From Granulicella sapmiensis (GTDB lineage Bacteria; Acidobacteriota; Terriglobia; Terriglobales; Acidobacteriaceae), in assembly GCA_026225395.1 (NCBI GenBank), contig JAMFSR010000019.1, positions 1 to 64,000 of the forward strand: a stretch of DNA of 64,000 bases, in the 5' to 3' direction. The position numbers and the translations under genes are program-made. The notes below the pieces were generated by a model, which saw only the letters and a list, made by a program, of their open reading frames with translations, was not told the origin of the DNA and ran no database searches. Below are positions 1-64,000 of the stretch, piece by piece (position 1 is the first letter of the stretch; every line of letters begins with the position of its first letter).

Positions 1-685
1 CACTGTCGTGAACGGCAGCCAGGGCAGCGCCCACTTGAGGATCGAAAATTGCGCGAAGCCATCCTTTATTGCGTTCCGATCCTGACGCGATATGTGCCCG
101 GAGTATCTGGATGAATAGGACCTCGGCGAGCCGGGTCGCGACGACCTCCGATCCCGGCGCCTGCTCTGCCATTTCAGACGCCAGCGCCTGCACCGTGTTG
201 TGAAGAGCAAGCGTGCGTGCCTCGTCGGCTTTCATCAGAATGAAGCGCGGTAACAGTTGCGTGATGGGCTTCAAGCTGGCTTGATCGAAACTCAAGGACC
301 CACAGACGATTGTCGTTGGTGCGCCGCCACCTCCACAAAGAGCGACATTGCCGTTAGCTATTGCCCCGATCTCGCGGAAAGTCCACTTCGGACGTGTTCG
401 CGGGCTGTCGCGCAGAACAATCGAAGTCCCCTTAGCCACCAAAAAGCAATCACCACCGGTGAGCGGAATCGGCTCCGCAATCCCTTCCACACTCAGCCAG
501 CAGTTGCCGCGCGAAAGCATCGCGAAGTGCGCCAAATCTGTGGGTGCTGTCTTCTTGCCGGAAGGCGTGACTTTCTCTTCGGTCTCGTTTTCCTGTTTCA
601 CGCCCCACGGGGCTGTGGCTTCGAGCCTGTGCATACCGAAAGCGGTTACGTGCATCGTTCTGAAGATATCTGTGATCGGATCCAA
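1..685 (-). CDS. AraC-family regulator with cupin_6 sensor domain, 3' end cut by window
   Basis: Reading the minus strand from a TTG at 685 (GGAGAGG five bases upstream) gives an open frame that runs off the window edge after 228 codons. The protein starts LDPITDIFRTM and carries the cupin pattern of AraC_binding/cupin_6 regulators (FAMLSRGNCWL, then GGDCFLVAKGT). It ends just where the helix-turn-helix should begin (DPQVGAALAAVHD). It is divergent from the short-chain dehydrogenase at 807, the usual arrangement for a regulator of its neighbour. The architecture matches the AraC protein at 26281. The DNA-binding part is outside the window, so the call rests on the sensor half. Confidence 0.8.
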   Translation of the reverse strand, partial: MDPITDIFRTMHVTAFGMHRLEATAPWGVKQENETEEKVTPSGKKTAPTDLAHFAMLSRGNCWLSVEGIAEPIPLTGGDCFLVAKGTSIVLRDSPRTRPKWTFREIGAIANGNVALCGGGGAPTTIVCGSLSFDQASLKPITQLLPRFILMKADEARTLALHNTVQALASEMAEQAPGSEVVATRLAEVLFIQILRAHIASGSERNKGWLRAIFDPQVGAALAAVHDS

Positions 686-806
686 CTTAGCCTCTCCATT
701 TTGGACGAATAGACAAACAATTAGGACTTACAAGCAGTTCTCGTCCACCATCAAAGAACTCTACTCTACTGTACTGAATTCTACAGATCTACCAAAGGGA
801 GTCATT

Positions 807-1541
807 ATGGGAAAGCTTGAAGGTAAGGTTGCAGTCATCACAGGTGGATCGAGCGGCATGGCGTTGGCGAGCGCCAAGCGCTTCGTTGAAGAAGGCGCCT
901 ACGTTTTCATCACGGGCCGGAGGCAGGAGCAACTCGATGAGGCCGTCAAGCTGATCGGCCGGAACGTGGCCGGCGTGCGCGGCGACGCAGCCAATCTTGA
1001 CGACCTCGACCGTCTGTTCGATACGGTCAAGCGAGAAAAGGGCAAGATCGACATTTTGTTCGCAAGCGCCGGCAAAGGCGAAGCCCTGCCACTGGGCAAG
1101 ATTACCGAACAGCACTTCGATGCGGCCTTCAACCTGAATGTGCGCGGCACGCTGTTTACGGTTCAGAAGGCGTTGCCGTTGTTCAACGATGGCGGATCGA
1201 TCATCATGACCGGATCAAATGCTTCGGCGAAAGGCTTTCCTGGTTTCAGCGTGTATGCGGCGAGCAAGCTGGCGTTGCGCTCCTTCGCACGCACGTGGCT
1301 CAACGAACTGAAGGGCAGAAATATTCGAGTGAACTTGCTGGTCCCGGGGGCGATCGCCACACCGATGCAGGAAGAAGTTCTCACCAGGGAGGCGAAGCAG
1401 TACTTCGAATCCCTGATCCCGCGGGGAAAGATGGGTCAATCTGAGGAAGTCGCCACGGTCGCGCTGTTTCTTGCTTCAGACGACTCAAGCTTCGTGAACG
1501 GGGTGGAGTTGTTCGTCGACGGCGGCATGACAGCCATCTGA
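807..1541 (+). CDS. Short-chain dehydrogenase/reductase (SDR), 244 aa
   Basis: Classical SDR, a soluble NAD(P)-dependent oxidoreductase of unknown substrate. Visible motifs are the dinucleotide-binding TGGSSGM near residue 11, the NAG-like ASAG near residue 87, the catalytic Ser in MTGSNAS, and YAASK with the catalytic Tyr and Lys around residue 150. The length is typical. The first Gly-rich motif reads GGSSGMA instead of the usual GxxxGIG, a conservative change. The start is ATG 807 with AAAGGGAG six bases upstream; a longer frame runs upstream but has no family similarity. It is divergent from the AraC regulator at 685, which probably controls it. Confidence 0.9.
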   Translation: MGKLEGKVAVITGGSSGMALASAKRFVEEGAYVFITGRRQEQLDEAVKLIGRNVAGVRGDAANLDDLDRLFDTVKREKGKIDILFASAGKGEALPLGKITEQHFDAAFNLNVRGTLFTVQKALPLFNDGGSIIMTGSNASAKGFPGFSVYAASKLALRSFARTWLNELKGRNIRVNLLVPGAIATPMQEEVLTREAKQYFESLIPRGKMGQSEEVATVALFLASDDSSFVNGVELFVDGGMTAI

Positions 1542-1592
1542 TATCAGCGGATCTCGGTGAGTGCATGATTGCCAAGACACTCGCCGGGATCC

Positions 1593-1825
1593 GATAGGGC
1601 ACCGGCTCGTCGTCACGCTTCCCGGCAGAAGACATCGCGGGGAACGAATCTCGCAGCACCCCGCAACAACTCCCACCCCTGAACACACCCTCACCAAAGA
1701 GAAACCCTCGGGCCACAGCCAATCGTTCATTCAAGCGCTAAACTAACCGCAGAATGCAGACACTCACCCAACTCAACGAAACCTTCGCCATCCCCGGCGC
1801 GCTAGTCTCCGAGTTCTGCCACACC
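1593..1825 (+). pseudogene. Remnant of the hexose-6-phosphate mutarotase leader and first codons
   Basis: This stretch matches, with scattered substitutions and small indels, the region 14440-14665 that precedes and begins the intact mutarotase gene. Shared landmarks are CCCGGCAGAAG, a TTCAAGCG-TAAACTAACC block, and an ATG (1754 here, 14596 there) followed by codons for QTL then LNETFAIPGALV. Similarity is lost after about 1822 in the TGCCAC codons. No downstream part of the gene follows, so it cannot encode an enzyme. Next to it lies a truncated copy of the palindromic repeat (GGGTGGCCCATTCAT at 1860). Confidence 0.8.
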
Positions 1826-1936
1826 GCCTTTGCTTTCTTCTTGTCATCCCACAAACGCCGGGTGGCCCATTCATGCGCGCTCTAATCCGGATGGCTGCAG
1901 CAAAAAAAGCCGGGGCAGCTATCGATCGGAGGAAGT

Positions 1937-2419
1937 ATGCCTGGCAAATCAGTTGTCGCTTTTGTACTGTTCGCGCTCATGTCCAGGACGATTTGCTCTG
2001 CTCAATCTGCTGTCTGGTTTTGGTCCCCTTTCGTTAAACGCTGTACCCTTTCCGGCTCCATCGTCCAGAGCGGCATCACCGTCTTCGTTCTCGACGGCAT
2101 CAATGATCTCGGATTCTCCGGGGGTCCCGTCGTGACTCGCAACGGTGCTGCGCCCGAAGTTTTTGCCGTAGTCTCCGGCTTTCACGCAGAACCGCTCGAA
2201 GTGTTGCCTGCGTCCGAGCAGGGACAAGCCTATGTGAGTCCGCTGCCTGCTCCACCCGCACTGCCAGGCCAGAAACCCTCATCCGGCAAAAAACAGATTG
2301 TCGAATCGAACTCCGGGCTGATCCTCGCCTACGACCTCACCCCAGCCATCAAAGCCATCCGCGCGAACCCGATTGGCCCCGCAATGTATCCCGAAATAAA
2401 TACGGCCAAGCCAAAGTAG
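1937..2419 (+). CDS. Truncated secreted trypsin-like (S1) peptidase-like protein, 160 aa
   Basis: A signal peptide (about residues 1-23, ending CSAQ) is followed almost directly by the C-terminal part of a trypsin-like peptidase. GFSGGPVV around residue 60 is the catalytic-serine motif (usual form GDSGGP), and the tail SNSGLILAYDLTPAIKAI is typical of this subgroup. Family members are usually 250-300 aa with catalytic His and Asp in an N-terminal barrel. I see neither here, so an internal deletion has probably removed them. GGAGGA sits three bases before the ATG. It is likely inactive or a degrading gene, next to the mutarotase remnant. Confidence 0.55.
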   Translation: MPGKSVVAFVLFALMSRTICSAQSAVWFWSPFVKRCTLSGSIVQSGITVFVLDGINDLGFSGGPVVTRNGAAPEVFAVVSGFHAEPLEVLPASEQGQAYVSPLPAPPALPGQKPSSGKKQIVESNSGLILAYDLTPAIKAIRANPIGPAMYPEINTAKPK

Positions 2420-2432
2420 ACTGCTTACTGAA

Positions 2433-3263
2433 TCACGCAACCACCGGATCGGGGCGTGACATGATGACATTCTCCGCTGACCCAATTGGTCTTCGATCTG
2501 CGCGGCTTGCGAGAAACTCGGCGAATATCCAGCATGCTCCTATTGCAGTCACGTTGTAGACAGCGGCACCCCATGTTGCCTCATTGTGCGGCCGGATAAA
2601 AATAGGAGGTATCTCTACAAAACCTTCAAACAGCAACAGCATCAACGCAAGAAGCCTGGCCGCCGGCACATCCATGATTCCTGAGCAAATGGCACATCCT
2701 GCCAGCAAGAACGCGACTCCGGTCACCGACGCCCAAAAATATCCAAACGACATCCAGTGCGGGACGATGCTCGCGAAGACGCGAACGCCGATGAGGTGAA
2801 ATATGCCGAACAGGACAGGAGGCAACCCGAGCATCCAACGTGCGGCGATAGCTGCTCTCTTGGGCAACAGGGAATCCGGTGAGGCGGTGGAAGCATAAAC
2901 GATTGCTGCCGGTGCGACCAGCATCAACTGTTGAGCAAGCCCGAAAGAAACACCCAGTAAGACGTCGATTCGCCAGCCAAGCGTATGAACTCCGGCATAG
3001 TACCGAACTAGCCAAAATGCCGCAAAAATCAAGTAGGCGATCGCGGATGCCGCGGCGCCAATCCTTGCGCTGCGCCGCCACAAAATGGCAAGACCCGCTG
3101 CGACCAGCAATACGCCAGTGACGTAAACCAGTATGTGTTGAGCAGAAAGACTCTTGACTAAAAATTGGATGGGCTGATGAGAGCGATCGAATGTGCCCCA
3201 GGCGATATCCAGAATGCCGGTGAGAATAGTGCCCAAACCATAGAACCAAACGCCAACCTTCAT
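2433..3263 (-). CDS. Polytopic membrane protein of unknown function, 276 aa
   Basis: I do not recognise the family. The protein has about eight hydrophobic segments spread over its length, starting at residue 3 (VGVWFYGLGTILTGILDIAW), and a polar C-terminal tail. ATG 3263 is preferred because GGGAGA stands seven bases upstream; an in-frame ATG lies five codons earlier. It is divergent from the MocR-type regulator at 3406, leaving about 140 bases for promoters, so that regulator may control it. No catalytic motif was seen. Confidence 0.65.
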   Translation of the reverse strand: MKVGVWFYGLGTILTGILDIAWGTFDRSHQPIQFLVKSLSAQHILVYVTGVLLVAAGLAILWRRSARIGAAASAIAYLIFAAFWLVRYYAGVHTLGWRIDVLLGVSFGLAQQLMLVAPAAIVYASTASPDSLLPKRAAIAARWMLGLPPVLFGIFHLIGVRVFASIVPHWMSFGYFWASVTGVAFLLAGCAICSGIMDVPAARLLALMLLLFEGFVEIPPIFIRPHNEATWGAAVYNVTAIGACWIFAEFLASRADRRPIGSAENVIMSRPDPVVA

Positions 3264-3405
3264 CTGCAAGTCTCCCATGAGTTGTTGAGCGAGAAGGCAG
3301 AGTTCAAGGACGACAGGTGCGCGCTTCTCGATTTCAGACTGATACTATGGCGGCAGTGGTTCATCGAACAGAGCCATTTTCGCGAATCTCATTGGACCAT
3401 TCGAG

Positions 3406-4860
3406 ATGCCAAAAGCCGTCAGTTCATTCGAGCTCACTCTCAAAAGCCGGCCGCGCCATCAGACCCTGACCAACTGGTTATATGGCGAACTGCGTTCTGC
3501 CATTCTGGAAGGACGGCTCGCGCCCGGTGCCAGACTGCCGGCATCCAGAGATTTCGCCGGCCAGTACGAACTCTCCCGGGGCACAGTCGTCAGCGTCCTG
3601 GAGCGTTTACAAGCCGAGGGGTACATCACCGCTCGTGTGGGATTCGGTACTTGGGTCAATCGTGTTGAGTCGCCTCGTCCGGCGCGCCCGGCGACCACGA
3701 CACCGGCATACATCCGTCGCGTCATTTCGACATACAAACGGCCGCAACCCTGGGTTGACCATGCTTTTACTGAGCGGAGCCGCCCCTTTCGTATCGGGAC
3801 TCCAGCCATCAACGAATTCCCGTCCGAGGTTTGGGGACGCATTGCCGCAAATCGAGCGCGTAATTTCGGGCCATGGTTAAAGAAAGAGGCTGATCGTCGC
3901 GGGTATCGGCCATTGCGCGAGGCAATCGCCGAGTATTTGCGCCCGTCCCGCGGGGTGCGATGCACTGCGGAACAAATCGTCCTCGTCTCCTCCATACAAC
4001 AGGCGCTCGACCTGTTGGCACGGCTGCTCTTGAAAAAAGGCGATCCGATGTGGATGGAAGATCCTGGATACTTCGGAGCCAGAATCGCATTCGACAATGT
4101 AGGAACCAGGCTTGTTGCCGTACCCGTGGATGAGGAAGGGCTGTCAGTCTCCGCCGGAATTAAAGTCTGTCCGGATGCGAAGGGCGCATACGTAACGCCG
4201 GCTCATCAATTTCCGCTTGGGGCAACGATGTCGCTGGAGCGGAGGATGGCCCTTCTCAGCTGGGCCTCACGTGCCGGCGCTTTTGTGATCGAAGACGACT
4301 ATGACAGCGAATACAGGTTTGAAGGACCGCCTGTGCCTTCTCTGCAAAGCCTCGACAATCACTCAAGCGTTATCTTCATCGGTTCGTTCAGTAAGACGCT
4401 ATTCCCAGCCTTGCGCGTGGGCTATGTTGTATTGCCTGCGCCGTTAGTAGATCCCTTCGTAGCTCTTCGCTACCGTACCGATTTCCGCAATTCATCCTTT
4501 GACCAGGCTGTGCTCTGCGACTTCATCGTCGATGGGCATTTGGCGCGTCATCTGCGGCGGATGCGGAATCTCTATGCGGAGCGTCTCGGTGTACTAACGG
4601 AAGGGGCCAGGCAACATCTGGGTGGGTTGCTTGAGATCTCGAACGTCAGGGCCGGCCTTTACACGATCGGCTATCTCAAAAATGGAATGACGTCACAACA
4701 GGCGGAAAAGCTCGCGGCGGCCCAGGGTGTTGAGGTTCTCGCCGTCGATCGATTCACCCTCAAACGTCCTGATCCGAACGCGTTGCTCCTCGGCTTTGGC
4801 GGATTCGACGAGCGGGCGATACGCCAAGGGCTCATGCGACTCGCAAAGGCAATGAGCTAG
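3406..4860 (+). CDS. MocR/PdxR-type GntR regulator with aminotransferase domain, 484 aa
   Basis: The N-terminal GntR winged helix (about residues 10-85, with LPASRDFAGQYELSRGTV) is joined to a fold-type I PLP aminotransferase domain (about 120-480). The PLP-binding Asp/Tyr lie in DDYDSEYRF, and the Schiff-base lysine is in IGSFSKTLFPALRVGY. The length is typical of MocR proteins, which bind PLP and often control vitamin B6, amino-acid or transporter genes. It faces the membrane protein at 2433, its most likely target. No pdx gene is near, so the effector and regulon are open. The start is ATG 3406. Confidence 0.88.
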   Translation: MPKAVSSFELTLKSRPRHQTLTNWLYGELRSAILEGRLAPGARLPASRDFAGQYELSRGTVVSVLERLQAEGYITARVGFGTWVNRVESPRPARPATTTPAYIRRVISTYKRPQPWVDHAFTERSRPFRIGTPAINEFPSEVWGRIAANRARNFGPWLKKEADRRGYRPLREAIAEYLRPSRGVRCTAEQIVLVSSIQQALDLLARLLLKKGDPMWMEDPGYFGARIAFDNVGTRLVAVPVDEEGLSVSAGIKVCPDAKGAYVTPAHQFPLGATMSLERRMALLSWASRAGAFVIEDDYDSEYRFEGPPVPSLQSLDNHSSVIFIGSFSKTLFPALRVGYVVLPAPLVDPFVALRYRTDFRNSSFDQAVLCDFIVDGHLARHLRRMRNLYAERLGVLTEGARQHLGGLLEISNVRAGLYTIGYLKNGMTSQQAEKLAAAQGVEVLAVDRFTLKRPDPNALLLGFGGFDERAIRQGLMRLAKAMS

Positions 4861-4900
4861 CCAGATCTCGTTACACGAGAGCAGTTCTTTCAACGAATGG

Positions 4901-4946
4901 GAAGCCCACAACCCCATAGCTCTAAGCTTCCGGGAAACAATGCACC
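4901..4946. repeat. Dispersed repeat, copy also at 11376-11420
   Basis: The block GAAGCCCACAACCCCA, then AGCTC-AAGC and GGAAACAA, recurs with few changes at 11376-11420; its second half recurs at 11170-11204. It lies in the 225-base gap between the MocR gene and the NTF2-like gene. It marks shared junk or mobile sequence in the accessory region and has no coding sense. Confidence 0.6.
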
Positions 4947-5085
4947 CGGATCACGGCCTGCCTCAGAGAGAAGCAACAAACGACGACCTCCTCACGCCTG
5001 CGGAGGCAAACGACAAAACGACAGGCCTGGATCCGCCCGAATGATTGCGATAAAGTAACACTTGCTTCGCGCACATCAGAACGAC

Positions 5086-5493
5086 ATGCAGGACACAGGC
5101 TTGAACGAAGAGTCGAATGAAGCGCAAATCCTCCGCGCCCCGGACAACTCCAATCGTGCGATCGCACGACGCAATCTGCTTGGCGTCGGAGACTCCCTCG
5201 GCGAGGACTATGTCGGCATCATCGGTGACGGCACGTTCGTGCCCTCGCGCGCCGAGTATCTGAGGTTGTTCAAAGAGGGCTTCGACCACCCGAAGCAGAG
5301 CATGACATATGTGCGGACGCCCGAGGTGGTCAACGTAGCAGACGATCAGGCCCTCGCCGCCGAGCATGGTAGCTGGGTCGCGACGCTCCTTTCTGGTTCC
5401 GTCGCGCATACCGGCACCTATGCCGCGATGTGGCGGCGAACATCAACGGGTTGGAAAATCCGATCAGAGATCTTCGTCACACTTCACGACTAA
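5086..5493 (+). CDS. SnoaL/DUF4440-like (NTF2 fold) protein, 135 aa
   Basis: A small soluble protein with the pattern of DUF4440/SnoaL-like proteins: an N-terminal helix, then RNLLGVGDSLGEDYVGI, R-A-EYLRLFKEG, and a C-terminal strand pair with YAAMWRRTSTGWKIRSEIF. Such proteins are steroid-isomerase-like folds with mostly unknown substrates. ATG 5086 is chosen; a TTG eight codons upstream is also in frame, and neither has a convincing ribosome site. It is flanked by unrelated genes. The family is probable, the function unknown. Confidence 0.6.
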   Translation: MQDTGLNEESNEAQILRAPDNSNRAIARRNLLGVGDSLGEDYVGIIGDGTFVPSRAEYLRLFKEGFDHPKQSMTYVRTPEVVNVADDQALAAEHGSWVATLLSGSVAHTGTYAAMWRRTSTGWKIRSEIFVTLHD

Positions 5494-5665
5494 GCGCTCC
5501 GCCCGTGAGTTCGGTGCCTGAGAATGCGTGTGCCAGCTAGAGCCGAGAGTGTTGCTTCTTGATGAAAAAAGCGTTTGTCGGGACGAGTAGGCGGTTGTCT
5601 ACAATAGTGCAGTGGCTCGCTATCCCGAGTTCGCGAGAGTGGTTCTTAATTCAGGTGGTTCCCCA

Positions 5666-6019
5666 ATGATCCTTCCGCTACTGATTCTTGCTGCTCAAGT
5701 ATCCAGTGCTCCGAATAGCCCCAAGGCTCCGCCTGGCTCGGGGTCAGAACTGATGGTCCAGTGTGTCGCCGCCGAAGGGATGGCGCTGGGGCCGGCTTCA
5801 GCGAGCGGCGACCAAGTTGAGAAGGGTGCTTTGTGCATCGGCTACGTGGAGGGCTATACCGACGCCGCCAAGGTTGACGTGTGCGTCCCGGCTCGATCCC
5901 TCATGGCGGTGATCAATTCCTATCTTATGTACATGAAAGACAATCCCAAATACTACGAAATGCCCAAGGCTGCGGGACTCCGGGCTTCCATAGACGCGAC
6001 CTATCCCTGCAAAAAATAG
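5666..6019 (+). CDS. Rap1a/Tai immunity-like secreted protein, 117 aa
   Basis: A signal peptide (MILPLLILAAQVSSAP) precedes a short domain with four cysteines in Rap1a/Tai order: MVQCVAAEG, CIGYVEGYTDA, VDVCVPARS and a C-terminal YPCKK. In Serratia, Rap1a-type proteins neutralise the type VI effectors Ssp1/Ssp2 in the periplasm, but many homologues are orphans. No effector or secretion gene is nearby, so an immunity role is unproven. ATG 5666 is preferred over an upstream in-frame start because it begins the signal peptide and has CAGGTGG upstream. Confidence 0.6.
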   Translation: MILPLLILAAQVSSAPNSPKAPPGSGSELMVQCVAAEGMALGPASASGDQVEKGALCIGYVEGYTDAAKVDVCVPARSLMAVINSYLMYMKDNPKYYEMPKAAGLRASIDATYPCKK

Positions 6020-6091
6020 GTTGTGTTGCCGACTTCACTTTTCTCTTGTGGCAGCGTAATCGTAGATGACCAGAAGCGCGTTTATCGTTCC

Positions 6092-7009
6092 TTACTCCCT
6101 ATGTTCCTTGCGCCAAGCTTCAGGAGGCTGCCCTACACGTTGGCGAAAGGTCCGTACGAAATTAGCTGGATAGTTGAATCCCGTCAGGGCACTGACATTC
6201 TGAATGGGCAACCTCGTGGTCTTGAGCAAACCCTTTGCTCTCTCCAGGCGTTGCTGCAGAAGATACTGATACGGAGTCGTGCCCGTTGAATTTCGAAACT
6301 CGTGAGCGAAGTGGGATGGACTCATTCGCATTTCGTCTGCAATCTGTTCGAGGCCTATGTCCTCAGCAAGATTTGCAGACATATATTCCATTGCCTGTTT
6401 TAGTTTAGGCAGGCTCAGTCCGCCTTTGAGACGCGGCAAAGCAATTTGCTGGCTGGAATGGTTCTTGATGAGATTGGTTTGCAAACCTAACGCCAGAAGG
6501 TTTGCGTAGAGAGCACCGAGTGGCCAGCCGTCGCGTGCCTCTCTACCCATTTCCGAAATCAAAAGCCGCATCGATGGGGCCAGGATAGACCATGCGCCTT
6601 TTATCTCCAGCGGATGCTGCGCTCCTAGCTGCGCTGCGAGTTGCTTAAGTGCGTCGTCCTCGATCGAGAGAATCAATCTTTCGGAAGTCCCTTGCCATCG
6701 CAAGCGGTCTCTCGTTCCGGGTGGGATTACGATGACCGACCCAGGTCGGGTATGTTCAATCGCATTCTTCCCGCTCTGCCACCATTCAAACTCTCGGTCG
6801 CCGGCAATCTGCAGGTGGAGGCATAGACTCGGATGTTCATGCTCTGGGATCTCTCCAGGGCGGACAGTATGCTGCTCAAGAACGATAGCTTTCCACGGCT
6901 GTTCCCGGATCGACATCCGATCACGCGGAACGTCAATCAGGGGCACCAGATGAGCGTCGCGGACTACGGCGACGCGTCCGGATGGGCGCTCCGCTTCCGG
7001 GCTCCTCAT
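6092..7009 (-). CDS. AraC-family transcriptional regulator, cupin N-terminus, 305 aa
   Basis: An N-terminal cupin sensor (PEHEHPSLCLHLQ, PGSVIVIPPGTRDRL) is followed by a C-terminal double helix-turn-helix of AraC type: EDIGLEQIADEMRMSPSHFA, RLERAKGLLKTT and VSALTGFNYPANFVRTFRQ. The length is normal for the family. The frame is open back to ATG 7090, but ATG 7009 begins just before the cupin domain and leaves room for a promoter; both are possible. It is divergent from a small membrane protein at 7096 and the EAL gene at 7348, candidate targets. Confidence 0.85.
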   Translation of the reverse strand: MRSPEAERPSGRVAVVRDAHLVPLIDVPRDRMSIREQPWKAIVLEQHTVRPGEIPEHEHPSLCLHLQIAGDREFEWWQSGKNAIEHTRPGSVIVIPPGTRDRLRWQGTSERLILSIEDDALKQLAAQLGAQHPLEIKGAWSILAPSMRLLISEMGREARDGWPLGALYANLLALGLQTNLIKNHSSQQIALPRLKGGLSLPKLKQAMEYMSANLAEDIGLEQIADEMRMSPSHFAHEFRNSTGTTPYQYLLQQRLERAKGLLKTTRLPIQNVSALTGFNYPANFVRTFRQRVGQPPEAWRKEHRE

Positions 7010-7095
7010 CGCGCTCCGGAGTGCGTTTTCAGCAACATTTGCATATCGTCCCAACCTCCTGGCCGATCCAATGAATGGGACAGGAGTCATCCATC

Positions 7096-7263
7096 ATGAG
7101 AAGCCTAACCGATATCGTGAGCGAGAGTTTCATTTGGGGCGTTGGAATCACCCGACCGAAGGAAGGTCAAAAGAGGCTTGCGGCCTATTACATCTCCGGA
7201 ATTCTGGCTGCTACCGTTCTGGGCGTAGTGGGGTTGTTCCTATTCCTGGTCACTCGGTTCTAG
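7096..7263 (+). CDS. Small single-pass membrane protein, 55 aa
   Basis: Unrecognised short protein. It has an amphipathic, basic N-terminal half and one clear transmembrane segment at its C-terminus (ISGILAATVLGVVGLFLFLV), ending VTRF. CAGGAG stands nine bases before ATG 7096. It lies between the divergent AraC regulator and the EAL phosphodiesterase and is probably co-transcribed with the latter (84-base gap). The good start signal and clean membrane segment argue that it is real. Confidence 0.5.
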   Translation: MRSLTDIVSESFIWGVGITRPKEGQKRLAAYYISGILAATVLGVVGLFLFLVTRF

Positions 7264-7347
7264 CAGGCGGTCACCGTGCAGCCCGACTTTGTCGACGCAA
7301 CCCTCCTCCCACAGGGATGCGCGAGCACATCTAGAGGAATCACATCG

Positions 7348-9393
7348 ATGTTGATCAGCCTTGAGGACGTTCGTCGCGGGATCGAGAACGATGAGTTCGT
7401 TCCATTTTTCCAGCCTCTTGTCACCCTTCGGACTGGTCAGCTCGCCGGTTTTGAGGTCCTGGCGCGATGGCATCATCCTTCGGCTGGAATCTTGCCGCCG
7501 GATCGATTCATCCCCATTGCGGAACAGAACGGATGGATCGGCGCGTTGACGAAGCGGTTGATGCAGAGAGCCTTTGAAGCTGGCAAGCTCATCCCGGAGC
7601 CCCTCACATTAGCCTTCAACGTGTCACCACTTCAATTGCACGATCTAGGTCTGCCGAAACAGATTCAGAGCGCCGCCGAAGAGCTCGGTTTTCCTCTCCA
7701 GCGTGTCGTGATCGAGGTCACCGAGAGCGCAGTCGTCGATAACGTAGAGCGTGCCCAAACCATCTCCAACGAATTGAAGGCGCTGGGGTGCAAGATCGCG
7801 CTGGATGATTTCGGAACGGGATACTCCAGCCTTCTGCATCTTCAGTCGCTTCCTTTCGATGAACTAAAGGTCGATCGAAGTTTCGTTGGCTCGATGATCC
7901 AACGCAGAGAAAGCCGTAAGATCGTCGCGGCCGTCGTGGGTCTCGGACAAAGCCTTGGGCTGACTGCTGTAGCGGAAGGCATCGAGACACGCGAACAGGC
8001 CGAAATGTTGTTGTGGCTTGGCTGTGAACTGGGACAAGGGTGGTTCTTCGGACGGCCAGTCCCGGCTGAAGATCTGCCGGCAACCGTGGAGCTTTCGCGC
8101 GAAAAGATATCCTTCAACCATTCGACAAACCTTTGGGGAGACTTGGCCGGCAATGCGCTGCCCAGCCAGCGGCTGGCGCATTTGCAGGCTGTTTACGATG
8201 GAGCGCCGGTCGGACTCGCCTTACTCGACCGCAACCTCTGCTATGTCACCCTCAACCAGCGGTTGGCTGACATGAACGGCGCCACCGTCGAAGAGCACTT
8301 GCGAAGACCCGTCGCAGAGATGGTTCCCAGGGCATTTCACCACTTCGAGGCTTTTATCCGTCGCTCTCTCGAGGGCGAAGTAATCACTGGCGTTGAAGCC
8401 AGACGGCCTCCTGGTCCGGGACAAGGCGACCGTGACTATCTTTTGTCCTATCAGCCGGTGCGGGATGAAGGCGATGAGGTCATCGGAGTTTCCGTCGCGG
8501 TGGTTGATATCACGGACCGGAAAGCTGCGGAGGCCGCGCTCCGCGAGAGTGAAGATCACTATCGCCACATGGTCGAGTTGAACCCGCAAATTCCCTGGGT
8601 ACTCGACGCTCACGGAAACGCTGTGGCTATCAGCCCGCGGTGGGAACAGGTGACGGGGATGAGTGCGGCGACCGCCGAAGGGGCAGGTTTTCTCGAAGCG
8701 ATCCATCCAGAAGACAGGCCGCGTGTGGAAAGTGTCATTGCAGCATCGATTCACAGTGGCGATCCAATCGATGTCGAATGCCGCATCGTGAGCCGGAATG
8801 ATAGATGGAGATGGGTACGATCTCGAGGCGCCGCTCGCCGCGATCCATCAGCAAAGATCATTCGATGGTACGGAAGCGCCGACGATATCGACGATCAAAA
8901 GAAGGCTGAAGAGGCGCTGAGAAAAAGTGAGGAACAACTCAAAGCCATATTCAACTCCGTGCCGGTGGGTATCTTGTTGGCGGATGCGCCGGCCGGCCGG
9001 CTGAGCATGTCAAACCCAGAGGCGCGGCGTATCTTTCGCTACCCAGTACCGTCAAGTTATAGCGTTGAAAATTACGCGCAGTGGGGTGCGATTCGAGTCA
9101 ATGGCAGACGGCTAGAGTCTGCCGAGTATCCCCTCGCCCGCGCCCTGCGCGGAGAGAAGACTAGGATCGAAGAAGCACTCTGCCTTCGTGCGGATGGCAC
9201 AGAGGCGTGGGTATCCTTGCTGGGTGCCCCAATCGTTCGAGAAGACGGCTCTGTCCAAGGCGCGGTCGTAGTCGTTCAGGACATCGACGAAATCAAGCAA
9301 GAGCGAGAGCGGCTGCTCACCTTGGCGGAAGCTCTCATCAAAGAACTCAAAAGCCAAACCTCTCCCGCGGATCGGGAGCCGATATCCAGTTGA
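7348..9393 (+). CDS. c-di-GMP phosphodiesterase, N-terminal EAL plus three PAS domains, 681 aa
   Basis: The EAL domain fills about residues 5-250 and keeps all key positions: GFEVLARWHHP (EVL form of the signature), FNVSP, VIEVTES, the metal-binding pair in ALDDFGTGYSSL, ELKVDRSF, VAEGIET and GQGWFFGRP. It should therefore hydrolyse c-di-GMP. Three PAS modules follow: about 270-390 (YDGAPVGLALLD), 405-515 (PAS_3 type, ending WYGSADDIDDQKKAEE) and 530-655 (FNSVPVGILLAD). No kinase, GGDEF or transmembrane part is present. The domain order is reversed from the common PAS-GGDEF-EAL. ATG 7348 has AGAGGA upstream; a GTG 24 codons earlier is also open. Confidence 0.9.
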   Translation: MLISLEDVRRGIENDEFVPFFQPLVTLRTGQLAGFEVLARWHHPSAGILPPDRFIPIAEQNGWIGALTKRLMQRAFEAGKLIPEPLTLAFNVSPLQLHDLGLPKQIQSAAEELGFPLQRVVIEVTESAVVDNVERAQTISNELKALGCKIALDDFGTGYSSLLHLQSLPFDELKVDRSFVGSMIQRRESRKIVAAVVGLGQSLGLTAVAEGIETREQAEMLLWLGCELGQGWFFGRPVPAEDLPATVELSREKISFNHSTNLWGDLAGNALPSQRLAHLQAVYDGAPVGLALLDRNLCYVTLNQRLADMNGATVEEHLRRPVAEMVPRAFHHFEAFIRRSLEGEVITGVEARRPPGPGQGDRDYLLSYQPVRDEGDEVIGVSVAVVDITDRKAAEAALRESEDHYRHMVELNPQIPWVLDAHGNAVAISPRWEQVTGMSAATAEGAGFLEAIHPEDRPRVESVIAASIHSGDPIDVECRIVSRNDRWRWVRSRGAARRDPSAKIIRWYGSADDIDDQKKAEEALRKSEEQLKAIFNSVPVGILLADAPAGRLSMSNPEARRIFRYPVPSSYSVENYAQWGAIRVNGRRLESAEYPLARALRGEKTRIEEALCLRADGTEAWVSLLGAPIVREDGSVQGAVVVVQDIDEIKQERERLLTLAEALIKELKSQTSPADREPISS

Positions 9394-9445
9394 GCGCAGG
9401 AAAGCGCATCCCTGAGTGCGCCGCGAGGGCTTTTCGGCTGGATGG

Positions 9446-9474
9446 TAATGATAAGTCGGCATATCGTCACCGAT
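9446..9474 (+). repeat. Copy of a 29-bp sequence from the mutarotase leader
   Basis: TAATGATAAGTCGGC and the following ATATCGTCACCGAT match the sequence at 14435-14463 with about four differences. A more diverged version appears near 1593-1620. The three copies bracket the two halves of the accessory region. It lies in the 153-base gap between the EAL gene and the next gene. Confidence 0.55.
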
Positions 9475-9546
9475 TCAACTACCATCAAGAAGCGTCCCGG
9501 CCCAGCCGCTGCTTACGAACATCCATGCACAAGGAAACACGCCCAC

Positions 9547-10020
9547 ATGAAGAGACAAAACAATGGGCTGCTACGCCTAATCGCGATCTTCAAACTGCTC
9601 AAAACCTTGACTCTTATCACGGTGGGCATTGGCGCACTGCGCTTGACTCATACCAACAATGCTGCCGACACGCTGACCCAACTCGCTGGAAGATTCGGCT
9701 TCAACCCGGGAGCACGCTACCTCGATCATGCCCTTGCCAGGATAGCGAACCTTCCTCCGAAAGACTTCAGAGATCTCGGCATCGGCAGCTTCGTCTACGC
9801 CGCGCTATTCCTAACCGAAGGCATTGGCCTGTGGCTCGCAAAACCCTGGGCCGAGTGGTTCACCGCTATCATTACCGGCTCCTTAGTTCCTTTGGAGATC
9901 TTCGAGATTCACCGCCATCCCAGCATCGCGAAAGTCATCGTGCTCCTCCTCAATATCGCGATTGTTGTCTATCTCGTCGTTCGAATTCGCAGAGAACGTC
10001 CGAGCCAAGTTGAAGGATAG
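9547..10020 (+). CDS. DUF2127-like membrane protein, 157 aa
   Basis: Four predicted membrane segments: LIAIFKLLKTLTLITVGIGA near the start, SFVYAALFLTEGIGLWLAK in the middle, FTAIITGSLVPLEIFEI, and VIVLLLNIAIVVYLVV at the end. The RLIAIFKLLK beginning and the LEIFEI-H-HPS segment are typical of DUF2127 proteins, whose function is unknown. ATG 9547 is chosen because AAGGAAAC precedes it and the hydrophobic part follows at once. It ends RERPSQVEG. It stands alone between the EAL gene and a convergent membrane gene. Confidence 0.65.
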   Translation: MKRQNNGLLRLIAIFKLLKTLTLITVGIGALRLTHTNNAADTLTQLAGRFGFNPGARYLDHALARIANLPPKDFRDLGIGSFVYAALFLTEGIGLWLAKPWAEWFTAIITGSLVPLEIFEIHRHPSIAKVIVLLLNIAIVVYLVVRIRRERPSQVEG

Positions 10021-10190
10021 CGAGGACCGCATGATTCGGCGCAGTGCTATAGAGAAGAGCGTTTCACAGGCCCGTTGTCCGAGTTAGCCCGGAACCCTTG
10101 CTGGAAACGCTTTAGCGCTGATAGCGCCAACTGATCCACAATCTCTTTGCAATGTCAGCTTGCCCAACGAGCCGAGTGCACAATCAGAGC

Positions 10191-10589
10191 TCACGCCGGG
10201 GTACCTTGTTTGTGCTGCGCGGTGGTCCGCCACAGCCCCCGCGCCGAGAGGAGGACGGAGAAGAGAGCGGTCACGCCGAGCGCGAGGAGCGTCCAGATAA
10301 AGAAGAAGGCTCCGTTGGACTTGGCGATCGCTCCACCGACTCCCGCTCCCTTCATGTGGATGACCGGAACGACCAATTCAAGCAGCGACACGATGAGGAG
10401 GAGGACGTACCCAGACCGCCTTCCTGCCAGCACCACCGTTCCGTACAGCTGGACGACGACAATGGGCAGCACAATCAGGTCAAAAAGTGTTCCTGGCTCC
10501 ATGCCCCGGACAACGTCGTCCGTCATGTGAAGCGTCATGAAAAGGACTGAAAGGAAAGACGCGATGGTTAACGTAACGTTCTGTTTCAT
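10191..10589 (-). CDS. Small membrane protein of unknown function, 132 aa
   Basis: Four hydrophobic segments (TIASFLSVLFMTLHM, FDLIVLPIVVVQLYG, GYVLLLIVSLLELVVPVIHM, FFFIWTLLALGVTALFSVLL) with short loops. AAGGAGATA ends five bases before ATG 10589, a strong ribosome site. I do not recognise the family. It is convergent with the DUF2127-like gene and borders the repeat field that starts at 10.7 kb. Confidence 0.6.
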   Translation of the reverse strand: MKQNVTLTIASFLSVLFMTLHMTDDVVRGMEPGTLFDLIVLPIVVVQLYGTVVLAGRRSGYVLLLIVSLLELVVPVIHMKGAGVGGAIAKSNGAFFFIWTLLALGVTALFSVLLSARGLWRTTAQHKQGTPA

Positions 10590-10737
10590 TGGATATCTCC
10601 TTCTTAGATCGGAGCGTCCTGGTCTTGCAATGCGCGGAGAATAACACTTTTTACCATGGGGAGACTCTGATGAAGCGCTCATTTTTCTGCAACAAGTAGA
10701 GATAAAGTCGAGCCGGCAGGAACACTCTCCCCAGGTA

Positions 10738-10774
10738 CCCCATTCATCGCGCGGCCCTTGACGCGATGAATGGG
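10738..10774. repeat. Palindromic element, TCATCGCG stem type
   Basis: A perfect inverted repeat CATTCATCGCG ... CGCGATGAATG with a short loop, preceded by CCCC. It belongs to the element family described for 23922-23999 but has a different inner stem. It begins the gene-free 10590-11579 stretch, which otherwise holds the repeats listed below and no credible gene. Confidence 0.75.
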
Positions 10775-10920
10775 AAAACCCCAACCACCCAACCCACCAG
10801 CTTTTCCCGTTGTTTGTCCTTCGCTGTCATCCTGAGTCTGAGCTGCGCACCGGCGATACAAAGGCCCTCCGTATTGGCCTTTGTCGTTGCCTCTCGTCTT
10901 TGCTTTCGACGGAGGGAGCA

Positions 10921-10978
10921 GTGGGCTTTAGCCCACTGAATAGGACGCACCGCAGAAAGGGGCTTCAGCCCCGGGCCT
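10921..10978. repeat. Double-hairpin repeat GGGCTTTAGCCC / GGGGCTTCAGCCCC
   Basis: Two adjacent hairpins, GTGGGCTTTAGCCCAC and GGGGCTTCAGCCCC, are separated by about 24 bases. The same pair occurs in the opposite orientation at 19787-19842. Both copies are intergenic, so this is a second dispersed palindromic family, distinct from the GGGTGGCCCAT elements. Confidence 0.75.
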
Positions 10979-11033
10979 TTCATTCATGCAAGCAGGAAAC
11001 AAAAGCTTTGTCCTCTTCCATCCTCCTCACAAC

Positions 11034-11420
11034 CACCGGGTGGCCCATTCATCGCGCGGCTCTTGGCGCGATGAGTGGGGAACCCCAACCGTTCAACCCA
11101 CAAGCCCTTGCCTTTCTTGCTGCCATCCTCGCAGGGGATCTGCTTCTGCAGTCGCGTCTACCTATCCTCAAAGCTCAAAGCTTATGGGAAACAACACGCC
11201 TGACGGCGTCCTTGATCCTCAAAGAACAATAAACAGCCATGCCGGGTGGCCCATTCATCGCGCGGCCCTTGGCGCGATGAGTGGGGAACAACAACCGTCC
11301 AACCCATAAGCCCTTGCCTTTCTTTCTGTCATCCTCGCAGGGGATCTGCTTCTGCCGTTGCGTCTACTTTTCCCCGAAGCCCACAACCCCACAGCTCAAA
11401 GCCCCTCGGAAACAACATGC
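11034..11420. repeat. Tandem duplication of about 207 bp containing palindromic elements
   Basis: The unit at 11034-11204 recurs at 11243-11420 with few changes. Each copy begins CCGGGTGGCCCATTCATCG (a palindromic element, 11041-11080 and 11246-11286). It continues through CAAGCCCTTGCC / CATAAGCCCTTGCC, the CATCCTCGCAGGGGATCTGC block, and ends with the AGCTCAAAGC-GGAAACAACA block also found at 4901. Short frames here are translations of repeats and not genes. Confidence 0.8.
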
Positions 11421-11579
11421 CCTGACAGCCACCGTCACCATCGAAGAAGCCACAAACAATCACGCCCTCACGACTGCCAAGGACTTCGCCTCATTCTTGT
11501 TTGTTTAGATCACACAAAGCTTCCAAGTATGTTTCTTGTTTGCACCTCACTCAAAGGACGACAAGCGCGATTCTTGTGA

Positions 11580-11978
11580 CTAAGCAAGGTTTTCCTGTTC
11601 GATCAGCGCTTTGACGCGCAGCTTTACCTCGTCACGAATCGCTCGAACTTCCTCTGGGGCCAGCCCCTTAGGGTCGCGGAGTGGCCAATCGTCTCGCCGA
11701 AGTCCGGGGACATACGGGCATTTGTCACCGCATCCCATCGTGATGAGGATTTGAGCATCCTTCGCCAGCTCCTCCGTGAGCCTCTGGGGCTTCGCGTTGC
11801 TGAGGTCGATGCCAATTTCCCGCATGACGGCCATGACCTCCGGGTGGACGCACTCTCCCGGCTCTGTACCGGCTGACATGGCAAGGGCTTTGGCCGGGTC
11901 TGCAAGTTGATTGAAGAATGCGGCGGCCATTTGCGACCGCCCCGCGTTGTGGACGCAAGCGAAGATCACTTTTAACAT
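11580..11978 (-). CDS. arsC: Arsenate reductase, low-molecular-weight phosphatase type (thioredoxin-coupled), 132 aa
   Basis: Cytoplasmic enzyme reducing arsenate to arsenite, the form handled by Acr3 and ArsM. The P-loop CVHNAGRS (CX5R) sits at residues 7-14. A pair of later cysteines in TMGCGDKCPYVPG and the DPKG region fit the thioredoxin-linked LMWP class, not the glutaredoxin ArsC class. ATG 11978 has GGAGA upstream. It is the second gene of an arsM-arsC operon (8-base gap) on the minus strand, divergent from arsR-acr3. Confidence 0.9.
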   Translation of the reverse strand: MLKVIFACVHNAGRSQMAAAFFNQLADPAKALAMSAGTEPGECVHPEVMAVMREIGIDLSNAKPQRLTEELAKDAQILITMGCGDKCPYVPGLRRDDWPLRDPKGLAPEEVRAIRDEVKLRVKALIEQENLA

Positions 11979-11986
11979 ATCGTCTC

Positions 11987-12877
11987 CTATGCGCAGGAGG
12001 TTGGCGCGCAGCATAAGCCATCTGCCTTCGGCTTGATCGCATAGACCTTCACACTTGCGGCCGCGTCGTTTACGTCGTACTTGCTCAGCAGTTTCGAAAG
12101 CTCCTCGTGCAACGTTGGCTCAGCAGATACCGGAGTGCAGCATGATCCTTCGTCCATGGCCGGGGAGCAGCAGCCGGATTGATTTTCCACCTCGGCATAT
12201 GCGTTGAGATCTTTCCTGCTATCCACAATCTCGACGTGCTCAAACCCGACCGCGAGCAGACCGGCTCGGTAGTCTTCCATCCTGATAGCTCCACCGATAC
12301 AGCCAACATAGGCTGCCATGCTACGGGCGATGGCCCCTGGCAACTCAGCCTTAAGGGCGATATCGCTTACCGCAAGGCGCCCGCCCGGCTTCAGAATACG
12401 AGCGATTTCACGGAAGACTGCGGGTTTGTCCGGCGCAAGGTTTAGAACGCAGTTAGAGATGACACAATCGACCGAACTATCTGGTAACGGAATATTGTCA
12501 ATTGTGGACTGGTAGAACTCGACGTTAGTGTATCCACCGGCTATCGCGTTTGAGCGGGCGCGTTCGATCATGGCGGGGGTCATGTCGATACCGATAGCTT
12601 TACCCTCCTGTCCGACCATCTTCGCGGCTAGGAAAACGTCCAGGCCGCCACCGGAGCCGAGGTCAACGACAACCTCGCCGGGTCGAAGGTGCGCGGTCGC
12701 CGTTGGATTGCCGCATGACAGGCCCATGTTCGCCTCAGCCGGGATGGACGTTAACTCTTCCGCTGAGTATCCAAACGCTTCCGCCACGGCCTTTACGCCT
12801 TCATGATTGCTGGAAAGCGTACTCTCCGCGACCGCGCCATACTTGGACCGCACTGAGTCAAGAATCTGTTCTGTCAT
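11987..12877 (-). CDS. arsM: Arsenite S-adenosylmethionine methyltransferase, 296 aa
   Basis: Methylates As(III) to volatile or less retained species. The SAM-binding motif [17 protein letters not shown] is near residue 70. The As(III)-binding cysteines characteristic of ArsM appear in [18 protein letters not shown] and VGCIGG. Extra Cys pairs near the C-terminus ([20 protein letters not shown]) could bind more arsenite. ATG 12877 has GGAGGTGAT four bases away, a very strong site. It is first in the operon, transcribed away from arsR across a shared operator. Confidence 0.93.
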
Positions 12878-12892
12878 GTATCACCTCCGGCT

Positions 12893-12949
12893 ACATATAC
12901 GCCAAGGCAAATATATGTCTTGCCTTCATATTCGTCAATGCGTATATGT
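12893..12949. promoter_or_regulatory. Divergent arsM/arsR control region with inverted repeat
   Basis: The 77 bases between arsM and arsR contain ACATATACGC (12893-12902) and its inverse GCGTATATGT (12940-12949), with AT-rich half-site-like words (ATATATG, TTCATATTCG) between. ArsR repressors bind such imperfect AT-rich palindromes, so this is the likely operator for both directions. arsR begins five bases after the right arm and has no clear ribosome site. Confidence 0.65.
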
Positions 12950-12954
12950 AATGC

Positions 12955-13362
12955 ATGGCTCAAAAAACTCAATTCGATATGCAGACGTTCTTTCAGGCGC
13001 TCGGAGATAACACCCGTCTCCGTTTGCTTAACTTGATGGGAGAACAAGAGGTCTGCGTCTGTTACTTCGTTGAGATTCTGGATGCACCCCAGCCGAAGAT
13101 TTCTCGGCATCTCGCGTATTTACGGAACGCCGGTATCGTCTCAGCCCGCCGCGAGGGAAAGTGGATGCACTATCGCATCGTCATGCCGTTTCACATTGGT
13201 GCTACCCATATACTCCGGCAGACCTTGGATTGGCTGAAGGAAGACAAGGCGATGCAGGCCGACCGGGCGCGGCTCACGAGAGCTTGTTGCTCGCCTGCGA
13301 AGTACGATCTTGATGGTGCTCCGTTGCCAGTTGCTGTGGAGTGCTGCGAGGTCTGCCGATGA
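12955..13362 (+). CDS. arsR: ArsR-family arsenite-responsive repressor, 135 aa
   Basis: A winged-helix repressor that leaves DNA when it binds As(III). [11 protein letters not shown] (residues 32-42) carries the CxC arsenite-binding motif on the recognition-helix region, as in ELCVCDL repressors. It is followed by [16 protein letters not shown] and [11 protein letters not shown] (helix-turn-helix and wing). A C-terminal Cys cluster ([16 protein letters not shown]) may add a site. The start is ATG 12955. Its stop overlaps the acr3 start (ATGA at 13359-13362), so the two are translationally coupled. Confidence 0.92.
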
Positions 13363-14417
13363 GCGCAGTACTTTGCGCTCCCACCCAGCGAAAGAAGCTG
13401 TCTTTCCTCGATCGCTTCCTTACTCTCTGGATATTTTTGGCGATGGCGCTGGGAGTTGCGATCGGACACCTGATTCCTGGCTCTGCCGCGTTCGTCAATC
13501 AGTTCCATACTGGCACGACGAACATTCCAATCGCGATTGGTTTGATTGTGATGATGTTTCCGCCTCTAGCGAAGGTCCGTTACGAAAAGCTGGGCGAGGT
13601 CTTTCGCAATAAGCGGGTACTAGGGCTATCCCTCGCTCAAAATTGGGTGATCGGTCCCGCACTGATGTTCGCACTCGCTATCATCTTCCTCCGCAATGAT
13701 CCTGCCTACATGCGAGGTTTGATCCTTATCGGCATTGCCCGCTGTATTGCGATGGTCCTGGTCTGGAACGAATTAGCGGAAGGCGACGCGGATTACGTTG
13801 CCGGGTTAGTTGCGATTAACAGCGTTTTCCAAGTGCTCTTCTATAGCTTTTATGCGTGGGCGTTCTTGACCGTGTTGCCCAAGTTGTTTGGCCTTCAGGG
13901 AAGCGTCGTAAACATCAGCATCTGGCAGATTGCGAAGAGTGTTGGTATGTACCTGGGGGTGCCGTTTGCTGCCGGCTTCCTGACGCGGTACACGCTCATT
14001 CGGGTGAAGGGTGAGGAATGGTATCGCCTGCGCTTCGTGCCTCGCATTAGCCCGCTGACGCTGATCGCGCTGCTGTTCACGATCCTCGTGATGTTTTCTC
14101 TCAAGGGGGACTTGATTGTGCAGTTGCCGCTGGACGTGGTGAAGATCGCCGTTCCGTTGGTCATCTACTTCCTGATCATGTTTTTGGTGAGTTTCTGGAT
14201 GGGAAAACGCTTAGGCGCTGACTATGCGCAGTCGGCCACCCTGTCATTCACCGCTGCCGGGAATAACTTCGAGCTGGCAATTGCTGTCTCGGTCGCTGTT
14301 TTCGGGCTTAACTCCGGAGAAGCGTTCGTCGGAGTGGTCGGTCCGCTTATCGAAGTACCAGCACTAATCGGACTCGTCAATGTCGCGTTCTGGCTGCGAC
14401 GCAGGCTTTTCGGTTGA
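13359..14417 (+). CDS. acr3: Arsenite efflux transporter, Acr3 family, 352 aa
   Basis: Ten-helix inner-membrane arsenite extruder. Family signatures seen: [57 protein letters not shown] (with the essential Cys of Acr3) and [17 protein letters not shown]. The length is normal. The start is the ATG overlapping the arsR stop. With arsC and arsM the locus offers reduction, export and methylation. No thioredoxin reductase or arsH is present in the cluster. Confidence 0.93.
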
Positions 14418-14595
14418 ACCGTGCCAAGGATTAGTAATGATAAATCGGCTTATCGTCAGTGATCCCGGCAGAAGCAACGCGGTGAACGTGTTTCGCAGCA
14501 CCCTCCCAACGACCCTCCTCCTCCCCTGACACGCCTCTCACAAAAGACACCCTGAGCCTCAGGCAATCCCCATTCAAGCGATAAACTAACCCCAG

Positions 14596-15531
14596 ATGCA
14601 GACACTCACCGAACTCAACGAAACCTTCGCCATCCCGGGCGCGCTCGTCTTCGAGTCCTGCCACGGCGACCTCCTCTGCGCCCATATCACCACCGAAGCC
14701 TGCACCGCCACCATCTACCTCCACGGCGCGCACATCGCCCACTGGCAGCCCATCGCGGAATCACCCGTCCTTTTCCTCAGCAAGGAATCGCTTTTCGCCG
14801 AAGACAAAGCCATCCGCGGCGGAGTCCCCGTCATCTTCCCCTGGTTCGGTCCCCGCACCGCATTTGGTCCCGACGCCCGCACCGATGGCCCCATGCACGG
14901 CTTCGCCCGCACCCAGGTCTGGGAGGTCGCCTTCGCCGCCATCTCCGGCCAGGACCTCCACCTCACCCTCACTCTCGGCCCCACGCCCATCAGCCGCGGC
15001 TACGGCTACGACAACTTCCGCGTTGCCTATGAGATCATCTTCGGCTGCGATCTCACCATGCGCTTCAGCGTCGCCAACCAAAGCGACAAGCCCCTCCACT
15101 TTGAAGAAGCGCTTCACACCTACCTCCACGTCAAGAACGTTGAAGACATCTCCATCAGCGGCCTCGTCGGCGCGGAGTTTCTCGACAAGGTAGAAGACTT
15201 CAAGCGCAAACGCCAGCTCGAAGAAGTCCTTCATCTCACCGGCCCCACCGACCGTCTCTACCTCAACACCGCAGCCACCGTCACCGTCGACGACCCCGGC
15301 TTCAACCGCCAACTCATCACCTCGAAGAAGGGCTCCAAAACCGCCGTCGTCTGGAACCCATGGTCTGAAGGCGCTGCCAAGCTAGCCGATCTCGGCGACG
15401 ACGAGTGGGAAGGCATGGTCTGCATCGAAACCGTCAACGCCAACGAGAATGCCCTCACCCTCCACCCCGGCGAAGCTCACACCATGGAGTCGAAGATCAC
15501 GCTCATCAAGCAAGAGGACGCATCCGCGTGA
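14596..15531 (+). CDS. D-hexose-6-phosphate mutarotase (aldose 1-epimerase superfamily), 311 aa
   Basis: Interconverts the anomers of glucose-6-phosphate and related sugars. Motifs include LHGAHIAHWQP, GGVPVIFPWFGPR, MHGFARTQVWEV (catalytic His) and the EEALHTYL segment, with Glu in CIETVNANENA near the C-terminus. It is C-rich in the coding strand. The start ATG 14596 is preceded by a long C-rich leader; that leader and the first codons are duplicated as a wreck at 1593-1825. It overlaps maf by four bases (GTGA) and forms an operon with it. Confidence 0.88.
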   Translation: MQTLTELNETFAIPGALVFESCHGDLLCAHITTEACTATIYLHGAHIAHWQPIAESPVLFLSKESLFAEDKAIRGGVPVIFPWFGPRTAFGPDARTDGPMHGFARTQVWEVAFAAISGQDLHLTLTLGPTPISRGYGYDNFRVAYEIIFGCDLTMRFSVANQSDKPLHFEEALHTYLHVKNVEDISISGLVGAEFLDKVEDFKRKRQLEEVLHLTGPTDRLYLNTAATVTVDDPGFNRQLITSKKGSKTAVVWNPWSEGAAKLADLGDDEWEGMVCIETVNANENALTLHPGEAHTMESKITLIKQEDASA

Positions 15532-16076
15532 AGCTGATCCTTGCCTCCGGCTCACCCCGCCGCCGCGAGCTCCTCACGCAAGCCGGCTTCACCTTCAAAG
15601 TCATCCCCGCCGACATCGACGAAACCCGCCACCCCAACGAAGCCCCCACGGACTACGTCCGCCGCCTCGCGTTAGAAAAAGCCCAGACCATCGCCGCCCT
15701 TCATCCCAACGCCACCATCCTCGGCGCCGACACCACGGTCGTCCTCGCAGGCGAAGTCATGAACAAGCCCGTCGATCAAGCCGACGCCGAACGCATGCTC
15801 CGTGCGCTGTCCGGCAAAACCCACCAGGTCTACACCGGCCTTGCCGTAGTCACGCCCAAGGCAAAGCACTCCCATGTAGAAACCACCAACGTAGTCTTCC
15901 GCGAAATCACTGAAGACGAACTAGCCCACTACCTCGCCTCGGGCCACGCCCAGGACAAAGCCGGAGCCTACGGCATCCAGGGCTACGCCGCCCGCTGGAT
16001 CCCAAGAATCGAAGGCGACTACTTCAACGTAGTCGGTCTCCCGCTCTCAACCGTCGTCCAAATGCTGAAGTTCTGA
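15528..16076 (+). CDS. maf: Maf-like nucleotide pyrophosphatase, 182 aa
   Basis: Hydrolyses non-canonical or excess nucleoside triphosphates (dTTP/UTP or m7GTP type). It begins KLILASGSPRRRELL, the Maf signature, and continues with ADIDET, LALEKA, ILGADTTVVL and the SGKTHQVYTG motif. The C-terminal GAYGIQGYAARWI is typical of the YhdE/Maf subfamily. The start is the GTG overlapping the mutarotase stop, with AGAGGA upstream. Confidence 0.93.
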   Translation: MKLILASGSPRRRELLTQAGFTFKVIPADIDETRHPNEAPTDYVRRLALEKAQTIAALHPNATILGADTTVVLAGEVMNKPVDQADAERMLRALSGKTHQVYTGLAVVTPKAKHSHVETTNVVFREITEDELAHYLASGHAQDKAGAYGIQGYAARWIPRIEGDYFNVVGLPLSTVVQMLKF

Positions 16077-16105
16077 CCGCTTGGAATCGGAGTAAAATCT
16101 GCTCT

Positions 16106-16357
16106 ATGACCACGGTCACACTCCAACTCGACGAAAGCCTGCTGAACGAGACAAAAGCCGAAGCTGAAGCGCGTCACTCAAGCCTTGACGCGGTTGTAGC
16201 CGATGCATTGCAGCGCGCATCCTCGCAATGGAAGGGCGAAGCTTCTTTCGAGGAGTCGATCGAAGCGCGTCGCAGCCGGCTTCGGTCAGCGATAGCGAAG
16301 TTCTCGCACTTCGACACGGGCGGTCCTTATACGCGAGACGAAATGAATGAGCGGTAG
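16106..16357 (+). CDS. vapB: VapB-like antitoxin, 83 aa
   Basis: A small protein starting TTVTLQLDESLLNETKAEAE, a short N-terminal strand and helices of the ribbon-helix-helix type, then a flexible tail expected to wrap the toxin. It overlaps the PIN-domain gene by 11 bases, the standard antitoxin-toxin order. GGAGTAAAA lies upstream of ATG 16106. Family assignment rests on position plus the N-terminal fold. Confidence 0.75.
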   Translation: MTTVTLQLDESLLNETKAEAEARHSSLDAVVADALQRASSQWKGEASFEESIEARRSRLRSAIAKFSHFDTGGPYTRDEMNER

Positions 16358-16769
16358 AGTTTTCTTTGACTCGAACGTGCTCATCTATGCGTTTGGAGAG
16401 AGCGAACAGATCAAGGCAACCGTTGCGCAGGAGTTGCTCCTTGAAGGCGGCGCTTTACAAAATGCTGTAATCAGCTACCAGGTCCTGCAGGAATGCGTGA
16501 ACGTGGCCTTGAAGAAGTTCAAACCACTGCTATCTTCCGACGAAGCGAACGCATTCCTTGATGAAGTAGTCGCCGATCTCGAAGTCGTTCCGTGGTCGCT
16601 CGATCTGCTGAAGATTGGTCTTGAACTCAAGCAGAGGTTTCAACTCGCTTGGTACGACAGCTTGATCGTCGCAGCGGCCCTCGAAGCGAAGTGCGACACC
16701 CTCTATACGGAAGATTTGCAGCACGGTCAGGTCATCGACGGCCTGACGATCGTCAACCCGTTCCTCTGA
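16347..16769 (+). CDS. vapC: VapC toxin, PIN-domain ribonuclease, 140 aa
   Basis: Metal-dependent RNase that stops translation when freed from VapB. The acidic PIN residues are visible: the first Asp in FFDSNVLIYAF (residue 7), Glu in YQVLQECVNVA, Asp in WYDSLIVAAAL, and the last acidic cluster in LYTEDLQHGQ. The length is typical. It is the second gene of the pair, translation coupled to vapB, and ends before a convergent gene. Confidence 0.9.
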   Translation: MSGRVFFDSNVLIYAFGESEQIKATVAQELLLEGGALQNAVISYQVLQECVNVALKKFKPLLSSDEANAFLDEVVADLEVVPWSLDLLKIGLELKQRFQLAWYDSLIVAAALEAKCDTLYTEDLQHGQVIDGLTIVNPFL

Positions 16770-16854
16770 TTTTCATGTCAAGTTTGCTGGACACCACAAA
16801 ACGCAATTCCATCCATCAACTCATCACAAACCTCCATAAAAACGCGAGGTAAAT

Positions 16855-17493
16855 TTAGCGGGTTGCGGAAGCCAAAATCTTGCGCCGTTCGGTCTCCAGA
16901 TAAGTGTACCGAATGCGATGAATGACCGTAATGGTCGTCATAACTGCAAGAATCCAAAGGGCCGGAGCCATCGCACCCCAGCGATTGAACAGCGCCCCCA
17001 GGATCACCAGCACAATCCTCTCGGGCCGTTCCATGAAACCGACCTTGCAGGACCCAATCAGTGCCTCAGCCCGTGCTCTCGTATAGCTCACCATCAGCGA
17101 TGCGGTCATCACAAACGCTGCCAGGAACACGTAGAAGTACCGGTCCGCGCGAGCGTAGTAAACCAACAAACCAAAGAAGATAGCTACGTCCGAGTACCGG
17201 TCCAGCACCGAATCGAAGAACGCTCCAAACACCGAAACCTGGTTCGTCTGCCGCGCCACGCGCCCGTCGACCATGTCGAACAAACCCGCGCCAATAATGA
17301 TCAAACCTGCATAAAGAAACATGCGCACATTATTGTTAGCCCGCGCGTATCCAAAGAAGAAGGCCGCTATCACGTTGATAATAAGGCCGATAAACGTCAG
17401 TGTATTCGGCGAGATTTTAGACAGCGCAAGGCCGTTGACGATCTTCTGCAGCAACCATCCGCTGCCTTTACCGAAAGCACGTGTCCAAGTCAT
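16855..17493 (-). CDS. CDP-alcohol phosphatidyltransferase family protein, 212 aa
   Basis: An integral membrane enzyme transferring a phosphatidyl group from CDP-diacylglycerol to an alcohol. The signature D-x2-DG-x2-AR-x8-G-x3-D-x3-D is present around residues 74-96 (DMVDGRVARQT, then GAFFDSVLDRYSD). About six membrane segments are seen. The acceptor (glycerol-3-phosphate, inositol phosphate or other) cannot be read from sequence; the subgroup resembles inositol-phosphate synthases more than PgsA. It starts three bases after greA ends and is co-transcribed with it. Confidence 0.85.
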   Translation of the reverse strand: MTWTRAFGKGSGWLLQKIVNGLALSKISPNTLTFIGLIINVIAAFFFGYARANNNVRMFLYAGLIIIGAGLFDMVDGRVARQTNQVSVFGAFFDSVLDRYSDVAIFFGLLVYYARADRYFYVFLAAFVMTASLMVSYTRARAEALIGSCKVGFMERPERIVLVILGALFNRWGAMAPALWILAVMTTITVIHRIRYTYLETERRKILASATR

Positions 17494-17496
17494 TGA

Positions 17497-17967
17497 TTAC
17501 GCTGCTGATCCGTGGATTGTTGTGAGCTTCTGGATCTCAAGCTCGCGCTTGCCGTTAGGCGTGACAACTGTTGCCGTATCGCCGACTTCCTTGCCAAGCA
17601 GCGCCCGGCCAATTGGGGAAGTTGTTGATATCAAACCCTTTGTAACGTCAGCCTCTTCGCTTGTAACGAGCTTGTAGGTAATCTCTTCATCCTTCGTCGT
17701 ATCAAAAACAACGATCGTAGAACCAAAACCCACGCGATCCCGCGGAATATTGTCCAAATTCACCATCGCCAGCTCGCCCATGCGCTTTTTGAGCTGTCCA
17801 AGGCGGGCGTTCACGAACTCCTGGCGCTGTTTGGCGGAGTGATACTCAGCGTTTTCAGAGAGATCGCCGAGCGCGACAGCCTTCTTAATTTCGGCCGGGA
17901 GCTCGACGGTGAGCTCCTGCTCCAGTTGCTTGATCTGCTCTAACAGTGCAGCTTTTATGTCTTCCAT
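17497..17967 (-). CDS. greA: Transcription elongation factor GreA, 156 aa
   Basis: Rescues backtracked RNA polymerase by stimulating transcript cleavage. The N-terminal coiled coil (residues 1-75) carries the tip acidic motif GDLSENAEYHSAK, and the C-terminal FKBP-like domain has STTSPIGRALLGKEVGD. The length is normal. A TATAAT word read on the minus strand at 18014-18009, overlapping the upstream ruvX stop, could be its -10 box; no good -35 was seen. It is followed at once by the CDP-alcohol transferase gene. Confidence 0.96.
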   Translation of the reverse strand: MEDIKAALLEQIKQLEQELTVELPAEIKKAVALGDLSENAEYHSAKQRQEFVNARLGQLKKRMGELAMVNLDNIPRDRVGFGSTIVVFDTTKDEEITYKLVTSEEADVTKGLISTTSPIGRALLGKEVGDTATVVTPNGKRELEIQKLTTIHGSAA

Positions 17968-18009
17968 GCGCGGGTCTGCTTTTTGAGATGAATCTCTTGT
18001 AAAAGACGA

Positions 18010-18570
18010 TTATACGAGGTCTGGGGCCGGCAGGAGCGCGGGTTTGCCGCCGGAAAGAAAGCTTTCGAGCAGGATCGTCGCGGCAATCTGGTCGATAAGG
18101 TCTTTGCGGTCTATTGTTTTTCCGTGGCTGCGGCCGGCGGAACGCGGGCCGTGGCCAGCGGCGTCGAGCAGGGCGTGGGCTTGTTGGGTGGTGTGGCGTT
18201 CGTCGAGTAAGTGATGCGTGAGGGTGGGATGGGCTTCGCGGAGATCGGCGGCGAAAGCCTGGGCTTTGGCGGCTTGCGGGCTTGCGGTGCCGTCGGCGTG
18301 GAGCGGGTTGCCGACGACGAGGACTTCTACGTTGTGCTGGCGGATGAAGCGGGCTATGGACTTTAGGTCGGCGCGGGGTGTTGTGCGATGGAGGGTGAAG
18401 AGTGGTTGCGCGGTCAGGCCGAGGGGGTCTGTGACGGCGAGGCCGATGCGGCGGTCGCCAACGTCCAGCGCGAGGATGCGAGGGGGTGGATGCACGTGAA
18501 GATCAGTGTACGAAAGATGCTCGAGCCAGTGTGGGGGTTGGGCTGCTACACTTTCTGCGATTGAAGACAA
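18010..18570 (-). CDS. ruvX: Holliday-junction resolvase-like / pre-16S rRNA nuclease YqgF, 186 aa
   Basis: An RNase H-fold nuclease thought to process pre-16S rRNA 5' ends. Motifs: ILALDVGDRRIGLAVTD with the first catalytic Asp, VLVVGNPLHADGTAS, LLDERHTT, and the C-terminal DQIAATILLESFL with the last Asp. The frame starts at a TTG (18570) that adds about 30 residues to the usual N-terminus; a GTG at 18495 just before HPPPRILALD is an alternative. It shares a strand with greA 42 bases downstream. Confidence 0.88.
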   Translation of the reverse strand: MSSIAESVAAQPPHWLEHLSYTDLHVHPPPRILALDVGDRRIGLAVTDPLGLTAQPLFTLHRTTPRADLKSIARFIRQHNVEVLVVGNPLHADGTASPQAAKAQAFAADLREAHPTLTHHLLDERHTTQQAHALLDAAGHGPRSAGRSHGKTIDRKDLIDQIAATILLESFLSGGKPALLPAPDLV

Positions 18571-18590
18571 ACGATTGTTTAGAGGTTGCT

Positions 18591-19763
18591 ATGAGGGTAG
18601 GAGTGGCGGGGTGGTATTTGGCCGTTGTTGTTCTGGTTGCTTCGAGTTGTGGGGCGCAGGCGTTTCAGCATCCGGGGGTGCTGGTGAGTGGGGCGCAGTT
18701 GGAGTTTGTGAAGGCGCAGATTGGGGCGAAGGCAGAGCCGTTTTATGGCGAGTATCAGAAGGCTGTGGCGAGTGAGTATGGGGCGCTTGATTACAAGCTG
18801 CTGGGACCGCCGGCCACGGGAGTGATTGAGTGTGGGTCGTACTCGCGGCCGGACAATGGATGCCATGCAGAGGATACGGATGCGAGCGCGGCGTATGTGC
18901 AGTCGCTGCTCTGGTACATCACGGGCGACCATCGTTATGCAGACAATGCGATTCGGATTGTGAATGCGTATGGGCATCACCTGCTGGCGTATAGCAACTC
19001 GAATATGCCGCTGCAGGCGGCGTGGAGTGGAGAGGTGTGGCCGCGGTCGGCCGAGATTTTGAAGTACAGCAATGCTGGGTGGAAGGCGGAAGACCAAGAG
19101 GCGTTTACGAAGATGCTGAAGACGGTGATCCTGCCGTATCTTCGTGAAGGCTCGGGTGCGAATGGGAACTGGGAGTTGAGCATGATCGACGCGATGATGG
19201 GCATTGCCGTGTTTACCGACGATCATGATCTGTTGAAGCGTGCGGAAGATATGTGGATGGAGCGGGTGCCGACTTATTTTTATAACTCTGCGCTCGATGG
19301 AGCGCATCCGCGGCCGATGCCGCGCAAGGACAAGAAGGTGAGCTGGTATGGCACGACGGATTTGAATGCGAGCGTGGATGGGATCAGTTCGGAGACGTGC
19401 AGAGACCTGGGGCATACGAGCTTTTCGATTGCGGCGACAATGGATGCGGCGGAGACGGCGCACATCCAGGGGGACAAGTTGTTTGAGGCGGAGCAGAAGC
19501 GGCTTGTTGCTGCGTTGGAGTTTCATGCGCGGTTGCTCTTGAAGAAAGAGCCTGTGCCGATGCTGGTTTGTGGTGGGTCGGTGCATTATGCGGAGGGCAA
19601 TACGTTTGTGGTTGGGTATAACGAGTATCACAACCGTCTGGGTGTGCCGATGCCTGAGAGCAAGGAGTGGATTGAGCAGCATGTGGAGACGGATGCGGTG
19701 CCGGTGGATTCGCACATGATGGTGTTTGAGCCGTTGACGCATGGGGGGAATAGCAGGTTTTAG
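18591..19763 (+). CDS. Secreted alginate lyase-family (PF05426-type) protein, 390 aa
   Basis: A signal peptide (residues 1-24, ending CGAQA) precedes an alpha-toroid domain of the Alginate_lyase family. The conserved stretches NSNMPLQAAWSGEVWPRSAE, GANGNWELSMIDAMMGI, and CRDLGHTSFSIAA with likely catalytic Asn, His and Tyr residues are visible. It should cleave acidic polysaccharide outside the cell or in the periplasm; the substrate is unknown. ATG 18591 follows GAGG; upstream codons are not part of the protein. The coding strand is G-rich. The last codons (SRF) and the stop lie within a 22-bp repeat also found at 21987. Confidence 0.82.
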   Translation: MRVGVAGWYLAVVVLVASSCGAQAFQHPGVLVSGAQLEFVKAQIGAKAEPFYGEYQKAVASEYGALDYKLLGPPATGVIECGSYSRPDNGCHAEDTDASAAYVQSLLWYITGDHRYADNAIRIVNAYGHHLLAYSNSNMPLQAAWSGEVWPRSAEILKYSNAGWKAEDQEAFTKMLKTVILPYLREGSGANGNWELSMIDAMMGIAVFTDDHDLLKRAEDMWMERVPTYFYNSALDGAHPRPMPRKDKKVSWYGTTDLNASVDGISSETCRDLGHTSFSIAATMDAAETAHIQGDKLFEAEQKRLVAALEFHARLLLKKEPVPMLVCGGSVHYAEGNTFVVGYNEYHNRLGVPMPESKEWIEQHVETDAVPVDSHMMVFEPLTHGGNSRF

Positions 19764-19773
19764 GTTTTAGGAA
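19752..19773 (+). repeat. 22-bp repeat spanning a stop codon; identical copy at 21987-22008
   Basis: AGCAGGTTTTAGGTTTTAGG plus AA occurs identically at the 3' ends of two neighbouring genes (19752-19773 and 21987-22008). It supplies the final Ser-Arg-Phe codons and the TAG stop of both. Related words (AGCAGGTTTTGGGGATTGG) follow the gene ending at 33182. It is probably a low-complexity repeat that has spread at gene ends. Confidence 0.7.
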
Positions 19774-19786
19774 AGGCGAGAGCGAA

Positions 19787-19842
19787 GGCCCGGGGCTAAA
19801 GCCCCTTTTCAAGGTGCGGTAGTCAGTGGGCTAAAGCCCACT
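19787..19842. repeat. Double-hairpin repeat, inverse copy of 10921-10978
   Basis: CCCGGGGCTAAAGCCCC and AGTGGGCTAAAGCCCACT form two hairpins about 20 bases apart, in opposite orientation to the copy at 10921. It is followed by GATCCTTCGAGGATGACAG (19873-19891), a short form of a third dispersed repeat seen also at 28554 and 31222. The 213-base gap 19764-19976 contains only these repeats. Confidence 0.75.
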
Positions 19843-19976
19843 GCTAATCCGAGAGGCAACGGTTGCAGAACAGCAGATCCTTCGAGGATGACAGAAAGAA
19901 AAGCAAGTACAACAGCAAAGACAGAGAATGACGGAAAGAAAAGCAAGTGAAACAGCAAGGGATGAGGATTTGAGGG

Positions 19977-21998
19977 ATGACTCTTCGTAAGCCGGTACTG
20001 CTTATTGTTGCTGGATTGTTGTTGGTTGCGATGGCGGCGCAGATTGCGTTGAGTCTGCGGCAGCAGTCGTTTACGTGGGATGAGGGGGACCATCTGTTTG
20101 CGGGGTACATGTCGCTGAAGAAGGGCGACTTTGCGTTGAACCCGGAGCATCCGCCGCTGGCGAAGATGGTTGCTGCGTTGCCGTTGTTGCCGCTGCACCT
20201 GGTTGTGCCGCCGATGCAGGGACGGTACTTCAAGGATGAAGCTTACTTTGGTGGGCGTGAGCTGGTGTTCCGCAATGACCCGGTGCATGGCGGCAAGTAT
20301 GCGGGGGATGTGCTGCTGTTTTATGCGCGAATGTCGATCATGGTGTTTGCACTGTTGCTGGCTGTGACGGTGTTCCTTGCAGGGTGGGAGATGTTTGGTG
20401 CGGCGGCGGGTTTGATTGCGTTGGCGCTTGCGGTGTTTGAGCCGAACCTGTTGACCAATGGCGGATTGGTGACGACCGATGCTGCGGTGAGCTGCATGTT
20501 CTTTGCGGCGGTGTACGCGTTCTACCGGTATTGCAAGGTGCCTTCGGTTGGAAGGTTGGTGATGGTGGGGTTGGCGACGGGGTTGGCGTTGGCTTCGAAG
20601 CACTCGGCGATTCTGTTGCCGCCGGTGCTGGTGGTGTTGGCGGTGGGTGAGTTGGCTGGACGATGGCGCGCGATGCGGGGCAGTGAAGAATCGTGGCGGA
20701 GGGAAGTGTGGCGATTGCTGGGTGCGGTTGTTGCGATGCTGGCGATTGGAGTGTTTGTGTTGTGGGCGTGTTATGGGTTCCGGTATGCGATGCGACCTAG
20801 CGGGCCGATGGAGATTCCTACGCTGCTGTCTACGATGACGACGCTGCCGGCGCTGGATAACAAAGTGATCCTGTTTGCGGTGCGATGGCGTTTGCTGCCG
20901 GAGAGTTATCTGTTTGGGTTGGTGGATGTGCGGCGGGTTGCGGGGTTTCAGCCGACGTTCTTTCTGGGGCGGATACGGCAGACAGGGGTGTGGTATTACT
21001 TTCCGGTTGTGTTGTTGATAAAGCTGACGCTGCCGTTGCTGCTGCTGGTGGCTACGGCTGCATGGGCGATGGTTTCAAGGCGTGTGCGACAGCGGCGTGA
21101 GATTTGGTTTCTGGTGGCGCCGCCGGTGATGTTTCTGGGGTTTGCGTTGACGTCTCCATTGAATGTCGGGCTGCGGCATGTGTTGCCAGTTGTGCCGTTT
21201 CTGCTGATGCTGGCGGCGATGGGTGCTGTGGTGTTGGTGCGGCAGAGGCGTGGGTTTGTTTGGGTGGTGGGTACGTTGCTGGTATGGAATGCGGTGTCGT
21301 GTCTGCGGGCTTATCCGAACTACATGCCTTATAGCAACGAGGCGTGGGGTGGTCCGGCGAAGACGCGGTTGTATCTGACGGACTCCGCGGTGGACTGGGG
21401 ACAGCAGTTGAAGGCTACGAAGGCGTATCTGGATGCGCACGGCATCCATGACTGCTACTTTGCTTACTTCATTGAGCCGTACATTCGTTTTGAGGATTAT
21501 GGAATTCCGTGCAAGCCGCTGCCTACGCTGGAGACGCGGAGTTTGTTTGAGATCGATGTGCCGCCGGTTGTGCATGGGCCGGTACTTATCAGTGACTCGG
21601 TGCTGGGTGGGTATGAACTGGAGAGCTCGGTGAGGAACCCGTACGATTCGCTGTTTCGGCGGAAGCCGGATGACGTGATCATGAATGGCGTGGAAGTGTA
21701 TCGCGGAGATTTTGCGCTGCCGCTGGCGCGGTCGGAGATGTATGAAGAGCGGGCGCGGAAGGCGATGAAGACCGATCCGCAGGCGGCACTGGTGGCGGCA
21801 ACCGAGGCCGTGGCGATTGCGCCGCAGGGGATCGACGCGCATCTGGAACGCGGTAATGCGTTATCTGCGCTGGGACGGAAGAGTGAGGCGGTTGAGGAGT
21901 ATCGGAAGGTGAAGGTGATCGCGGAAGGGATGGAACCGGGGACGAAGGAGACGTGGGAAGGGAAGATGGATGGGTTGATTGGGGAGAGCAGGTTTTAG
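19977..21998 (+). CDS. Polytopic glycosyltransferase-like (GT-C/PMT_2 type) protein with C-terminal TPR-like tail, 673 aa
   Basis: About twelve membrane segments follow an N-terminal signal anchor. FTWDEGDHLF (residues 32-41) holds the acidic pair of GT-C transferases, and NPEHPPLAKM the following periplasmic loop motif, as in ArnT/PMT-like enzymes that use polyprenyl-phosphate sugars. After the membrane part, a soluble domain (from about 450) and a C-terminal TPR-like helix pair (AHLERGNALSALGRKSEAVE) follow. The donor and acceptor are unknown. It directly follows the alginate lyase gene on the same strand and shares its G-rich base use. Confidence 0.75.
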   Translation: MTLRKPVLLIVAGLLLVAMAAQIALSLRQQSFTWDEGDHLFAGYMSLKKGDFALNPEHPPLAKMVAALPLLPLHLVVPPMQGRYFKDEAYFGGRELVFRNDPVHGGKYAGDVLLFYARMSIMVFALLLAVTVFLAGWEMFGAAAGLIALALAVFEPNLLTNGGLVTTDAAVSCMFFAAVYAFYRYCKVPSVGRLVMVGLATGLALASKHSAILLPPVLVVLAVGELAGRWRAMRGSEESWRREVWRLLGAVVAMLAIGVFVLWACYGFRYAMRPSGPMEIPTLLSTMTTLPALDNKVILFAVRWRLLPESYLFGLVDVRRVAGFQPTFFLGRIRQTGVWYYFPVVLLIKLTLPLLLLVATAAWAMVSRRVRQRREIWFLVAPPVMFLGFALTSPLNVGLRHVLPVVPFLLMLAAMGAVVLVRQRRGFVWVVGTLLVWNAVSCLRAYPNYMPYSNEAWGGPAKTRLYLTDSAVDWGQQLKATKAYLDAHGIHDCYFAYFIEPYIRFEDYGIPCKPLPTLETRSLFEIDVPPVVHGPVLISDSVLGGYELESSVRNPYDSLFRRKPDDVIMNGVEVYRGDFALPLARSEMYEERARKAMKTDPQAALVAATEAVAIAPQGIDAHLERGNALSALGRKSEAVEEYRKVKVIAEGMEPGTKETWEGKMDGLIGESRF

Positions 21999-22158
21999 GT
22001 TTTAGGAAGTGCATTTCCATAAACTGACTTCATAGGAGTGAAGCAGTTCGAGGCGCGCCTAGCCATGCTCGACGAAACTTTCACATCGACCAGGAGGAGG
22101 TCGTCTTCGCGGGAAGACAGCCGTTCAGCCACGTTCTCACACGACGGCGACGCAATCG

Positions 22159-22740
22159 CTACTTCGATGAGAGCGCGGACAATACGTCTTGCTGGCTAGT
22201 AGTAACCCAAGCAGTAGCAGCGCCAACGTAAAAGAACCATATCGCAGCGATGGCCCCGGCGCACAGCCAAGCCCTGAAATCCGTCTGATAGCCGAAGAGC
22301 TCGGGTTTGCCCCACGCAGAAAGCCAGCCTACGAGACTTGCGAGCGCAACCCCAATGACCGTTCCTGGGAGTGCGGCGAAGATCGTTTCTTCCGCAAGAA
22401 TTATCGCGATGAAGGGGAACGACGCTCCCAGCATCCTTACGATGGCGAACTGTCGAGTGCGCTCCCTCACCTGTAACACTCTGTTGATCGCCATGACAAC
22501 AATCGAGACACTAAGGGCAAACCATACCATCGCGCCTATAGTCCATCTCAACACCCTAATGATGAACATGTGATGGGGTGGTGGCATAAGCGTTACCTCT
22601 AACAATGTCACCGTGATCGCCACCGTAAGAGTGATGGACAGAGTGTTCAACAACGTCTGGGTTCGATTCTCGTGCAGGTCTTTCAGCACCAAGCGCCGAC
22701 GGACTGAAGGTCGTCCAGGAGAGTTGATGTGTTTTGCCAT
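22159..22740 (-). CDS. FtsX-like permease domain protein, 193 aa
   Basis: Resembles the FtsX permease half of MacB-type ABC exporters: one helix near residue 40, three more helices, and the conserved ERTRQFAIVRMLGASFPFI segment between them, then EETIFAALPGTVIGVALAS. At 193 aa it has only one FtsX core. No ATPase or periplasmic partner is adjacent, so it is a stand-alone or shortened permease. It starts 40 bases after the TetR gene ends and is probably co-transcribed with it. Confidence 0.6.
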   Translation of the reverse strand: MAKHINSPGRPSVRRRLVLKDLHENRTQTLLNTLSITLTVAITVTLLEVTLMPPPHHMFIIRVLRWTIGAMVWFALSVSIVVMAINRVLQVRERTRQFAIVRMLGASFPFIAIILAEETIFAALPGTVIGVALASLVGWLSAWGKPELFGYQTDFRAWLCAGAIAAIWFFYVGAATAWVTTSQQDVLSALSSK

Positions 22741-22780
22741 CACTCAGTGCAGTTTCTCACTTTCGCAGCACTGGGAACAC

Positions 22781-23407
22781 CTAGTCGGCGAAGAGCGTCT
22801 GACCCCTATGCTGTTTCCTCTTTTGGAAATTGAAGAGCTCCATAAGGGCACGCACACGCTCTTTCTGACGGCTCGGTGGGAGTCGTTTGGTTCTTGTAAG
22901 CTCGGCGATGCCGTGGAGACTTGCCCAAAACAACTCTGAGAGAACCTCTGGCTTTGAGCTTCGCTCCTGAAACAACTCCAGGATCTGGGAAAACGCGAAT
23001 CGCAGTTCCGAAGGAGTTGCCGCGTCGCCGAACGGGACGCTCAGGTTGAGTGAAAACATGGCCTCGTACAGTGCAGGTGAGGATGCCGCGAATTCGAGAT
23101 AGGCGTCTGCGACGGATTGGACCGTACTTCCACGCTTGAGCCGTTTCCGTGCTTTCTCCATTGCCAGGCCAAGCTCCTGGAACCCTTCGGTCGCAACCGC
23201 GGTAAGAATTCCTTCGCGGCTTCCGAAGTGAGCATATAAAACGGGTTGGCTATAAGAGATTTCATCGGACAGCCGTCGAACGGTGACGCTGGGCCAACCT
23301 TCGAGCTCCGCGATCCGTCGCGCGACACTTATGATTTGTGCCCGGCGAGATTGCTTGTCGCGCAGTTTTCGTTCCGCAATCCGGTTCGTTACGGGTGTCT
23401 CTACCAT
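22781..23407 (-). CDS. TetR-family transcriptional repressor, 208 aa
   Basis: The N-terminal TetR helix-turn-helix is clear: RRAQIISVARRIAELEGW, SVTVRRLSDEISYSQPVLY and AHFGSREGIL. The C-terminal ligand domain is of the WHG/TetR_C type (FWASLHGIAELT). It is divergent from the DUF4267 gene at 23502, with two TAGC-TTGCTA boxes in between, and upstream of the FtsX-like gene. It probably represses itself and the divergent gene in response to a small hydrophobic ligand. Confidence 0.9.
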   Translation of the reverse strand: MVETPVTNRIAERKLRDKQSRRAQIISVARRIAELEGWPSVTVRRLSDEISYSQPVLYAHFGSREGILTAVATEGFQELGLAMEKARKRLKRGSTVQSVADAYLEFAASSPALYEAMFSLNLSVPFGDAATPSELRFAFSQILELFQERSSKPEVLSELFWASLHGIAELTRTKRLPPSRQKERVRALMELFNFQKRKQHRGQTLFAD

Positions 23408-23417
23408 TCATTAATTA

Positions 23418-23479
23418 TAGCATTGCTAGATTATTTGTGAATCGCTATGTAGCAGCTTGCATCTTTTATAGCGTTGCTA
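23418..23479. promoter_or_regulatory. Paired operator boxes for the TetR repressor
   Basis: Two near-identical palindromic words stand between the divergent genes: TAGCATTGCTA at 23418-23428 and TAGCGTTGCTA at 23469-23479, each with TTA before it. Each is an inverted repeat (TAGCA/TGCTA type), and one lies near each gene start. The arrangement suggests one operator per promoter. Confidence 0.7.
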
Positions 23480-23501
23480 GTTTTTCAAAAGGAGATGTTT
23501 C

Positions 23502-23882
23502 ATGCATAACGCTATTCCACTCACTCTGGCCGTTCTCGTTTCTGTTGGGATCATAATGATCGGTTGTCTCTACGTCTTATCTCCGGAACGAATCCTGGGA
23601 GGTTTCGGTCTAAAGCCGCCCGCACCGGATGCTGACACTCGTGCCTGGCTCCGTCTCAAAGGGATTCGGGACATCGCATCTGGATTGGCCGTGCTGACCC
23701 TGATGCTGACTACGAACAGCCGAACGGTAGGCATCGTTCTTCTGGTGTTCGCCCTGATTCCTTTTGGCGACATGTCGAACGTTCTGCTGTCGGGCGGCCG
23801 AAAGGCCACGGCGTTCTCGGTTCATGGCGTGACCTGCGTGATGATGCTGTTTGCCGGACTTCTGTTGATCCATGTGTTTTGA
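23502..23882 (+). CDS. DUF4267-like small membrane protein, 126 aa
   Basis: Four membrane segments (LTLAVLVSVGIIMIGCLYVL, IASGLAVLTLMLTT, TVGIVLLVFALIPFGDMS, GVTCVMMLFAGLLLIHVF). The ILGGFGLKPP loop followed by AWLRLKGIRDIASGL is the usual DUF4267 pattern; function is unknown. AAAAGGAGATG before ATG 23502 is a strong ribosome site. It is probably repressed by the divergent TetR protein. Confidence 0.75.
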   Translation: MHNAIPLTLAVLVSVGIIMIGCLYVLSPERILGGFGLKPPAPDADTRAWLRLKGIRDIASGLAVLTLMLTTNSRTVGIVLLVFALIPFGDMSNVLLSGGRKATAFSVHGVTCVMMLFAGLLLIHVF

Positions 23883-23921
23883 GTGAGGCGCGTGAACCCG
23901 CTCGACATGAAATGTTTGCGG

Positions 23922-23999
23922 GGGTTGAGGAGAGCGGTCGTTTGCTGCCGCAAACGATACCCCACCGTTTCGCAAAGTACGCGAAAGGATGGGCCACCC
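23922..23999. repeat. Palindromic element with GTCGTTTGC leader hairpin
   Basis: The core CCCCACCGTTTCGC ... GCGAAAGGATGGGCCACCC (23960-23999) is a hairpin bounded by CCCCACC and GGGCCACCC. It is preceded by a second small hairpin GTTTGCTGCCGCAAAC (23939-23954). The full two-hairpin form recurs at 27327-27401 and 28611-28689, and the core alone at 30607, 32198 and 33330. On the other strand the ends read GGGTGGCCCAT and GTGGGG, the same ends as the TCATCGCG-type elements at 10738, 11041 and 11246. Confidence 0.85.
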
Positions 24000-24051
24000 G
24001 GCGGGCGGCACCAGGGACTTCTGTGTGAACGCGTAGGTTTCAGGAACGAAG

Positions 24052-24082
24052 AAGCGTGACCTTTTATGGGGCCACGCTTTTT
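24052..24082. terminator. Intrinsic terminator, hairpin AAGCGTG/CACGCTT with T run
   Basis: AAGCGTG (24052-24058) pairs with CACGCTT (24073-24079), followed by TTTTTGTCTT. It lies between the DUF4267 gene and the convergent aldo/keto reductase gene and can end plus-strand transcription. Confidence 0.7.
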
Positions 24083-24106
24083 GTCTTGTTCTTCTCGGTT
24101 GCTGGG

Positions 24107-26183
<2,077 letters not shown>

Positions 26184-26280
26184 GATGTGTCTCCTTGAGG
26201 TGGTGCGAATGGGCGGCCAGTTTGCGCCGTCGAACAGTAGATGGTGCGGGAAAGCGGGACGATCTATACTGAAAGTCCTT

Positions 26281-27285
26281 ATGATTGGTTCAATCGTCCC
26301 GCAGGCGTCGTCCGAGGTTCCAGCCGCTCCCCCGCTTTTGCAGATGGCCGGGTCGGCGAGTTCGCATGCCGATCCGCTTTCTGAAGTGCTGGCGCTGATG
26401 AAGCCGCAGCTTTATGTGGCGGGTGGTTTTGCGGTGATGGAAGACATCGCGATCGGCTTTCCGAAGCATAAGGGTATCAAGTGTTATGCGATGCTGGCTG
26501 GTGAGTGCTGGCTGGTTGTGGAAGGCGTGGATGAGCCGGTGCTGCTGCATGCCGGGGACTGCTTTCTGCTGCCGCGCGGGTTGCCGTTCCGGCTGGCGAC
26601 GGACCCATCGATTGAACCGGTGCCGTACCTGGAGGCGTGTGCGCGGCTGGGGATGAGGAGTGAAGCGCCGGGGGTGACGGCGGGTGCGCGATATATGGCG
26701 GGCGGTCACTTTGCGCTGACGGGTGGGCATGTGGAGATGCTGCTGGGGTCGCTGCCGCCGATTGTGCATATACGGAGTGAGTCGGGCAAGGCGGCGATGC
26801 GGTGGTCGCTGGAACGGATGCGGCAGGAGCTGAGCGACCCACAGCCGGGTGGGTCGCTGATTGCGGAGCAGCTGGCGTACACGATGTTGATCCAGGCGCT
26901 GCGCCTGCATTTGAACGATGCCGCGAGTGCGGGGCGTGGGTGGCTGTTTGCGCTTTCGGACAAGCAGATGAGTGTGGCGATTGCGGCCATGCATGAGGAG
27001 CCGGGGCGGGCGTGGAGGCTGCAGTCGCTGGCAGAGCGTGTGGGGATGTCGCGGTCGGTGTTTGCATTGCGGTTTCGCGAGATTGTGGGGATGACGCCGA
27101 TGGAGTATCTGACGCGTTGGCGGATGCTGCTGGCGGCGGAGCGGTTGAAGAGTTCGTCGGATGGGCTGTGCGCGATTGCGCAGTCGCTGGGGTATGAGTC
27201 GGAGAGTGCGTTTGGGAAGGCGTTCCGGAGGGTAATGGGGTGCTCGCCGAGGCAGTATGGTCGGAAGGCAGTGAATAGTGAATAA
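26281..27285 (+). CDS. AraC-family regulator with cupin_6 sensor domain, 334 aa
   Basis: An N-terminal cupin_6 domain (DPLSEVLALMKPQLYVAGGF, AGECWLVVEGV, HAGDCFLLPRGLPFRL) and a C-terminal AraC helix-turn-helix (RLQSLAERVGMSRSVFALRF, MTPMEYLTRWRMLLAAERL, QSLGYESESAFGKAFRR). It is related in layout to the partial regulator at 1-685, and like it faces an SDR gene. ATG 26281 has no good ribosome site; ATG 26344 is an alternative that still keeps the cupin domain. Likely targets are the divergent reductases at 25293 and 24107. Confidence 0.88.
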   Translation: MIGSIVPQASSEVPAAPPLLQMAGSASSHADPLSEVLALMKPQLYVAGGFAVMEDIAIGFPKHKGIKCYAMLAGECWLVVEGVDEPVLLHAGDCFLLPRGLPFRLATDPSIEPVPYLEACARLGMRSEAPGVTAGARYMAGGHFALTGGHVEMLLGSLPPIVHIRSESGKAAMRWSLERMRQELSDPQPGGSLIAEQLAYTMLIQALRLHLNDAASAGRGWLFALSDKQMSVAIAAMHEEPGRAWRLQSLAERVGMSRSVFALRFREIVGMTPMEYLTRWRMLLAAERLKSSSDGLCAIAQSLGYESESAFGKAFRRVMGCSPRQYGRKAVNSE

Positions 27286-27326
27286 GGCACAAGCGGGTTC
27301 GGGGTGGGGATGAGAGGGGTTTGCGT

Positions 27327-27401
27327 GGGTGGAGGAGAGCAGTCGTTTGCTTCCGCAACGATACCCCACCCTTTGCAAAAGGCGCAAAGGATGGGCCACC
27401 C
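27327..27401. repeat. Palindromic element, two-hairpin form
   Basis: The leader GGAGGAGAGCAGTCGTTTGC is followed by the core CCCCACCCTTTGC ... GCAAAGGATGGGCCACCC (27364-27401). The inner stem CTTTGC/GCAAAG differs from the CTTTCGC/GCGAAAG stem of other copies by paired changes, so the hairpin is kept while the sequence varies. It lies between the AraC gene and mltG. Confidence 0.8.
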
Positions 27402-27474
27402 GTGGTGTGGGCGCACGGCGTTCACGGCGGGGTGTGAAGATGGCGTGGCTACAATGCAAGTGTGAGGTGCGGGC

Positions 27475-28446
27475 TTGCGGTTTTTGAAACTGCTGTTGGT
27501 GGTGGGGATCCTCGGGGCGGCGGCTTGGTGGTGGTTTGTGCTGGCGCCGTTTGGGCCTTCGGGTGAGACGTTCGTGGAGATTGCTCCGGGGACGGGGACC
27601 GTAGGGATTGCGAAAGAGCTGCAGCAGGCGGGGGTGGTGCGGAGTGCGTTAGCGTTTGAGGCTATGAAGGAGTGGCAGCAGGGATCGTTGAAGGCGGGGG
27701 AGTACCGGTTCGATCATGCCGTGCCGCTGGGTGAGGTGTATGCGCGGCTGCGTAAGGGTGACGTGTACACGAAGACTGTTGTGATCCCGGAGGGATTCAA
27801 CATCTTTGATATCGCGCAGGCAGTTGGGGCGGCGGGGTTGGGGTCGAGTGCGGGGTTTCTGGCGGCGGAGCGGGCAAATACGGCGTTGATTTCGAAGTGG
27901 AGTCCGGCTGCGACTTCGCTGGAGGGGTATCTGTTTCCGGACACGTACAAGTTCAGCCGTCATGCGACGCCGGTGCAGATGCTTAGTGCGATGGTGAAGC
28001 GGTTTGGGCAGGAGGCGGCGCTGGTGGGGTTGGGGAATGGCGATGTGGCGCGGACGGTGACGATGGCTTCGTTGGTGGAGAAGGAAGTGGCGTTGCCGGC
28101 GGAGAGGCCGGAAGTGGCGAGTGTGTTTGAGAACCGGCTGGCGGCGGGGATGATGCTGCAGACCGATCCGACGGTGATTTATGCGTCGTTGATGAATGGG
28201 ACGTGGACGGGTGTAATTCATCAGAGCGAGCTGCATTCGGACTCGGCGTACAACACGTATACCCATGTGGGGATGCCGCCGGGGCCGATTTGTAACCCTG
28301 GCGTGGCGGCGTTGAAGGCGGCGTTGAAGCCGGCGCAGACGGAGTACTTGTACTTTGTGGCGGGGACGGATGGGAGTACTAAGTTCGCGAAGACCTTAGG
28401 TGAACACAATGGGAATGTGACGGCTTATCGGGCGGGGGCGCGGTAG
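27475..28446 (+). CDS. mltG: Endolytic murein transglycosylase MltG, 323 aa
   Basis: A membrane-anchored enzyme cutting nascent peptidoglycan glycan strands. An N-terminal anchor (residues 2-24) is followed by the LysM-like and YceG domain. The catalytic Glu is in ASLVEKEVALPAERPEV, with SVFENRLAAGMMLQTDPTVI as the family signature and NTYTHVGMPPGPICNPG near the end. The start is a TTG with GAGG upstream. Normally MltG pairs with ruvX in many bacteria; here ruvX lies 9 kb away on the other strand. Confidence 0.95.
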   Translation: MRFLKLLLVVGILGAAAWWWFVLAPFGPSGETFVEIAPGTGTVGIAKELQQAGVVRSALAFEAMKEWQQGSLKAGEYRFDHAVPLGEVYARLRKGDVYTKTVVIPEGFNIFDIAQAVGAAGLGSSAGFLAAERANTALISKWSPAATSLEGYLFPDTYKFSRHATPVQMLSAMVKRFGQEAALVGLGNGDVARTVTMASLVEKEVALPAERPEVASVFENRLAAGMMLQTDPTVIYASLMNGTWTGVIHQSELHSDSAYNTYTHVGMPPGPICNPGVAALKAALKPAQTEYLYFVAGTDGSTKFAKTLGEHNGNVTAYRAGAR

Positions 28447-28553
28447 GTCAGTTTTTGGGGGCTAACGGGTGTTGTGATTGGCGCTTGGTCGGGAGCGTCC
28501 GGCTTCGATGGCTGAGGATGCGGGCGTCCTTGCGGCAACCGGCGGAGCTGCAG

Positions 28554-28689
28554 GTCCTTCGACTGCGGCTCGCAAAAAGCGCGAGCCTTCGCTCAGGATG
28601 ACAGAGTTTGGGTGGGTTGGAGGAGAGCGGTCGTTTGCTACCGCAAACGATACCCCACCCTTCGCAAAGGCGCGAAGGATGGGCCACCC
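28554..28689. repeat. Dispersed CTTCG/CAGGATGACA repeat followed by a palindromic element
   Basis: The 347-base gap 28447-28793 holds no gene. GTCCTTCGACTGCGGCTCGC with a GCTCGC/GCGAGC hairpin and CTCAGGATGACA (28554-28602) is a dispersed repeat with relatives at 31222-31262, 33695-33720 and 19873. It is followed by the two-hairpin palindromic element (28611-28689), whose core is 28653-28689. Confidence 0.8.
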
Positions 28690-28793
28690 GGTGTTGGTTA
28701 GGATGACGAATCTGGTGTAAGTGGGGGTGCCGGGGAAGTTAAGTGAATCGGAACGGGGGTGGGCGGAGTCGATATACTTAAGCGTTGCTTCTC

Positions 28794-29684
28794 ATGAGGA
28801 AATTTCGGGCTTTGTCGATGGTGCTTGTGGTGCTTTCGGCCGGATTAACCGGCTGCATTAAGACCACGCGTCTGGTGACGAAGACGGTGGCGCCGGAGAT
28901 GTATCGGAGTGCGGGTGTTGAAGTGCTGCAGAAGGAAGTTTCGGACCGGGACGCGGCGATCAAGACGCTCAATGCATCGGTGCTGATTACGGCTTCAACG
29001 GGCGGAGGGAGCACGGGAAAGGTGACGACTTATACGTCGTTCCGTGGGTACATCCTGGTGCGGAAGCCGCGCGATCTGCGGGTGATTATGCAGCTGCCCA
29101 TTCTGGGCTCGCGGGCGATGGAGATGGTCAGCGATGCGAACGGGTTCACGCTGGTGCATGCGTCCAGCAAGGGTGACGTGTGGATTCAGGGAACGAATAC
29201 GGTGACGAAGCCTTCGAAGAATGGGCTGGAGAACCTGCGGCCGCCAGTGTTTTTCGATTCGCTGCTTGTGCCGGGAGTGGGGCCGGATGAGTTGGTGGCG
29301 TTGAACGAGTCGACGCGGATTTTGCCGGTGGTGGGCAAGAAGAACGAAGAGATGGAAGAGCCGGACTATGACCTGGAGGTGATGAAGGTCAAGGACGGGA
29401 AGATTCTGCATACCGTGCGAGTGGTACACATCAATCGCGTGAACATGCTGCCGTATCAGCAGGACACCTACAACGAAAATGGGCAGGTGGAGACGCAGGC
29501 CAAGTATGACAACTACAAAGACTTTGGCGGAACGCAGTTTCCTTCGCTGATCACGATTACGCGGCCGTTGGATGAGTACTCGCTGAAGTTGCAGATCACC
29601 AAGCTCACGCTGAATGACAAGCTGGACGACGATCAGTTCGAGCTGAAGATTCCTGACGGTGCGGCTGTGCAGAAGATGCAGTAA
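28794..29684 (+). CDS. Outer-membrane-type lipoprotein, LolA/DUF4292-like, 296 aa
   Basis: The signal ends in a lipobox LTGC with Cys 21. The mature part is beta-rich and starts with a short helix pair, then INTLNA-like strands (IKTLNASVLITAS, YILVRKPRDLRVIMQLPILG, FDSLLVPGVGPDELVALNE). This resembles DUF4292/LolB-like lipoproteins, which may carry lipids across the periplasm. ATG 28794 is chosen; a TTG three codons upstream is in frame. It is convergent with the Gfo/Idh gene. Confidence 0.65.
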   Translation: MRKFRALSMVLVVLSAGLTGCIKTTRLVTKTVAPEMYRSAGVEVLQKEVSDRDAAIKTLNASVLITASTGGGSTGKVTTYTSFRGYILVRKPRDLRVIMQLPILGSRAMEMVSDANGFTLVHASSKGDVWIQGTNTVTKPSKNGLENLRPPVFFDSLLVPGVGPDELVALNESTRILPVVGKKNEEMEEPDYDLEVMKVKDGKILHTVRVVHINRVNMLPYQQDTYNENGQVETQAKYDNYKDFGGTQFPSLITITRPLDEYSLKLQITKLTLNDKLDDDQFELKIPDGAAVQKMQ

Positions 29685-29706
29685 AGGCAGGGAATAGAGA
29701 GTAGTT

Positions 29707-30855
29707 TTAGGTGAGGCCGGCGCGGTGGGCGTGTGCGGCGATTTCTTCGTTGATAGTGAGGGCTAGAGCTAAGGCGGCGCGGGCGGCGGTGGCGTTTACG
29801 CGGGGTTGCGTGCGTGTGGCTATGGCGTTGAGGAAGTCTTCGAGCTCGAGGCGGAGGGGTTCGGCATGGGGGAGATCTAGTTTTTGAAGGTTTAGGCCGG
29901 CGGAGGGGTGGGTAGGTACGTCGGGTGTCTGAAGAGGTTTGAGGGTTAGAGGGGCGAGGTTTGAGGGTGTAGATTGCGAGGCGGCGTGCAGGGCTGCAAG
30001 CGTTGCTGCTGCTGCGGGGTCTACGGAGATGGTGAGGAGTTCCTGGCGGGCGAAGTCGAGCGAGAGGTACTGGTGGGGCTGGAAGAGGCGGAGCTTGCGG
30101 ACCTGTTCGGTGGAGACGCGGGAGGCGGTGAAGTTGGCGACGCAGCCGGATTCGAACTCGACGCGGACGTTGGCGATGTCGGCCTTTTTGGAGAGGATGG
30201 CGATGCCTACGGCGCGGACTTCTCTTATGGGTGATTGCGTGAGCGAGAGGACGATGTCGAGGTCGTGGATCATGAGATCGAGGACGACGTCTACGTCGAG
30301 CGAGCGGGGGGTGAAGATGCTGAGGCGGTGGGCTTCGAAGAACATGGGGTTATTGAGGAGGGAGGTGACGGCGGTGACGGCGGGGTTGAAGCGCTCGAGG
30401 TGGCCTACGGCTACGATGCGGTTGTTTTGTTGGGCGAGGTGAAGGATCGCGTCGGCTTCGGCTAGCGATGCGGCGATTGGTTTTTCGATGAGGATGTCGA
30501 GGTTGGCGTTGAGGAGCTGGGTGGCGACGGTCGCGTGGTGGATGGTGGGGACGCAGATGCTGGCGGCGTCGATGAGGTAGGGGTTTCCTTCGGTACTCCC
30601 GCTGGACCCCACCCTTTCGCCAAGTGCGCGAAAGGATGGGCCACCCGGATTTTTGGAGGTGAGGAGGGCTTCGACCGAGGGGAAGGTGGGGATGTTGTAG
30701 AGGGTGGCGTATTCGTGGCGGCGGGCTTCGTCGGGTTCGACTAAGGCGACCAGCTGGACGAGGTTGGGATGAGCGAGTTCGAGCTCGCGGTAGACGCGCA
30801 GGTGGTTGCGCCCGAAGGCGCCGGCTCCGATGACGGCGACGCGGATTGGGGGCAC
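29707..30855 (-). CDS. Gfo/Idh/MocA-family oxidoreductase (GnnA-like) carrying a translated repeat, 382 aa
   Basis: An NAD-dependent sugar dehydrogenase. VAVIGAGAFGRNHLRVY is the Rossmann motif, LIEKPIAASL carries the catalytic Lys, and VDVVLDLMIHDLDIVL the second domain motif. The protein resembles UDP-GlcNAc 3-dehydrogenases (GnnA) of lipid A synthesis, but no lpx gene is in the window. Residues about 70-91 (GGPSFRALGERVGSSGSTEG) are the in-frame translation of a palindromic repeat inserted in the loop before ASICVPT. The start is GTG 30855, two bases after the small gene upstream, so they form an operon. Confidence 0.82.
   Translation of the reverse strand: MPPIRVAVIGAGAFGRNHLRVYRELELAHPNLVQLVALVEPDEARRHEYATLYNIPTFPSVEALLTSKNPGGPSFRALGERVGSSGSTEGNPYLIDAASICVPTIHHATVATQLLNANLDILIEKPIAASLAEADAILHLAQQNNRIVAVGHLERFNPAVTAVTSLLNNPMFFEAHRLSIFTPRSLDVDVVLDLMIHDLDIVLSLTQSPIREVRAVGIAILSKKADIANVRVEFESGCVANFTASRVSTEQVRKLRLFQPHQYLSLDFARQELLTISVDPAAAATLAALHAASQSTPSNLAPLTLKPLQTPDVPTHPSAGLNLQKLDLPHAEPLRLELEDFLNAIATRTQPRVNATAARAALALALTINEEIAAHAHRAGLT
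30607..30646. repeat. Palindromic element inside the Gfo/Idh gene
   Basis: The core CCCCACCCTTTCGCCAAGTG ... GCGAAAGGATGGGCCACCC is essentially identical to the copies at 32198 and 33330. It lies within the oxidoreductase coding region in the Rossmann domain and keeps the reading frame open. Confidence 0.9.
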
Positions 30856-30857
30856 GG

Positions 30858-31079
30858 TTACTTCTTGGCTGCCGGGGCTTCTACGGCTTCGCGGCAGCGC
30901 GTGTAGAGCTCGAGGAGGCTGGTGACCTGATCTTCGGACTTGGGGGCCGATGGGATGCCGAAGCCGGGTGTGGCGGCGGTGGCGGCCTTGCCTACGTTGG
31001 TGTGGGCGGCGACGAACTTGAGGAGGTCAAGAGCGATGTCTTCGGTGCGGCGAGCGGCGAGGTTGGGGCTTTGTTCCAT
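30858..31079 (-). CDS. Small conserved-looking helical protein, 73 aa
   Basis: Unrecognised. It is predicted soluble and helical, with RRTEDIALDLLKFVAAHTNV and EDQVTSLLELYTRCREAVE as two helices joined by a Gly/Pro/Ala linker and a basic tail. It sits two bases upstream of the Gfo/Idh gene on the same strand, which argues for co-translation. The start is ATG 31079. Confidence 0.55.
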   Translation of the reverse strand: MEQSPNLAARRTEDIALDLLKFVAAHTNVGKAATAATPGFGIPSAPKSEDQVTSLLELYTRCREAVEAPAAKK

Positions 31080-31100
31080 TTTTGGAGGATAGCAAAAAGG

Positions 31101-31262
31101 CGGGGATTGGGGATTGGGGACTGGGGAGTAGGAACTGCAAGTGGCGGGTGTTGAGGTATGAGGGTTGGGAGGTTTGAGGAGTGAAAGGCTTCCGATGGCC
31201 CGGTGCCACCGCGAGCAAACAGGAGATCCTTCCCCTCGGCAAGCTCAGGGTCAGGATGACAA
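31101..31262. repeat. G-rich tandem repeat and CAGGATGACA-type repeat
   Basis: The gene-free stretch 31080-31488 holds a (GGGGATT/GGGGACT) array at about 31101-31130 with four or more G runs, then a copy of the CTTCC-CTCAGGGTCAGGATGACA repeat (31222-31262). From 31340 to 31488 the sequence becomes AT-richer and leads into a promoter. No credible gene was seen. Confidence 0.65.
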
Positions 31263-31488
31263 TTCAAAAAGGTGTTTGTGGGTTTCATTTTGGGAAAACT
31301 TGGGGTGTTTTCTGTTGGGACGCTAGGCGTTGTGGGGCGGAGTGCGGCGATGATTGGCGGAGTGAGAGGAAGTACTTTGTCGAGGCGAAGATTAGGCGAA
31401 GAAATAAAGGTATAACTTCCGCAAAATACACCCAACGCATTGTAAAAAAACGAGTTAGTTCGGATTTGGGAATGAGTGAAAAAAGTCG

Positions 31489-31517
31489 TTGACATGCCTA
31501 TCTCGTGAGCCTATAAA
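31489..31517 (+). promoter_or_regulatory. Near-consensus sigma-70 type promoter
   Basis: TTGACA (31489-31494) and TATAAA (31512-31517) are separated by exactly 17 bases, in an AT-rich setting. It is the best promoter match noticed in the window. Transcription should start near 31524 and run through the structured leader into the genes at 31795 and 31983. Confidence 0.8.
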
Positions 31518-31523
31518 CGGCAC

Positions 31524-31794
31524 ACTTTCACCTGTTGTTGAGAACTGGGCGCCTTGGAAAGGGCGTGGGTTGGTTCCCGATTCGGGATGGGGAAGAGAGG
31601 TCGAGACCGGTGTTGTGACCGGGTTCTCGAGTGCGAAGTCGTAGCAACGACAAACAGGCTTTGCCTGGCCGGTACCCGAGCTGATAGAGCTAGGGGCGGG
31701 ACTGGGCGTGGCCTCATAGACCCTGAGCGAGCCCCTTCGACCGCTGAAAAATTTGTGAGGCTTGCCGGGGAGAGCTGTGTCCGGAGACGAACGA
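31524..31794 (+). ncRNA. Candidate structured leader RNA, about 270 nt, unknown class
   Basis: Between the promoter and the GTG of the next gene lie successive strong hairpins: CCCGA/TCGGG (31576-31586); TCGAGACCGGT paired with ACCGG-GT-TCTCGA (31601-31630, 11 pairs with a small bulge); GTCGT/ACGAC with a four-base loop (31638-31651); CAGGC/GCCTG (31655-31667); and a longer AGGGGC/GCCCCT arm (31692-31736). No frame here looks like protein. It could be a cis-regulatory leader or a separate RNA. I could not match it to 6S RNA, tmRNA, SRP RNA or RNase P from memory. Confidence 0.55.
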
Positions 31795-31986
31795 GTGAAC
31801 TACTTTCGAGTTGAACTAAAAGTATGTGAAGGGTGCGGGACACTTTGGCTCCGTGCCATGGGACACGGGAAGTACTGCCTTGGGTGTGCGGTGCGGTTGT
31901 CGGAGTTTCCGGCGCCGCGGATGAGCCGACGCGGGAAGAAGCGCGCGGCGACTCGAACGGCTGTTTGTGTTGGAGGAGGACGATGA
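31795..31986 (+). CDS. Small zinc-ribbon protein, 63 aa
   Basis: VNYFRVELKVCEGCGTLWLR continues to a second pair in YCLGCAVRLSEF, giving CxxC-x14-CxxC, a zinc ribbon. A very basic tail (SRRGKKRAATRT) suggests nucleic-acid binding. GGAG stands nine bases before GTG 31795. The end overlaps the start of the sigma-like gene by four bases (ATGA), so the two are coupled. It lies directly after the structured leader. Confidence 0.65.
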   Translation: MNYFRVELKVCEGCGTLWLRAMGHGKYCLGCAVRLSEFPAPRMSRRGKKRAATRTAVCVGGGR

Positions 31987-32666
31987 AAAAGCAGGGATTA
32001 GGGATTAGGGAACAGGGATTAGGTGGGCTTCGGTTGGTGCGGAAGCCTGTGGCTCGTCAGGAGGCTGCTGTTGAGGGCCTGCGTGAGGGCTCGACGGGGC
32101 GGGTGGTGGTGATGGCCCCTGCTGCGTTGCGGATTGCGGTGATGCCGCGGATCTGGGCTGTGGCGGATGTGGGGGTTTCTTTGGCACCCCCGCTGGACCC
32201 CACCCTTTCGCCAAGTGCGCGAAAGGATGGGCCACCCGGAGTCGTTGGGGTGCCTGCAGGGGCACCGGCGGCTGCGGTGAATGCGGAGCCGCAGGTGGCC
32301 TTCTACCGGAAGTACACGGAGGCGATGCTGCGGCGGTATATGCGGCTTTCGATGGAGGCTGGGAGGGTGCCTTCGCTGATGGGGCGGGAGCTCTTTCGGG
32401 GGCATGTGACGAGCTACAAGGTGAAGAGCTTTGAGGATGTGGTGATCTTCTGCCATGACGTGGAGAAGTGCCTCACGGTGCTTGATGCCAGGGAACGGGA
32501 GTTGATCAAGCGGATCGGGTTGCAGGCGTATTCGCATGGGGAAGCCGCTGCGATTCTGGGGCTGCCTCTGCGGAGCTGTATACGGCACTACTTCGCTGCA
32601 CTGGATAAGCTTACTCATCGGCTGCTGGAGCTTGAGTTGCTCAAACCGCTCGAAAGTTGTCAATAG
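31983..32666 (+). CDS. Sigma-70 region 4-like DNA-binding protein with two translated repeats, 227 aa
   Basis: The C-terminal third is a helix-turn-helix like sigma region 4: LTVLDARERELIKRIGLQAY, then SHGEAAAILGLPLRSCIRHY and a closing helix. No region 2 is present, so it is not a complete sigma factor; an anti-termination or phage-type regulator is possible. Residues 4-14 (QGLGIREQGLG) are the translation of a GGGATTAGG array. Residues 72-85 (DPTLSPSARKDGPP) translate a palindromic element. GGAGGACG precedes ATG 31983, which overlaps the zinc-ribbon stop. Confidence 0.6.
   Translation: MKKQGLGIREQGLGGLRLVRKPVARQEAAVEGLREGSTGRVVVMAPAALRIAVMPRIWAVADVGVSLAPPLDPTLSPSARKDGPPGVVGVPAGAPAAAVNAEPQVAFYRKYTEAMLRRYMRLSMEAGRVPSLMGRELFRGHVTSYKVKSFEDVVIFCHDVEKCLTVLDARERELIKRIGLQAYSHGEAAAILGLPLRSCIRHYFAALDKLTHRLLELELLKPLESCQ
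32198..32237. repeat. Palindromic element inside the sigma-like gene
   Basis: The core matches 30607-30646 and 33330-33369 almost base for base. It is read in frame on the plus strand, whereas the copy in the Gfo/Idh gene is read on the opposite strand of the element, giving a different peptide. Confidence 0.9.
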
Positions 32667-32783
32667 GGGCGCGGACAGGAAATTCTTCTAACTATTTGAT
32701 TCAGAAGGAAATAAAAGTTTTGAAAAGTTGGCAGAGTTACCCTGTCGGAGTTGGTATTCTAGAAAGGTAGATCAGAGACGAGA

Positions 32784-32818
32784 AAGCGGAAGGCTCCTTC
32801 GGGGGCCTTCCGCTTTTG
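32784..32818. terminator. Strong intrinsic terminator
   Basis: AAGCGGAAGGC (32784-32794) pairs with GCCTTCCGCTT (32805-32815) around a TCCTTCGGGG loop, followed by TTTTG. It ends the leader/zinc-ribbon/sigma-like unit. The 168-base gap before it is AT-rich. Confidence 0.85.
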
Positions 32819-32834
32819 TATTTGGGGAGGTTTT

Positions 32835-33182
32835 GTGGCGGCGAAGAACAAGGCAGGGGTGAGCGTTCCGGTGGACGGCGAGGAGGCGGTTGTGGCGGTG
32901 AAGCTTCCGACGGCGGTGCAGTGCAAGCAGACCTTTCAGAGGGAGCTGGCGGGGAACATCAAGGAAATTGTGAAGGGGTTTGTGGACGAGGCCAAGAAAG
33001 GGAGTTGCGCGCATGTGAAGCTGGCGAACGAGCTGCTGGATGCGGTGATTGAACAGCAAGCGGCGCGGAGGAAGGGACCGGCGGAGCGGCAGGCGGATGC
33101 GTGGATTCGGGAGGGGAAGCCGAAGGCGAAGAAGATTCGCGGGGAAGATGGGCGGTTTGAGAAGGGGACGGTGCTGCAGTAA
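32835..33182 (+). CDS. Small basic protein of unknown function, 115 aa
   Basis: Starts AAKNKAGVSVPVDGEEAV. A central helical segment (FQRELAGNIKEIVKGFVDEA, then HVKLANELLDAVIE) is followed by a strongly basic tail (KPKAKKIRGEDGRFEKG). GGGGAGG precedes GTG 32835. The position, just after a strong terminator and before a truncated secreted gene, recalls small phage packaging or structural accessory proteins, but I do not recognise a family. Confidence 0.5.
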   Translation: MAAKNKAGVSVPVDGEEAVVAVKLPTAVQCKQTFQRELAGNIKEIVKGFVDEAKKGSCAHVKLANELLDAVIEQQAARRKGPAERQADAWIREGKPKAKKIRGEDGRFEKGTVLQ

Positions 33183-33185
33183 GAA

Positions 33186-33236
33186 GCAGGTTTTGGGGAT
33201 TGGGGATTGGGGATTGGGGATTGGGGGATGGGGATA
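33186..33236. repeat. GGGGATT tandem array
   Basis: At least five GGGGATT units follow AGCAGGTTTT just after the stop of the 115-aa gene. Similar arrays are at 31101-31130 (GGGGATT) and 31990-32022 (GGGATTA, inside a gene). The four or more closely spaced G runs could fold as a G-quadruplex on the plus strand. Confidence 0.75.
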
Positions 33237-33257
33237 GAGCTGACGGGGTTTGGCTGC

Positions 33258-33369
33258 TTTGAGGAGAACGGTCGCGCTTTCCACCCCAACGAACAAGAGC
33301 GTTCGTCGGGGACCCCGGTTTGCGCGATGCCCCACCCTTTCGCCAAGTGCGCGAAAGGATGGGCCACCC
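33258..33369. repeat. Compound palindromic element
   Basis: GAGAACGGTCGC is followed by a CGAAC/GTTCG hairpin and GGGGACCCCGGTTTG, then the standard core CCCCACCCTTTCGC ... GGGCCACCC (33330-33369). The GGGGACCCCGGTT linker also occurs in the element inside hslU (62029-62110), tying that copy to this family. Confidence 0.8.
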
Positions 33370-33423
33370 GTGTTTGCTGGGGTGTTTGGAGTTTGGTTTT
33401 GGAGAGAATTTCTGGAGGGAAGA

Positions 33424-33572
33424 TGGGCGGGATTCGGAGAGGGTTGACGCTGGTGGGGTTGCTGATTGCGATTGCTACCGGGGCGTTGAGAGCGGCGGCT
33501 CAGATCGCGACTACGACGGTGTCGGACACGGTGTATCGGGCGGACCTGAAGGCGCTGGGCGTGACGCTTTAG
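33424..33572 (+). pseudogene. 5' fragment of a secreted protein gene, 49 codons
   Basis: A signal peptide (MGGIRRGLTLVGLLIAIATG ... RAAA) is followed by QIATTTVSDTVYRAD and then a stop after LKALGVTL. The IATTTV-DTVY start is how I remember much longer secreted or phage-fibre-like proteins of Acidobacteria beginning, so this is probably the stump of such a gene. GGAGGGAAG precedes the ATG. Palindromic elements lie on both sides (33330 and 33615) and may mark the deletion. Confidence 0.4.
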
Positions 33573-33614
33573 CGGTTGGGAGTTTGTGGTTGAAAGGGGT
33601 GGTCGGTGTGCGTT

Positions 33615-33656
33615 CCCACCCATCGCGTCAAAGACTGCGCGATGAATGGGCGACCC
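33615..33656. repeat. Palindromic element, ATCGCG stem type
   Basis: CCCACCCATCGCGTC ... GCGCGATGAATGGGCGACCC keeps the family ends, with a CATCGCG/CGCGATG inner stem. It is followed by a degenerate CTCGGAATGACA repeat (33700-33720) before the terminator at 33739. Confidence 0.75.
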
Positions 33657-33738
33657 AAATTGCTGGCGGGTCAAGCAAAGAACGGGAGGAAGCAGGTTCC
33701 TCGCGATGCTCGGAATGACAATCAGAAAAGCAAAGGCA

Positions 33739-33770
33739 AAGCGGCAGACTCTGTTGGAGTCTGCCGCTTG
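33739..33770. terminator. Bidirectional intrinsic terminator downstream of the E2 gene
   Basis: AAGCGGCAGACTC (33739-33751) pairs perfectly with GAGTCTGCCGCTT (33757-33769) around TGTTG. Read on the minus strand it is followed by TTTGCCTTTGCTTTT, suited to ending the E2 gene transcript 20 bases after its stop. Confidence 0.8.
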
Positions 33771-33791
33771 TTGTCACATGCCGGCTGCGTG

Positions 33792-35435
33792 TTAGCCGAT
33801 GTCTTCGGACCAGTTTTCGAGGTACTGTTTGAAGTCGGTCATGAACTTGCCGGCGTCGGCTCCGTCGATGATGCGGTGATCGAAGCCGAGGGTGAAGCGC
33901 TGGATCCAGCGGATGGCGATGGAGTCGTTGCCGTCCTTATCGGTGAGGACCATGGGTTCTTTGTTGAGGCCGCCGATGCCGAGGATGGCTGCTTGCGGCT
34001 GAGCGATGATCGGGGTGCCGAACTGCTCGCCGAAGATGCCGGAGTTGGTGAGGGTGAAGGTGCCGCCGGAGACTTCGTCGGGAGCGAGCTTCTTATTGCG
34101 GGCGCGGTCGGCGATATCGATGATGGCGCGTGTGATGCCGAGGAAGTTCTTCTCTTCGGTCTGTTTGATGACGGGGACGATGAGGCCCCAGTCGAGCGCG
34201 ACGGCGATGCCGATGTTGATGTTCTTGTTGTAGAGGATCGCTTCGCCCTGGATGGCGGCGTTGACGATGGGGTGCTTGCGCAGCGCCTGGATAGCGGCAC
34301 GCGTGATGAAGGGCATGTAGGTGAGCTTGACGCCGTTGCGCTGCTCGTACTTGTTCTTCTCTTTTTCGCGGAGCTTGACGATGCGGGTCATGTCCACCTT
34401 GAAGACGGTGTGGACGTGTGGGCTGGTGGCTTTGGACTCAACCATGCGCTTGGCGATGATGCTGCGCATCTTGGACATGGGGACGAGCTCGCCGGGTTGG
34501 GGCTGCGGAGCTGCGGGAGCGGCTGCTTTGGCCGGTGCTGCTGCCTGTGTTGCTGCTGGCTTGGCACCGCCGCCGTCGAGGTGGGCGGTGATGTCCTGCT
34601 TGGTGATGCGGCCGGAAGCGCCGGTGCCGGGGACGGTGGAGAGATCGACGTTGTTCTCGGCGGCGATTTTGCGGACGAGCGGCGAGGAGCGGAGGCCTTC
34701 GCCGGCTGTGGCTGAAGCAACAGCGGGGGCTGCTGGCTTTGCCGGGGCAGGAGTTGCTGCCGGTGCTGCTGCTGCCGGTGCTGCTGCTGCCGGTGCTGCC
34801 TTCGCGGGTGCGCCGGTAGCTCCGCCGATGACGGCGACGATGGTGTTGATGGTGACCGTTGAGCCTTCGGGGACCTTGATTTCGGTCAGAGTGCCTGCTA
34901 CGGGCGAGGGGATTTCTGCGTCGACTTTGTCGGTGGAGATTTCGAAAAGGGGTTCGTCGCGGGCGACGGTGTCGCCGACCTTCTTGAGCCACTTGGTGAG
35001 GGTGCCTTCGGTGATGGATTCGCCCATCTGCGGCATGGGAATCTCGGTTCCGGGACCGGTGGACGCGGGCGCCATGGCTTCGGCTGTTGCGATGGCGTCG
35101 TTGGTGGCCATGTCGGCTCCGGAGGGGGTCACGGTGTCTTCTTTGACCGGGAGAGCTGTGGCTGGAGCTGCTGCTGCCGGTTTGGCTGCTGCTCCGCCTT
35201 CTTCGCTGATGGTGCAGACGAGGGCGCCGACGTTGACGGTGGTGCCTTCCTGGACCTTGATTTCGCCCAGGACCCCAGCTACCGGCGAGGGGATTTCGGC
35301 GTCGACCTTGTCGGTCGAGATTTCGAAGAGAGGTTCATCGCGGGCGACTGTGTCGCCGGGCTTTTTGAGCCACTTGGTGAGGGTGCCTTCGGTGATGGAT
35401 TCGCCCATCTGGGGCATGACTACGTCGGTCGGCAT
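33792..35435 (-). CDS. 2-oxo acid dehydrogenase E2 (dihydrolipoyl acyltransferase) with two lipoyl domains, 547 aa
   Basis: Two nearly identical lipoyl domains (about residues 1-75 and 130-205), each with the lipoylated Lys in EISTDKVDAEIPSP, are joined by Ala/Pro-rich linkers. A peripheral-subunit-binding domain follows (SSPLVRKIAAENNVDLSTV) and then the catalytic acyltransferase domain with the HxxxD site in GFDHRIIDGAD. Layout fits SucB or a branched-chain/pyruvate E2; MPQMGESITEGT favours the succinyl or branched type. ATG 35435 is preferred over an upstream TTG. lipB lies just upstream on the same strand and lpdA is 2 kb away; no E1 gene is in the window. Confidence 0.92.
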   Translation of the reverse strand: MPTDVVMPQMGESITEGTLTKWLKKPGDTVARDEPLFEISTDKVDAEIPSPVAGVLGEIKVQEGTTVNVGALVCTISEEGGAAAKPAAAAPATALPVKEDTVTPSGADMATNDAIATAEAMAPASTGPGTEIPMPQMGESITEGTLTKWLKKVGDTVARDEPLFEISTDKVDAEIPSPVAGTLTEIKVPEGSTVTINTIVAVIGGATGAPAKAAPAAAAPAAAAPAATPAPAKPAAPAVASATAGEGLRSSPLVRKIAAENNVDLSTVPGTGASGRITKQDITAHLDGGGAKPAATQAAAPAKAAAPAAPQPQPGELVPMSKMRSIIAKRMVESKATSPHVHTVFKVDMTRIVKLREKEKNKYEQRNGVKLTYMPFITRAAIQALRKHPIVNAAIQGEAILYNKNINIGIAVALDWGLIVPVIKQTEEKNFLGITRAIIDIADRARNKKLAPDEVSGGTFTLTNSGIFGEQFGTPIIAQPQAAILGIGGLNKEPMVLTDKDGNDSIAIRWIQRFTLGFDHRIIDGADAGKFMTDFKQYLENWSEDIG

Positions 35436-35520
35436 CGGGATCTTTTTCTCCGGAAACAATAGGTGCTGCGCAACATTGGATTATATGCGGCTGAGGTAGA
35501 TGTCCGCATAGGCCGTGCGT

Positions 35521-36258
35521 TTAGCGGACTGTGGTTGTGCTGGAAGCAAGCAGCTCGTCGAGGGTTTCTACGGCGAGGATCTGGCGGTGGAAGACGTGGC
35601 CGAACTTGGCGGCTACAGCGTTAGCCGCCTGCGCGAGCGTTGGCGGAGGGTCGAGTGGGGACTCTAGTTCGAGCGAGGTGACGGTGCGGTCGGTGATGCC
35701 GCAGGGGACGATCCAGTCGAAGTCGCGGAGGTCAGTGGTGACGTTGAGCGCGAAGCCGTGCGAGGTGATGGCCTGCGAGACGTGAATGCCGATGGCGGCG
35801 ATTTTTTTCTCGCGGATGCTGCCGCCAGCGTAGGTCCAGACGCCGGTGAGCTTGCAGATGCGCTGGGCGGGGACGCCGAAGTCCTTGCAGGTGAGGATGA
35901 GGGCTTCTTCCATGAGGCGGACGAAGTCGACGGGGCCGAGGTGTGGGCCTTTTTTGCCGGGAAGGTCGCCGCGGAGGTCGAAGATGGGGTAGCCGACGAG
36001 CTGGCCGGGACCATGGTAGGTGACGTCGCCGCCGCGGTTGATGTCGTGGATTTCGACTTCGCGCCGGGCCAGGGTCTCGTCGGTGGCGAGGATGTTGGCG
36101 CGGGTGGCGTTGCGGCCGAGGGTGAGGACCGGTGGGTGCTCGAGGAGCAGGAGCGTGTCGCCGATGACGCCGGCTTTGCGGGCGGCGACGACTTCGGCCT
36201 GGATGCGCAGGCCTTCGGCGTAGGAGATGCGGCCTAGTTGGAGGAGGTGGATGTGCAT
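35521..36258 (-). CDS. lipB: Lipoyl(octanoyl) transferase LipB, 245 aa
   Basis: Transfers octanoate from acyl carrier protein to E2 and GcvH lysines; LipA then makes lipoate. The signature RGGDVTYHGPGQLVGYP is around residue 75. GVWTYAGGSIREKKIAAIGI carries the catalytic Lys, and VPCGITDRTVTSL the acyl-accepting Cys. The length is normal. It is upstream of the two-lipoyl-domain E2 on the same strand with an 85-base gap, a logical operon of a modifying enzyme and its substrate. Confidence 0.95.
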   Translation of the reverse strand: MHIHLLQLGRISYAEGLRIQAEVVAARKAGVIGDTLLLLEHPPVLTLGRNATRANILATDETLARREVEIHDINRGGDVTYHGPGQLVGYPIFDLRGDLPGKKGPHLGPVDFVRLMEEALILTCKDFGVPAQRICKLTGVWTYAGGSIREKKIAAIGIHVSQAITSHGFALNVTTDLRDFDWIVPCGITDRTVTSLELESPLDPPPTLAQAANAVAAKFGHVFHRQILAVETLDELLASSTTTVR

Positions 36259-36406
36259 CGAGAGACAAAGTGCCTCCCTCTAGCTTAAGGAAGAGTCGTG
36301 GCAGAATGCAAAGGCGTGAGGTCAGGGGCCTTATGCGGTGCTTTGCTCATAAGAGCTATCCGAAGCATGGTGAGCGACGCGCTATCGTGGTCTAATTGTT
36401 TGCACC

Positions 36407-37426
36407 ATGCATCCATACCTAAGTCGAGTCGTTTGTGGAGTCGTTGGTTTCGCTATTGCGGCAGTTATCTTTCTCTTGTTCCCTAGAAAGAAACCAGACC
36501 AGCAATCATCAATAGCTCTGAAGCGATATCGTTCTTTAACGCTCTGCGCTTTTCTGATGCTTCTCTTGTCCGTGATGGGCGCGATGTATTTCATGCACGC
36601 GATAATTGGATTGCACGCTGCATATTGGATAGTGCCAGTTTTCGGCGCGCTTGGCGGATTAGTTGGTTCGCTTATACGTAACGCGAACCATTTGACATTG
36701 GTCACATTCGATCCGCAAAACTGCAGAATCCGCTTGGGGTTCATCGGAGATATTGTCCTCGGGTTGGGCGGTGCAGCTGTGGTGGCATTTCTCTTCGAGA
36801 ACACTCTCAATTTCGATCCGCAGAAGCAGGGTAGTTATCCCTTGATGATTTCTGTGTGCTTCATCGCTGGAGTCTTTGGCCAGCTTTTGATCGAAATTGC
36901 AGGTGAAAAGGTTATTGCCAAAGAAGCTCTGACTATTGCCAAAGAAGCAGGGAAGGAAGCCAAAGAAGCTGGCAAAGAAACTGAAGCCCTGAAATTGTCG
37001 GCATCTGCAGCATTTGTTGTGGCGTCACTGTATAAAATAGATAAAGGTTCATTTGGTGAGGCATTAGAAGCCGCTAATAAAGCTCTTGAGCTCGATTCGA
37101 ACAATCTGCGAGCTATTGTGGCTAAGGCAAGGGCTCTAAAAAGATTGGGAAAGATTCGAGAGGCTTTGGCAGCGGTAGATGATGCACTTGCAAGAGCCGA
37201 CGTTAAAGCGACCGCAGAAGATCGAGGCGTTCTTCTGTATAACAGGGCCTGCTATAACCTTCTGATGAATCCCGCCGATATAGATGGAACGCTAGCTTCG
37301 CTGGAAGTCGCATTTCCGCTTCGTCCTGATCTTAGGAAGCTTGCAGCGAAAGACGATGACCTGCGGACGCTTTGGGATAACCCAAGATTCGTGCAACTAA
37401 CGGGTGATGAACCACGTCAAATTTAG
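36407..37426 (+). CDS. Membrane protein with C-terminal TPR repeats, 339 aa
   Basis: Four or five membrane segments in residues 5-170 (VVCGVVGFAIAAVIFLLFP, LTLCAFLMLLLSVMGAMYF, IGDIVLGLGGAAVVAFLF, YPLMISVCFIAGVFGQLLIE) are followed by a Lys/Glu/Ala-rich helix (KEALTIAKEAGKEAKEAGK) and TPR-like helices (FGEALEAANKALELDSNNL, AIVAKARALKRLGKIREAL). The base composition is clearly more AT-rich than that of lipB and lpdA on either side, suggesting transfer. Function is unknown; TPRs suggest a protein partner. Confidence 0.7.
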   Translation: MHPYLSRVVCGVVGFAIAAVIFLLFPRKKPDQQSSIALKRYRSLTLCAFLMLLLSVMGAMYFMHAIIGLHAAYWIVPVFGALGGLVGSLIRNANHLTLVTFDPQNCRIRLGFIGDIVLGLGGAAVVAFLFENTLNFDPQKQGSYPLMISVCFIAGVFGQLLIEIAGEKVIAKEALTIAKEAGKEAKEAGKETEALKLSASAAFVVASLYKIDKGSFGEALEAANKALELDSNNLRAIVAKARALKRLGKIREALAAVDDALARADVKATAEDRGVLLYNRACYNLLMNPADIDGTLASLEVAFPLRPDLRKLAAKDDDLRTLWDNPRFVQLTGDEPRQI

Positions 37427-37492
37427 TGCTTGACCAGCTAGACATTACGCTATAACTTGAGTCAAGTTCAGCCTGAAGGGAGAGCTAATAGT

Positions 37493-37549
37493 ATGAACAC
37501 GAATTTCCGAGATGTAGACGCAACAACATTTCCTCCCAAAGTTAGCTGA
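37493..37549 (+). CDS. Possible 18-aa peptide between gene and terminator
   Basis: An ATG with GAAGGGAGAG about ten bases upstream opens a frame for MNTNFRDVDATTFPPKVS, then TGA. A perfect GC-rich hairpin follows 20 bases later. It is too short to judge by composition. It may be a leader peptide, a remnant of a longer gene, or chance. Confidence 0.25.
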   Translation: MNTNFRDVDATTFPPKVS

Positions 37550-37569
37550 ATTTTAAGCCGATGTATATC

Positions 37570-37603
37570 AACGCGCAGCCATAGTATGGCTGCGCGTTCG
37601 GGT
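37570..37603. terminator. Intrinsic terminator shared by convergent genes
   Basis: AACGCGCAGCCA pairs perfectly with TGGCTGCGCGTT (37570-37598, loop TAGTA) and is followed by CGGGTTTT. It sits between the TPR gene and the convergent lpdA gene, which ends at 37611. Confidence 0.85.
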
Positions 37604-37610
37604 TTTATCA

Positions 37611-39074
37611 TTAGACATTGATTGCCATGCCCTCAACGCTCGAGAAGCCGTCGAGCAGGCTCTCGCTTAGCGTGGGGTGGGCGTGGATGGTGAACATCAG
37701 CTCTTCAACCGTGGCTTCGAGCTCCATGGCGACGACGCACTCGGCGATGAGCTCGGTGGCGTTCGGGCCGATGATGTGGACGCCGAGGACTTCGCCGTAC
37801 TTGGCGTCGGAGACGACCTTGACGAAGCCGTCGTGCGAGTCGAGGATGGTGGCCTTCGAGTTGCCGACGAACGGGAACTTGCCGACCTTGACCTGGTAGC
37901 CCTTTTCCTTGGCTTGCGCCTCCGTGAGGCCGACACTGCCGATCTGCGGATCGCAGTAGGTGCAGCCCGGGACGCGGTCTTTGCGGACGGGGCGTGCGTA
38001 TTTGCCAGCGAGTTTGCTGGCGACGACGACGCCGCACATTGCGCCGACATGGGCGAGCTGTGGGAGGCCGGCGACGATGTCGCCGATGGCGTAGACGCCG
38101 GGTTCGGTAGTTTCCATCCATTCGTTCACGGGGACGAAGGCGCGGTCGAGGGTGATGTTCACCTTGTCGAGGCCGGCGTCATAGGTGCGCGGTCCGCGGC
38201 CCACGGCGACGAGGACCTTTTCGGCTTCCTTGACCTGCGGCTTGCCGGAGGCGTCGGTAAAGCTGACCTTTACGCCGCCCTTGGTTTTTTCGATCTTCTC
38301 GACCTTGCAGCTTACGTTTACGTCGATGCCGCGCTTCTTATAGGCGCGGGTCAGCTCCTTGGAGACTTCTTCGTCTTCCACGGGAACGATGCGGGGCAGC
38401 GCCTCGACGATGGTGACTTCCGCGCCGAAGCTCTTGAAGACCGAAGCGAACTCGACGCCGACGGCACCGGAGCCGATGACAACCAGCGACTTGGGGAACT
38501 CGGGCAACGAGAGGATCTCGATGTTGGTCAGGATGGTGTCGTCGGCCTTGTAACCGGGAAGCATGCGGGCGTCGGAGCCGGTGGCGAGTACGACCTTCTT
38601 AGCCTGTACCTTGGTCGCGGTCTGGGCTTCGGAGCCTTGGCCTTTGCCTTTGTCTTCCGCGGTGACGTCAATGGTGAAGACACCGTCTTTGGCGCCACCG
38701 GTCAGACGGCCGTGGCCGCGGACGACAGTGATCTTGTTCTTCTTCATCAGGAAGTCGAGACCCTTGGTGTGCTTCACGATGATGTCGTTCTTGCGCTTGA
38801 GCACGTTGGACCAGTTGAGCTTCGGCGCACTGACGCCTTCGATGCCGTAGCTTTCGGCGTGCTTCAGGTGGTCCCAGACTTCGGCGGAGAAGAGCATGGC
38901 CTTGGTCGGGATGCAGCCCCAGTGCAGGCATGTGCCGCCGAGCTTGTCGGTTTTTTCGATGATGGCGACCTTCAGGCCGAGCTGTGCGGCGCGGATGCCG
39001 CAGGTGTAGCCGGCGGGACCGCCGCCGAGGATGACGAGATCGTAGATTGTTTCTGCCAAGGGGAGTGGCTCCAT
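37611..39074 (-). CDS. lpdA: Dihydrolipoyl dehydrogenase (E3), 487 aa
   Basis: A flavoprotein that reoxidises dihydrolipoamide of 2-oxo acid dehydrogenases with NAD. FAD motif VILGGGPAGYTCGIRAAQLG at the start; the redox disulfide in GGTCLHWGCIPTK; the NAD motif VIGSGAVGVEFASVFKSFG mid-protein; a second FAD motif YAIGDIVAGLPQLAHVG; and the C-terminal HAHPTLSE with the catalytic His-Glu of the partner subunit. The length is typical. It probably serves the E2 encoded at 33792. Confidence 0.96.
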   Translation of the reverse strand: MEPLPLAETIYDLVILGGGPAGYTCGIRAAQLGLKVAIIEKTDKLGGTCLHWGCIPTKAMLFSAEVWDHLKHAESYGIEGVSAPKLNWSNVLKRKNDIIVKHTKGLDFLMKKNKITVVRGHGRLTGGAKDGVFTIDVTAEDKGKGQGSEAQTATKVQAKKVVLATGSDARMLPGYKADDTILTNIEILSLPEFPKSLVVIGSGAVGVEFASVFKSFGAEVTIVEALPRIVPVEDEEVSKELTRAYKKRGIDVNVSCKVEKIEKTKGGVKVSFTDASGKPQVKEAEKVLVAVGRGPRTYDAGLDKVNITLDRAFVPVNEWMETTEPGVYAIGDIVAGLPQLAHVGAMCGVVVASKLAGKYARPVRKDRVPGCTYCDPQIGSVGLTEAQAKEKGYQVKVGKFPFVGNSKATILDSHDGFVKVVSDAKYGEVLGVHIIGPNATELIAECVVAMELEATVEELMFTIHAHPTLSESLLDGFSSVEGMAINV

Positions 39075-39190
39075 TCGTGCGTCTTTACGCGGGTGGAATT
39101 GTCGACGCCTTAGTTTACGCCGCGCATGTAACCCAACGGAATTGGATGTGCGAGTACCGAATCGGATTCGGGCCGCGCAACAGCAGGAGT

Positions 39191-39207
39191 GCGCCTAAGG
39201 AGGGCGC
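39191..39207 (+). promoter_or_regulatory. Hairpin enclosing the ribosome-binding site of the lysozyme gene
   Basis: GCGCC (39191-39195) pairs with GGCGC (39203-39207), placing TAAGGAG of the ribosome site in the loop and edge of the stem. It may be a translation control element or chance. Confidence 0.4.
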
Positions 39208-39213
39208 TTTGTG

Positions 39214-39684
39214 ATGAACAATAGCTTCAGATACAGCGATAAGGGCCTGGCCCTGACGAAGAGCTTCGAGGGGCTGCGGTTGACGGCCTACCAGGATGTG
39301 GCGGGGGTCTGGACTGTCGGTTACGGACATACGGGCCCGGCGATTCTTGATGGTATGACGATCAGCGAGGCGGATGCAGAGGCGCTGCTGCGGGCGGATC
39401 TTGCTGATGCGATCACGTGCGTAAACCGTGCTGTCCGAGTGGAGATTACGCAGAACCAGTTCGATGCGTTGGTGGACTTCTGCTTCAATGCTGGGCGCGG
39501 CAACTTTCTGCAGTCCATGTTGCTGCGCAAGGTTAACCTGGAGGATTTTGCCGGGGCTGTAGTGCAGTTCGGGTTCTGGGTGCATGCGGGCGAAAAGGTT
39601 GTGCCGGGGTTGGTGCGTCGGCGTAAGGCCGAAGCAGCGCTGTTTGTGGAAGACGGCGAGGGCGCGGTGATAAGGTCAACCTGA
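39214..39684 (+). CDS. Phage-type lysozyme, GH24 family, 156 aa
   Basis: A muramidase of the T4/P21 endolysin family. The catalytic Glu is in LTKSFEGLRLTAYQD, and the Asp/Thr region is in AGVWTVGYGHTGP. NQFDALVDFCFNAGRGNF and GLVRRRKAEAALF are family motifs. There is no signal peptide and no holin beside it. The chain begins ATG 39214 (a GTG one codon earlier is possible) behind AAGGAGGG. It is probably a prophage leftover or a domesticated enzyme; no other phage gene is adjacent. Confidence 0.9.
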   Translation: MNNSFRYSDKGLALTKSFEGLRLTAYQDVAGVWTVGYGHTGPAILDGMTISEADAEALLRADLADAITCVNRAVRVEITQNQFDALVDFCFNAGRGNFLQSMLLRKVNLEDFAGAVVQFGFWVHAGEKVVPGLVRRRKAEAALFVEDGEGAVIRST

Positions 39685-39832
39685 AAGTGGGCCTAACCTG
39701 CTTTCTTTGGAATATTTTGCACGTAACTCATTTATTTGCAATATTTTGGCGGACACCGTTGGCTGTAGCCTGAACAAAATAAGCCACTTGGCCCAGGATA
39801 TACAGGTAAGGGTGGGGGGAGGGGTAGCCGCG

Positions 39833-40795
39833 ATGCGCAAGATTCTTATCGATACCGACACCGCCTCTGACGACGCTGTCGCGCTGATCATGGCATTGCG
39901 TTCGCCGCTGGTGGAGGTCGTCGCGATTACGCTGGTGGCGGGCAACGTCGCTGTGGATCAGGGCGTGAACAATGCGCTGTACACGGCGGAGCTGTGCGGG
40001 TCGGAAGTGCCTGTGTATCGAGGGGCAGAAAAGCCGCTGTTCCGCGAGCTTGAGCCGGCGCACTGGTTCCACGGCATGGACGGCATGGGCGACCACGGCT
40101 ACGCGCCCAGCCGGCGCAAGGTGCAGGCGACGCACGCGGTCGAAGCCATCGTTGCGGCGGCGATGGCCAACCCCGGGCTTGAGGTGATCACGCTTGGGCC
40201 GCTGACCAACCTCGCTCTGGCACTCGAGCGCGAACCGCGGATCGTTGCCAACATTGGCCGTTGCGTCGTGATGGGCGGCGCCGCCTGCACAGAGGGTAAT
40301 GTGACTCCGGCCGCCGAGTTCAATATCTGGGTCGATCCGGAAGCGGCGCGCAAGGTCTTCCTTTCCGGTCTGCCGATCCAGATGGTCGGCTGGGAGCTTT
40401 CGCGTCACGCGTCCGTGCTGAACGCTGCGGACATCGCGGGCATCCTTGCGCTCAAGACGCCGCTCGCGGAGTTTGCCATCGAGTGCAACAGCTCCGGCGC
40501 GGTCGCCTACGAGAAGCAGACCGGCGAGCACGGCATCTCGCTGCCGGACCCCATCGCGATGGCGGTGCTGTTGCACCCGGAGCTTGTGCTGGAGGCGAGC
40601 GCACATTTCGTGGAGATTGAAACGCAAAGCGCTCTCACGCGTGGGATGACGGTCGTTGATCGGTTGAATGTTTCGGACGATGCACGGAATGAGCGCGTGT
40701 GGAGCGAGGCGCGCTCGCACGCGAAGAAGGTGGAGATTTGCTGGAAGCTCGACGTTGCAGGATGGAAGAAAGCGTTGCTGACAGCGCTGGCTTAG
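39833..40795 (+). CDS. Inosine/uridine-preferring nucleoside hydrolase family protein, 320 aa
   Basis: Cleaves ribonucleosides to base and ribose. The calcium-binding signature DTDTASDDAVALIMAL is at residues 7-22. VITLGPLTNLALAL, CVVMGGAACTEGNVTPAAEFN and the late Asp in ISLPDPIAMAVLL complete the active site. The length is normal. ATG 39833 is chosen; the frame upstream is AT-rich noise. It stands alone with no linked transporter, and substrate preference cannot be told. Confidence 0.92.
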   Translation: MRKILIDTDTASDDAVALIMALRSPLVEVVAITLVAGNVAVDQGVNNALYTAELCGSEVPVYRGAEKPLFRELEPAHWFHGMDGMGDHGYAPSRRKVQATHAVEAIVAAAMANPGLEVITLGPLTNLALALEREPRIVANIGRCVVMGGAACTEGNVTPAAEFNIWVDPEAARKVFLSGLPIQMVGWELSRHASVLNAADIAGILALKTPLAEFAIECNSSGAVAYEKQTGEHGISLPDPIAMAVLLHPELVLEASAHFVEIETQSALTRGMTVVDRLNVSDDARNERVWSEARSHAKKVEICWKLDVAGWKKALLTALA

Positions 40796-40928
40796 CTGGG
40801 CAGTGATTCGGTCTTTGTGAGAGCCGTTCCGCTAACCAGGAACGCCGCGCCAAGTGCAGAGTATTGCGGATCGGAGGGACGCCGATTCATATTTCGTTGG
40901 CGGAAGTATCTGCGGAGCTGGATGAGTT

Positions 40929-41264
40929 TTAGCTTTTGTTGCATTGCCATTTATGGAGGCCGCAATGCATACATTTTCGGGCGAGCGAACCGAACCGCAA
41001 AGCACCTTTCGATCCAAAATATTCACCGCATCTTGGGCAAGAAAATTGAAACCACTGCGATCCCACAAGGAAAAACCAAACCATGTAGATACCCGCGCCA
41101 ATAAAGCCGGGAATAAAAGTGTGTGCGAGCCAAAAGCCCAGCATCGCGATCGAGCCAACTATGGGAACGTAGCCCAACCAAACGAGAAGCGCATTCCGTC
41201 TGAGATGCCGATACTCTTGCCAGTCGGCAAAGTACTCATCACCGGCACTGCATGGCGCTTTCAT
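40929..41264 (-). CDS. Small membrane protein with zinc-ribbon, 111 aa
   Basis: Two membrane segments ([35 protein letters not shown]) are followed by a cytoplasmic CPRC ... CMHC zinc ribbon ([27 protein letters not shown]). Its ATG overlaps the hemB stop (ATGA), so it is translated together with hemB. The family was not recognised. The composition is lower in GC than hemB. Confidence 0.6.
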
Positions 41265-42250
41265 CCCAGCACCTTCGCCGCATCCTTCGCAAAGTACGTC
41301 ACGATAAAGTCCGCTCCTGCTCGCCGAATGCTCAGCAGGCTTTCGAGCATCGCGCGTTCGGGCTCCAGCCAGCCGCGCTGGAAGGCTGCGTGGAGCATCG
41401 AGTACTCGCCTGAGACCTGATAGGCGCCCATGGGCAGATCGAAGCGCTGGCGAGCTTCGTGGATTACGTCGAGGTAGGGCATTGCGGGCTTCATGAGCAG
41501 CATGTCGCAGCCTTCTGCGATGTCCTGTTCGATCTCGCGCATGGCCTCGCGCAGGTTTGCGCCGTCCATCTGGTAGGTGCGGCGGTCGCCGAACTGCGGG
41601 GCAGAGTCGGCGGCTTCGCGGAAGGGACCGTAGAAGGCTGAGGCGAACTTGCTGGCGTAGCTCATGATCGGCGTGTTGGTTTTGCCGGCGTCGTCAAGCG
41701 CTTCACGCATCGCGGCGATGCGGCCGTCCATCATGTCGCTCGGCGCGACGATGTCCGCTCCGGCCTCGGCGAGCGAAACAGCCGTTTTAGCCAGCAGCGC
41801 CACGCTGGAATCGTTCTCAACCTCGTAGTGTTCGCCGTCGCGATTCACGATGCCGCAGTGGCCGTGCGAGGTGTACTCGCACAGGCAGACGTCGGCGATG
41901 GTAACGAGCGATTCCGTTTTGACGCTGGCTTTGATGGTCCGGATCGCGCGTTGCGTGACGCCGTCGGTCGCATAAGCGCCTGTTCCGGTCTCATCCTTCT
42001 TGCTCGGAATCCCGAATAGCAGCAAGCCGCCAATACCGAGCGCGGCGCAGGCTTCGGCTTCCTTCACAATCTCGTCGATCGAGAGATTGAACACGCCGGG
42101 CATCGAGCTGATCTCGCGGCGCACGCCTTCGCCTTCACACACAAACAGCGGATAGATCAGCGCGCTGGGCTCGAGGTGGGTTTCGCGCACCAGCGAGCGC
42201 ATTGCGGCGGTAGAGCGCAGACGGCGCAGGCGCGTGGCAGGAAAGTTCAT
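41261..42250 (-). CDS. hemB: Delta-aminolevulinic acid dehydratase (porphobilinogen synthase), 329 aa
   Basis: Condenses two 5-aminolevulinate molecules in heme synthesis. The two active-site lysines are in [16 protein letters not shown] and [27 protein letters not shown] carries the zinc-binding cysteines, so this is a zinc-type enzyme. It starts [12 protein letters not shown] and has normal length. It is followed by an overlapping small membrane-protein gene. Confidence 0.96.
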
Positions 42251-42286
42251 CCCTATAATGTACGTGCCACGCAGCCGCCAGCGCTA

Positions 42287-42820
42287 TCAGCGCGGCGAGG
42301 CAGCAGTGATGGCGGCGTACTCGTCGCCGCTGGCCGCCGGAGCCAGCAGCCACAGGGTGTAAATGCCCAGCGCCGTGCCGAAGATCGGATGGAACAGCGC
42401 CAGTATGCTGGTCACGATGGCGATCACGCGTCCCCAGGGCTGTTTGGTGAGGAGCGCATAGCCTGTCAGCAGGCTGAGCCCGAGGCCCACGATCAGGGAC
42501 ACGACAACGACCGGCCAGATCATCGCGAAGCCGAAGTTGCCCAGCGGCGCCCAATTGTTCCAGTCAGCGTTCAGGTGACTGCCGAATATCCCATGCAGGA
42601 ACATCAGGCCCACCAGCTTGCTCGCGGTCCGCTCAAACGCGTATACGATCCAGAGAATGCCGGCGACCTGCAGATGGCGCGACACGCGCGTGTAGGGCAG
42701 CACGGCGGGATAGCCGGGGTAAATCGGCGAGGGCTGGGGCTGCTGAACGACTGGCGTTCCGCAGTGGGGGCAGAAATGGGCGTCCTGCGCGAAAACGGCA
42801 CCGCACGAAGAACAGGTCAT
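42287..42820 (-). CDS. Zinc-ribbon membrane protein, 177 aa
   Basis: Starts with a double-Cys zinc ribbon (MTCSSCGAVFAQDAHFCPHC), then a Pro/Gln/Tyr-rich linker and four membrane segments (LQVAGILWIVYAFERTA, FAMIWPVVVVSLIVGLGLSL, GRVIAIVTSILALFHPIFG, LGIYTLWLLAP). This zinc_ribbon_2-plus-membrane layout is common among uncharacterised bacterial proteins. ATG 42820 has GGAGG ten bases upstream. It is divergent from mutS2. Confidence 0.7.
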   Translation of the reverse strand: MTCSSCGAVFAQDAHFCPHCGTPVVQQPQPSPIYPGYPAVLPYTRVSRHLQVAGILWIVYAFERTASKLVGLMFLHGIFGSHLNADWNNWAPLGNFGFAMIWPVVVVSLIVGLGLSLLTGYALLTKQPWGRVIAIVTSILALFHPIFGTALGIYTLWLLAPAASGDEYAAITAASPR

Positions 42821-42948
42821 GGCGTGAAACCTCCGCGAGCCGGAAAGATTCGCGGCTCGCACACAGAAGGAGATACGCAGCAGAATACGCCGGGTTCCAT
42901 TGCGGGGCTACTGGTGCTCCGTTTGTGCCGGAGCCGTATCCTATAAGG

Positions 42949-45450
42949 ATGCAGCTGCTACCCGCCATTCCCGATGCCCTCACCGAAACCAGCGCCAAAG
43001 CGCTGCAGTGGGCGGAGCTGCAGCAGCGCCTCGCACGCGGCTCGCAGTCCACGCTGGGCCGCGAGCGTGTGCTCATGCTCGCCCCTTCGGGCAATCTCAG
43101 CTGGATCGAGGAGCAACAGCAGCGCACCGCTGAGATGCGTCACCTCGTCGCGGTTGGCGGTGGCTTCGACTTCCGGGGCATTTTCGATGCCACAGAATTG
43201 CTTGCCAAGGCGCAGATTGAAGGCTCGGCTCTGGAGCCAGCCGAACTGCTTTCCGCGCTCACCCACGCCGAGCGCGTTGAAGCATGGCGTCAGACCGTGC
43301 TTGCACCGCCAACCGCCGTACTCAACAAGTGGCCTGGCATCGAAGAACTCTCCGCTCCACTCCTGTCGCATGATCTCGGCAATCTGCTGCGGTTTCTGCG
43401 CGGCAAGATTGAAGCCGATGGCAGCCTGAGTGATGATGCTTCGCCCGAGCTACGCCGGATTCGCCGCGCCATGGAGCGCCAGCATCGCGCGATTGAGGAC
43501 AGCCTGCGCCGCGCCTTGGCAAAATTATCCGAAAGCGGCAGCACGCAGGACGAGTTGATCACCGTCCGCGGCGAGCGCTTCGTCATTCCGGTAAAGGCCG
43601 AGTTCAAGCGCAAGGTCGGCGGCGTGGTGCATGGTTCGAGCTCCAGCGGACAAACCGTCTTCGTCGAGCCGCTCGAAACCATCGAGCAGAACAACGAGCT
43701 GGTGCGTCTGCTCGACGAAGAGCAGGCGGAAATCCATCGCATCCTCGTTGCGATGACGCGCGCGGTTGCCGCGCAGGCGGAAGCTCTGCTGCTCGGCGCA
43801 GGCATCCTCGCCGAAGCTGACACCCACCAGGCACTCGCTCGCTTTGCGGAAGAGCTGGAGTGCGTCCGCCCTGTCTTTACGACCGCGAACATTGCCGCAA
43901 CATCCGAGTCTGAACTCGACTTCGAGCTGCTAGCCGCGCGTCATCCTCTGCTGGAACTGCGCCTGCGCGAGCAGGAAGCCAGCATCGTTCCGCTCACCAT
44001 TGCGCTTCCCACGTACCCCGAAGCCAAGCGGCAGATGATCATCAGCGGGCCGAACACCGGCGGCAAGACGGTGGCGCTCAAGACGGCAGGTTTGCTTGCG
44101 TTGATGGCGCAGGCCGGCATTCCTGTTCCTGCAACGCGTGCGCGACTTCCGCTCTTTACTGCCATTTATGCGGACATCGGCGACGCGCAGTCCATCGAGC
44201 AGAATCTCTCTACTTTCTCCTCGCACGTTGTAAACGTGGACCGCATCTCGCGTGAAGCGGGCGATACGTCGCTGGTGCTGCTTGACGAACTTGGCTCTGC
44301 GACCGACCCGGAAGAAGGTGCTGCACTGGCTGTTGCGGTAGCCGAGCACTTTCTGCGCCGACGCGTTTGGTGCCTCATCACTACGCACCTCACCTCGCTC
44401 AAGGTCTACGCCGCCAAACATCAGGGAGTGCTGAACGCTGCTGTCGGCTTTGACGAAACGCGCTTAGCGCCTACCTACGAACTGCGCCTTGGCGTTCCCG
44501 GGGCCTCTGCAGGCTTGAACATCGCCGCCCGTCTTGGCCTCGCGCCGGACATCGTGGCCAACGCACGCTCGCAGATGAGCTCACAAACCGCCGACATTGG
44601 CCGCTTCCTTGATGAGCTCCACGCCCAGCTCTCCGCAGCCACCTCCGAGCGTGAAGCTCTTGCCGAAGTCCAGAAGAAGCTCGACGCAGAGCGGATCAAG
44701 CTTGCCACCGAGGGCCGCATTGAGCAGAAAGCTCGCACGCGCGAGCTTGAGGGCAAGCTCGAAACGCTGATCAAGGACTTCGAGCTGCAACTGCGCGATA
44801 CGGTCAAGGCGATCGATGACAAGACCGTCGCGTCCAAGATCGCGCGCGACTCCGCGCTGCGCATCGCCCGCCTGCGCCGCGAGTTCTCCGAGCAGTTCCA
44901 GTCCACCGTCGTCGCGCACACTACCGGCGCGGACAGGAGGGATGGCCCCGTCGTCGTCAATCGGCAGCGCGACCCGCAGGTCGGCGACACGGTGCGCCTC
45001 AAATCGCTCGCTCGCGAAGGCCGCGTTGCCCGCGTGATCGACGCCAAGACGCTCGAAGTGCAGGTGGGTGCGATGAAGATGCGCGTTGCCCGCAGCGATG
45101 TTGCTGAGGTCGTCGCATTTGCCAAGGACACAACGCCGCAAGGCAAAACGCGGCGCGGAGGCGTTACGGTTTCAACTGGAACCGGCTCGGACGACTCCGA
45201 CTACATGACCTCCGAGATCAATGTCATCGGCCGCACTGCCGATGAGGCCGAGAGCGAAGTCGAGCGCTTTGTTGAGCGCGCCTTCCTCGCCGGGCTGCCG
45301 ACTATTCGGGTCGTTCACGGCGTGGGCATGGGCATTCTGCGGCGCACGCTGCGCGAGTTCCTGAACAAGCACCCGCATGTTGCCGGCGTTAGCGAGCCGC
45401 CGTACAACGAGGGTGGACAGGGTGCGACGATTGTTGAGTTGCGTCAATAA
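42949..45450 (+). CDS. mutS2: Endonuclease MutS2, 833 aa
   Basis: A MutS-like ATPase with a C-terminal Smr nuclease domain; in other bacteria it suppresses recombination or splits collided ribosomes. The core and clamp occupy residues 1-340. The Walker A is SGPNTGGKTVALK, and the Walker B region VLLDELGSATDPEEGAALA is followed by TTHLTSLK. A long coiled coil follows (about 520-640), then a KOW-like segment (VGDTVRLKSLAREGRVARV), and the Smr domain ends with VHGVGMGILRRTLREFLNKH. ATG 42949 is preferred over an upstream GTG. It is convergent with the gene at 45451, with no spacer. Confidence 0.95.
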   Translation: MQLLPAIPDALTETSAKALQWAELQQRLARGSQSTLGRERVLMLAPSGNLSWIEEQQQRTAEMRHLVAVGGGFDFRGIFDATELLAKAQIEGSALEPAELLSALTHAERVEAWRQTVLAPPTAVLNKWPGIEELSAPLLSHDLGNLLRFLRGKIEADGSLSDDASPELRRIRRAMERQHRAIEDSLRRALAKLSESGSTQDELITVRGERFVIPVKAEFKRKVGGVVHGSSSSGQTVFVEPLETIEQNNELVRLLDEEQAEIHRILVAMTRAVAAQAEALLLGAGILAEADTHQALARFAEELECVRPVFTTANIAATSESELDFELLAARHPLLELRLREQEASIVPLTIALPTYPEAKRQMIISGPNTGGKTVALKTAGLLALMAQAGIPVPATRARLPLFTAIYADIGDAQSIEQNLSTFSSHVVNVDRISREAGDTSLVLLDELGSATDPEEGAALAVAVAEHFLRRRVWCLITTHLTSLKVYAAKHQGVLNAAVGFDETRLAPTYELRLGVPGASAGLNIAARLGLAPDIVANARSQMSSQTADIGRFLDELHAQLSAATSEREALAEVQKKLDAERIKLATEGRIEQKARTRELEGKLETLIKDFELQLRDTVKAIDDKTVASKIARDSALRIARLRREFSEQFQSTVVAHTTGADRRDGPVVVNRQRDPQVGDTVRLKSLAREGRVARVIDAKTLEVQVGAMKMRVARSDVAEVVAFAKDTTPQGKTRRGGVTVSTGTGSDDSDYMTSEINVIGRTADEAESEVERFVERAFLAGLPTIRVVHGVGMGILRRTLREFLNKHPHVAGVSEPPYNEGGQGATIVELRQ

Positions 45451-45972
45451 TCAGCGAGTGGCTGAAGCCGTCGTCATCCCGGCCCGCCGCGCCTCAAAGA
45501 AGACCCCGCACGCGCTCACTACAATCCGGTTCTGCCCGGCGATCAGGACGGAATCGCCCGGAACCTCGGTCGTCGCCCCGGTGATATCGGCGTCCTCGTG
45601 CTGCATATTCACTTCCAGCACGCTGCCCGAGCGGATGCCGAGCTGCATGAAGTCCGCCGCTCCGTCGTCCCCGGAGTTTTCCTTCTTGAACTGTGCACCG
45701 GTCACCATCCGCATCGTGATGCCCTGGAGCGGCACTTCGCCGCCGCGCCAGCGCATGGCGGTCGAACTGTAATACAGAGTCGATCCCAGCAGCGGCTGTG
45801 CCTGGGTCGCGTCCCAACATGCGGTGTTGTGGGTCGGCATCACGCGCGTAATCTTCCAGCTCCCGGCCAGCTGCGAGGGAAGCGTCTGCGCTCCGCCCGC
45901 TAACGCCTCCATCAAAACGGCGACACCCACCATAAGTCCCGCCAGCTTTCCGTTCCGCACCTTCGCCTCCAT
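45451..45972 (-). CDS. Secreted protein of unknown function, 173 aa
   Basis: A signal peptide (LAGLMVGVAVLMEALAGGAQ) is followed by a small beta-rich domain with SQLAGSWKITRVMPTHN, a lipocalin-like opening, and one disulfide-capable Cys pair (NTACWDA, VVSACGVFF). The family was not recognised. ATG 45972 lies at the start of the signal; the frame is open further upstream without family sense. Its stop abuts that of mutS2. Confidence 0.6.
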   Translation of the reverse strand: MEAKVRNGKLAGLMVGVAVLMEALAGGAQTLPSQLAGSWKITRVMPTHNTACWDATQAQPLLGSTLYYSSTAMRWRGGEVPLQGITMRMVTGAQFKKENSGDDGAADFMQLGIRSGSVLEVNMQHEDADITGATTEVPGDSVLIAGQNRIVVSACGVFFEARRAGMTTASATR

Positions 45973-46061
45973 CTTTCGGCAGGAATCAAATCCTATCGCC
46001 TGAATTTTAAAGTTTCGGATGCAGTCTGGTAGCAAAAATGTTGGCCCTGCCAAAAATCTGC

Positions 46062-47141
46062 TTACTTAAGAGGCGCAGAACCTGCTGCGGGCGAAGGCGC
46101 ATCCGTTGGCCCGTTCCAGTACGACTCCCTGTGCCGCACGATCGACGACGGGTACTCCGGAATCGTGACCGTGATCCGGTGCAACCCCGGTGCGGCCACG
46201 GCTTCCTTCGTGTCCGGCGGGAAACGTGGCACGAAGCTCAACATATAGAAGTTATGTACATGGTTCGCTAGGGACACCATCCCCTTGTCGAAACCCTTCT
46301 GCGAGCCGAAGTTGACGTACTCGCCGCCGGACATACTCGCGAACTCCTTCGGTGCATTCTTGCGCAGTGCCTGGACTCCCATAAACAGCAGCCCCATCAC
46401 ACCACTGCCGCCGCCATGCTTCAGGTCGTCGACCACCTCATCCCGCCCGGGCGAAAACGCCACGGCATCCACTACTGTGTTCGACCGCCCTAGCTCTTTG
46501 ATCACCGCCTCGGGCTTGGTCTCGCTGCCATGGTCTCGCGTCTCGCTGATCAGCAGCACGGCGCGCCGACCGGTCGCCTTATGCGCTTCCAACAAGGTGT
46601 TGGCATAGTCGACGGCGTCAAAAATTGTCGCGCCGCCATCGTAGTCGCATGGTCTGAGCTTGTTCAGCGCCATGTCGCGAGTCCTGACGTCGTGCGTAAA
46701 CCCAGCCAGCAGCTCTTCGCCGGTGCCGAATTGGATAATCGCAACCTCCGCCGGCGCGTCTCCGGTAATGGCCTCGATCATCGTGGGTAGCCCACGAATC
46801 TTGTCGAACTCCACCTCGGCCGACCGCGAACACTGCACCGCGACCACCAGTGATAACGGCCTCGCCGTATCGTCGGTCTCGTCTAGCCTCACCCGTTGCG
46901 GCACACCGTTGTCCTCTACGAGGAACTGCGAAGCCTGCAGCTCGTATAGCGTGTCCTTGCCCAGCTCCACCGAGGTCGGCACCAGCACCAGCTGTGACTG
47001 CACCTGGATGGTCGTCTTCGGTTCCTGGCCCGGGGTGGCGTCGGGTGCAGCTGCATCCGACGGGGACTGGGCCGAAACCATCCCCGCGCTGACCAGAAGA
47101 GCGAAGCAAAAACAGGTGCATCGAAACGAAGGACGGCTCAT
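46062..47141 (-). CDS. Secreted VWFA-related acidobacterial-type protein, 359 aa
   Basis: A signal peptide (residues 1-24) precedes a domain of the VWFA-related type frequent in Acidobacteria (TIGR03436): VQSQLVLVPTSVE, FLVEDNGVPQRVR, then the VWA fold with VAIIQFGTGEELLAGFTHDV, RAVLLISETRDHGSE and YMLSFVPRFPPD at the end. The metal-site motif normally DxSxS reads VQCSRSAEVE, so the first Asp is missing and metal binding is doubtful. Function is unknown; adhesion or matrix roles are usual guesses. It is divergent from the radical SAM gene. Confidence 0.82.
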   Translation of the reverse strand: MSRPSFRCTCFCFALLVSAGMVSAQSPSDAAAPDATPGQEPKTTIQVQSQLVLVPTSVELGKDTLYELQASQFLVEDNGVPQRVRLDETDDTARPLSLVVAVQCSRSAEVEFDKIRGLPTMIEAITGDAPAEVAIIQFGTGEELLAGFTHDVRTRDMALNKLRPCDYDGGATIFDAVDYANTLLEAHKATGRRAVLLISETRDHGSETKPEAVIKELGRSNTVVDAVAFSPGRDEVVDDLKHGGGSGVMGLLFMGVQALRKNAPKEFASMSGGEYVNFGSQKGFDKGMVSLANHVHNFYMLSFVPRFPPDTKEAVAAPGLHRITVTIPEYPSSIVRHRESYWNGPTDAPSPAAGSAPLK

Positions 47142-47404
47142 CCCATAAGTCTATCGGCTTCCGTTAGTCCCACACTAATCACCGTTCGCTGCAAATTCTC
47201 GCCGTTCGCTGTATTTATCAGGACTTGTTTGTAACCCTTCTCTACGCTGGATGATGCACGGGCTACTGCTTTTCCTCCAGACACCTGAGGGCAACCACGA
47301 ATCCCGTAAAGCACTTCACGGGCCAGGTGTACGGTTCTAGACTTGGATACGACAATCTCGTTAGCGTGTACTTCCGCGGCGAACTCTTCAGGAGAGCAAC
47401 AAAA

Positions 47405-49540
47405 ATGGCAAAGGCAACTAAGTTCATTGAAAAAGGCGTAGTGCTCGGCGCGAAAGCCGGCTGGAGCGTGTTCAACAAGCTGAACTCCATCAGCCCCAAC
47501 AAGAGCTTCACGCCCAAGTGGTCGGATAAGCCCCTCCTGAAGTCGTACCAGAAAGAGAAGCCGCCTCTCGGCTGGCCCCGTACGACCGACTCCCTTTGCC
47601 CGCGTTGCGTGCCGGAGATCCGCCAGCAGATCGTCGACGGCAAGCTGCCCCACGAGATTCTCCTGAACGAAAAGGTCGGCGAAATCAAGGCGCAGATCAT
47701 CGAGCGCGACGGCCAGATCCTGATGGTGAAGGACTGCCCCATCCACGGCCACTTTGAAGACGTCATGTCGATCGACACGGCTTTCTTCAAGCACCTCGAA
47801 GAGGTCTTCCCCGGCCGCGACATCCGCGCCCACAACGATGAAAAGCTGCACAACCACGGCACATCCACCGTTACTCACGGCCGCGGTTCGGTGCTCACCA
47901 TCGATCTCACCAACCGCTGCAACATGATGTGTGATCCCTGCTTCATGGACGCCAACCAGGTCGGCTTCGTCCACGAGCTCACATGGGACGAGATCAAGAC
48001 CATGCTCGACAACGCCGTGACTATCAAGCCCAAGCGCCAGATGTCCGTGCAGTTCTCGGGTGGCGAGCCCACGCTCAGCCCGTACTTCCTCGACGCCGTC
48101 GCTTATGCCCGCAAGGTCGGCTACACCTCGGTGCAGGCTGCGACCAACGGCATCGAATTCGCCAAGTCCAAGGAGTTCTCGAAGGCCGCTGCTGAAGCCG
48201 GTCTTCGTTACGCGTACCTCCAGTTTGACGGCATCGGCAACGCGCCGAACTCGCACCGCAAGGTCGGCAACGCGTTCGACGTAAAGCTCCAGGCCATTCA
48301 CAACCTGCATGAGGCCGGCGTGGACATCGTCCCCGTAACCTGCATCATCAACGGCATCAATAACGAGCAGGTTGGCCGCATCATCGAGTTCGCGCTCGAC
48401 AATCCCAAGAAGATCAACTTCCTTTCCTTCCAGCCTGTTTCGTTCACGGGCCGCGATGAGGATGTCTCCGACGAGCGCCGCATGGCGCAGCGTTACACCC
48501 TCTCGCACCTCGCGCACGACGTCAAGAACCAGACCGGCCTCGGCGAGCCCGTCCGCGACTGGTTCCCCATCAGCTTCATGTCCACGTTCTCCGACTGGGC
48601 CGATCTCGTCCACGGACCGAACCACGACTGGGGCCAGCTCTCCTGCGGCTGCCACCCGAACTGCGGCATCGGCATGGCGCTGATGATCGACAAGGAAACC
48701 AAGGAAGCTGTTCCCGTTACGGCGTTCCTCAACGCTGATCGTCTTGCCAAGGACATTGCCCGCGTCAACGACGCAGCCCGTGGCAAGTACCTCACCATGC
48801 TCGGCGCCGGTCTCGCGCTCATCCGCAACTACGAGCCGAAGAACGCTCCCACCCACTTCAGCATCTTCTCGCTGCTGACCAAGTTCGACAAGTGCTTCGG
48901 CGCCACCGGCCGCGACTACGGCAAGGTCACCGGCGACCGCACCATGGACGACATCAAGAAGCGCCGCGCCGATCGCTGGAACTTCCTCTTCATCGCCGGC
49001 ATGTGGTTCCAGGATCTCTTCAACTACGACTTCCGCCGCACCGAGCAGTGCATCATCCCGTACGCCACGCAGGAAGGCGAAATCAGCTTCTGCGCGTACA
49101 ACACGGGCGTTGGCTGGCGCAACATCATCGAGAAGATGCACATGACGAGCTCGCTCACCAAGTGGTATGAGGAGCATGGCCGTCACGAGATCTTCGCCGG
49201 TGGTAAGAAGGTCGGCCTGGAGAAGGAATCGAAGTACGATCTCGTTCTCAATCAGGAGCATGTGGATTCGGCAGCGAACGATACGTTCGACAAGAGCGGT
49301 ATCGCCAAGAACGCCCGCGAAGAAAAGATTCGCGCCCGCGACGCCAAGCTGAAGCAGGACGCTGAGAATGCTCGTATGGCCAAGCTCTACCGCAAGGAAA
49401 TCCTGCAGGAGCCTGAGCTTCCTGGCGGGTTCGTTGCGATCGGCGAGATCGGCGGCCTGGGCGGCATCAAGCCCGCGGCTCCGGTAGCGTCGAAGGCTGA
49501 AGTTGTCAGCAAGATCGAAGAGACCGTTGCCGGCGACTAG
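47405..49540 (+). CDS. Large radical SAM protein resembling the tetraether lipid synthase (Tes/MJ0619) group, 711 aa
   Basis: A canonical CX3CX2C cluster motif lies in TNRCNMMCDPCFMDANQ (Cys 172, 176, 179). An upstream CxxC (LCPRCVPE, Cys 65/68) with KDCPIHGHFED, and later cysteines in SCGCHPNCGIG (414-420), FDKCFGATGRD and EQCIIPYATQEGEISFC, fit additional metal sites. Tes of Methanocaldococcus has three Fe-S clusters and a rubredoxin-like iron. Homologues are proposed to make membrane-spanning lipids in Acidobacteria. This member has a helical C-terminal extension rich in Lys/Ala. AGGAGAG precedes ATG 47405. Family resemblance is from memory; the lipid role is inference. Confidence 0.7.
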   Translation: MAKATKFIEKGVVLGAKAGWSVFNKLNSISPNKSFTPKWSDKPLLKSYQKEKPPLGWPRTTDSLCPRCVPEIRQQIVDGKLPHEILLNEKVGEIKAQIIERDGQILMVKDCPIHGHFEDVMSIDTAFFKHLEEVFPGRDIRAHNDEKLHNHGTSTVTHGRGSVLTIDLTNRCNMMCDPCFMDANQVGFVHELTWDEIKTMLDNAVTIKPKRQMSVQFSGGEPTLSPYFLDAVAYARKVGYTSVQAATNGIEFAKSKEFSKAAAEAGLRYAYLQFDGIGNAPNSHRKVGNAFDVKLQAIHNLHEAGVDIVPVTCIINGINNEQVGRIIEFALDNPKKINFLSFQPVSFTGRDEDVSDERRMAQRYTLSHLAHDVKNQTGLGEPVRDWFPISFMSTFSDWADLVHGPNHDWGQLSCGCHPNCGIGMALMIDKETKEAVPVTAFLNADRLAKDIARVNDAARGKYLTMLGAGLALIRNYEPKNAPTHFSIFSLLTKFDKCFGATGRDYGKVTGDRTMDDIKKRRADRWNFLFIAGMWFQDLFNYDFRRTEQCIIPYATQEGEISFCAYNTGVGWRNIIEKMHMTSSLTKWYEEHGRHEIFAGGKKVGLEKESKYDLVLNQEHVDSAANDTFDKSGIAKNAREEKIRARDAKLKQDAENARMAKLYRKEILQEPELPGGFVAIGEIGGLGGIKPAAPVASKAEVVSKIEETVAGD

Positions 49541-49560
49541 TTTGCAGGTGCCTCGTAACA

Positions 49561-49592
49561 ACAAAGGCCGCCCATTTGGGTGGCCTTTGTGT
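49561..49592. terminator. Intrinsic terminator after the radical SAM gene
   Basis: ACAAAGGCCGCCC pairs with GGGTGGCCTTTGT (49561-49590; loop ATTT, one mismatch), followed by GTTTCTT. It begins 20 bases after the stop codon. Confidence 0.85.
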
Positions 49593-49612
49593 TTCTTCAA
49601 AAAAGTATCGCG

Positions 49613-49981
49613 CTACCGAACATCAAACCAGGCGAACACAAGGTAAGCATTCAGCGCGAACAGCGAAAAAGCAGGAAGCGCCGCCACAACCGAGTCGCGG
49701 ATCCGGTAGCGTGTCACGAGAGCCAGAAACATCATCACTGCAAGCCCCGCAGCGCTGAAAAGAAGAATCGGACGATTGAGGTATCCCACGATCAATCCGA
49801 GGCCACCGGCAATCTGCAACACACCCGTCAAAACGCGAAGTTTTGTCAGGAGATATCGATCGAACTCCGCAATCATTTCTCTGGAAAGAAAACAGCTCAA
49901 GCCGTAGCCGATGAACAAAAGAGCTGAAATACCCTGAGCAATTTCAGGAATCAGTCGAACGGTAGGTGTTGCGGTATACAC
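49613..49981 (-). CDS. DoxX-like membrane protein, 122 aa
   Basis: Four membrane segments (GISALLFIGYGLSCFL, VLTGVLQIAGGLGLIVGYL, ILLFSAAGLAVMMFLALVT, VVAALPAFSLFALNAYLVF) in DoxX-like order. The frame is open to ATG 50044, but that would overlap the divergent gene at 50025. A GTG at 49981 with GGAG eight bases upstream resolves the conflict and still keeps all helices. Function is unknown. It is paired head to head with another DoxX-like gene. Confidence 0.65.
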   Translation of the reverse strand: MYTATPTVRLIPEIAQGISALLFIGYGLSCFLSREMIAEFDRYLLTKLRVLTGVLQIAGGLGLIVGYLNRPILLFSAAGLAVMMFLALVTRYRIRDSVVAALPAFSLFALNAYLVFAWFDVR

Positions 49982-50024
49982 TCGGGGCGCTCCATAGAAC
50001 CACTTCTGAACAGCAGAGGACTGA

Positions 50025-50396
50025 ATGCCGATACTACGCTCCATTGTTCAGATCATCGTTGCGCTTGGCTTATTGAATGTCTGGCTGCTTCACTTTCGCC
50101 AGCGGACTGCATACCGTGGCGGCAACGCCGGCTCCATCAAGGATGAGTTCACCGTGTACGGCATGCCGCCGTGGTCGGTTTACGTCGTAGGCACGTTGAA
50201 GGTCGGCATAGCGATATGTCTGTTTGCCGGCTTATGGCTTCCCGCGGTCGTGTTCCCAGCAAGCCTCATACTTTGCTTGCTGATGCTGGGCGCCCTCGCG
50301 ATGCACGCCAAGGTGCATGACCCGATGAAAAAGTCACTGCCCGCCCTTGCGATGCTCGCTTTTAGCATCTTCCTCGTCCTCACGCCTGCGAGGTAG
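50025..50396 (+). CDS. DoxX-like membrane protein, 123 aa
   Basis: Four membrane segments: IVQIIVALGLLNVWLLHF, MPPWSVYVVGTLKVGIAICL, LPAVVFPASLILCLLMLGAL and LPALAMLAFSIFLVLTP, with the FTVYGMPPW and HAKVHDPMKKSLPA loops typical of DoxX-like proteins. It is divergent from a second DoxX-like gene, suggesting a two-subunit or paralogous pair. ATG 50025 is chosen. Confidence 0.7.
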   Translation: MPILRSIVQIIVALGLLNVWLLHFRQRTAYRGGNAGSIKDEFTVYGMPPWSVYVVGTLKVGIAICLFAGLWLPAVVFPASLILCLLMLGALAMHAKVHDPMKKSLPALAMLAFSIFLVLTPAR

Positions 50397-50435
50397 GCAA
50401 TTCTCTAGCTATCGTTCCAAGCGGCACGCAGAGGG

Positions 50436-50723
50436 TTAGGCGCTCCGCTGCTTCGCCGTCCGTTCCGCCATTGCGAAATGTCTCTGATCCAAAGCCTGTC
50501 TGACGAGCGTCTTGATTACGGCCTGGCGACTTATGTTTAAGTCTTCCGCTTCGCGGTCCAACTCCTCCACCATCCGCGCGGAAAAATCGACATTCACCCG
50601 TCGGATAGGCTTCATCATCTTTCCCGAGTTTGTAAAGAAGCGCGAGACATTCTTGCCGCTATCCGCAATCCGGGCAAGACTCTCGGCCGTTGGTGCTTTC
50701 ACTGCACTAAGAGTTTTCTTCAT
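50436..50723 (-). CDS. brnA: BrnA-like ribbon-helix-helix antitoxin, 95 aa
   Basis: The C-terminal ribbon-helix-helix is visible: RRVNVDFSARMVEELDREAE, then LNISRQAVIKTLVRQALDQR. The N-terminal half would contact the toxin. It follows and overlaps the toxin gene by 17 bases, the toxin-first order of brnTA. ATG 50723 has AGGAG ten bases upstream; ATG 50732 is possible but too close to that site. Confidence 0.75.
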   Translation of the reverse strand: MKKTLSAVKAPTAESLARIADSGKNVSRFFTNSGKMMKPIRRVNVDFSARMVEELDREAEDLNISRQAVIKTLVRQALDQRHFAMAERTAKQRSA

Positions 50724-50985
50724 AGAGTTCATACTCCTCTCGCGTTGCTTTCCACAAAGTGACCAGATGATAGAACTCGCCCTCATCGTCTTCGCGGACC
50801 TCGAAGATAACGGAGTAAAGGCGCTGTCCTACCCAGCCGATAGCACGAAACTGCTCAGGCATATCAGACCGTTGATCCTGGTAGTAAGGGCGTAGAAAAA
50901 CATCCTGCACCTCTTCAAAACCAATCCCGCGTTTCGGGTTCTTTCTTAACCGCACGCTTTTTCTCACATCAAACTTGAAGCGCAT
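50707..50985 (-). CDS. brnT: BrnT-like RNase toxin, 92 aa
   Basis: A RelE-fold toxin of the BrnT type that cleaves RNA. FKFDVRKSVRLRKNPKRGIG is the family opening (F-WD--K---N--KH-I form), followed by FEEVQDVFLRP, RAIGWVGQRLYSVIFEV and the C-terminal TLWKATREEYELYEE with conserved Lys, Arg and Glu. A 15-bp palindrome lies just upstream, probably the autoregulatory operator. Confidence 0.8.
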   Translation of the reverse strand: MRFKFDVRKSVRLRKNPKRGIGFEEVQDVFLRPYYQDQRSDMPEQFRAIGWVGQRLYSVIFEVREDDEGEFYHLVTLWKATREEYELYEENS

Positions 50986-50991
50986 GAAAAA

Positions 50992-51006
50992 GTATAACTG
51001 TTATAC
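50992..51006. promoter_or_regulatory. Palindromic operator candidate for brnTA
   Basis: GTATAAC-T-GTTATAC is a perfect 15-bp palindrome seven bases upstream of the brnT start. Its TATAAC/GTTATA words may also form the -10 region. BrnA-type antitoxins repress their own operon, so this is the natural site. It also lies 52 bases upstream of the divergent MFS gene. Confidence 0.65.
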
Positions 51007-51057
51007 CTATTCGCCGTAAATTGGAATAGGCTGCGCCATCGGCGATACTGGTACTTG

Positions 51058-52227
51058 ATGCGAAAGCCTCTTCTAGCCCTCACGGTAGCCGCCTTCGGCA
51101 TTGGCACCTCCGAGTTCGTCATCGTGGGCCTGCTTCCGCAACTCTCGCAGCATTTCAACGTCAGCATCCCGAAGGCCGGCGTCCTCGTCTCGGCCTACGC
51201 GCTCAGCGTAACGTTCGGCTCACCTCTGGTTGCGCTTGCGCTCGGTCACATGGATCGCAAGCGCGCCCTGCTCATCCTGCTGAGCATGTTCATCGGTGGC
51301 AATGCCATCTGCGCCCTCGCGCCGACCTTCGGCCTTCTGCTCGGCGCACGCATCCTCACCGCCCTTTGCCACGGAGCCTTCTTCGGCATCGCCTCCGTAC
51401 TCGCCTCCAACATCGTGCCCAAGGCCGAGCGAGCGCAGGCCATCGCGCTTATGTTCTCTGGCCTCACGCTGGCGAACATCCTCGGTGTCCCTGCGGGCAC
51501 CGCACTCGGCCTCGCATTCGGCTGGCGCTTCGCTTTCTGGGCGCTGATTCCCATCGGTATCACCGCCGCCATCTGTTTGATCAAGCTGGTTCCTTCACAG
51601 CCCGCCCAGCCGCAGCACCTCAAGCATGAGTTTCATCAAGTCTTTCGCCTGCCCGTGCAGCTGGTGCTTGCGACGAGCACGCTCTCTTCCGTTTCGCTCT
51701 TCTGCGTTCTAACCTACATCGCTCCGCTGCTTGAGTCCGTCACACACCTCTCGCCGCACGCGGTTACGTGGGTGCTGGTCGTCTTCGGTGCAGGCATCAC
51801 AGTGGGCAACCTCGTCGGCGGGCGCCTCAGTGATTGGAAGCAGATGCCCACCATCCTCGTCGGCTTCACACTACTCATCGTCGCGTTCCTCGCCATGCAC
51901 TTCACCATGGCCAAAGCGATCCCCGCCGTGCTGATGGTCTTCATCTGGGGACTCATCCACTTTGGTGCATCAGCCCCGCTGCAGCCTCGCATCGTAGACC
52001 AGGCCCGCGGAGCGAACCTCGCCTCCACGCTCAACCAGAGCGCCTTCAACTTCGGCAACGCCCTCGGTGCAAGCCTCGGCGGCTTGGTGCTCACACGCGG
52101 CTATGGCTACCTGTCGCTTCCGCTCTTCAGCGCTGGCATCGCAGGGCTTGCGGTGATCACGGCCCTCATAGCATTGGCCGTCCAGCGCAGCCGTCCCAGC
52201 CTGCTTGAAAGCCGCGCCACGGCTTAG
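51058..52227 (+). CDS. MFS transporter, DHA1 drug/sugar exporter type, 389 aa
   Basis: A twelve-helix major facilitator. FGIGTSEFVIVGLLPQL at the start, the loop 2-3 motif ALGHMDRKRALL, and GLTLANILGVPAGTALG (antiporter motif C-like) place it with AraJ/YdhP-type DHA1 exporters. The coding strand is C-rich. It ends in a four-base overlap with the convergent flavin reductase-like gene. Substrate is unknown. Confidence 0.88.
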   Translation: MRKPLLALTVAAFGIGTSEFVIVGLLPQLSQHFNVSIPKAGVLVSAYALSVTFGSPLVALALGHMDRKRALLILLSMFIGGNAICALAPTFGLLLGARILTALCHGAFFGIASVLASNIVPKAERAQAIALMFSGLTLANILGVPAGTALGLAFGWRFAFWALIPIGITAAICLIKLVPSQPAQPQHLKHEFHQVFRLPVQLVLATSTLSSVSLFCVLTYIAPLLESVTHLSPHAVTWVLVVFGAGITVGNLVGGRLSDWKQMPTILVGFTLLIVAFLAMHFTMAKAIPAVLMVFIWGLIHFGASAPLQPRIVDQARGANLASTLNQSAFNFGNALGASLGGLVLTRGYGYLSLPLFSAGIAGLAVITALIALAVQRSRPSLLESRATA

Positions 52228-52862
52228 TCTTTCAGCGGCCAGCTCCTGCGCTCGATGTGGAACACATCCCGCGTCGTCGTATAACCGCCACCGCCGTGCA
52301 TGCGCCCGATCAGCCGCATCTTGTCCGGATCGATGTGCAGTTTTGCCACATCCTCAAACGCCGAAGTCCGCACATGCACATACACAATGCGCCCCAGGCA
52401 GATCGTGCTTGATCCACCAAAGTTCATCGTCTCCACCAGCTTGCACTCCAGCGATGCTGGCGAGCCCGCAATCCTTGGCACATCCACCACGGCCGAGGGC
52501 AACATCTCCAACCCTGCCAGCCGTGTCTCATCTACGCCCTTCGGAGCGTTCGTCGCCGTCGTGTTCATCGCCTCAGCCAACTCCTCGGGCACCATGTTCA
52601 CCACAAACTCAGCCCGCGCCTGAATGTTCGACAGCGTATCCTTCTCGTCGCGGTCCGGAGGCTTCGAGAAACTGATCGCCACAATCGGCGGGTCCGACGA
52701 CACAATATTGAAGAATGAGAACGGCGCCGCGTTTACCGTGCCTTCGGCATCGCGCGAAACCACCCACGCAATCGGACGCGGCAAAATGACGGAAGCCAGC
52801 AGCTTATAGCTATCTCCCTTGGAAAGAGCGGAAAGGTCGAAGTGTGAAAAGTCGTCGGTCAT
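52224..52862 (-). CDS. Flavin reductase-like FMN-binding protein, 212 aa
   Basis: Split-barrel FMN-binding domain of the DIM6/NtaB type: LLASVILPRPIAWVVSRDAE, NAAPFSFFNIVSSDPPIVAI and NMVPEELAEAMNTT. The C-terminal IGRMHGGGGYTTTRD is typical of this subgroup. It may reduce flavin for a monooxygenase or act on its own; no monooxygenase is adjacent. ATG 52862 is preferred over the open frame to 52883. Confidence 0.85.
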   Translation of the reverse strand: MTDDFSHFDLSALSKGDSYKLLASVILPRPIAWVVSRDAEGTVNAAPFSFFNIVSSDPPIVAISFSKPPDRDEKDTLSNIQARAEFVVNMVPEELAEAMNTTATNAPKGVDETRLAGLEMLPSAVVDVPRIAGSPASLECKLVETMNFGGSSTICLGRIVYVHVRTSAFEDVAKLHIDPDKMRLIGRMHGGGGYTTTRDVFHIERRSWPLKD

Positions 52863-53051
52863 CGTCTGCCCATTAGAACCCAAACCAGCCTATGCGATCT
52901 TCCCCGCATAAAACGAGTAGACTCCCCATCAGTATCGGTTAAACAGCCGCGCGATTCCTTCATGTGACAAAGAACTGACATGACAATGGCTTCATCGTGA
53001 CACAATCCGAGCCTCCTTGGGTGCATCCTAAAGCTGTACCGGAGAAACTTC

Positions 53052-54122
53052 GTGACACAGGCCTACATCAACCGCATCGCCACCGCCGTCCCCGACGACG
53101 ACGTTCATGGCGCCTTTGTTGCCTTCGCCGATAACATGCTGGAAGATCCTCGCGTTCAGCCTGTCTTCCGCCGCATGGCCGCTCGCTCCGGTATCCGTCG
53201 CCGTTTCTCCGTGCTCTCGCCTAACGCTGCCAACACGGAGTTCACCGTGAACGCGCACGAGTTCTACACCCGCGGCAGCTTTCCGGATACGGCCAAGCGC
53301 ATGGCCATCTTCGAGCGCTTCGCCCCACGCCTCGCTCAGCGCGCGCTCGACAACCTCGGTCTCAGTGCCGACGAACTCAAAGGCATCAAGCATGTTATCG
53401 TCACCTCCTGCACCGGCCTTTACGCGCCTGGCCTTGACTTCGAGATCGTCGATCACCTCGGCCTCGATACCTCGGTAGAGCGCACCATGATCGGCTTCAT
53501 GGGTTGCTACGCGGCCATCAACGGCCTCAAGCAGGCGCGCCACATTGTGCGTTCCGAGCCTGATGCCAAAGTTCTTCTGCTCAACCTTGAGCTCTGCACG
53601 CTGCATTTGCAAGAAACGCAGGACCTCGAGCAGGTACTGTCGTTCCTCGTCTTCGGCGATGGTTGCGCAGCCAGCCTCATCAGCTCGGAGCCAACTGGCT
53701 TTGCCATGGACAGCTTCCGCTCCGTGCTCATCCCTGAAACCCGCGAGCTCATCACCTGGCGCATCCGCGGCGTCGGTTTCGACATGCTGCTCTCGGGCAA
53801 AGTCCCGGGCGAAATTGGCAAGGCACTCGCGGTCTCCGGCGATGAGGTGCTCGGCCAGTTCAGCAAGGACGATATCTCGCTCTGGGGCGTTCATCCCGGT
53901 GGCAAGTCCGTTCTCGATGCCGTGGAGCGTGGCCTCGGTCTTCCTGAACATGCGCTCGTGGCTTCGCGTCAGACGCTGGAGTGCTTCGGCAATATGAGCT
54001 CGGCGACGGTGATGTTCGTGCTCGCGCGGCTCATGCAACAGGCGCAATCCGGTGAGCGCGGATGTGCCATGTCTTTCGGCCCCGGCCTCACGGCAGAGAC
54101 GATGCTCTTCCATGCCGCTTGA
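53052..54122 (+). CDS. Type III polyketide synthase (chalcone/stilbene synthase family), 356 aa
   Basis: A homodimeric ketosynthase condensing malonyl-CoA units on an acyl starter. The catalytic triad is intact: Cys 152 in GFMGCYAAING, His 281 in WGVHPGGKSVLD, Asn 314 in CFGNMSSATV. The C-terminal GFGPG-type loop reads SFGPGLTAE. The length is normal. GGAG lies eight bases before GTG 53052. A methyltransferase gene overlaps its 3' end, so the product is likely O- or C-methylated; alkylresorcinols or alkylpyrones are the usual bacterial outcomes. Confidence 0.93.
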   Translation: MTQAYINRIATAVPDDDVHGAFVAFADNMLEDPRVQPVFRRMAARSGIRRRFSVLSPNAANTEFTVNAHEFYTRGSFPDTAKRMAIFERFAPRLAQRALDNLGLSADELKGIKHVIVTSCTGLYAPGLDFEIVDHLGLDTSVERTMIGFMGCYAAINGLKQARHIVRSEPDAKVLLLNLELCTLHLQETQDLEQVLSFLVFGDGCAASLISSEPTGFAMDSFRSVLIPETRELITWRIRGVGFDMLLSGKVPGEIGKALAVSGDEVLGQFSKDDISLWGVHPGGKSVLDAVERGLGLPEHALVASRQTLECFGNMSSATVMFVLARLMQQAQSGERGCAMSFGPGLTAETMLFHAA

Positions 54123-54837
54123 GCGCATGAACCTGTCAAAGCGTGCGCAGCCCTCCGAGCTGCCCGAGTGGATGGATAAGCCCTGCTCTTACGAAGACTT
54201 TCGCGCCTGCCTGGTTGATCTCGCGAAGGTCAACCGCATCACCCTGGCTCATCGACCAACGCTGCAATGGCTCGATCGACTGATTGCTGTGCCAGGACGA
54301 GGCAAACCCCTGCACATTGTGGACGTCGGCTGTGGTGGAGGAGACATGTTGCGCGCGATTGCAAAGTGGTCCAAGCATCGTGGTATACAAGTCTCTCTCA
54401 CGGGCGTCGATCTAAACCCTTATGCCGCTCGAGCAGCGCAAGAGATGAACGCGGGAGGCATTCAATGGATCACTGGTGATGCCTATTCTTATACGCCTCC
54501 TGAAGGGATCGACGTCATCCTGAGCTCGCTCTTCACGCATCACCTGTCCGATCCGGAGATCGAGCGCTTTATCGCCTGGATGGAAGACACGGCCCACTGC
54601 GGATGGTTTATCAATGACCTTCATCGAATGCGAATCTACGTTCACATTTTTCAGACTCTTTCCAAAACCGCGCACTGGCACCGCTTCGTTCAGCACGATG
54701 GTCCGGTTTCGATTCGTCGAAGCTTCCGTACCGAGGATTGGCGAAATCTATGCAAGGCTGCTGGTGTAGGACTCGATGCAGTGCAAATCAGAAAACGCAT
54801 TCCAGGCAGACTCTGCGTCGGCAGGCTCAAAACATGA
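54112..54837 (+). CDS. SAM-dependent methyltransferase of the polyketide operon, 241 aa
   Basis: A class I methyltransferase: HIVDVGCGGGDMLRAIAKW is motif I, LTGVDLNPYAARAA the ribose-binding acidic position, and SSLFTHHLSDPEIERFI the post-II region. It overlaps the polyketide synthase by 11 bases (ATG 54112; ATG 54127 is an alternative) and ends RLCVGRLKT. It probably methylates the polyketide. Such pairs usually continue with a FAD oxidoreductase; here only a short wreck follows. Confidence 0.85.
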   Translation: MPLERMNLSKRAQPSELPEWMDKPCSYEDFRACLVDLAKVNRITLAHRPTLQWLDRLIAVPGRGKPLHIVDVGCGGGDMLRAIAKWSKHRGIQVSLTGVDLNPYAARAAQEMNAGGIQWITGDAYSYTPPEGIDVILSSLFTHHLSDPEIERFIAWMEDTAHCGWFINDLHRMRIYVHIFQTLSKTAHWHRFVQHDGPVSIRRSFRTEDWRNLCKAAGVGLDAVQIRKRIPGRLCVGRLKT

Positions 54838-54900
54838 GCGTCGTGATCGAGACTCTTGTCGTCGTCGTCGAGACTTGGCCAGGCGCACTGAAGGTCGTTG
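54834..54900 (+). pseudogene. Possible stump of a FAD-dependent oxidoreductase gene
   Basis: ATG 54834 overlaps the methyltransferase stop (ATGA) and opens MSVVIETLVVVVETWPGAL. With one or two small indels this would read like the start of a FAD oxidoreductase (V-VVGGGLAGA-L). Similarity ends within about 20 codons and no long frame follows. The reading is tentative and rests on typical gene order in such polyketide operons. Confidence 0.3.
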
Positions 54901-55024
54901 AGAAGCGAACATGGCTACAAAGCGTCGCTTCTTTGCCGAATCCTGTTGCCACAAGCGGGCCAACAATGGGAACCTACTAGGCAACAACGCCCCACGATAC
55001 CTTCCGGGGAAAACTGGAGACTAC

Positions 55025-55675
55025 ATGCCAACTCCCAAGAGCCGCGGTTCCTGGCTTTCTGCCGCCGACCTGTATATCTCGAAGTCCGCTCCGTTCGCGC
55101 AGCCGATCCTCTTCCATCTGCGCGAAGTCGTGCATGAAGCCGCACCGGATGTCGTTGAAGAGATGAAGTGGTCGCGTCCGTTCTTCATCTACAAGGGCAT
55201 CATTCTTGGCAACATCTCCGCCTTCAAGGAGCACTGCGCCTTTGGACTGTGGGGCACGGAAGTTGCGGAGGCGCTTCGTGCCGATGGAGTTGCATCGAAA
55301 GAAGCGATGGGCACGTTTGGCCGCATCACCTCGATCGAGGACCTGCCTCCCCGCAAGAAGTTGGTTGCTTACGTGAAGCGTGCGGCGGCGATGATTGACG
55401 AAGGCACGCGGACGAAATCTCTGGTGCGACAGCCGAAGGTCGCGAAGCCGGCGCTTGAAGTACCTGAAGCTTTCGCTGTTGCTCTCCGGAAGAGCAAGGC
55501 AGCGACGAAGCACTTCGATGCCATGAGTCCGAGCTGTCGCCGTGAGTACATCGAGTGGATTGCCGATGCCAAGCGCGAGGAAACCCGCGACAAGCGCGTC
55601 GCGACGGCGATGGAATGGATCACGGAAGGCAAGTCGCGGAACTGGAAGTACGAAGCAACGGCAAAGCGCGCCTAG
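55025..55675 (+). CDS. YdeI/OmpD-associated (DUF1801-type) protein, 216 aa
   Basis: The N-terminal DUF1801 fold (LFHLREVVHEAAPDVVEEMK, WSRPFFIYKGIILGNISAF) is followed by a YdeI-like C-terminal helical domain (FDAMSPSCRREYIEWIADAK, RDKRVATAMEWITEGKSRNW). YdeI-type proteins are linked to antimicrobial-peptide tolerance in enteric bacteria; the biochemical role is unknown. GGAG lies five bases before ATG 55025. Confidence 0.85.
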   Translation: MPTPKSRGSWLSAADLYISKSAPFAQPILFHLREVVHEAAPDVVEEMKWSRPFFIYKGIILGNISAFKEHCAFGLWGTEVAEALRADGVASKEAMGTFGRITSIEDLPPRKKLVAYVKRAAAMIDEGTRTKSLVRQPKVAKPALEVPEAFAVALRKSKAATKHFDAMSPSCRREYIEWIADAKREETRDKRVATAMEWITEGKSRNWKYEATAKRA

Positions 55676-55689
55676 TAGACTGACAGACG

Positions 55690-56985
55690 ATGAAGAAGGG
55701 CAAGACAGCTGAGCCGCTTGCGTCTCCCCAAGGGCCCCACGAAACAATGGCGGATGCGGACATCGAGATTCCTGCGCATGACTTTCGCACTCGCTTGAGC
55801 GAGTGGTACAGGAAGCACGCGCGGGAGCTGCCGTGGCGCGGCGTCAACGATCCCTACGCAACGTGGCTTTCAGAGATCATGCTGCAGCAGACACGTGTGG
55901 CGACTGTGATCGACCGCTACGGCGAGTTCCTTCAGCGCTTTCCTACATTGCAAGACCTCGCGAAAGCGCAGGAAGCCGATGTGCTCGCGCTGTGGAGCGG
56001 CCTTGGCTACTACCGGCGCGCGCGGATGCTGCATCGGGGAGCGCAGTTTGTCGTACGCGAGCTGGATGGCAAGCTGCCTCGAACAGCATTGGAGCTGAGA
56101 ACGCTTCCGGGTGTTGGTGAATACACCTCCGCGGCGATCGCCAGCATTGCCTTCGGAGAAAGTGTTGCGGTGGTCGATGGGAATGTGGAACGCGTGCTGC
56201 TACGCATCATGGGCCTCGCCGAAGAACGATCCAGCAGTGGAAAGGCTCGCGTGTCGCGAGCGGCGCAGTCGCTGGTTCCCACTGCGGCAAAGCGGCGAGG
56301 GCGAAGCAATCCTCCGGGCGATCACAACCAGGCCATGATGGAGCTGGGCGCGACGATATGCCTGCCGAAGTCTCCGTTGTGCCTGCAGTGTCCCGTGTTT
56401 GCGCTGTGCCGAACGCGCGGAGAGCACGTAACTCCTGCGCGCGTGAAGCAGAAGAGCCGCGTAGTCGCGCACCTGCTGGCAGTGCGCAAGGTTGGGACGA
56501 TGACCGAAGTATTGCTGGAGCGGCGTTCGTCGGAAGCTTCGCTGATGGCAGGAATGCTGGAGCTTCCGCCACTGGCGCTCGATGCCGTGCAGGGGCGCGA
56601 GCCGGTGCTGCGGGTTCGGCATGCGATCACCAATACGAACTACTATGCGCAGATATTCTCTGAAGGCGCGGCTGGAGCCGCTCCACCGAAAGAAGGCTAT
56701 GAGGTAGAAGAGGGAGATGTTGAGCAAGAGATGCTGCTGCCTTCAGCCATGCCTGCGGACGATAAAGAACTCTTCGATGATGAAGTGTTCGTCGCTGAAC
56801 CGGGAGAGATTAAACTGGCGGATGCGCAGCGCAAAGACTCGCTCTTGCGGGAGATTCCGGCGTCGCGTAACGATCTGCATTGGACACCGACGCGAAGACT
56901 GGGCGAGTTACCGCTGACTGGATTGACCCGGAAGGTGTTGCAGCGACTTGGCGTGATGTCGGTTCCTCCGGTGAGGATTGGTTGA
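55690..56985 (+). CDS. mutY: A/G-specific adenine glycosylase, 431 aa
   Basis: Removes adenine mispaired with 8-oxoguanine. The catalytic Glu is in WLSEIMLQQTRV, the HhH motif in LRTLPGVGEYTSAAIASIAF, and the catalytic Asp in VVDGNVERVL. The 4Fe-4S loop has the usual C-x6-C-x2-C-x5-C spacing in CLPKSPLCLQCPVFALC. The C-terminal NUDIX-like domain carries an unusual acidic insertion (about residues 335-385, with YEVEEGDVEQEM). The length is larger than the usual 350 aa because of this and an N-terminal extension. Confidence 0.95.
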   Translation: MKKGKTAEPLASPQGPHETMADADIEIPAHDFRTRLSEWYRKHARELPWRGVNDPYATWLSEIMLQQTRVATVIDRYGEFLQRFPTLQDLAKAQEADVLALWSGLGYYRRARMLHRGAQFVVRELDGKLPRTALELRTLPGVGEYTSAAIASIAFGESVAVVDGNVERVLLRIMGLAEERSSSGKARVSRAAQSLVPTAAKRRGRSNPPGDHNQAMMELGATICLPKSPLCLQCPVFALCRTRGEHVTPARVKQKSRVVAHLLAVRKVGTMTEVLLERRSSEASLMAGMLELPPLALDAVQGREPVLRVRHAITNTNYYAQIFSEGAAGAAPPKEGYEVEEGDVEQEMLLPSAMPADDKELFDDEVFVAEPGEIKLADAQRKDSLLREIPASRNDLHWTPTRRLGELPLTGLTRKVLQRLGVMSVPPVRIG

Positions 56986-57036
56986 GCAAGCCGATATACT
57001 TCGCTGGATTAGATTAAGGAAAATGGAGAGTGTGTG

Positions 57037-58758
57037 ATGCGGAAGATCATTGCGGTTGCAGGTGCGTTGGTGTTGGTATCAAGCGGGTTGATGGCTCAGG
57101 CGCAGAGTACTGCTGCTTCGCCGATTGCGAAGGCTGAGGCTTCGATCGATGCTGCGCGTATTCGCGAGCAGGACAAGTTCATTTCCGACGACCTGTTTGA
57201 GGGCCGTTATCCGGGGCTTCGCGGTGGAGAGCTGGCGTCGAAGTACATTGCGACGCAGTTTGCGCTCGAAGGGTTGAAGCCCGCTGGCGATAACGGAACG
57301 TTCTTTCAGCAGGTGAACTTCGTCGGCATGAAGGTCGAGCCTGAGAAGACAAGCTTTGTGCTCGAGCCTGCGAAGGGCCGTAAAGAGACGCTGGCATTCG
57401 GCGATGACTATGTGGTTTCGAACCAGACGCTAACGCCAACGACCAGTGTTGATGCGCCGATTGTGTTCGTCGGGTATGGAGCGACTGCGCCGGAGTTCGG
57501 GTGGGACGATTATGCGGGTGTCGATGTGAAGGGCAAGGTGGTGATGTGCATCGTCGGCGATCCTCCGTCGGACGACCCAAAGTTTTTCGCGGGCAAAGCG
57601 CTTACGTATTACGGGCGTTGGACGTACAAGTTCGAACAGGCGGCGCGCATGGGCGCGGTGGGCATGTTGATCATCCATCGCACCGATCTGGCGAGCTATG
57701 GCTGGGATGTGGTGAAGCACTCGAACTCCGGTGAGAAGACCTATCTGCGCGACGATGCGAACGCTCGTCTGCAGGTGGTGAGCTGGATTCAGCTCGATGT
57801 CGCGAGGAAGCTGTTCGCGGCGAGCGGCCTCGATCTCGACAAGGAGTTTGAAGCTGCGGGAACTCGTGGGTTCAAGGCTGTTGAGCTGCCGGTGAAGCTA
57901 AAGGCTACCGTGACGAGCACGGTGCGGCCATTCCAGAGTCCGAACGTGGTGGGAATTTTGCCGGGTCCAGATCGCAGCATGATGAACGCTGAAGGCCACC
58001 GCATTGGACATCCGCATGAGCTCATGCCAGTTGGAGATATGAAGGATCAGGCGGTGATGTATACGGCGCATTATGACCATCTGGGGTTTGTGCCCGGAAT
58101 GGCTGGGGACAATGTGTACAACGGTGCGGCGGACAATGGGACCGGTGTGGCGATGTTGCTGGAGCTGGCTCGTGCGTGGGCCGCGTCAGGGTTGAAGATG
58201 CCGCATTCGGTGATCTTTGGGGCGGTTACGGCGGAGGAGCAAGGGTTGCTGGGGTCGGAGTATTTGGGGCAGCATCCTCCGGTGCCGGCTTCGCAGATTG
58301 CGCTGGACATCAACTACGACATGTTGCTGCCGGTGGGCGTGCAGAAGGAGATCAACGTCAACGGGGCGCAACGGACGACGTTCTATCCCGAGGTGCAGGC
58401 GACGGCGAAGCGGTTTGGGCTGACGATTGTGCCTGATCCACAGCCGGCGGCGGGGCACTACTATCGCTCGGACCACTTCTCGCTGTCGCGGGTGGGGATT
58501 CCGTCGTTCTCGGTGGACGCCGGGACGCTGTTTGAAGGCCATGACCGTGCGTGGGGTGAGGCAAAGGATAAAGACTTCAACGATCACCACTATCACGACT
58601 TTTCCGACAACTTCGATCCGACGTGGGACTTCGCGGGCGACGCCAAGCTGGCGCGGTTCGGGATGGACCTGGGGTGGCAGGTGATCCATGCTCCGCACAC
58701 CGTGGAGTGGCTACACGGCGATGAGTTTGAAGCGGCTCGGAAGGCCAGCGAGAAGTAG
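57037..58758 (+). CDS. Secreted M28-family zinc peptidase with PA domain, 573 aa
   Basis: A signal peptide (residues 1-22) is followed by an N-terminal helical part, a PA-like insertion (about 130-260, VFVGYGATAPEFGWDDYAGV) and an M28 aminopeptidase core. Zinc ligands: His/Asp in TAHYDHLGFVPG, Asp in GAADNGTGVAMLLE, the Glu pair in TAEEQGLLGSEYL, Asp in DINYDM and His in YRSDHFSLSRVGI. It acts in the periplasm or outside the cell on peptides. ATG 57037; a GTG one codon earlier is also open. Confidence 0.92.
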   Translation: MRKIIAVAGALVLVSSGLMAQAQSTAASPIAKAEASIDAARIREQDKFISDDLFEGRYPGLRGGELASKYIATQFALEGLKPAGDNGTFFQQVNFVGMKVEPEKTSFVLEPAKGRKETLAFGDDYVVSNQTLTPTTSVDAPIVFVGYGATAPEFGWDDYAGVDVKGKVVMCIVGDPPSDDPKFFAGKALTYYGRWTYKFEQAARMGAVGMLIIHRTDLASYGWDVVKHSNSGEKTYLRDDANARLQVVSWIQLDVARKLFAASGLDLDKEFEAAGTRGFKAVELPVKLKATVTSTVRPFQSPNVVGILPGPDRSMMNAEGHRIGHPHELMPVGDMKDQAVMYTAHYDHLGFVPGMAGDNVYNGAADNGTGVAMLLELARAWAASGLKMPHSVIFGAVTAEEQGLLGSEYLGQHPPVPASQIALDINYDMLLPVGVQKEINVNGAQRTTFYPEVQATAKRFGLTIVPDPQPAAGHYYRSDHFSLSRVGIPSFSVDAGTLFEGHDRAWGEAKDKDFNDHHYHDFSDNFDPTWDFAGDAKLARFGMDLGWQVIHAPHTVEWLHGDEFEAARKASEK

Positions 58759-58796
58759 GGTACCCCCTCCCCCTATGTAGCGGGTATCTTGGGGAT

Positions 58797-58895
58797 AACT
58801 CGTTTAGAATGTGGGGCCCCGAGGTGGGGATATCTCGCAAATACGACATTCTAAATGAGTTACCTGCAAAATATTGCTATGAAATGAGTTAGGGG
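58797..58895. repeat. Inverted and direct repeat block, ATTCTAAATGAGTTA type
   Basis: AACTCGTTTAGAATGT (58797-58812) and ACATTCTAAATGAGTT (58846-58861) are inverse with one mismatch. A second unit GCAAAATATTGCTATGAAATGAGTTA follows. The preceding GTACCCCCTCCCCC run is part of the same block. It lies just after the peptidase stop. The rest of the gap 58759-59216 is G/T-rich low-complexity sequence with no gene seen. Confidence 0.65.
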
Positions 58896-59216
58896 CAAAG
58901 GCTTGAACGCAAAGGTCGCGAAGGAAGAACGCGAAGTGTCGCGAAGGACTGCTTTGAATGTTTTGGCTGCATTAACAGGATAGCGAATTGAGTGGATTAA
59001 CTGTGCCAACTATTTTGCAGAGAAATCGCCAGTACTGGTGCGGGTTTTGTGGGTTTTGCAGAGGCTGGGGGGCTTGACAGGTTTTGCGGGTGGACCCGGT
59101 TGAGAGGTTTTGTGACGGCTTTGGGGAGAACGGGTTCGTTGTGTCTTGAGTTATGAGTTTGGTAGTTGTGAGGGGTCTGTAGAGGTTTGAGGGTGGGAGG
59201 AGTGAGGGATGACGGT

Positions 59217-59693
59217 TTAGGACTGGTCTACGGTATGGGATGGGAAGGGGATGGTGCTTTGGCGGAACCAGAGGCCTGACCATGTTTCCGAGACCAGAAT
59301 GCTGTTGCCAGGGTTACGGGGGTCGTAGCGTAGCTGGACGGGCTGGTCGATGCGGTAGCCGAGGACGAGGTTGGGGAGTGTGGAGACGTCCTGGGCGCAG
59401 TTATAGGTGACTCCGGCGAGGCGGTAGCTGTAGAAGAGGACGTCGGGTGTGGGGGAGATGCTGTCTTCGCCGTTGAAGCTGCGGGCGTCGACGAGGTGGC
59501 CGTCGGTGATGCGGCCGATGAGGGCGAGGTTCTCGCGACGGCGGCGCTCGAGTTCTTCCGCGGTGGGGCGGCGGGAGCGGATGTAGTAGACGGTGCCGGC
59601 GGTGAGGACGAGGATGCCTGCAGCGACGCCACCGAGAATCCTGGGGTCCTGGTGGGGGATCAGCTTCCAGAGATGGCCGAAGTGATGAGGCAT
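59217..59693 (-). CDS. Membrane-anchored DUF3592-like protein, 158 aa
   Basis: One membrane helix (ILGGVAAGILVLTAGTVYYI) is followed by an Arg/Glu-rich linker (TAEELERRRRENLALIGR) and a small beta domain with VLFYSYRLAGVTYNCAQD and VQLRYDPRNPGNSILVSE. The V-Y-P-NP-S ending resembles DUF3592-like domains. Function is unknown. It is divergent from hslV. Confidence 0.6.
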   Translation of the reverse strand: MPHHFGHLWKLIPHQDPRILGGVAAGILVLTAGTVYYIRSRRPTAEELERRRRENLALIGRITDGHLVDARSFNGEDSISPTPDVLFYSYRLAGVTYNCAQDVSTLPNLVLGYRIDQPVQLRYDPRNPGNSILVSETWSGLWFRQSTIPFPSHTVDQS

Positions 59694-59798
59694 GGGGCTT
59701 GAGATAAGGATAGCTTAGGGGCAGGGTGTCGAGGGTAGAGCGTAGAGAAGGCGCTTTGCGGCGATATACTCGGCTTTGTGAGAAACGAGCGGAAGACG

Positions 59799-60398
59799 AT
59801 GGTGGATAAGGCGTTTGGCGGGCATCCGCTGGATTTGGGCGATGGGCGGCGGGTGCGGTCGACGACTGTGCTTTGCGTGAAGCGCGGCGATGCGGTGGTG
59901 ATGGCGGCCGATGGACAGGTGACGCTGGGTGCGACGGTGATGAAGCACTCGGCGAAGAAGATTCGGCGGCTCTACAACGAGAAGATTTTGGCGGGGTTTG
60001 CGGGGTCAACGGCGGATGCGTTTTCGCTGTTCACGAGGTTTGAGTCGAAGCTGGAGCAGTATGGCGGGAACCTTGGGCGCTCGGCTGTTGAGCTGGCTAA
60101 GGATTGGCGGACTGACAAGCTGTTGCGGCAGTTGCAGGCGTTGCTAATCGTTGCCGATAACAAGCAGATGTTCCTGCTGAGCGGCGATGGCGATGTGATC
60201 GAGCCCGACGCTGTGAGTGATGGGATGATCGCGACGATCGGCAGTGGTGGAAGCTATGCGCTGGCCGCGGCTACGGCGTTGATGGAGAACACGTCGTTTA
60301 GCGCTCGTGAGATTGTGGAGCGGAGTATGAAGATTGCGGCGGAGATTTGTATTTACTCGAACCAGAGCATCATGGTGGAAGAGTTGAAGGCCGAATGA
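59799..60398 (+). CDS. hslV: ATP-dependent protease proteolytic subunit HslV, 199 aa
   Basis: The threonine protease of the HslUV (ClpYQ) proteasome-like complex. The catalytic Thr opens the mature chain in [11 protein letters not shown]; downstream are [30 protein letters not shown] and [14 protein letters not shown]. In E. coli the Thr is residue 2; here about 20 residues precede it, so the chain needs processing. ATG 59799 is chosen (a GTG seven codons earlier is open). hslU, normally adjacent, lies 1.15 kb downstream past an insertion. Confidence 0.95.
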
Positions 60399-60709
60399 TG
60401 GCGAGATCGTATCCCAAGAAATATCCGAGTGCCGTGTTGGCCGCGATTCACGAAACAGGCATAGGGCTTCATCGGGCCGGAGGTTTGAGCGATGAGGATA
60501 TGTGTAAATTTGATTTGTTGTGCCTGAAACAAATTGCAACCGAAGTTAGCCGAGAAGGCGATGGTTGGAGCATCCATGCCGAGAAGGCCGACGTTGTGGG
60601 TCGCGGGCCAATATTGACCGAAGCCCGACAGAACTTCGAGAAGCTTTTCGAGAGCCATGCGAGAACTCGCGCTGCGTTGTCGCGAAGAAGAAGGCGCAAC
60701 CACCGCTAA
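60395..60709 (+). CDS. Chimeric small protein with HigA-antitoxin-like N-terminus, 104 aa
   Basis: Starts [20 protein letters not shown], then [20 protein letters not shown], the opening of XRE/HigA-type antitoxins (AAIHET-xLH-AG, then FDxLCL). The expected helix-turn-helix does not follow; instead the chain reads [20 protein letters not shown] and ends in a very basic tail (RRRRRNHR). It overlaps the hslV stop (ATGATGA). It is probably an antitoxin gene truncated and fused to other sequence, AT-richer than hslV. Confidence 0.45.
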
Positions 60710-61321
60710 TCAATCTTGCGAGTAGGGTCCATTCGGAACCGCTGCGGCCCCGCCGAAGTAATAGTCGCAAGCTGCGTTGTAATCCGCGTCGTTAGACTCG
60801 ATGAGCATTCTCGACTTTGACAAGGGCATACCTATAATTTCGTCCTTCGTGTACTTGAGATTTTGATCTGCAAGATCTTTCAACCGTGGGAGTATCGCTG
60901 TCAATGCAGAATGGCCTGACGGCGTCAATACCCAGTAGTTGCCAATCGGTTCAACTTCAGCCTTTGCTTTCATATTTGATAAGACCGCCGAAACTGATGA
61001 TGCGAATCGCTCGGCTTTGCTCGTTCGACCACCTTTTTCTAGCAAATCGGCGACCGAAGCGGTAGATAAGCCCACCTTTCCGGCTTGCGAAAGTATCCAT
61101 AAACAAGCCCACCTGATGCTTATGAGTGAATATATTCCGGGTGTACGTGGCGATGTTTGGGATGCGGGAGCAGTTGTCCGTTCATGAGAGACCGTCGAAG
61201 GCAGACTGACAGAAGCCAAGATAGCGATGGCATCATCAAGCGTCTTGATCTCTGCGGAGAGTTGGTCTCGGCGACGCCCCAAGGATTTGATTGTCGCTTC
61301 GTAAGTTTCGTCGGCAGCCAT
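60710..61321 (-). CDS. Uncharacterised helical protein with winged-helix-like segment, 203 aa
   Basis: An N-terminal coiled coil (ETYEATIKSLGRRRDQLSAE, IKTLDDAIAILAS) is followed by a winged-helix-like region (WACLWILSQAGKVGLSTASV, ADLLEKGGRTSKAERFASSV, NYWVLTPSGHSAL) of the kind seen in accessory, phage and island proteins. The family was not recognised. It is convergent with the chimeric gene, has lower GC than hslU, and lies within the insertion between hslV and hslU. Confidence 0.5.
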   Translation of the reverse strand: MAADETYEATIKSLGRRRDQLSAEIKTLDDAIAILASVSLPSTVSHERTTAPASQTSPRTPGIYSLISIRWACLWILSQAGKVGLSTASVADLLEKGGRTSKAERFASSVSAVLSNMKAKAEVEPIGNYWVLTPSGHSALTAILPRLKDLADQNLKYTKDEIIGMPLSKSRMLIESNDADYNAACDYYFGGAAAVPNGPYSQD

Positions 61322-61343
61322 TCAGTGCCCCTGATAGAATAAT

Positions 61344-61367
61344 GTGGCGGTGGGGATTCGAACCCCA
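61344..61367 (-). other. tRNA-like 3' fragment (T-arm and acceptor strand)
   Basis: On the minus strand TGGGG-TTCGAAT-CCCCA forms a perfect T arm, followed by CCGCCAC as a 3' acceptor strand. No matching 5' acceptor (GTGGCGG), D arm or anticodon arm occurs upstream. It is therefore a fragment and not a gene, the kind of scar left by integration at a tRNA. Confidence 0.55.
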
Positions 61368-61410
61368 ACGGAAAAGCTTCAGAGATCAACCCAAATACGA
61401 TTCCAACAAA

Positions 61411-61433
61411 GCGCCGAGCTCAGAACTCGGCGC
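61411..61433. terminator. GC-rich hairpin between the insertion and hslU
   Basis: GCGCCGAG (61411-61418) pairs perfectly with CTCGGCGC (61426-61433) around CTCAGAA. There is no good T run on the plus strand; on the minus strand TTTGTTGG follows. It may end minus-strand transcription or insulate hslU. Confidence 0.45.
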
Positions 61434-61549
61434 TATGTCCTGTCTGCCTATTGCAGCACCGCCTGTCGTTAGTGTACACGCAACAAGGCAATGCGTATAT
61501 AAATATAAAAACATTTACTACTTTTACTTATTGACACCAAGGAGCCGGT

Positions 61550-63238
61550 TTGGCGATTTATCTTCCTGGAACGGCTGAAGACCAGGCGCTTGCGCTGGAT
61601 GAGATGACACCGCGCGAGATCGTCGCGGAGCTGGATAAGTATGTGGTGGGGCAGGCGGCTGCGAAGCGGGCTGTGGCGATTGCGCTGCGGAATCGCTCGC
61701 GGAGGCAGAAGCTTGCGCCGGATCTTGCGGAAGAGATCATGCCGAAGAACATCCTGATGATTGGGTCGACCGGCGTGGGCAAGACGGAGATTGCGCGGAG
61801 GCTGGCGAAGCTGACGAACTCGCCGTTTTTGAAGGTGGAGGCTTCGAAGTTTACCGAGGTCGGGTATGTGGGGCGCGATGTGGAGTCGATGGTGCGGGAC
61901 CTGGTGGAGATCGGCATCGACATGGTGAGGGAAGAGAAGCTGGAAGAGATTGAGGATCGCGCGGAGCTGGCTGCGGAAGAGAGATTGGTGGAGTTGCTGG
62001 TGGCGCAGGGAACGGGAACCCTTGTTGACCCCACCCACGACGATAAGGCCGTCGTGAACGCCACGCCTGCGAGCAAAGACCGCTCGCAGGGGACCCCGGT
62101 TGGGCCACCCAGTGTTGTGGATGGTGCTCCGCTGGAGGTTGTGGCGGCGCATGCGATAAAGACCGATGGGTTTGGGGCGCCGATCATTGCGAGTGTCGAG
62201 GAGAAGCCGCCGGTGCTGGTGATTGTGCCGAAGAGCGATGCGGAGAAGGCGCGGGAGAAGGACCGGATTCGGCAGCAGTTGCGTGAGGGCAAGCTGGACG
62301 ATCGGATGATCGAGATTGAGACGCGCGACCGGATGCAGCCGCAGATTGAGTTCATTGGCAATGCGCCGGGTGGGTCGGATGATGTGGAAGCTAGCGGTAT
62401 GAAGGAGATGCTCGCCGGGATGTTTGGGCAGCGGACGCGGAAGAGGCCGATGAAGGTGGCCGATGCGTTCGATTACCTTTCGCAGGAAGAAGAAGGCCGG
62501 TTGCTGGATATGGACCAGGTGACGCGGCTGGCGATTGAGCGGGTCGAGGATTCAGGGATGGTGTTTCTCGATGAGATCGACAAGATTGCCGGACGCGAGG
62601 GCGGGCACGGGCCGGACATCAGCCGCGAGGGTGTGCAGCGGGATATTCTGCCGATCATTGAAGGCACGACCGTGAGCACGAAGTACGGCATGGTGACGAC
62701 GGACCACATCTTGTTTATTGCGGCGGGTGCGTTCCATGTTTCGAAGCCGAGTGATCTGATTCCCGAACTGCAGGGACGTTTTCCGATTCGCGTGGAGTTG
62801 TTGCCGTTGACAGTGGCGGACTTCCTGCGGATTTTGACGGAGCCGCGGGCTTCGCTGGTGAAGCAGGCGGTGGCACTGCTGGAGACGGAAGGGCTGACGC
62901 TGGAGTTTGCTCCGGAGGCGCTGGAAGAGATGGCTACGTTTGCGTTCCAGGTGAATGAGACGACGGAGAACATCGGTGCGCGGCGGCTGCATACGATCAT
63001 GGAGAAGGTGCTGGATGAAATCAGCTTTGCAGCTCCGGACATGATGAAGGTTGGGGCGGGTGCTTCGCCTGTGACTGCTAGCGATGCAGAGAAGCCGCTG
63101 CCGGTGCTGGTGGAGCGGGCGATCGATCGCGAGGGTGTCAGCACGGTGCAGCGGGTGCTTCGTGTGGAGCGTGCCTATGTGCAGCAGCAGGTGGCGGATA
63201 TCGTGAAGAACCAGGACCTGAGCCGGTACATCCTTTAG
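61550..63238 (+). CDS. hslU: ATP-dependent protease ATPase subunit HslU with enlarged I domain, 562 aa
   Basis: The AAA+ unfoldase feeding HslV. It opens [20 protein letters not shown]. The Walker A is [17 protein letters not shown], with the pore motif GYVGRD; the Walker B is [16 protein letters not shown] and sensor 2 is in [15 protein letters not shown]. The C-terminal DLSRYIL tail inserts into HslV. It is about 120 residues longer than the E. coli protein: the I domain is expanded, and residues about 160-187 translate a palindromic repeat ([20 protein letters not shown]). An Ala/Ser/Pro insert also occurs near residue 505. TTG 61550 has AAGGAG six bases upstream. Confidence 0.95.
62029..62110. 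repeat. Palindromic element inside hslU
   Basis: It is bounded by CCCCACCC and GGGCCACCC like other copies, but inside it carries two other hairpins: ACGACG/CGTCGT and CTGCGAGC/GCTCGCAG. The GGGGACCCCGGTTGGG linker is shared with 33258-33369. The 82-bp segment stays in frame with hslU. Confidence 0.85.
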
Positions 63239-63270
63239 ACATTAGAGGATAGACAATAGAGGATAGAGAC

Positions 63271-64000
63271 GTGGGTGTAGAGCTGCTGGCTTGGCGTAAG
63301 CGGTATGGGTTTGGCCGAGTCGACGCTTTTGTGCTGGCGCTGTATGCGGCCGTGCTGGCGGTGACGATTCCATTCCATGAGCCGTGGGCCGATGAAGCGC
63401 AGGCTTGGGTGCTGGCGCGGGATAGTTCGCTGTGGGAGATCTTTCGGTATCGGTTGCACTATGAAGGGACGCCGGCGCTGTGGCACTTTTTGCTGCGGGT
63501 GTTGATTGTCGCGCACGTGCCGTGGGTTGCGGTGGGGTGGGTCTGTGGCGTGATCGCGGTGGCAGGCGTTGCGGTGTGGCTGCGGTGGTCGCCGTTTCCG
63601 ATGGTGGTGCGCGTGTTGGTGCTGTTCACGTTCTTTGTGCTGTATCAGTATGGCGTGGTGGCGCGGAGCTATGTGCTGTTTCCGCTGTTGCTGTTTGGGT
63701 TGTGCGCGGTGTATTGCGCGCGGTCGCGACAGGTGCTTTGGTTTGCGGTGTTGGCGGGATTGCTGGCGAACCTTTGTCTGCAGGGCGCGATTGTTTCGGG
63801 GCTGTTCACGGTGTTGTATGTGTGGGAGCTTTGGCGCGGTCGTGTAAGAGCTCGGGGGATGCGGCGGGCGGTTGCTGTGCTGGTGGTGGCGTGGGGGATG
63901 TGTGCTTATGCGGCGATGCCGGCGCCGGATGTAGGGTTTGCGGTGCAGGATGCGGTTTCGGGTGGGGTGGTGCATCGGTTGCTGGTAAAGGTGATTGGGG
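63271..64000 (+). CDS. Polytopic glycosyltransferase-like (GT-C type) protein, 3' end cut by window
   Basis: GTG 63271 with GAGGA upstream opens a frame that runs off the window (243 codons). FHEPWADEAQAWVLARDSSL has the acidic pair after the first membrane helix, typical of GT-C type transferases, and YEGTPALWHFLL the next conserved loop. At least six membrane helices follow. The coding strand is G-rich. It starts 32 bases after hslU. AGAGGATAGA occurs twice in that gap (63243-63267). Confidence 0.65.
   Translation, partial: MGVELLAWRKRYGFGRVDAFVLALYAAVLAVTIPFHEPWADEAQAWVLARDSSLWEIFRYRLHYEGTPALWHFLLRVLIVAHVPWVAVGWVCGVIAVAGVAVWLRWSPFPMVVRVLVLFTFFVLYQYGVVARSYVLFPLLLFGLCAVYCARSRQVLWFAVLAGLLANLCLQGAIVSGLFTVLYVWELWRGRVRARGMRRAVAVLVVAWGMCAYAAMPAPDVGFAVQDAVSGGVVHRLLVKVIG

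Follow-up and report, generated by a model that had tools for sequence, protein, structure and literature searches.

The RNA leader described here is a real structured RNA family that has no entry in Rfam and in which one hairpin, termed P1, is supported by covariation. Judged by sequence comparison, it is a conserved leader of soil Acidobacteriaceae; the copy from which this analysis started lies in a 64,000-nucleotide stretch of the Granulicella sapmiensis genome (contig JAMFSR010000019.1; here termed the window), where it precedes ZnR, a zinc-ribbon gene, and SIG, a gene with a sigma-70 region-4 domain. It shows two features of a structured cis-regulatory leader, namely a covariation-supported structure (P1) and a constant place before one gene family. 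On balance, we lean towards a reading in which the first operon of a vertically inherited, phage-derived element resembling a gene transfer agent begins with this 5′ leader and has its regulators controlled through P1; the leader looks like a control element of a domesticated virus, possibly of that kind. A bolder proposal, which we offer tentatively and regard as somewhat unlikely in its entirety, is that of a family-wide gene transfer agent of Acidobacteriaceae, situated at the odhB/Gfo-Idh locus and independent in origin from those of proteobacteria, with its production gated by a leader RNA of a new class, the bulged-A hairpin of which is read by ZnR. To our knowledge, few gene transfer agents are well characterised. 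A particle cluster with shared neighbours, present in 52 of the 79 genera sampled, would be a strong new candidate, and the combination of a defined promoter, a leader RNA and two small regulators makes the control of this candidate directly testable.

The leader RNA and hairpin P1

The promoter (31489..31517, + strand) consists of TTGACA (31489-31494), a 17-bp spacer and TATAAA (31512-31517), and has its counterpart in relatives: a TTGAC-N16..20-TA[TC]A promoter is present at the corresponding position in 63 of 67 distinct leaders. The promoter scan lists none for this site because it requires T as the last base of the -10 box. The leader RNA, of approximately 270 nt (31524..31794, + strand), has a 5′ end estimated from the -10 box; over 63 leaders its length is 157-305 nt, with a median of 280. 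Upstream of the promoter lies a conserved DNA block, a GCGAA-N6-GCGAA direct repeat with an 11-bp period (31385..31400, + strand), and many of the 63 leaders show, by eye, a similar block approximately 95-110 bp 5′ of their -35 box. This block is a possible regulator-binding site. A large regulon was considered and rejected: with up to one mismatch allowed, the pattern has few matches in the whole genome (seven, that in the window being exact), somewhat above the reversed-pattern control (two). A second possible regulator site, also noted by eye, is a TTGACA-N6/7-TTGTC(A/T)A palindrome that covers the -35 box and spacer in many Edaphobacter-type leaders, such as L085.

The first-pass annotation had described this promoter, a series of hairpins without a protein-like frame and a zinc-ribbon gene behind them, with stems not repeated elsewhere in the window, and all of this is borne out. 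Hairpins are predicted throughout 31520-31794 (minimum free energy -111.8 kcal/mol), no Pfam family matches up to an E-value of 0.1 in the three overlapping leader frames tested, the zinc-ribbon gene begins with GTG at 31795 and is followed by the sigma-70-region-4-like gene, and a search of the whole genome with the stretch returns a sole match, to itself. The same annotation had held the folding to be exceptional, which is not confirmed; what stands out is comparative, in the conservation and covariation of one hairpin and in the promoter type shared by 63 of 67 leaders. The folding energy of the window leader is ordinary (z -1.81, with seven of 200 shuffles as stable), and 17 leaders chosen from the 67, the window among them, have a mean z of -0.71, with two below -2; folding energy was dropped as evidence, the z values being ordinary. 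A search of Rfam, which had been named as a check, gives no family above its gathering threshold anywhere in the window, and the leader stays without a family at relaxed thresholds, where a chance-level match to RAGATH-5 falls outside the leader on the opposite strand (31859-31912). Local folds place a mid-leader hairpin (31602..31629, + strand) in the region where the alignments put the UUUUCCCAGG/UUUUUCCCAAGG segment that is conserved in relatives; its helix is unproven by covariation.

Homologous leaders were found by DNA search in 10 of 61 genomes, including that of the window, and, when the leader of a relative served as the query, in 16 of 28 genomes of the genus. The alignments share the promoter and are strongly conserved over the last approximately 85 nt, up to the zinc-ribbon start codon. 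A covariance model, R1, was built from 13 sequences; it scores 85.6 bits on the window, which is part of its training set. R1 finds a single match per genome in 31 of 300 genomes of the family (three of 79 genera), in 49 of the 62 genomes examined from a second genus and in 55 of 298 across the order. All 55 belong to this family, and the match in G392 is probably false. With E-values up to 1, R1 matches 27 of 36 sources (the window and 35 named loci), under names that include Granulicella, Edaphobacter, Bryocella and KBS 146; two named records are metagenome bins with non-acidobacterial labels, possibly mislabelled.

P1 is an 11-pair hairpin at the 3′ end of the leader (31722..31769, + strand), 13 nt upstream of the Shine-Dalgarno sequence of ZnR. 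Its 5′ arm comprises CCUG (31722-31725), a bulged A (31726) and GCGAGCC (31727-31733), its 3′ arm GGCUUGC (31759-31765) and CGGG (31766-31769), and its loop is conserved, most strongly in a CGACC core and then in a YUGA-like stretch. Stem covariation had been named as a check on the leader, and it is found in this hairpin. Identical sequences were removed before all counts. The inner helix, P1a (GCGAGCC with GGCUCGC in the family), has standard pairs in 94.9% of cells over 67 distinct sequences, with two-sided changes in seven of eight pairs; the whole structure is 91.3% paired, against at most 61.9% in slid controls, and none of 500 shuffles reaches its scores, all in an alignment fitted to the covariance model. 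Against a null simulated on the tree, for which 64 of the 67 sequences were kept (L024/L041, L049 and L125 left out), p<0.01 is reached by six of the eight pairs of P1a, and within the tested set the A-U/G-C pair attains an E-value of 0.004; over all column pairs, the tree null leaves none significant alone. The outer helix, P1b, in which CCUG pairs with CGGG across the bulged A, was tested on the very sequences in which it had been spotted: over 66 of the 67 leaders (L125 left out), 220 of 264 cells are paired, where 2000 shuffles have a mean of 203.6 (sd 3.0) and a maximum of 213. Paired cells fall to 146 without the bulge and to 105 with a two-base bulge. One P1b pair occurs as U-G in 31 sequences, U-A in 17, C-G in 11 and G-C in one, with six non-pairs.

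P1 is the sole element of the leader with covariation support. The Shine-Dalgarno GGAG (31783..31786, + strand) lies 8 nt 5′ of the GTG start and would be touched by P2, a weaker helix of GGGG with CCU/CCGG that is conserved without significant covariation. An all-pairs covariation test of the whole leader with a tree-based null gave nothing significant in 63 of the 67 leaders (L008, L010, L106 and L125 left out). We also considered and rejected an anti-Shine-Dalgarno pairing of the mid-leader UUUCCCAAGG segment, which is attractive in single leaders and unsupported when duplexes of each leader with its own partner are compared with swapped ones. With 58 of the 67 leaders (L008, L010, L011, L024, L027, L049, L105, L106 and L125 left out), this comparison gave p 0.075-0.083, whereas the control, shifted by -50, came out at p 0.011. 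Over the interval -185..-140, p was 0.24 for all 40 leaders kept from 43 (L008, L010 and L054 left out) and 0.08 in one clade; one interval elsewhere, in the Granulicella clade, reached p 0.03. Shuffles of single leaders were mostly unremarkable and no covariation was found for the pairing; contact between mid-leader UUUCCC(A)AGG and the Shine-Dalgarno region is unproven.

The phage-type gene cluster and its inheritance

ZnR (31795..31986, + strand) encodes a 63-aa CxxC...CxxC zinc-ribbon protein with a basic C-terminus, to which Pfam zf-dskA_traR matches only below the cut-off. It directly follows the hairpin in 64 of the 67 distinct leaders by a strict motif and in 65 when a variant (L086) is counted; the exceptions are L011, which carries a deletion, and L125, probably a false match. 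SIG (31983..32666, + strand; 227 aa) has a start that overlaps the ZnR stop (ATGA) and a sigma-70 region-4 domain just below the Pfam cut-off (PF08281, E 5e-5, 23.3 bits). The C-terminal part of its predicted model has a pLDDT above 90 and resembles sigma region-4 chains, with target TM-scores of approximately 0.73-0.86, although the best Foldseek E-value is 0.026. Of 35 named loci, 34 contain both ZnR and SIG; the remaining one (L036) begins near a contig end at SIG.

In relatives these genes open a run of phage-like genes. On one IMG/VR contig (L127), the leader (30.2 bits), ZnR and SIG are followed by such a run, with a divergent CI-like repressor, and the corresponding cluster in genome G241 occupies approximately 19 kb and comprises repressor, zinc ribbon, sigma-region-4 protein, terminase, portal, head-tail adaptor and a presumed capsid gene. 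Domains identified in the cluster are those of the head-tail adaptor (phrog_442), the terminase large subunit (phrog_2/PF17289) and the portal (PF04860, E 2e-52; best PDB match the RcGTA portal Rcc01684, E 8e-5), together with a HipA-like kinase, DUF3037, a GDSL lipase domain in a long protein and HTH_26 in the repressor. The capsid candidate, a protein of the L127 run, is found at 80-86% identity in six of nine genomes tested, approximately 2.4-3.1 kb 3′ of the leader in four and approximately 14-18 kb in two. It has no Pfam or PHROG match and no PDB sequence match, and its predicted model has a pLDDT of 30; its identity as a capsid protein is presumed from its position in the gene run. The run is common to G241, G290, G344, G401, G022 and G006, with gene order in agreement over the stretch fetched in the first four and modules permuted in the last two.

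Twenty further loci from 13 genera, selected for having the capsid candidate and fetched at 19 kb each, all contain terminase and portal. The pieces found there follow the order repressor, ZnR, SIG, tail, terminase, HipA, DUF3037, portal, protease-like, scaffold-like, capsid candidate, where protease-like, scaffold-like and tail are positional labels; missing pieces include HipA in L157 and the repressor in eight loci. The tail-type protein of G241, so named by position, has 1571 aa and a GDSL lipase/acylhydrolase domain (L136, 12785-17497). HipA is found in 25 of 26 loci compared, and the HipA-like kinase and DUF3037 genes lie between terminase and portal (19306-21055 in the joined coordinates of L136/L137 in G241).

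The surroundings of the cluster are shared in part. Downstream, the window genes odhB (33792-35459), lipB (35521-36258) and lpd (37611-39074), all on the - strand and named from a reading of their proteins, are 75-76% identical to the flank of the G241 cluster, and the flank in G022 matches that in G241. Upstream, the window has a gene for a Gfo/Idh-type oxidoreductase (again named from its protein) and a small ORF (30858-31079), together spanning 29707..31079 on the - strand. Both precede the repressor in nine of the 20 other loci and the small ORF alone does so in two more; neither is seen in the fetched stretch of the remaining nine, and the upstream genes of G241 differ (glyA, for example). 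The phage-derived particle cluster is thus apparently kept at one chromosomal spot in relatives, as far as flanking genes indicate.

Such a cluster might be an ordinary temperate prophage with a phage leader, a reading that concerns the cluster, is compatible with the rival explanations of the leader discussed below and strikes us as a serious if somewhat doubtful alternative. A CI-like repressor, a portal and a terminase are what it calls for; relatives of SIG in three IMG/VR contigs, and of the capsid candidate in 30 (69-86%; possibly host fragments), speak in its favour, and such regions have been called prophages before (PMC5900883 and PMC11924767, in their available text). Its weakness lies in how the cluster is distributed. 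Chromosomal neighbours are common to different genera, if unseen in the fetched stretch of nine of the 20 loci, and the capsid candidate occurs in 172 of 300 genomes of the family (52 of 79 genera) with a single match in 169 of the 172 and two in three. Some of these matches contain stops, most of them with an open frame of at least 325 aa, which speaks against the gene-transfer-agent reading. A sample of the whole class has it in 83 of 399 genomes, 80 of this family and three of one other family (58-63% identity). A search of 50,697 phage records finds nothing for the capsid candidate and 14 matches for the portal, at approximately 23-25% identity among the matches listed. No integrase or replication gene was found among the conserved cluster ORFs scanned.

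Divergence, moreover, tracks a host gene. In Mantel comparisons with distances of the neighbouring Gfo/Idh gene (n=11), r was 0.64 for the capsid candidate (p 0.0006), 0.72 for terminase and 0.78 for portal; for the CI-like repressor it was not significant (r 0.39, p 0.06, n=9). By the Nei-Gojobori method, dN/dS is 0.03-0.31 for the capsid candidate, terminase and portal (five pairs each) and up to 0.50 for SIG, with dS near saturation in several pairs. Flanks, Mantel distances and dN/dS below 1 together point to vertical inheritance under purifying selection, and the cluster is probably a domesticated phage element. A gene-transfer-agent reading of it, with the particle function that this presumes, is plausible from the sequences.

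Earlier descriptions probably include this element. The survey of 19 acidobacterial genomes by Eichorst et al. (2018; PMC5900883) lists 35 predicted prophages, with one cluster (cluster 153) common to Terriglobus and others, and the paper on Tunturi virus (PMC11924767) places Terriglobales proviruses of group (ii) in many places; in the available text, both concern phage-like regions across Terriglobus, Koribacter, Granulicella and others that resemble the present cluster. The T. roseus region at 150-180 kb covers the position of the capsid candidate in G328 (164,280), if G328 is T. roseus, whereas the T. saanensis coordinates given for cluster 153 do not fit the genome taken for T. saanensis. 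A paper on Sphagnum (PMC12142844) reports, in its available part, a shared phage-like contig that matches an Acidobacteriaceae genome, and names gene transfer agents as a possible fate of cryptic phages. Since the published prophages probably include it, the cluster itself may not be wholly new. Cluster 153 and group (ii) are described as prophages, however, and the available sections of the two papers make no mention of a fixed locus, of host-tracking divergence, of ZnR and SIG or of a leader RNA. In the open-access literature searched (PMC), neither the leader RNA nor an acidobacteriaceal gene transfer agent was met with, and the shared locus and host-tracking divergence of the cluster were likewise not found described. 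Strain KBS 146 had no prophage predicted, yet one portal gene is counted for it in Table 1 of that survey (PMC5900883, available text). This strain, reported there as prophage-free, carries the leader (L048).

Proposed control by P1 and rival mechanisms

RNA hairpins with a bulged A are recognised by phage proteins, and Com of phage Mu is a small zinc-binding translational activator. The present system is analogous by description in having a bulged-A hairpin near a start codon and a small zinc protein in the operon, and the leader would be a cis-regulatory RNA of a phage-derived element, a kind already known. With its conserved loop, its bulged A and its place next to the Shine-Dalgarno sequence, the hairpin resembles a protein-binding translational switch, and because ZnR is small, zinc-ribbon-type and basic, autoregulation by ZnR is the first guess. 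In the mechanism that we propose, transcription would start at the TTGACA-17-TATAAA promoter, and P1 with its conserved loop would form a binding site for a protein, ZnR being the first candidate. Binding would alter the access of ribosomes to the ZnR start, and coupling at the ATGA overlap would pass this effect on to SIG, which might then act on RNA polymerase and switch on the rest of the cluster. The leader would in this way set the threshold of a tightly held switch. We infer that its control of ZnR, the first regulator, is in cis and probably exerted through translation.

The gene transfer agent of Caulobacter crescentus with its regulators GafY and GafZ (PMC11150451, available text) is alike in being a phage-derived cluster with a regulator that has a sigma-like helix-turn-helix, and in its long untranslated region and palindromic promoter element, the latter seen here only in part of the family. 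Unlike there, the regulators here come first in the cluster and a covarying hairpin lies at their ribosome-binding site, and the likeness is one of features. RcGTA and its activator GafA (PMC6363796, PMC9638019; available text) share the sigma-like C-terminal region of the activator, besides the portal match given above; RcGTA is distant, however, in another bacterial phylum, and the capsid candidate here lacks a PDB sequence match.

The Caulobacter system also suggests the main rival on mechanism, which we consider unlikely: processive antitermination, in which SIG, alone or with ZnR, would load on RNA polymerase at the promoter or leader RNA and read through the cluster as GafZ does. The sigma-region-4 domain of SIG fits this, as do the palindrome seen in many Edaphobacter-type promoters and the precedent of GafZ, with its sigma-like helix-turn-helix and a palindrome between the -10 and -35 boxes (PMC11150451, available text). 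The 63 leaders are also without terminator-like sites. The position of P1 argues the other way, at the ribosome-binding site and approximately 200 nt from the promoter, and the palindrome is not seen in the window or in the Granulicella-type promoters listed.

The absence of terminators bears on the remaining rivals too. Our own scan found intrinsic-terminator-like sites in none of 63 leaders (shuffles: mean 4.8, sd 2.2), and leader-peptide-like ORFs are at chance, in 30 of the 63 (shuffles: 25.4, sd 4.3); terminator attenuation and leader peptides were rejected on these two counts. A small-molecule riboswitch or terminator-based attenuator for ZnR, for which a conserved loop and structure next to the ribosome-binding site could be claimed, is also at odds with the lack of an Rfam match and with linked genes that are phage-type regulators and virion genes, and seems to us quite improbable. 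Less probable still, to the point of being barely credible, is an independent small RNA: the leader has its own promoter and a conserved end, but the + strand junction between leader and ZnR has no terminator-like site, and the most conserved part reaches the ZnR start and takes in the Shine-Dalgarno sequence. What survives of the original suggestion of a riboswitch-like leader, attenuator or small RNA is a promoter-driven, structured and conserved leader; the three specific roles are unsupported, as the scan found no terminator-like sites, ORFs are at chance and P1 lies beside the ZnR ribosome-binding site in 65 of 67 leaders.

The locus in Granulicella sapmiensis

The virion and packaging genes that are kept together in relatives (terminase, portal, adaptor and the positional capsid candidate) are absent from the window genome. 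Within the window and the 20 kb downstream, the cluster genes with a match are ZnR, SIG and a small third gene only (32835..33182, + strand), S7-like by a sub-threshold Pfam match and 34% identical over 71 aa to its counterpart in G241, and neither capsid candidate nor portal has a match in the genome, a 94.5%-complete draft. The window therefore appears to hold the surviving head of the phage-derived cluster, with the particle genes lost and the small third gene as a remnant, and the leader itself may here be a retained or decaying remnant.

Of the 31 genomes that carry the leader, 24 also have the capsid candidate, compared with 172 of all 300 (Fisher p 0.02); the other seven, the window genome among them, lack it. 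The recognised leader is far narrower in range, with three of 79 genera against 52 for the capsid candidate; of the 15 other-locus regions in which ZnR was located, R1 fails to recognise it in 14 and reaches an E-value of 0.02 in the fifteenth. Genomes with the leader and regulators and without particle genes provide natural deletion controls.

A different deletion is seen in G017 (L011), where the leader is kept and joined to a gene that in G241 sits between the cluster and odhB, only the first ten codons of ZnR remain and no SIG is seen in the vicinity. The window also contains a 38-bp interspersed repeat (30609-30646, 32200-32237, 33332-33369 and 23962-23999), three copies of which are exact and one of which has three mismatches. 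The reading frames of Gfo/Idh and SIG contain copies, and the part of SIG with its copy is one in which gaps or other residues occur in five relatives.
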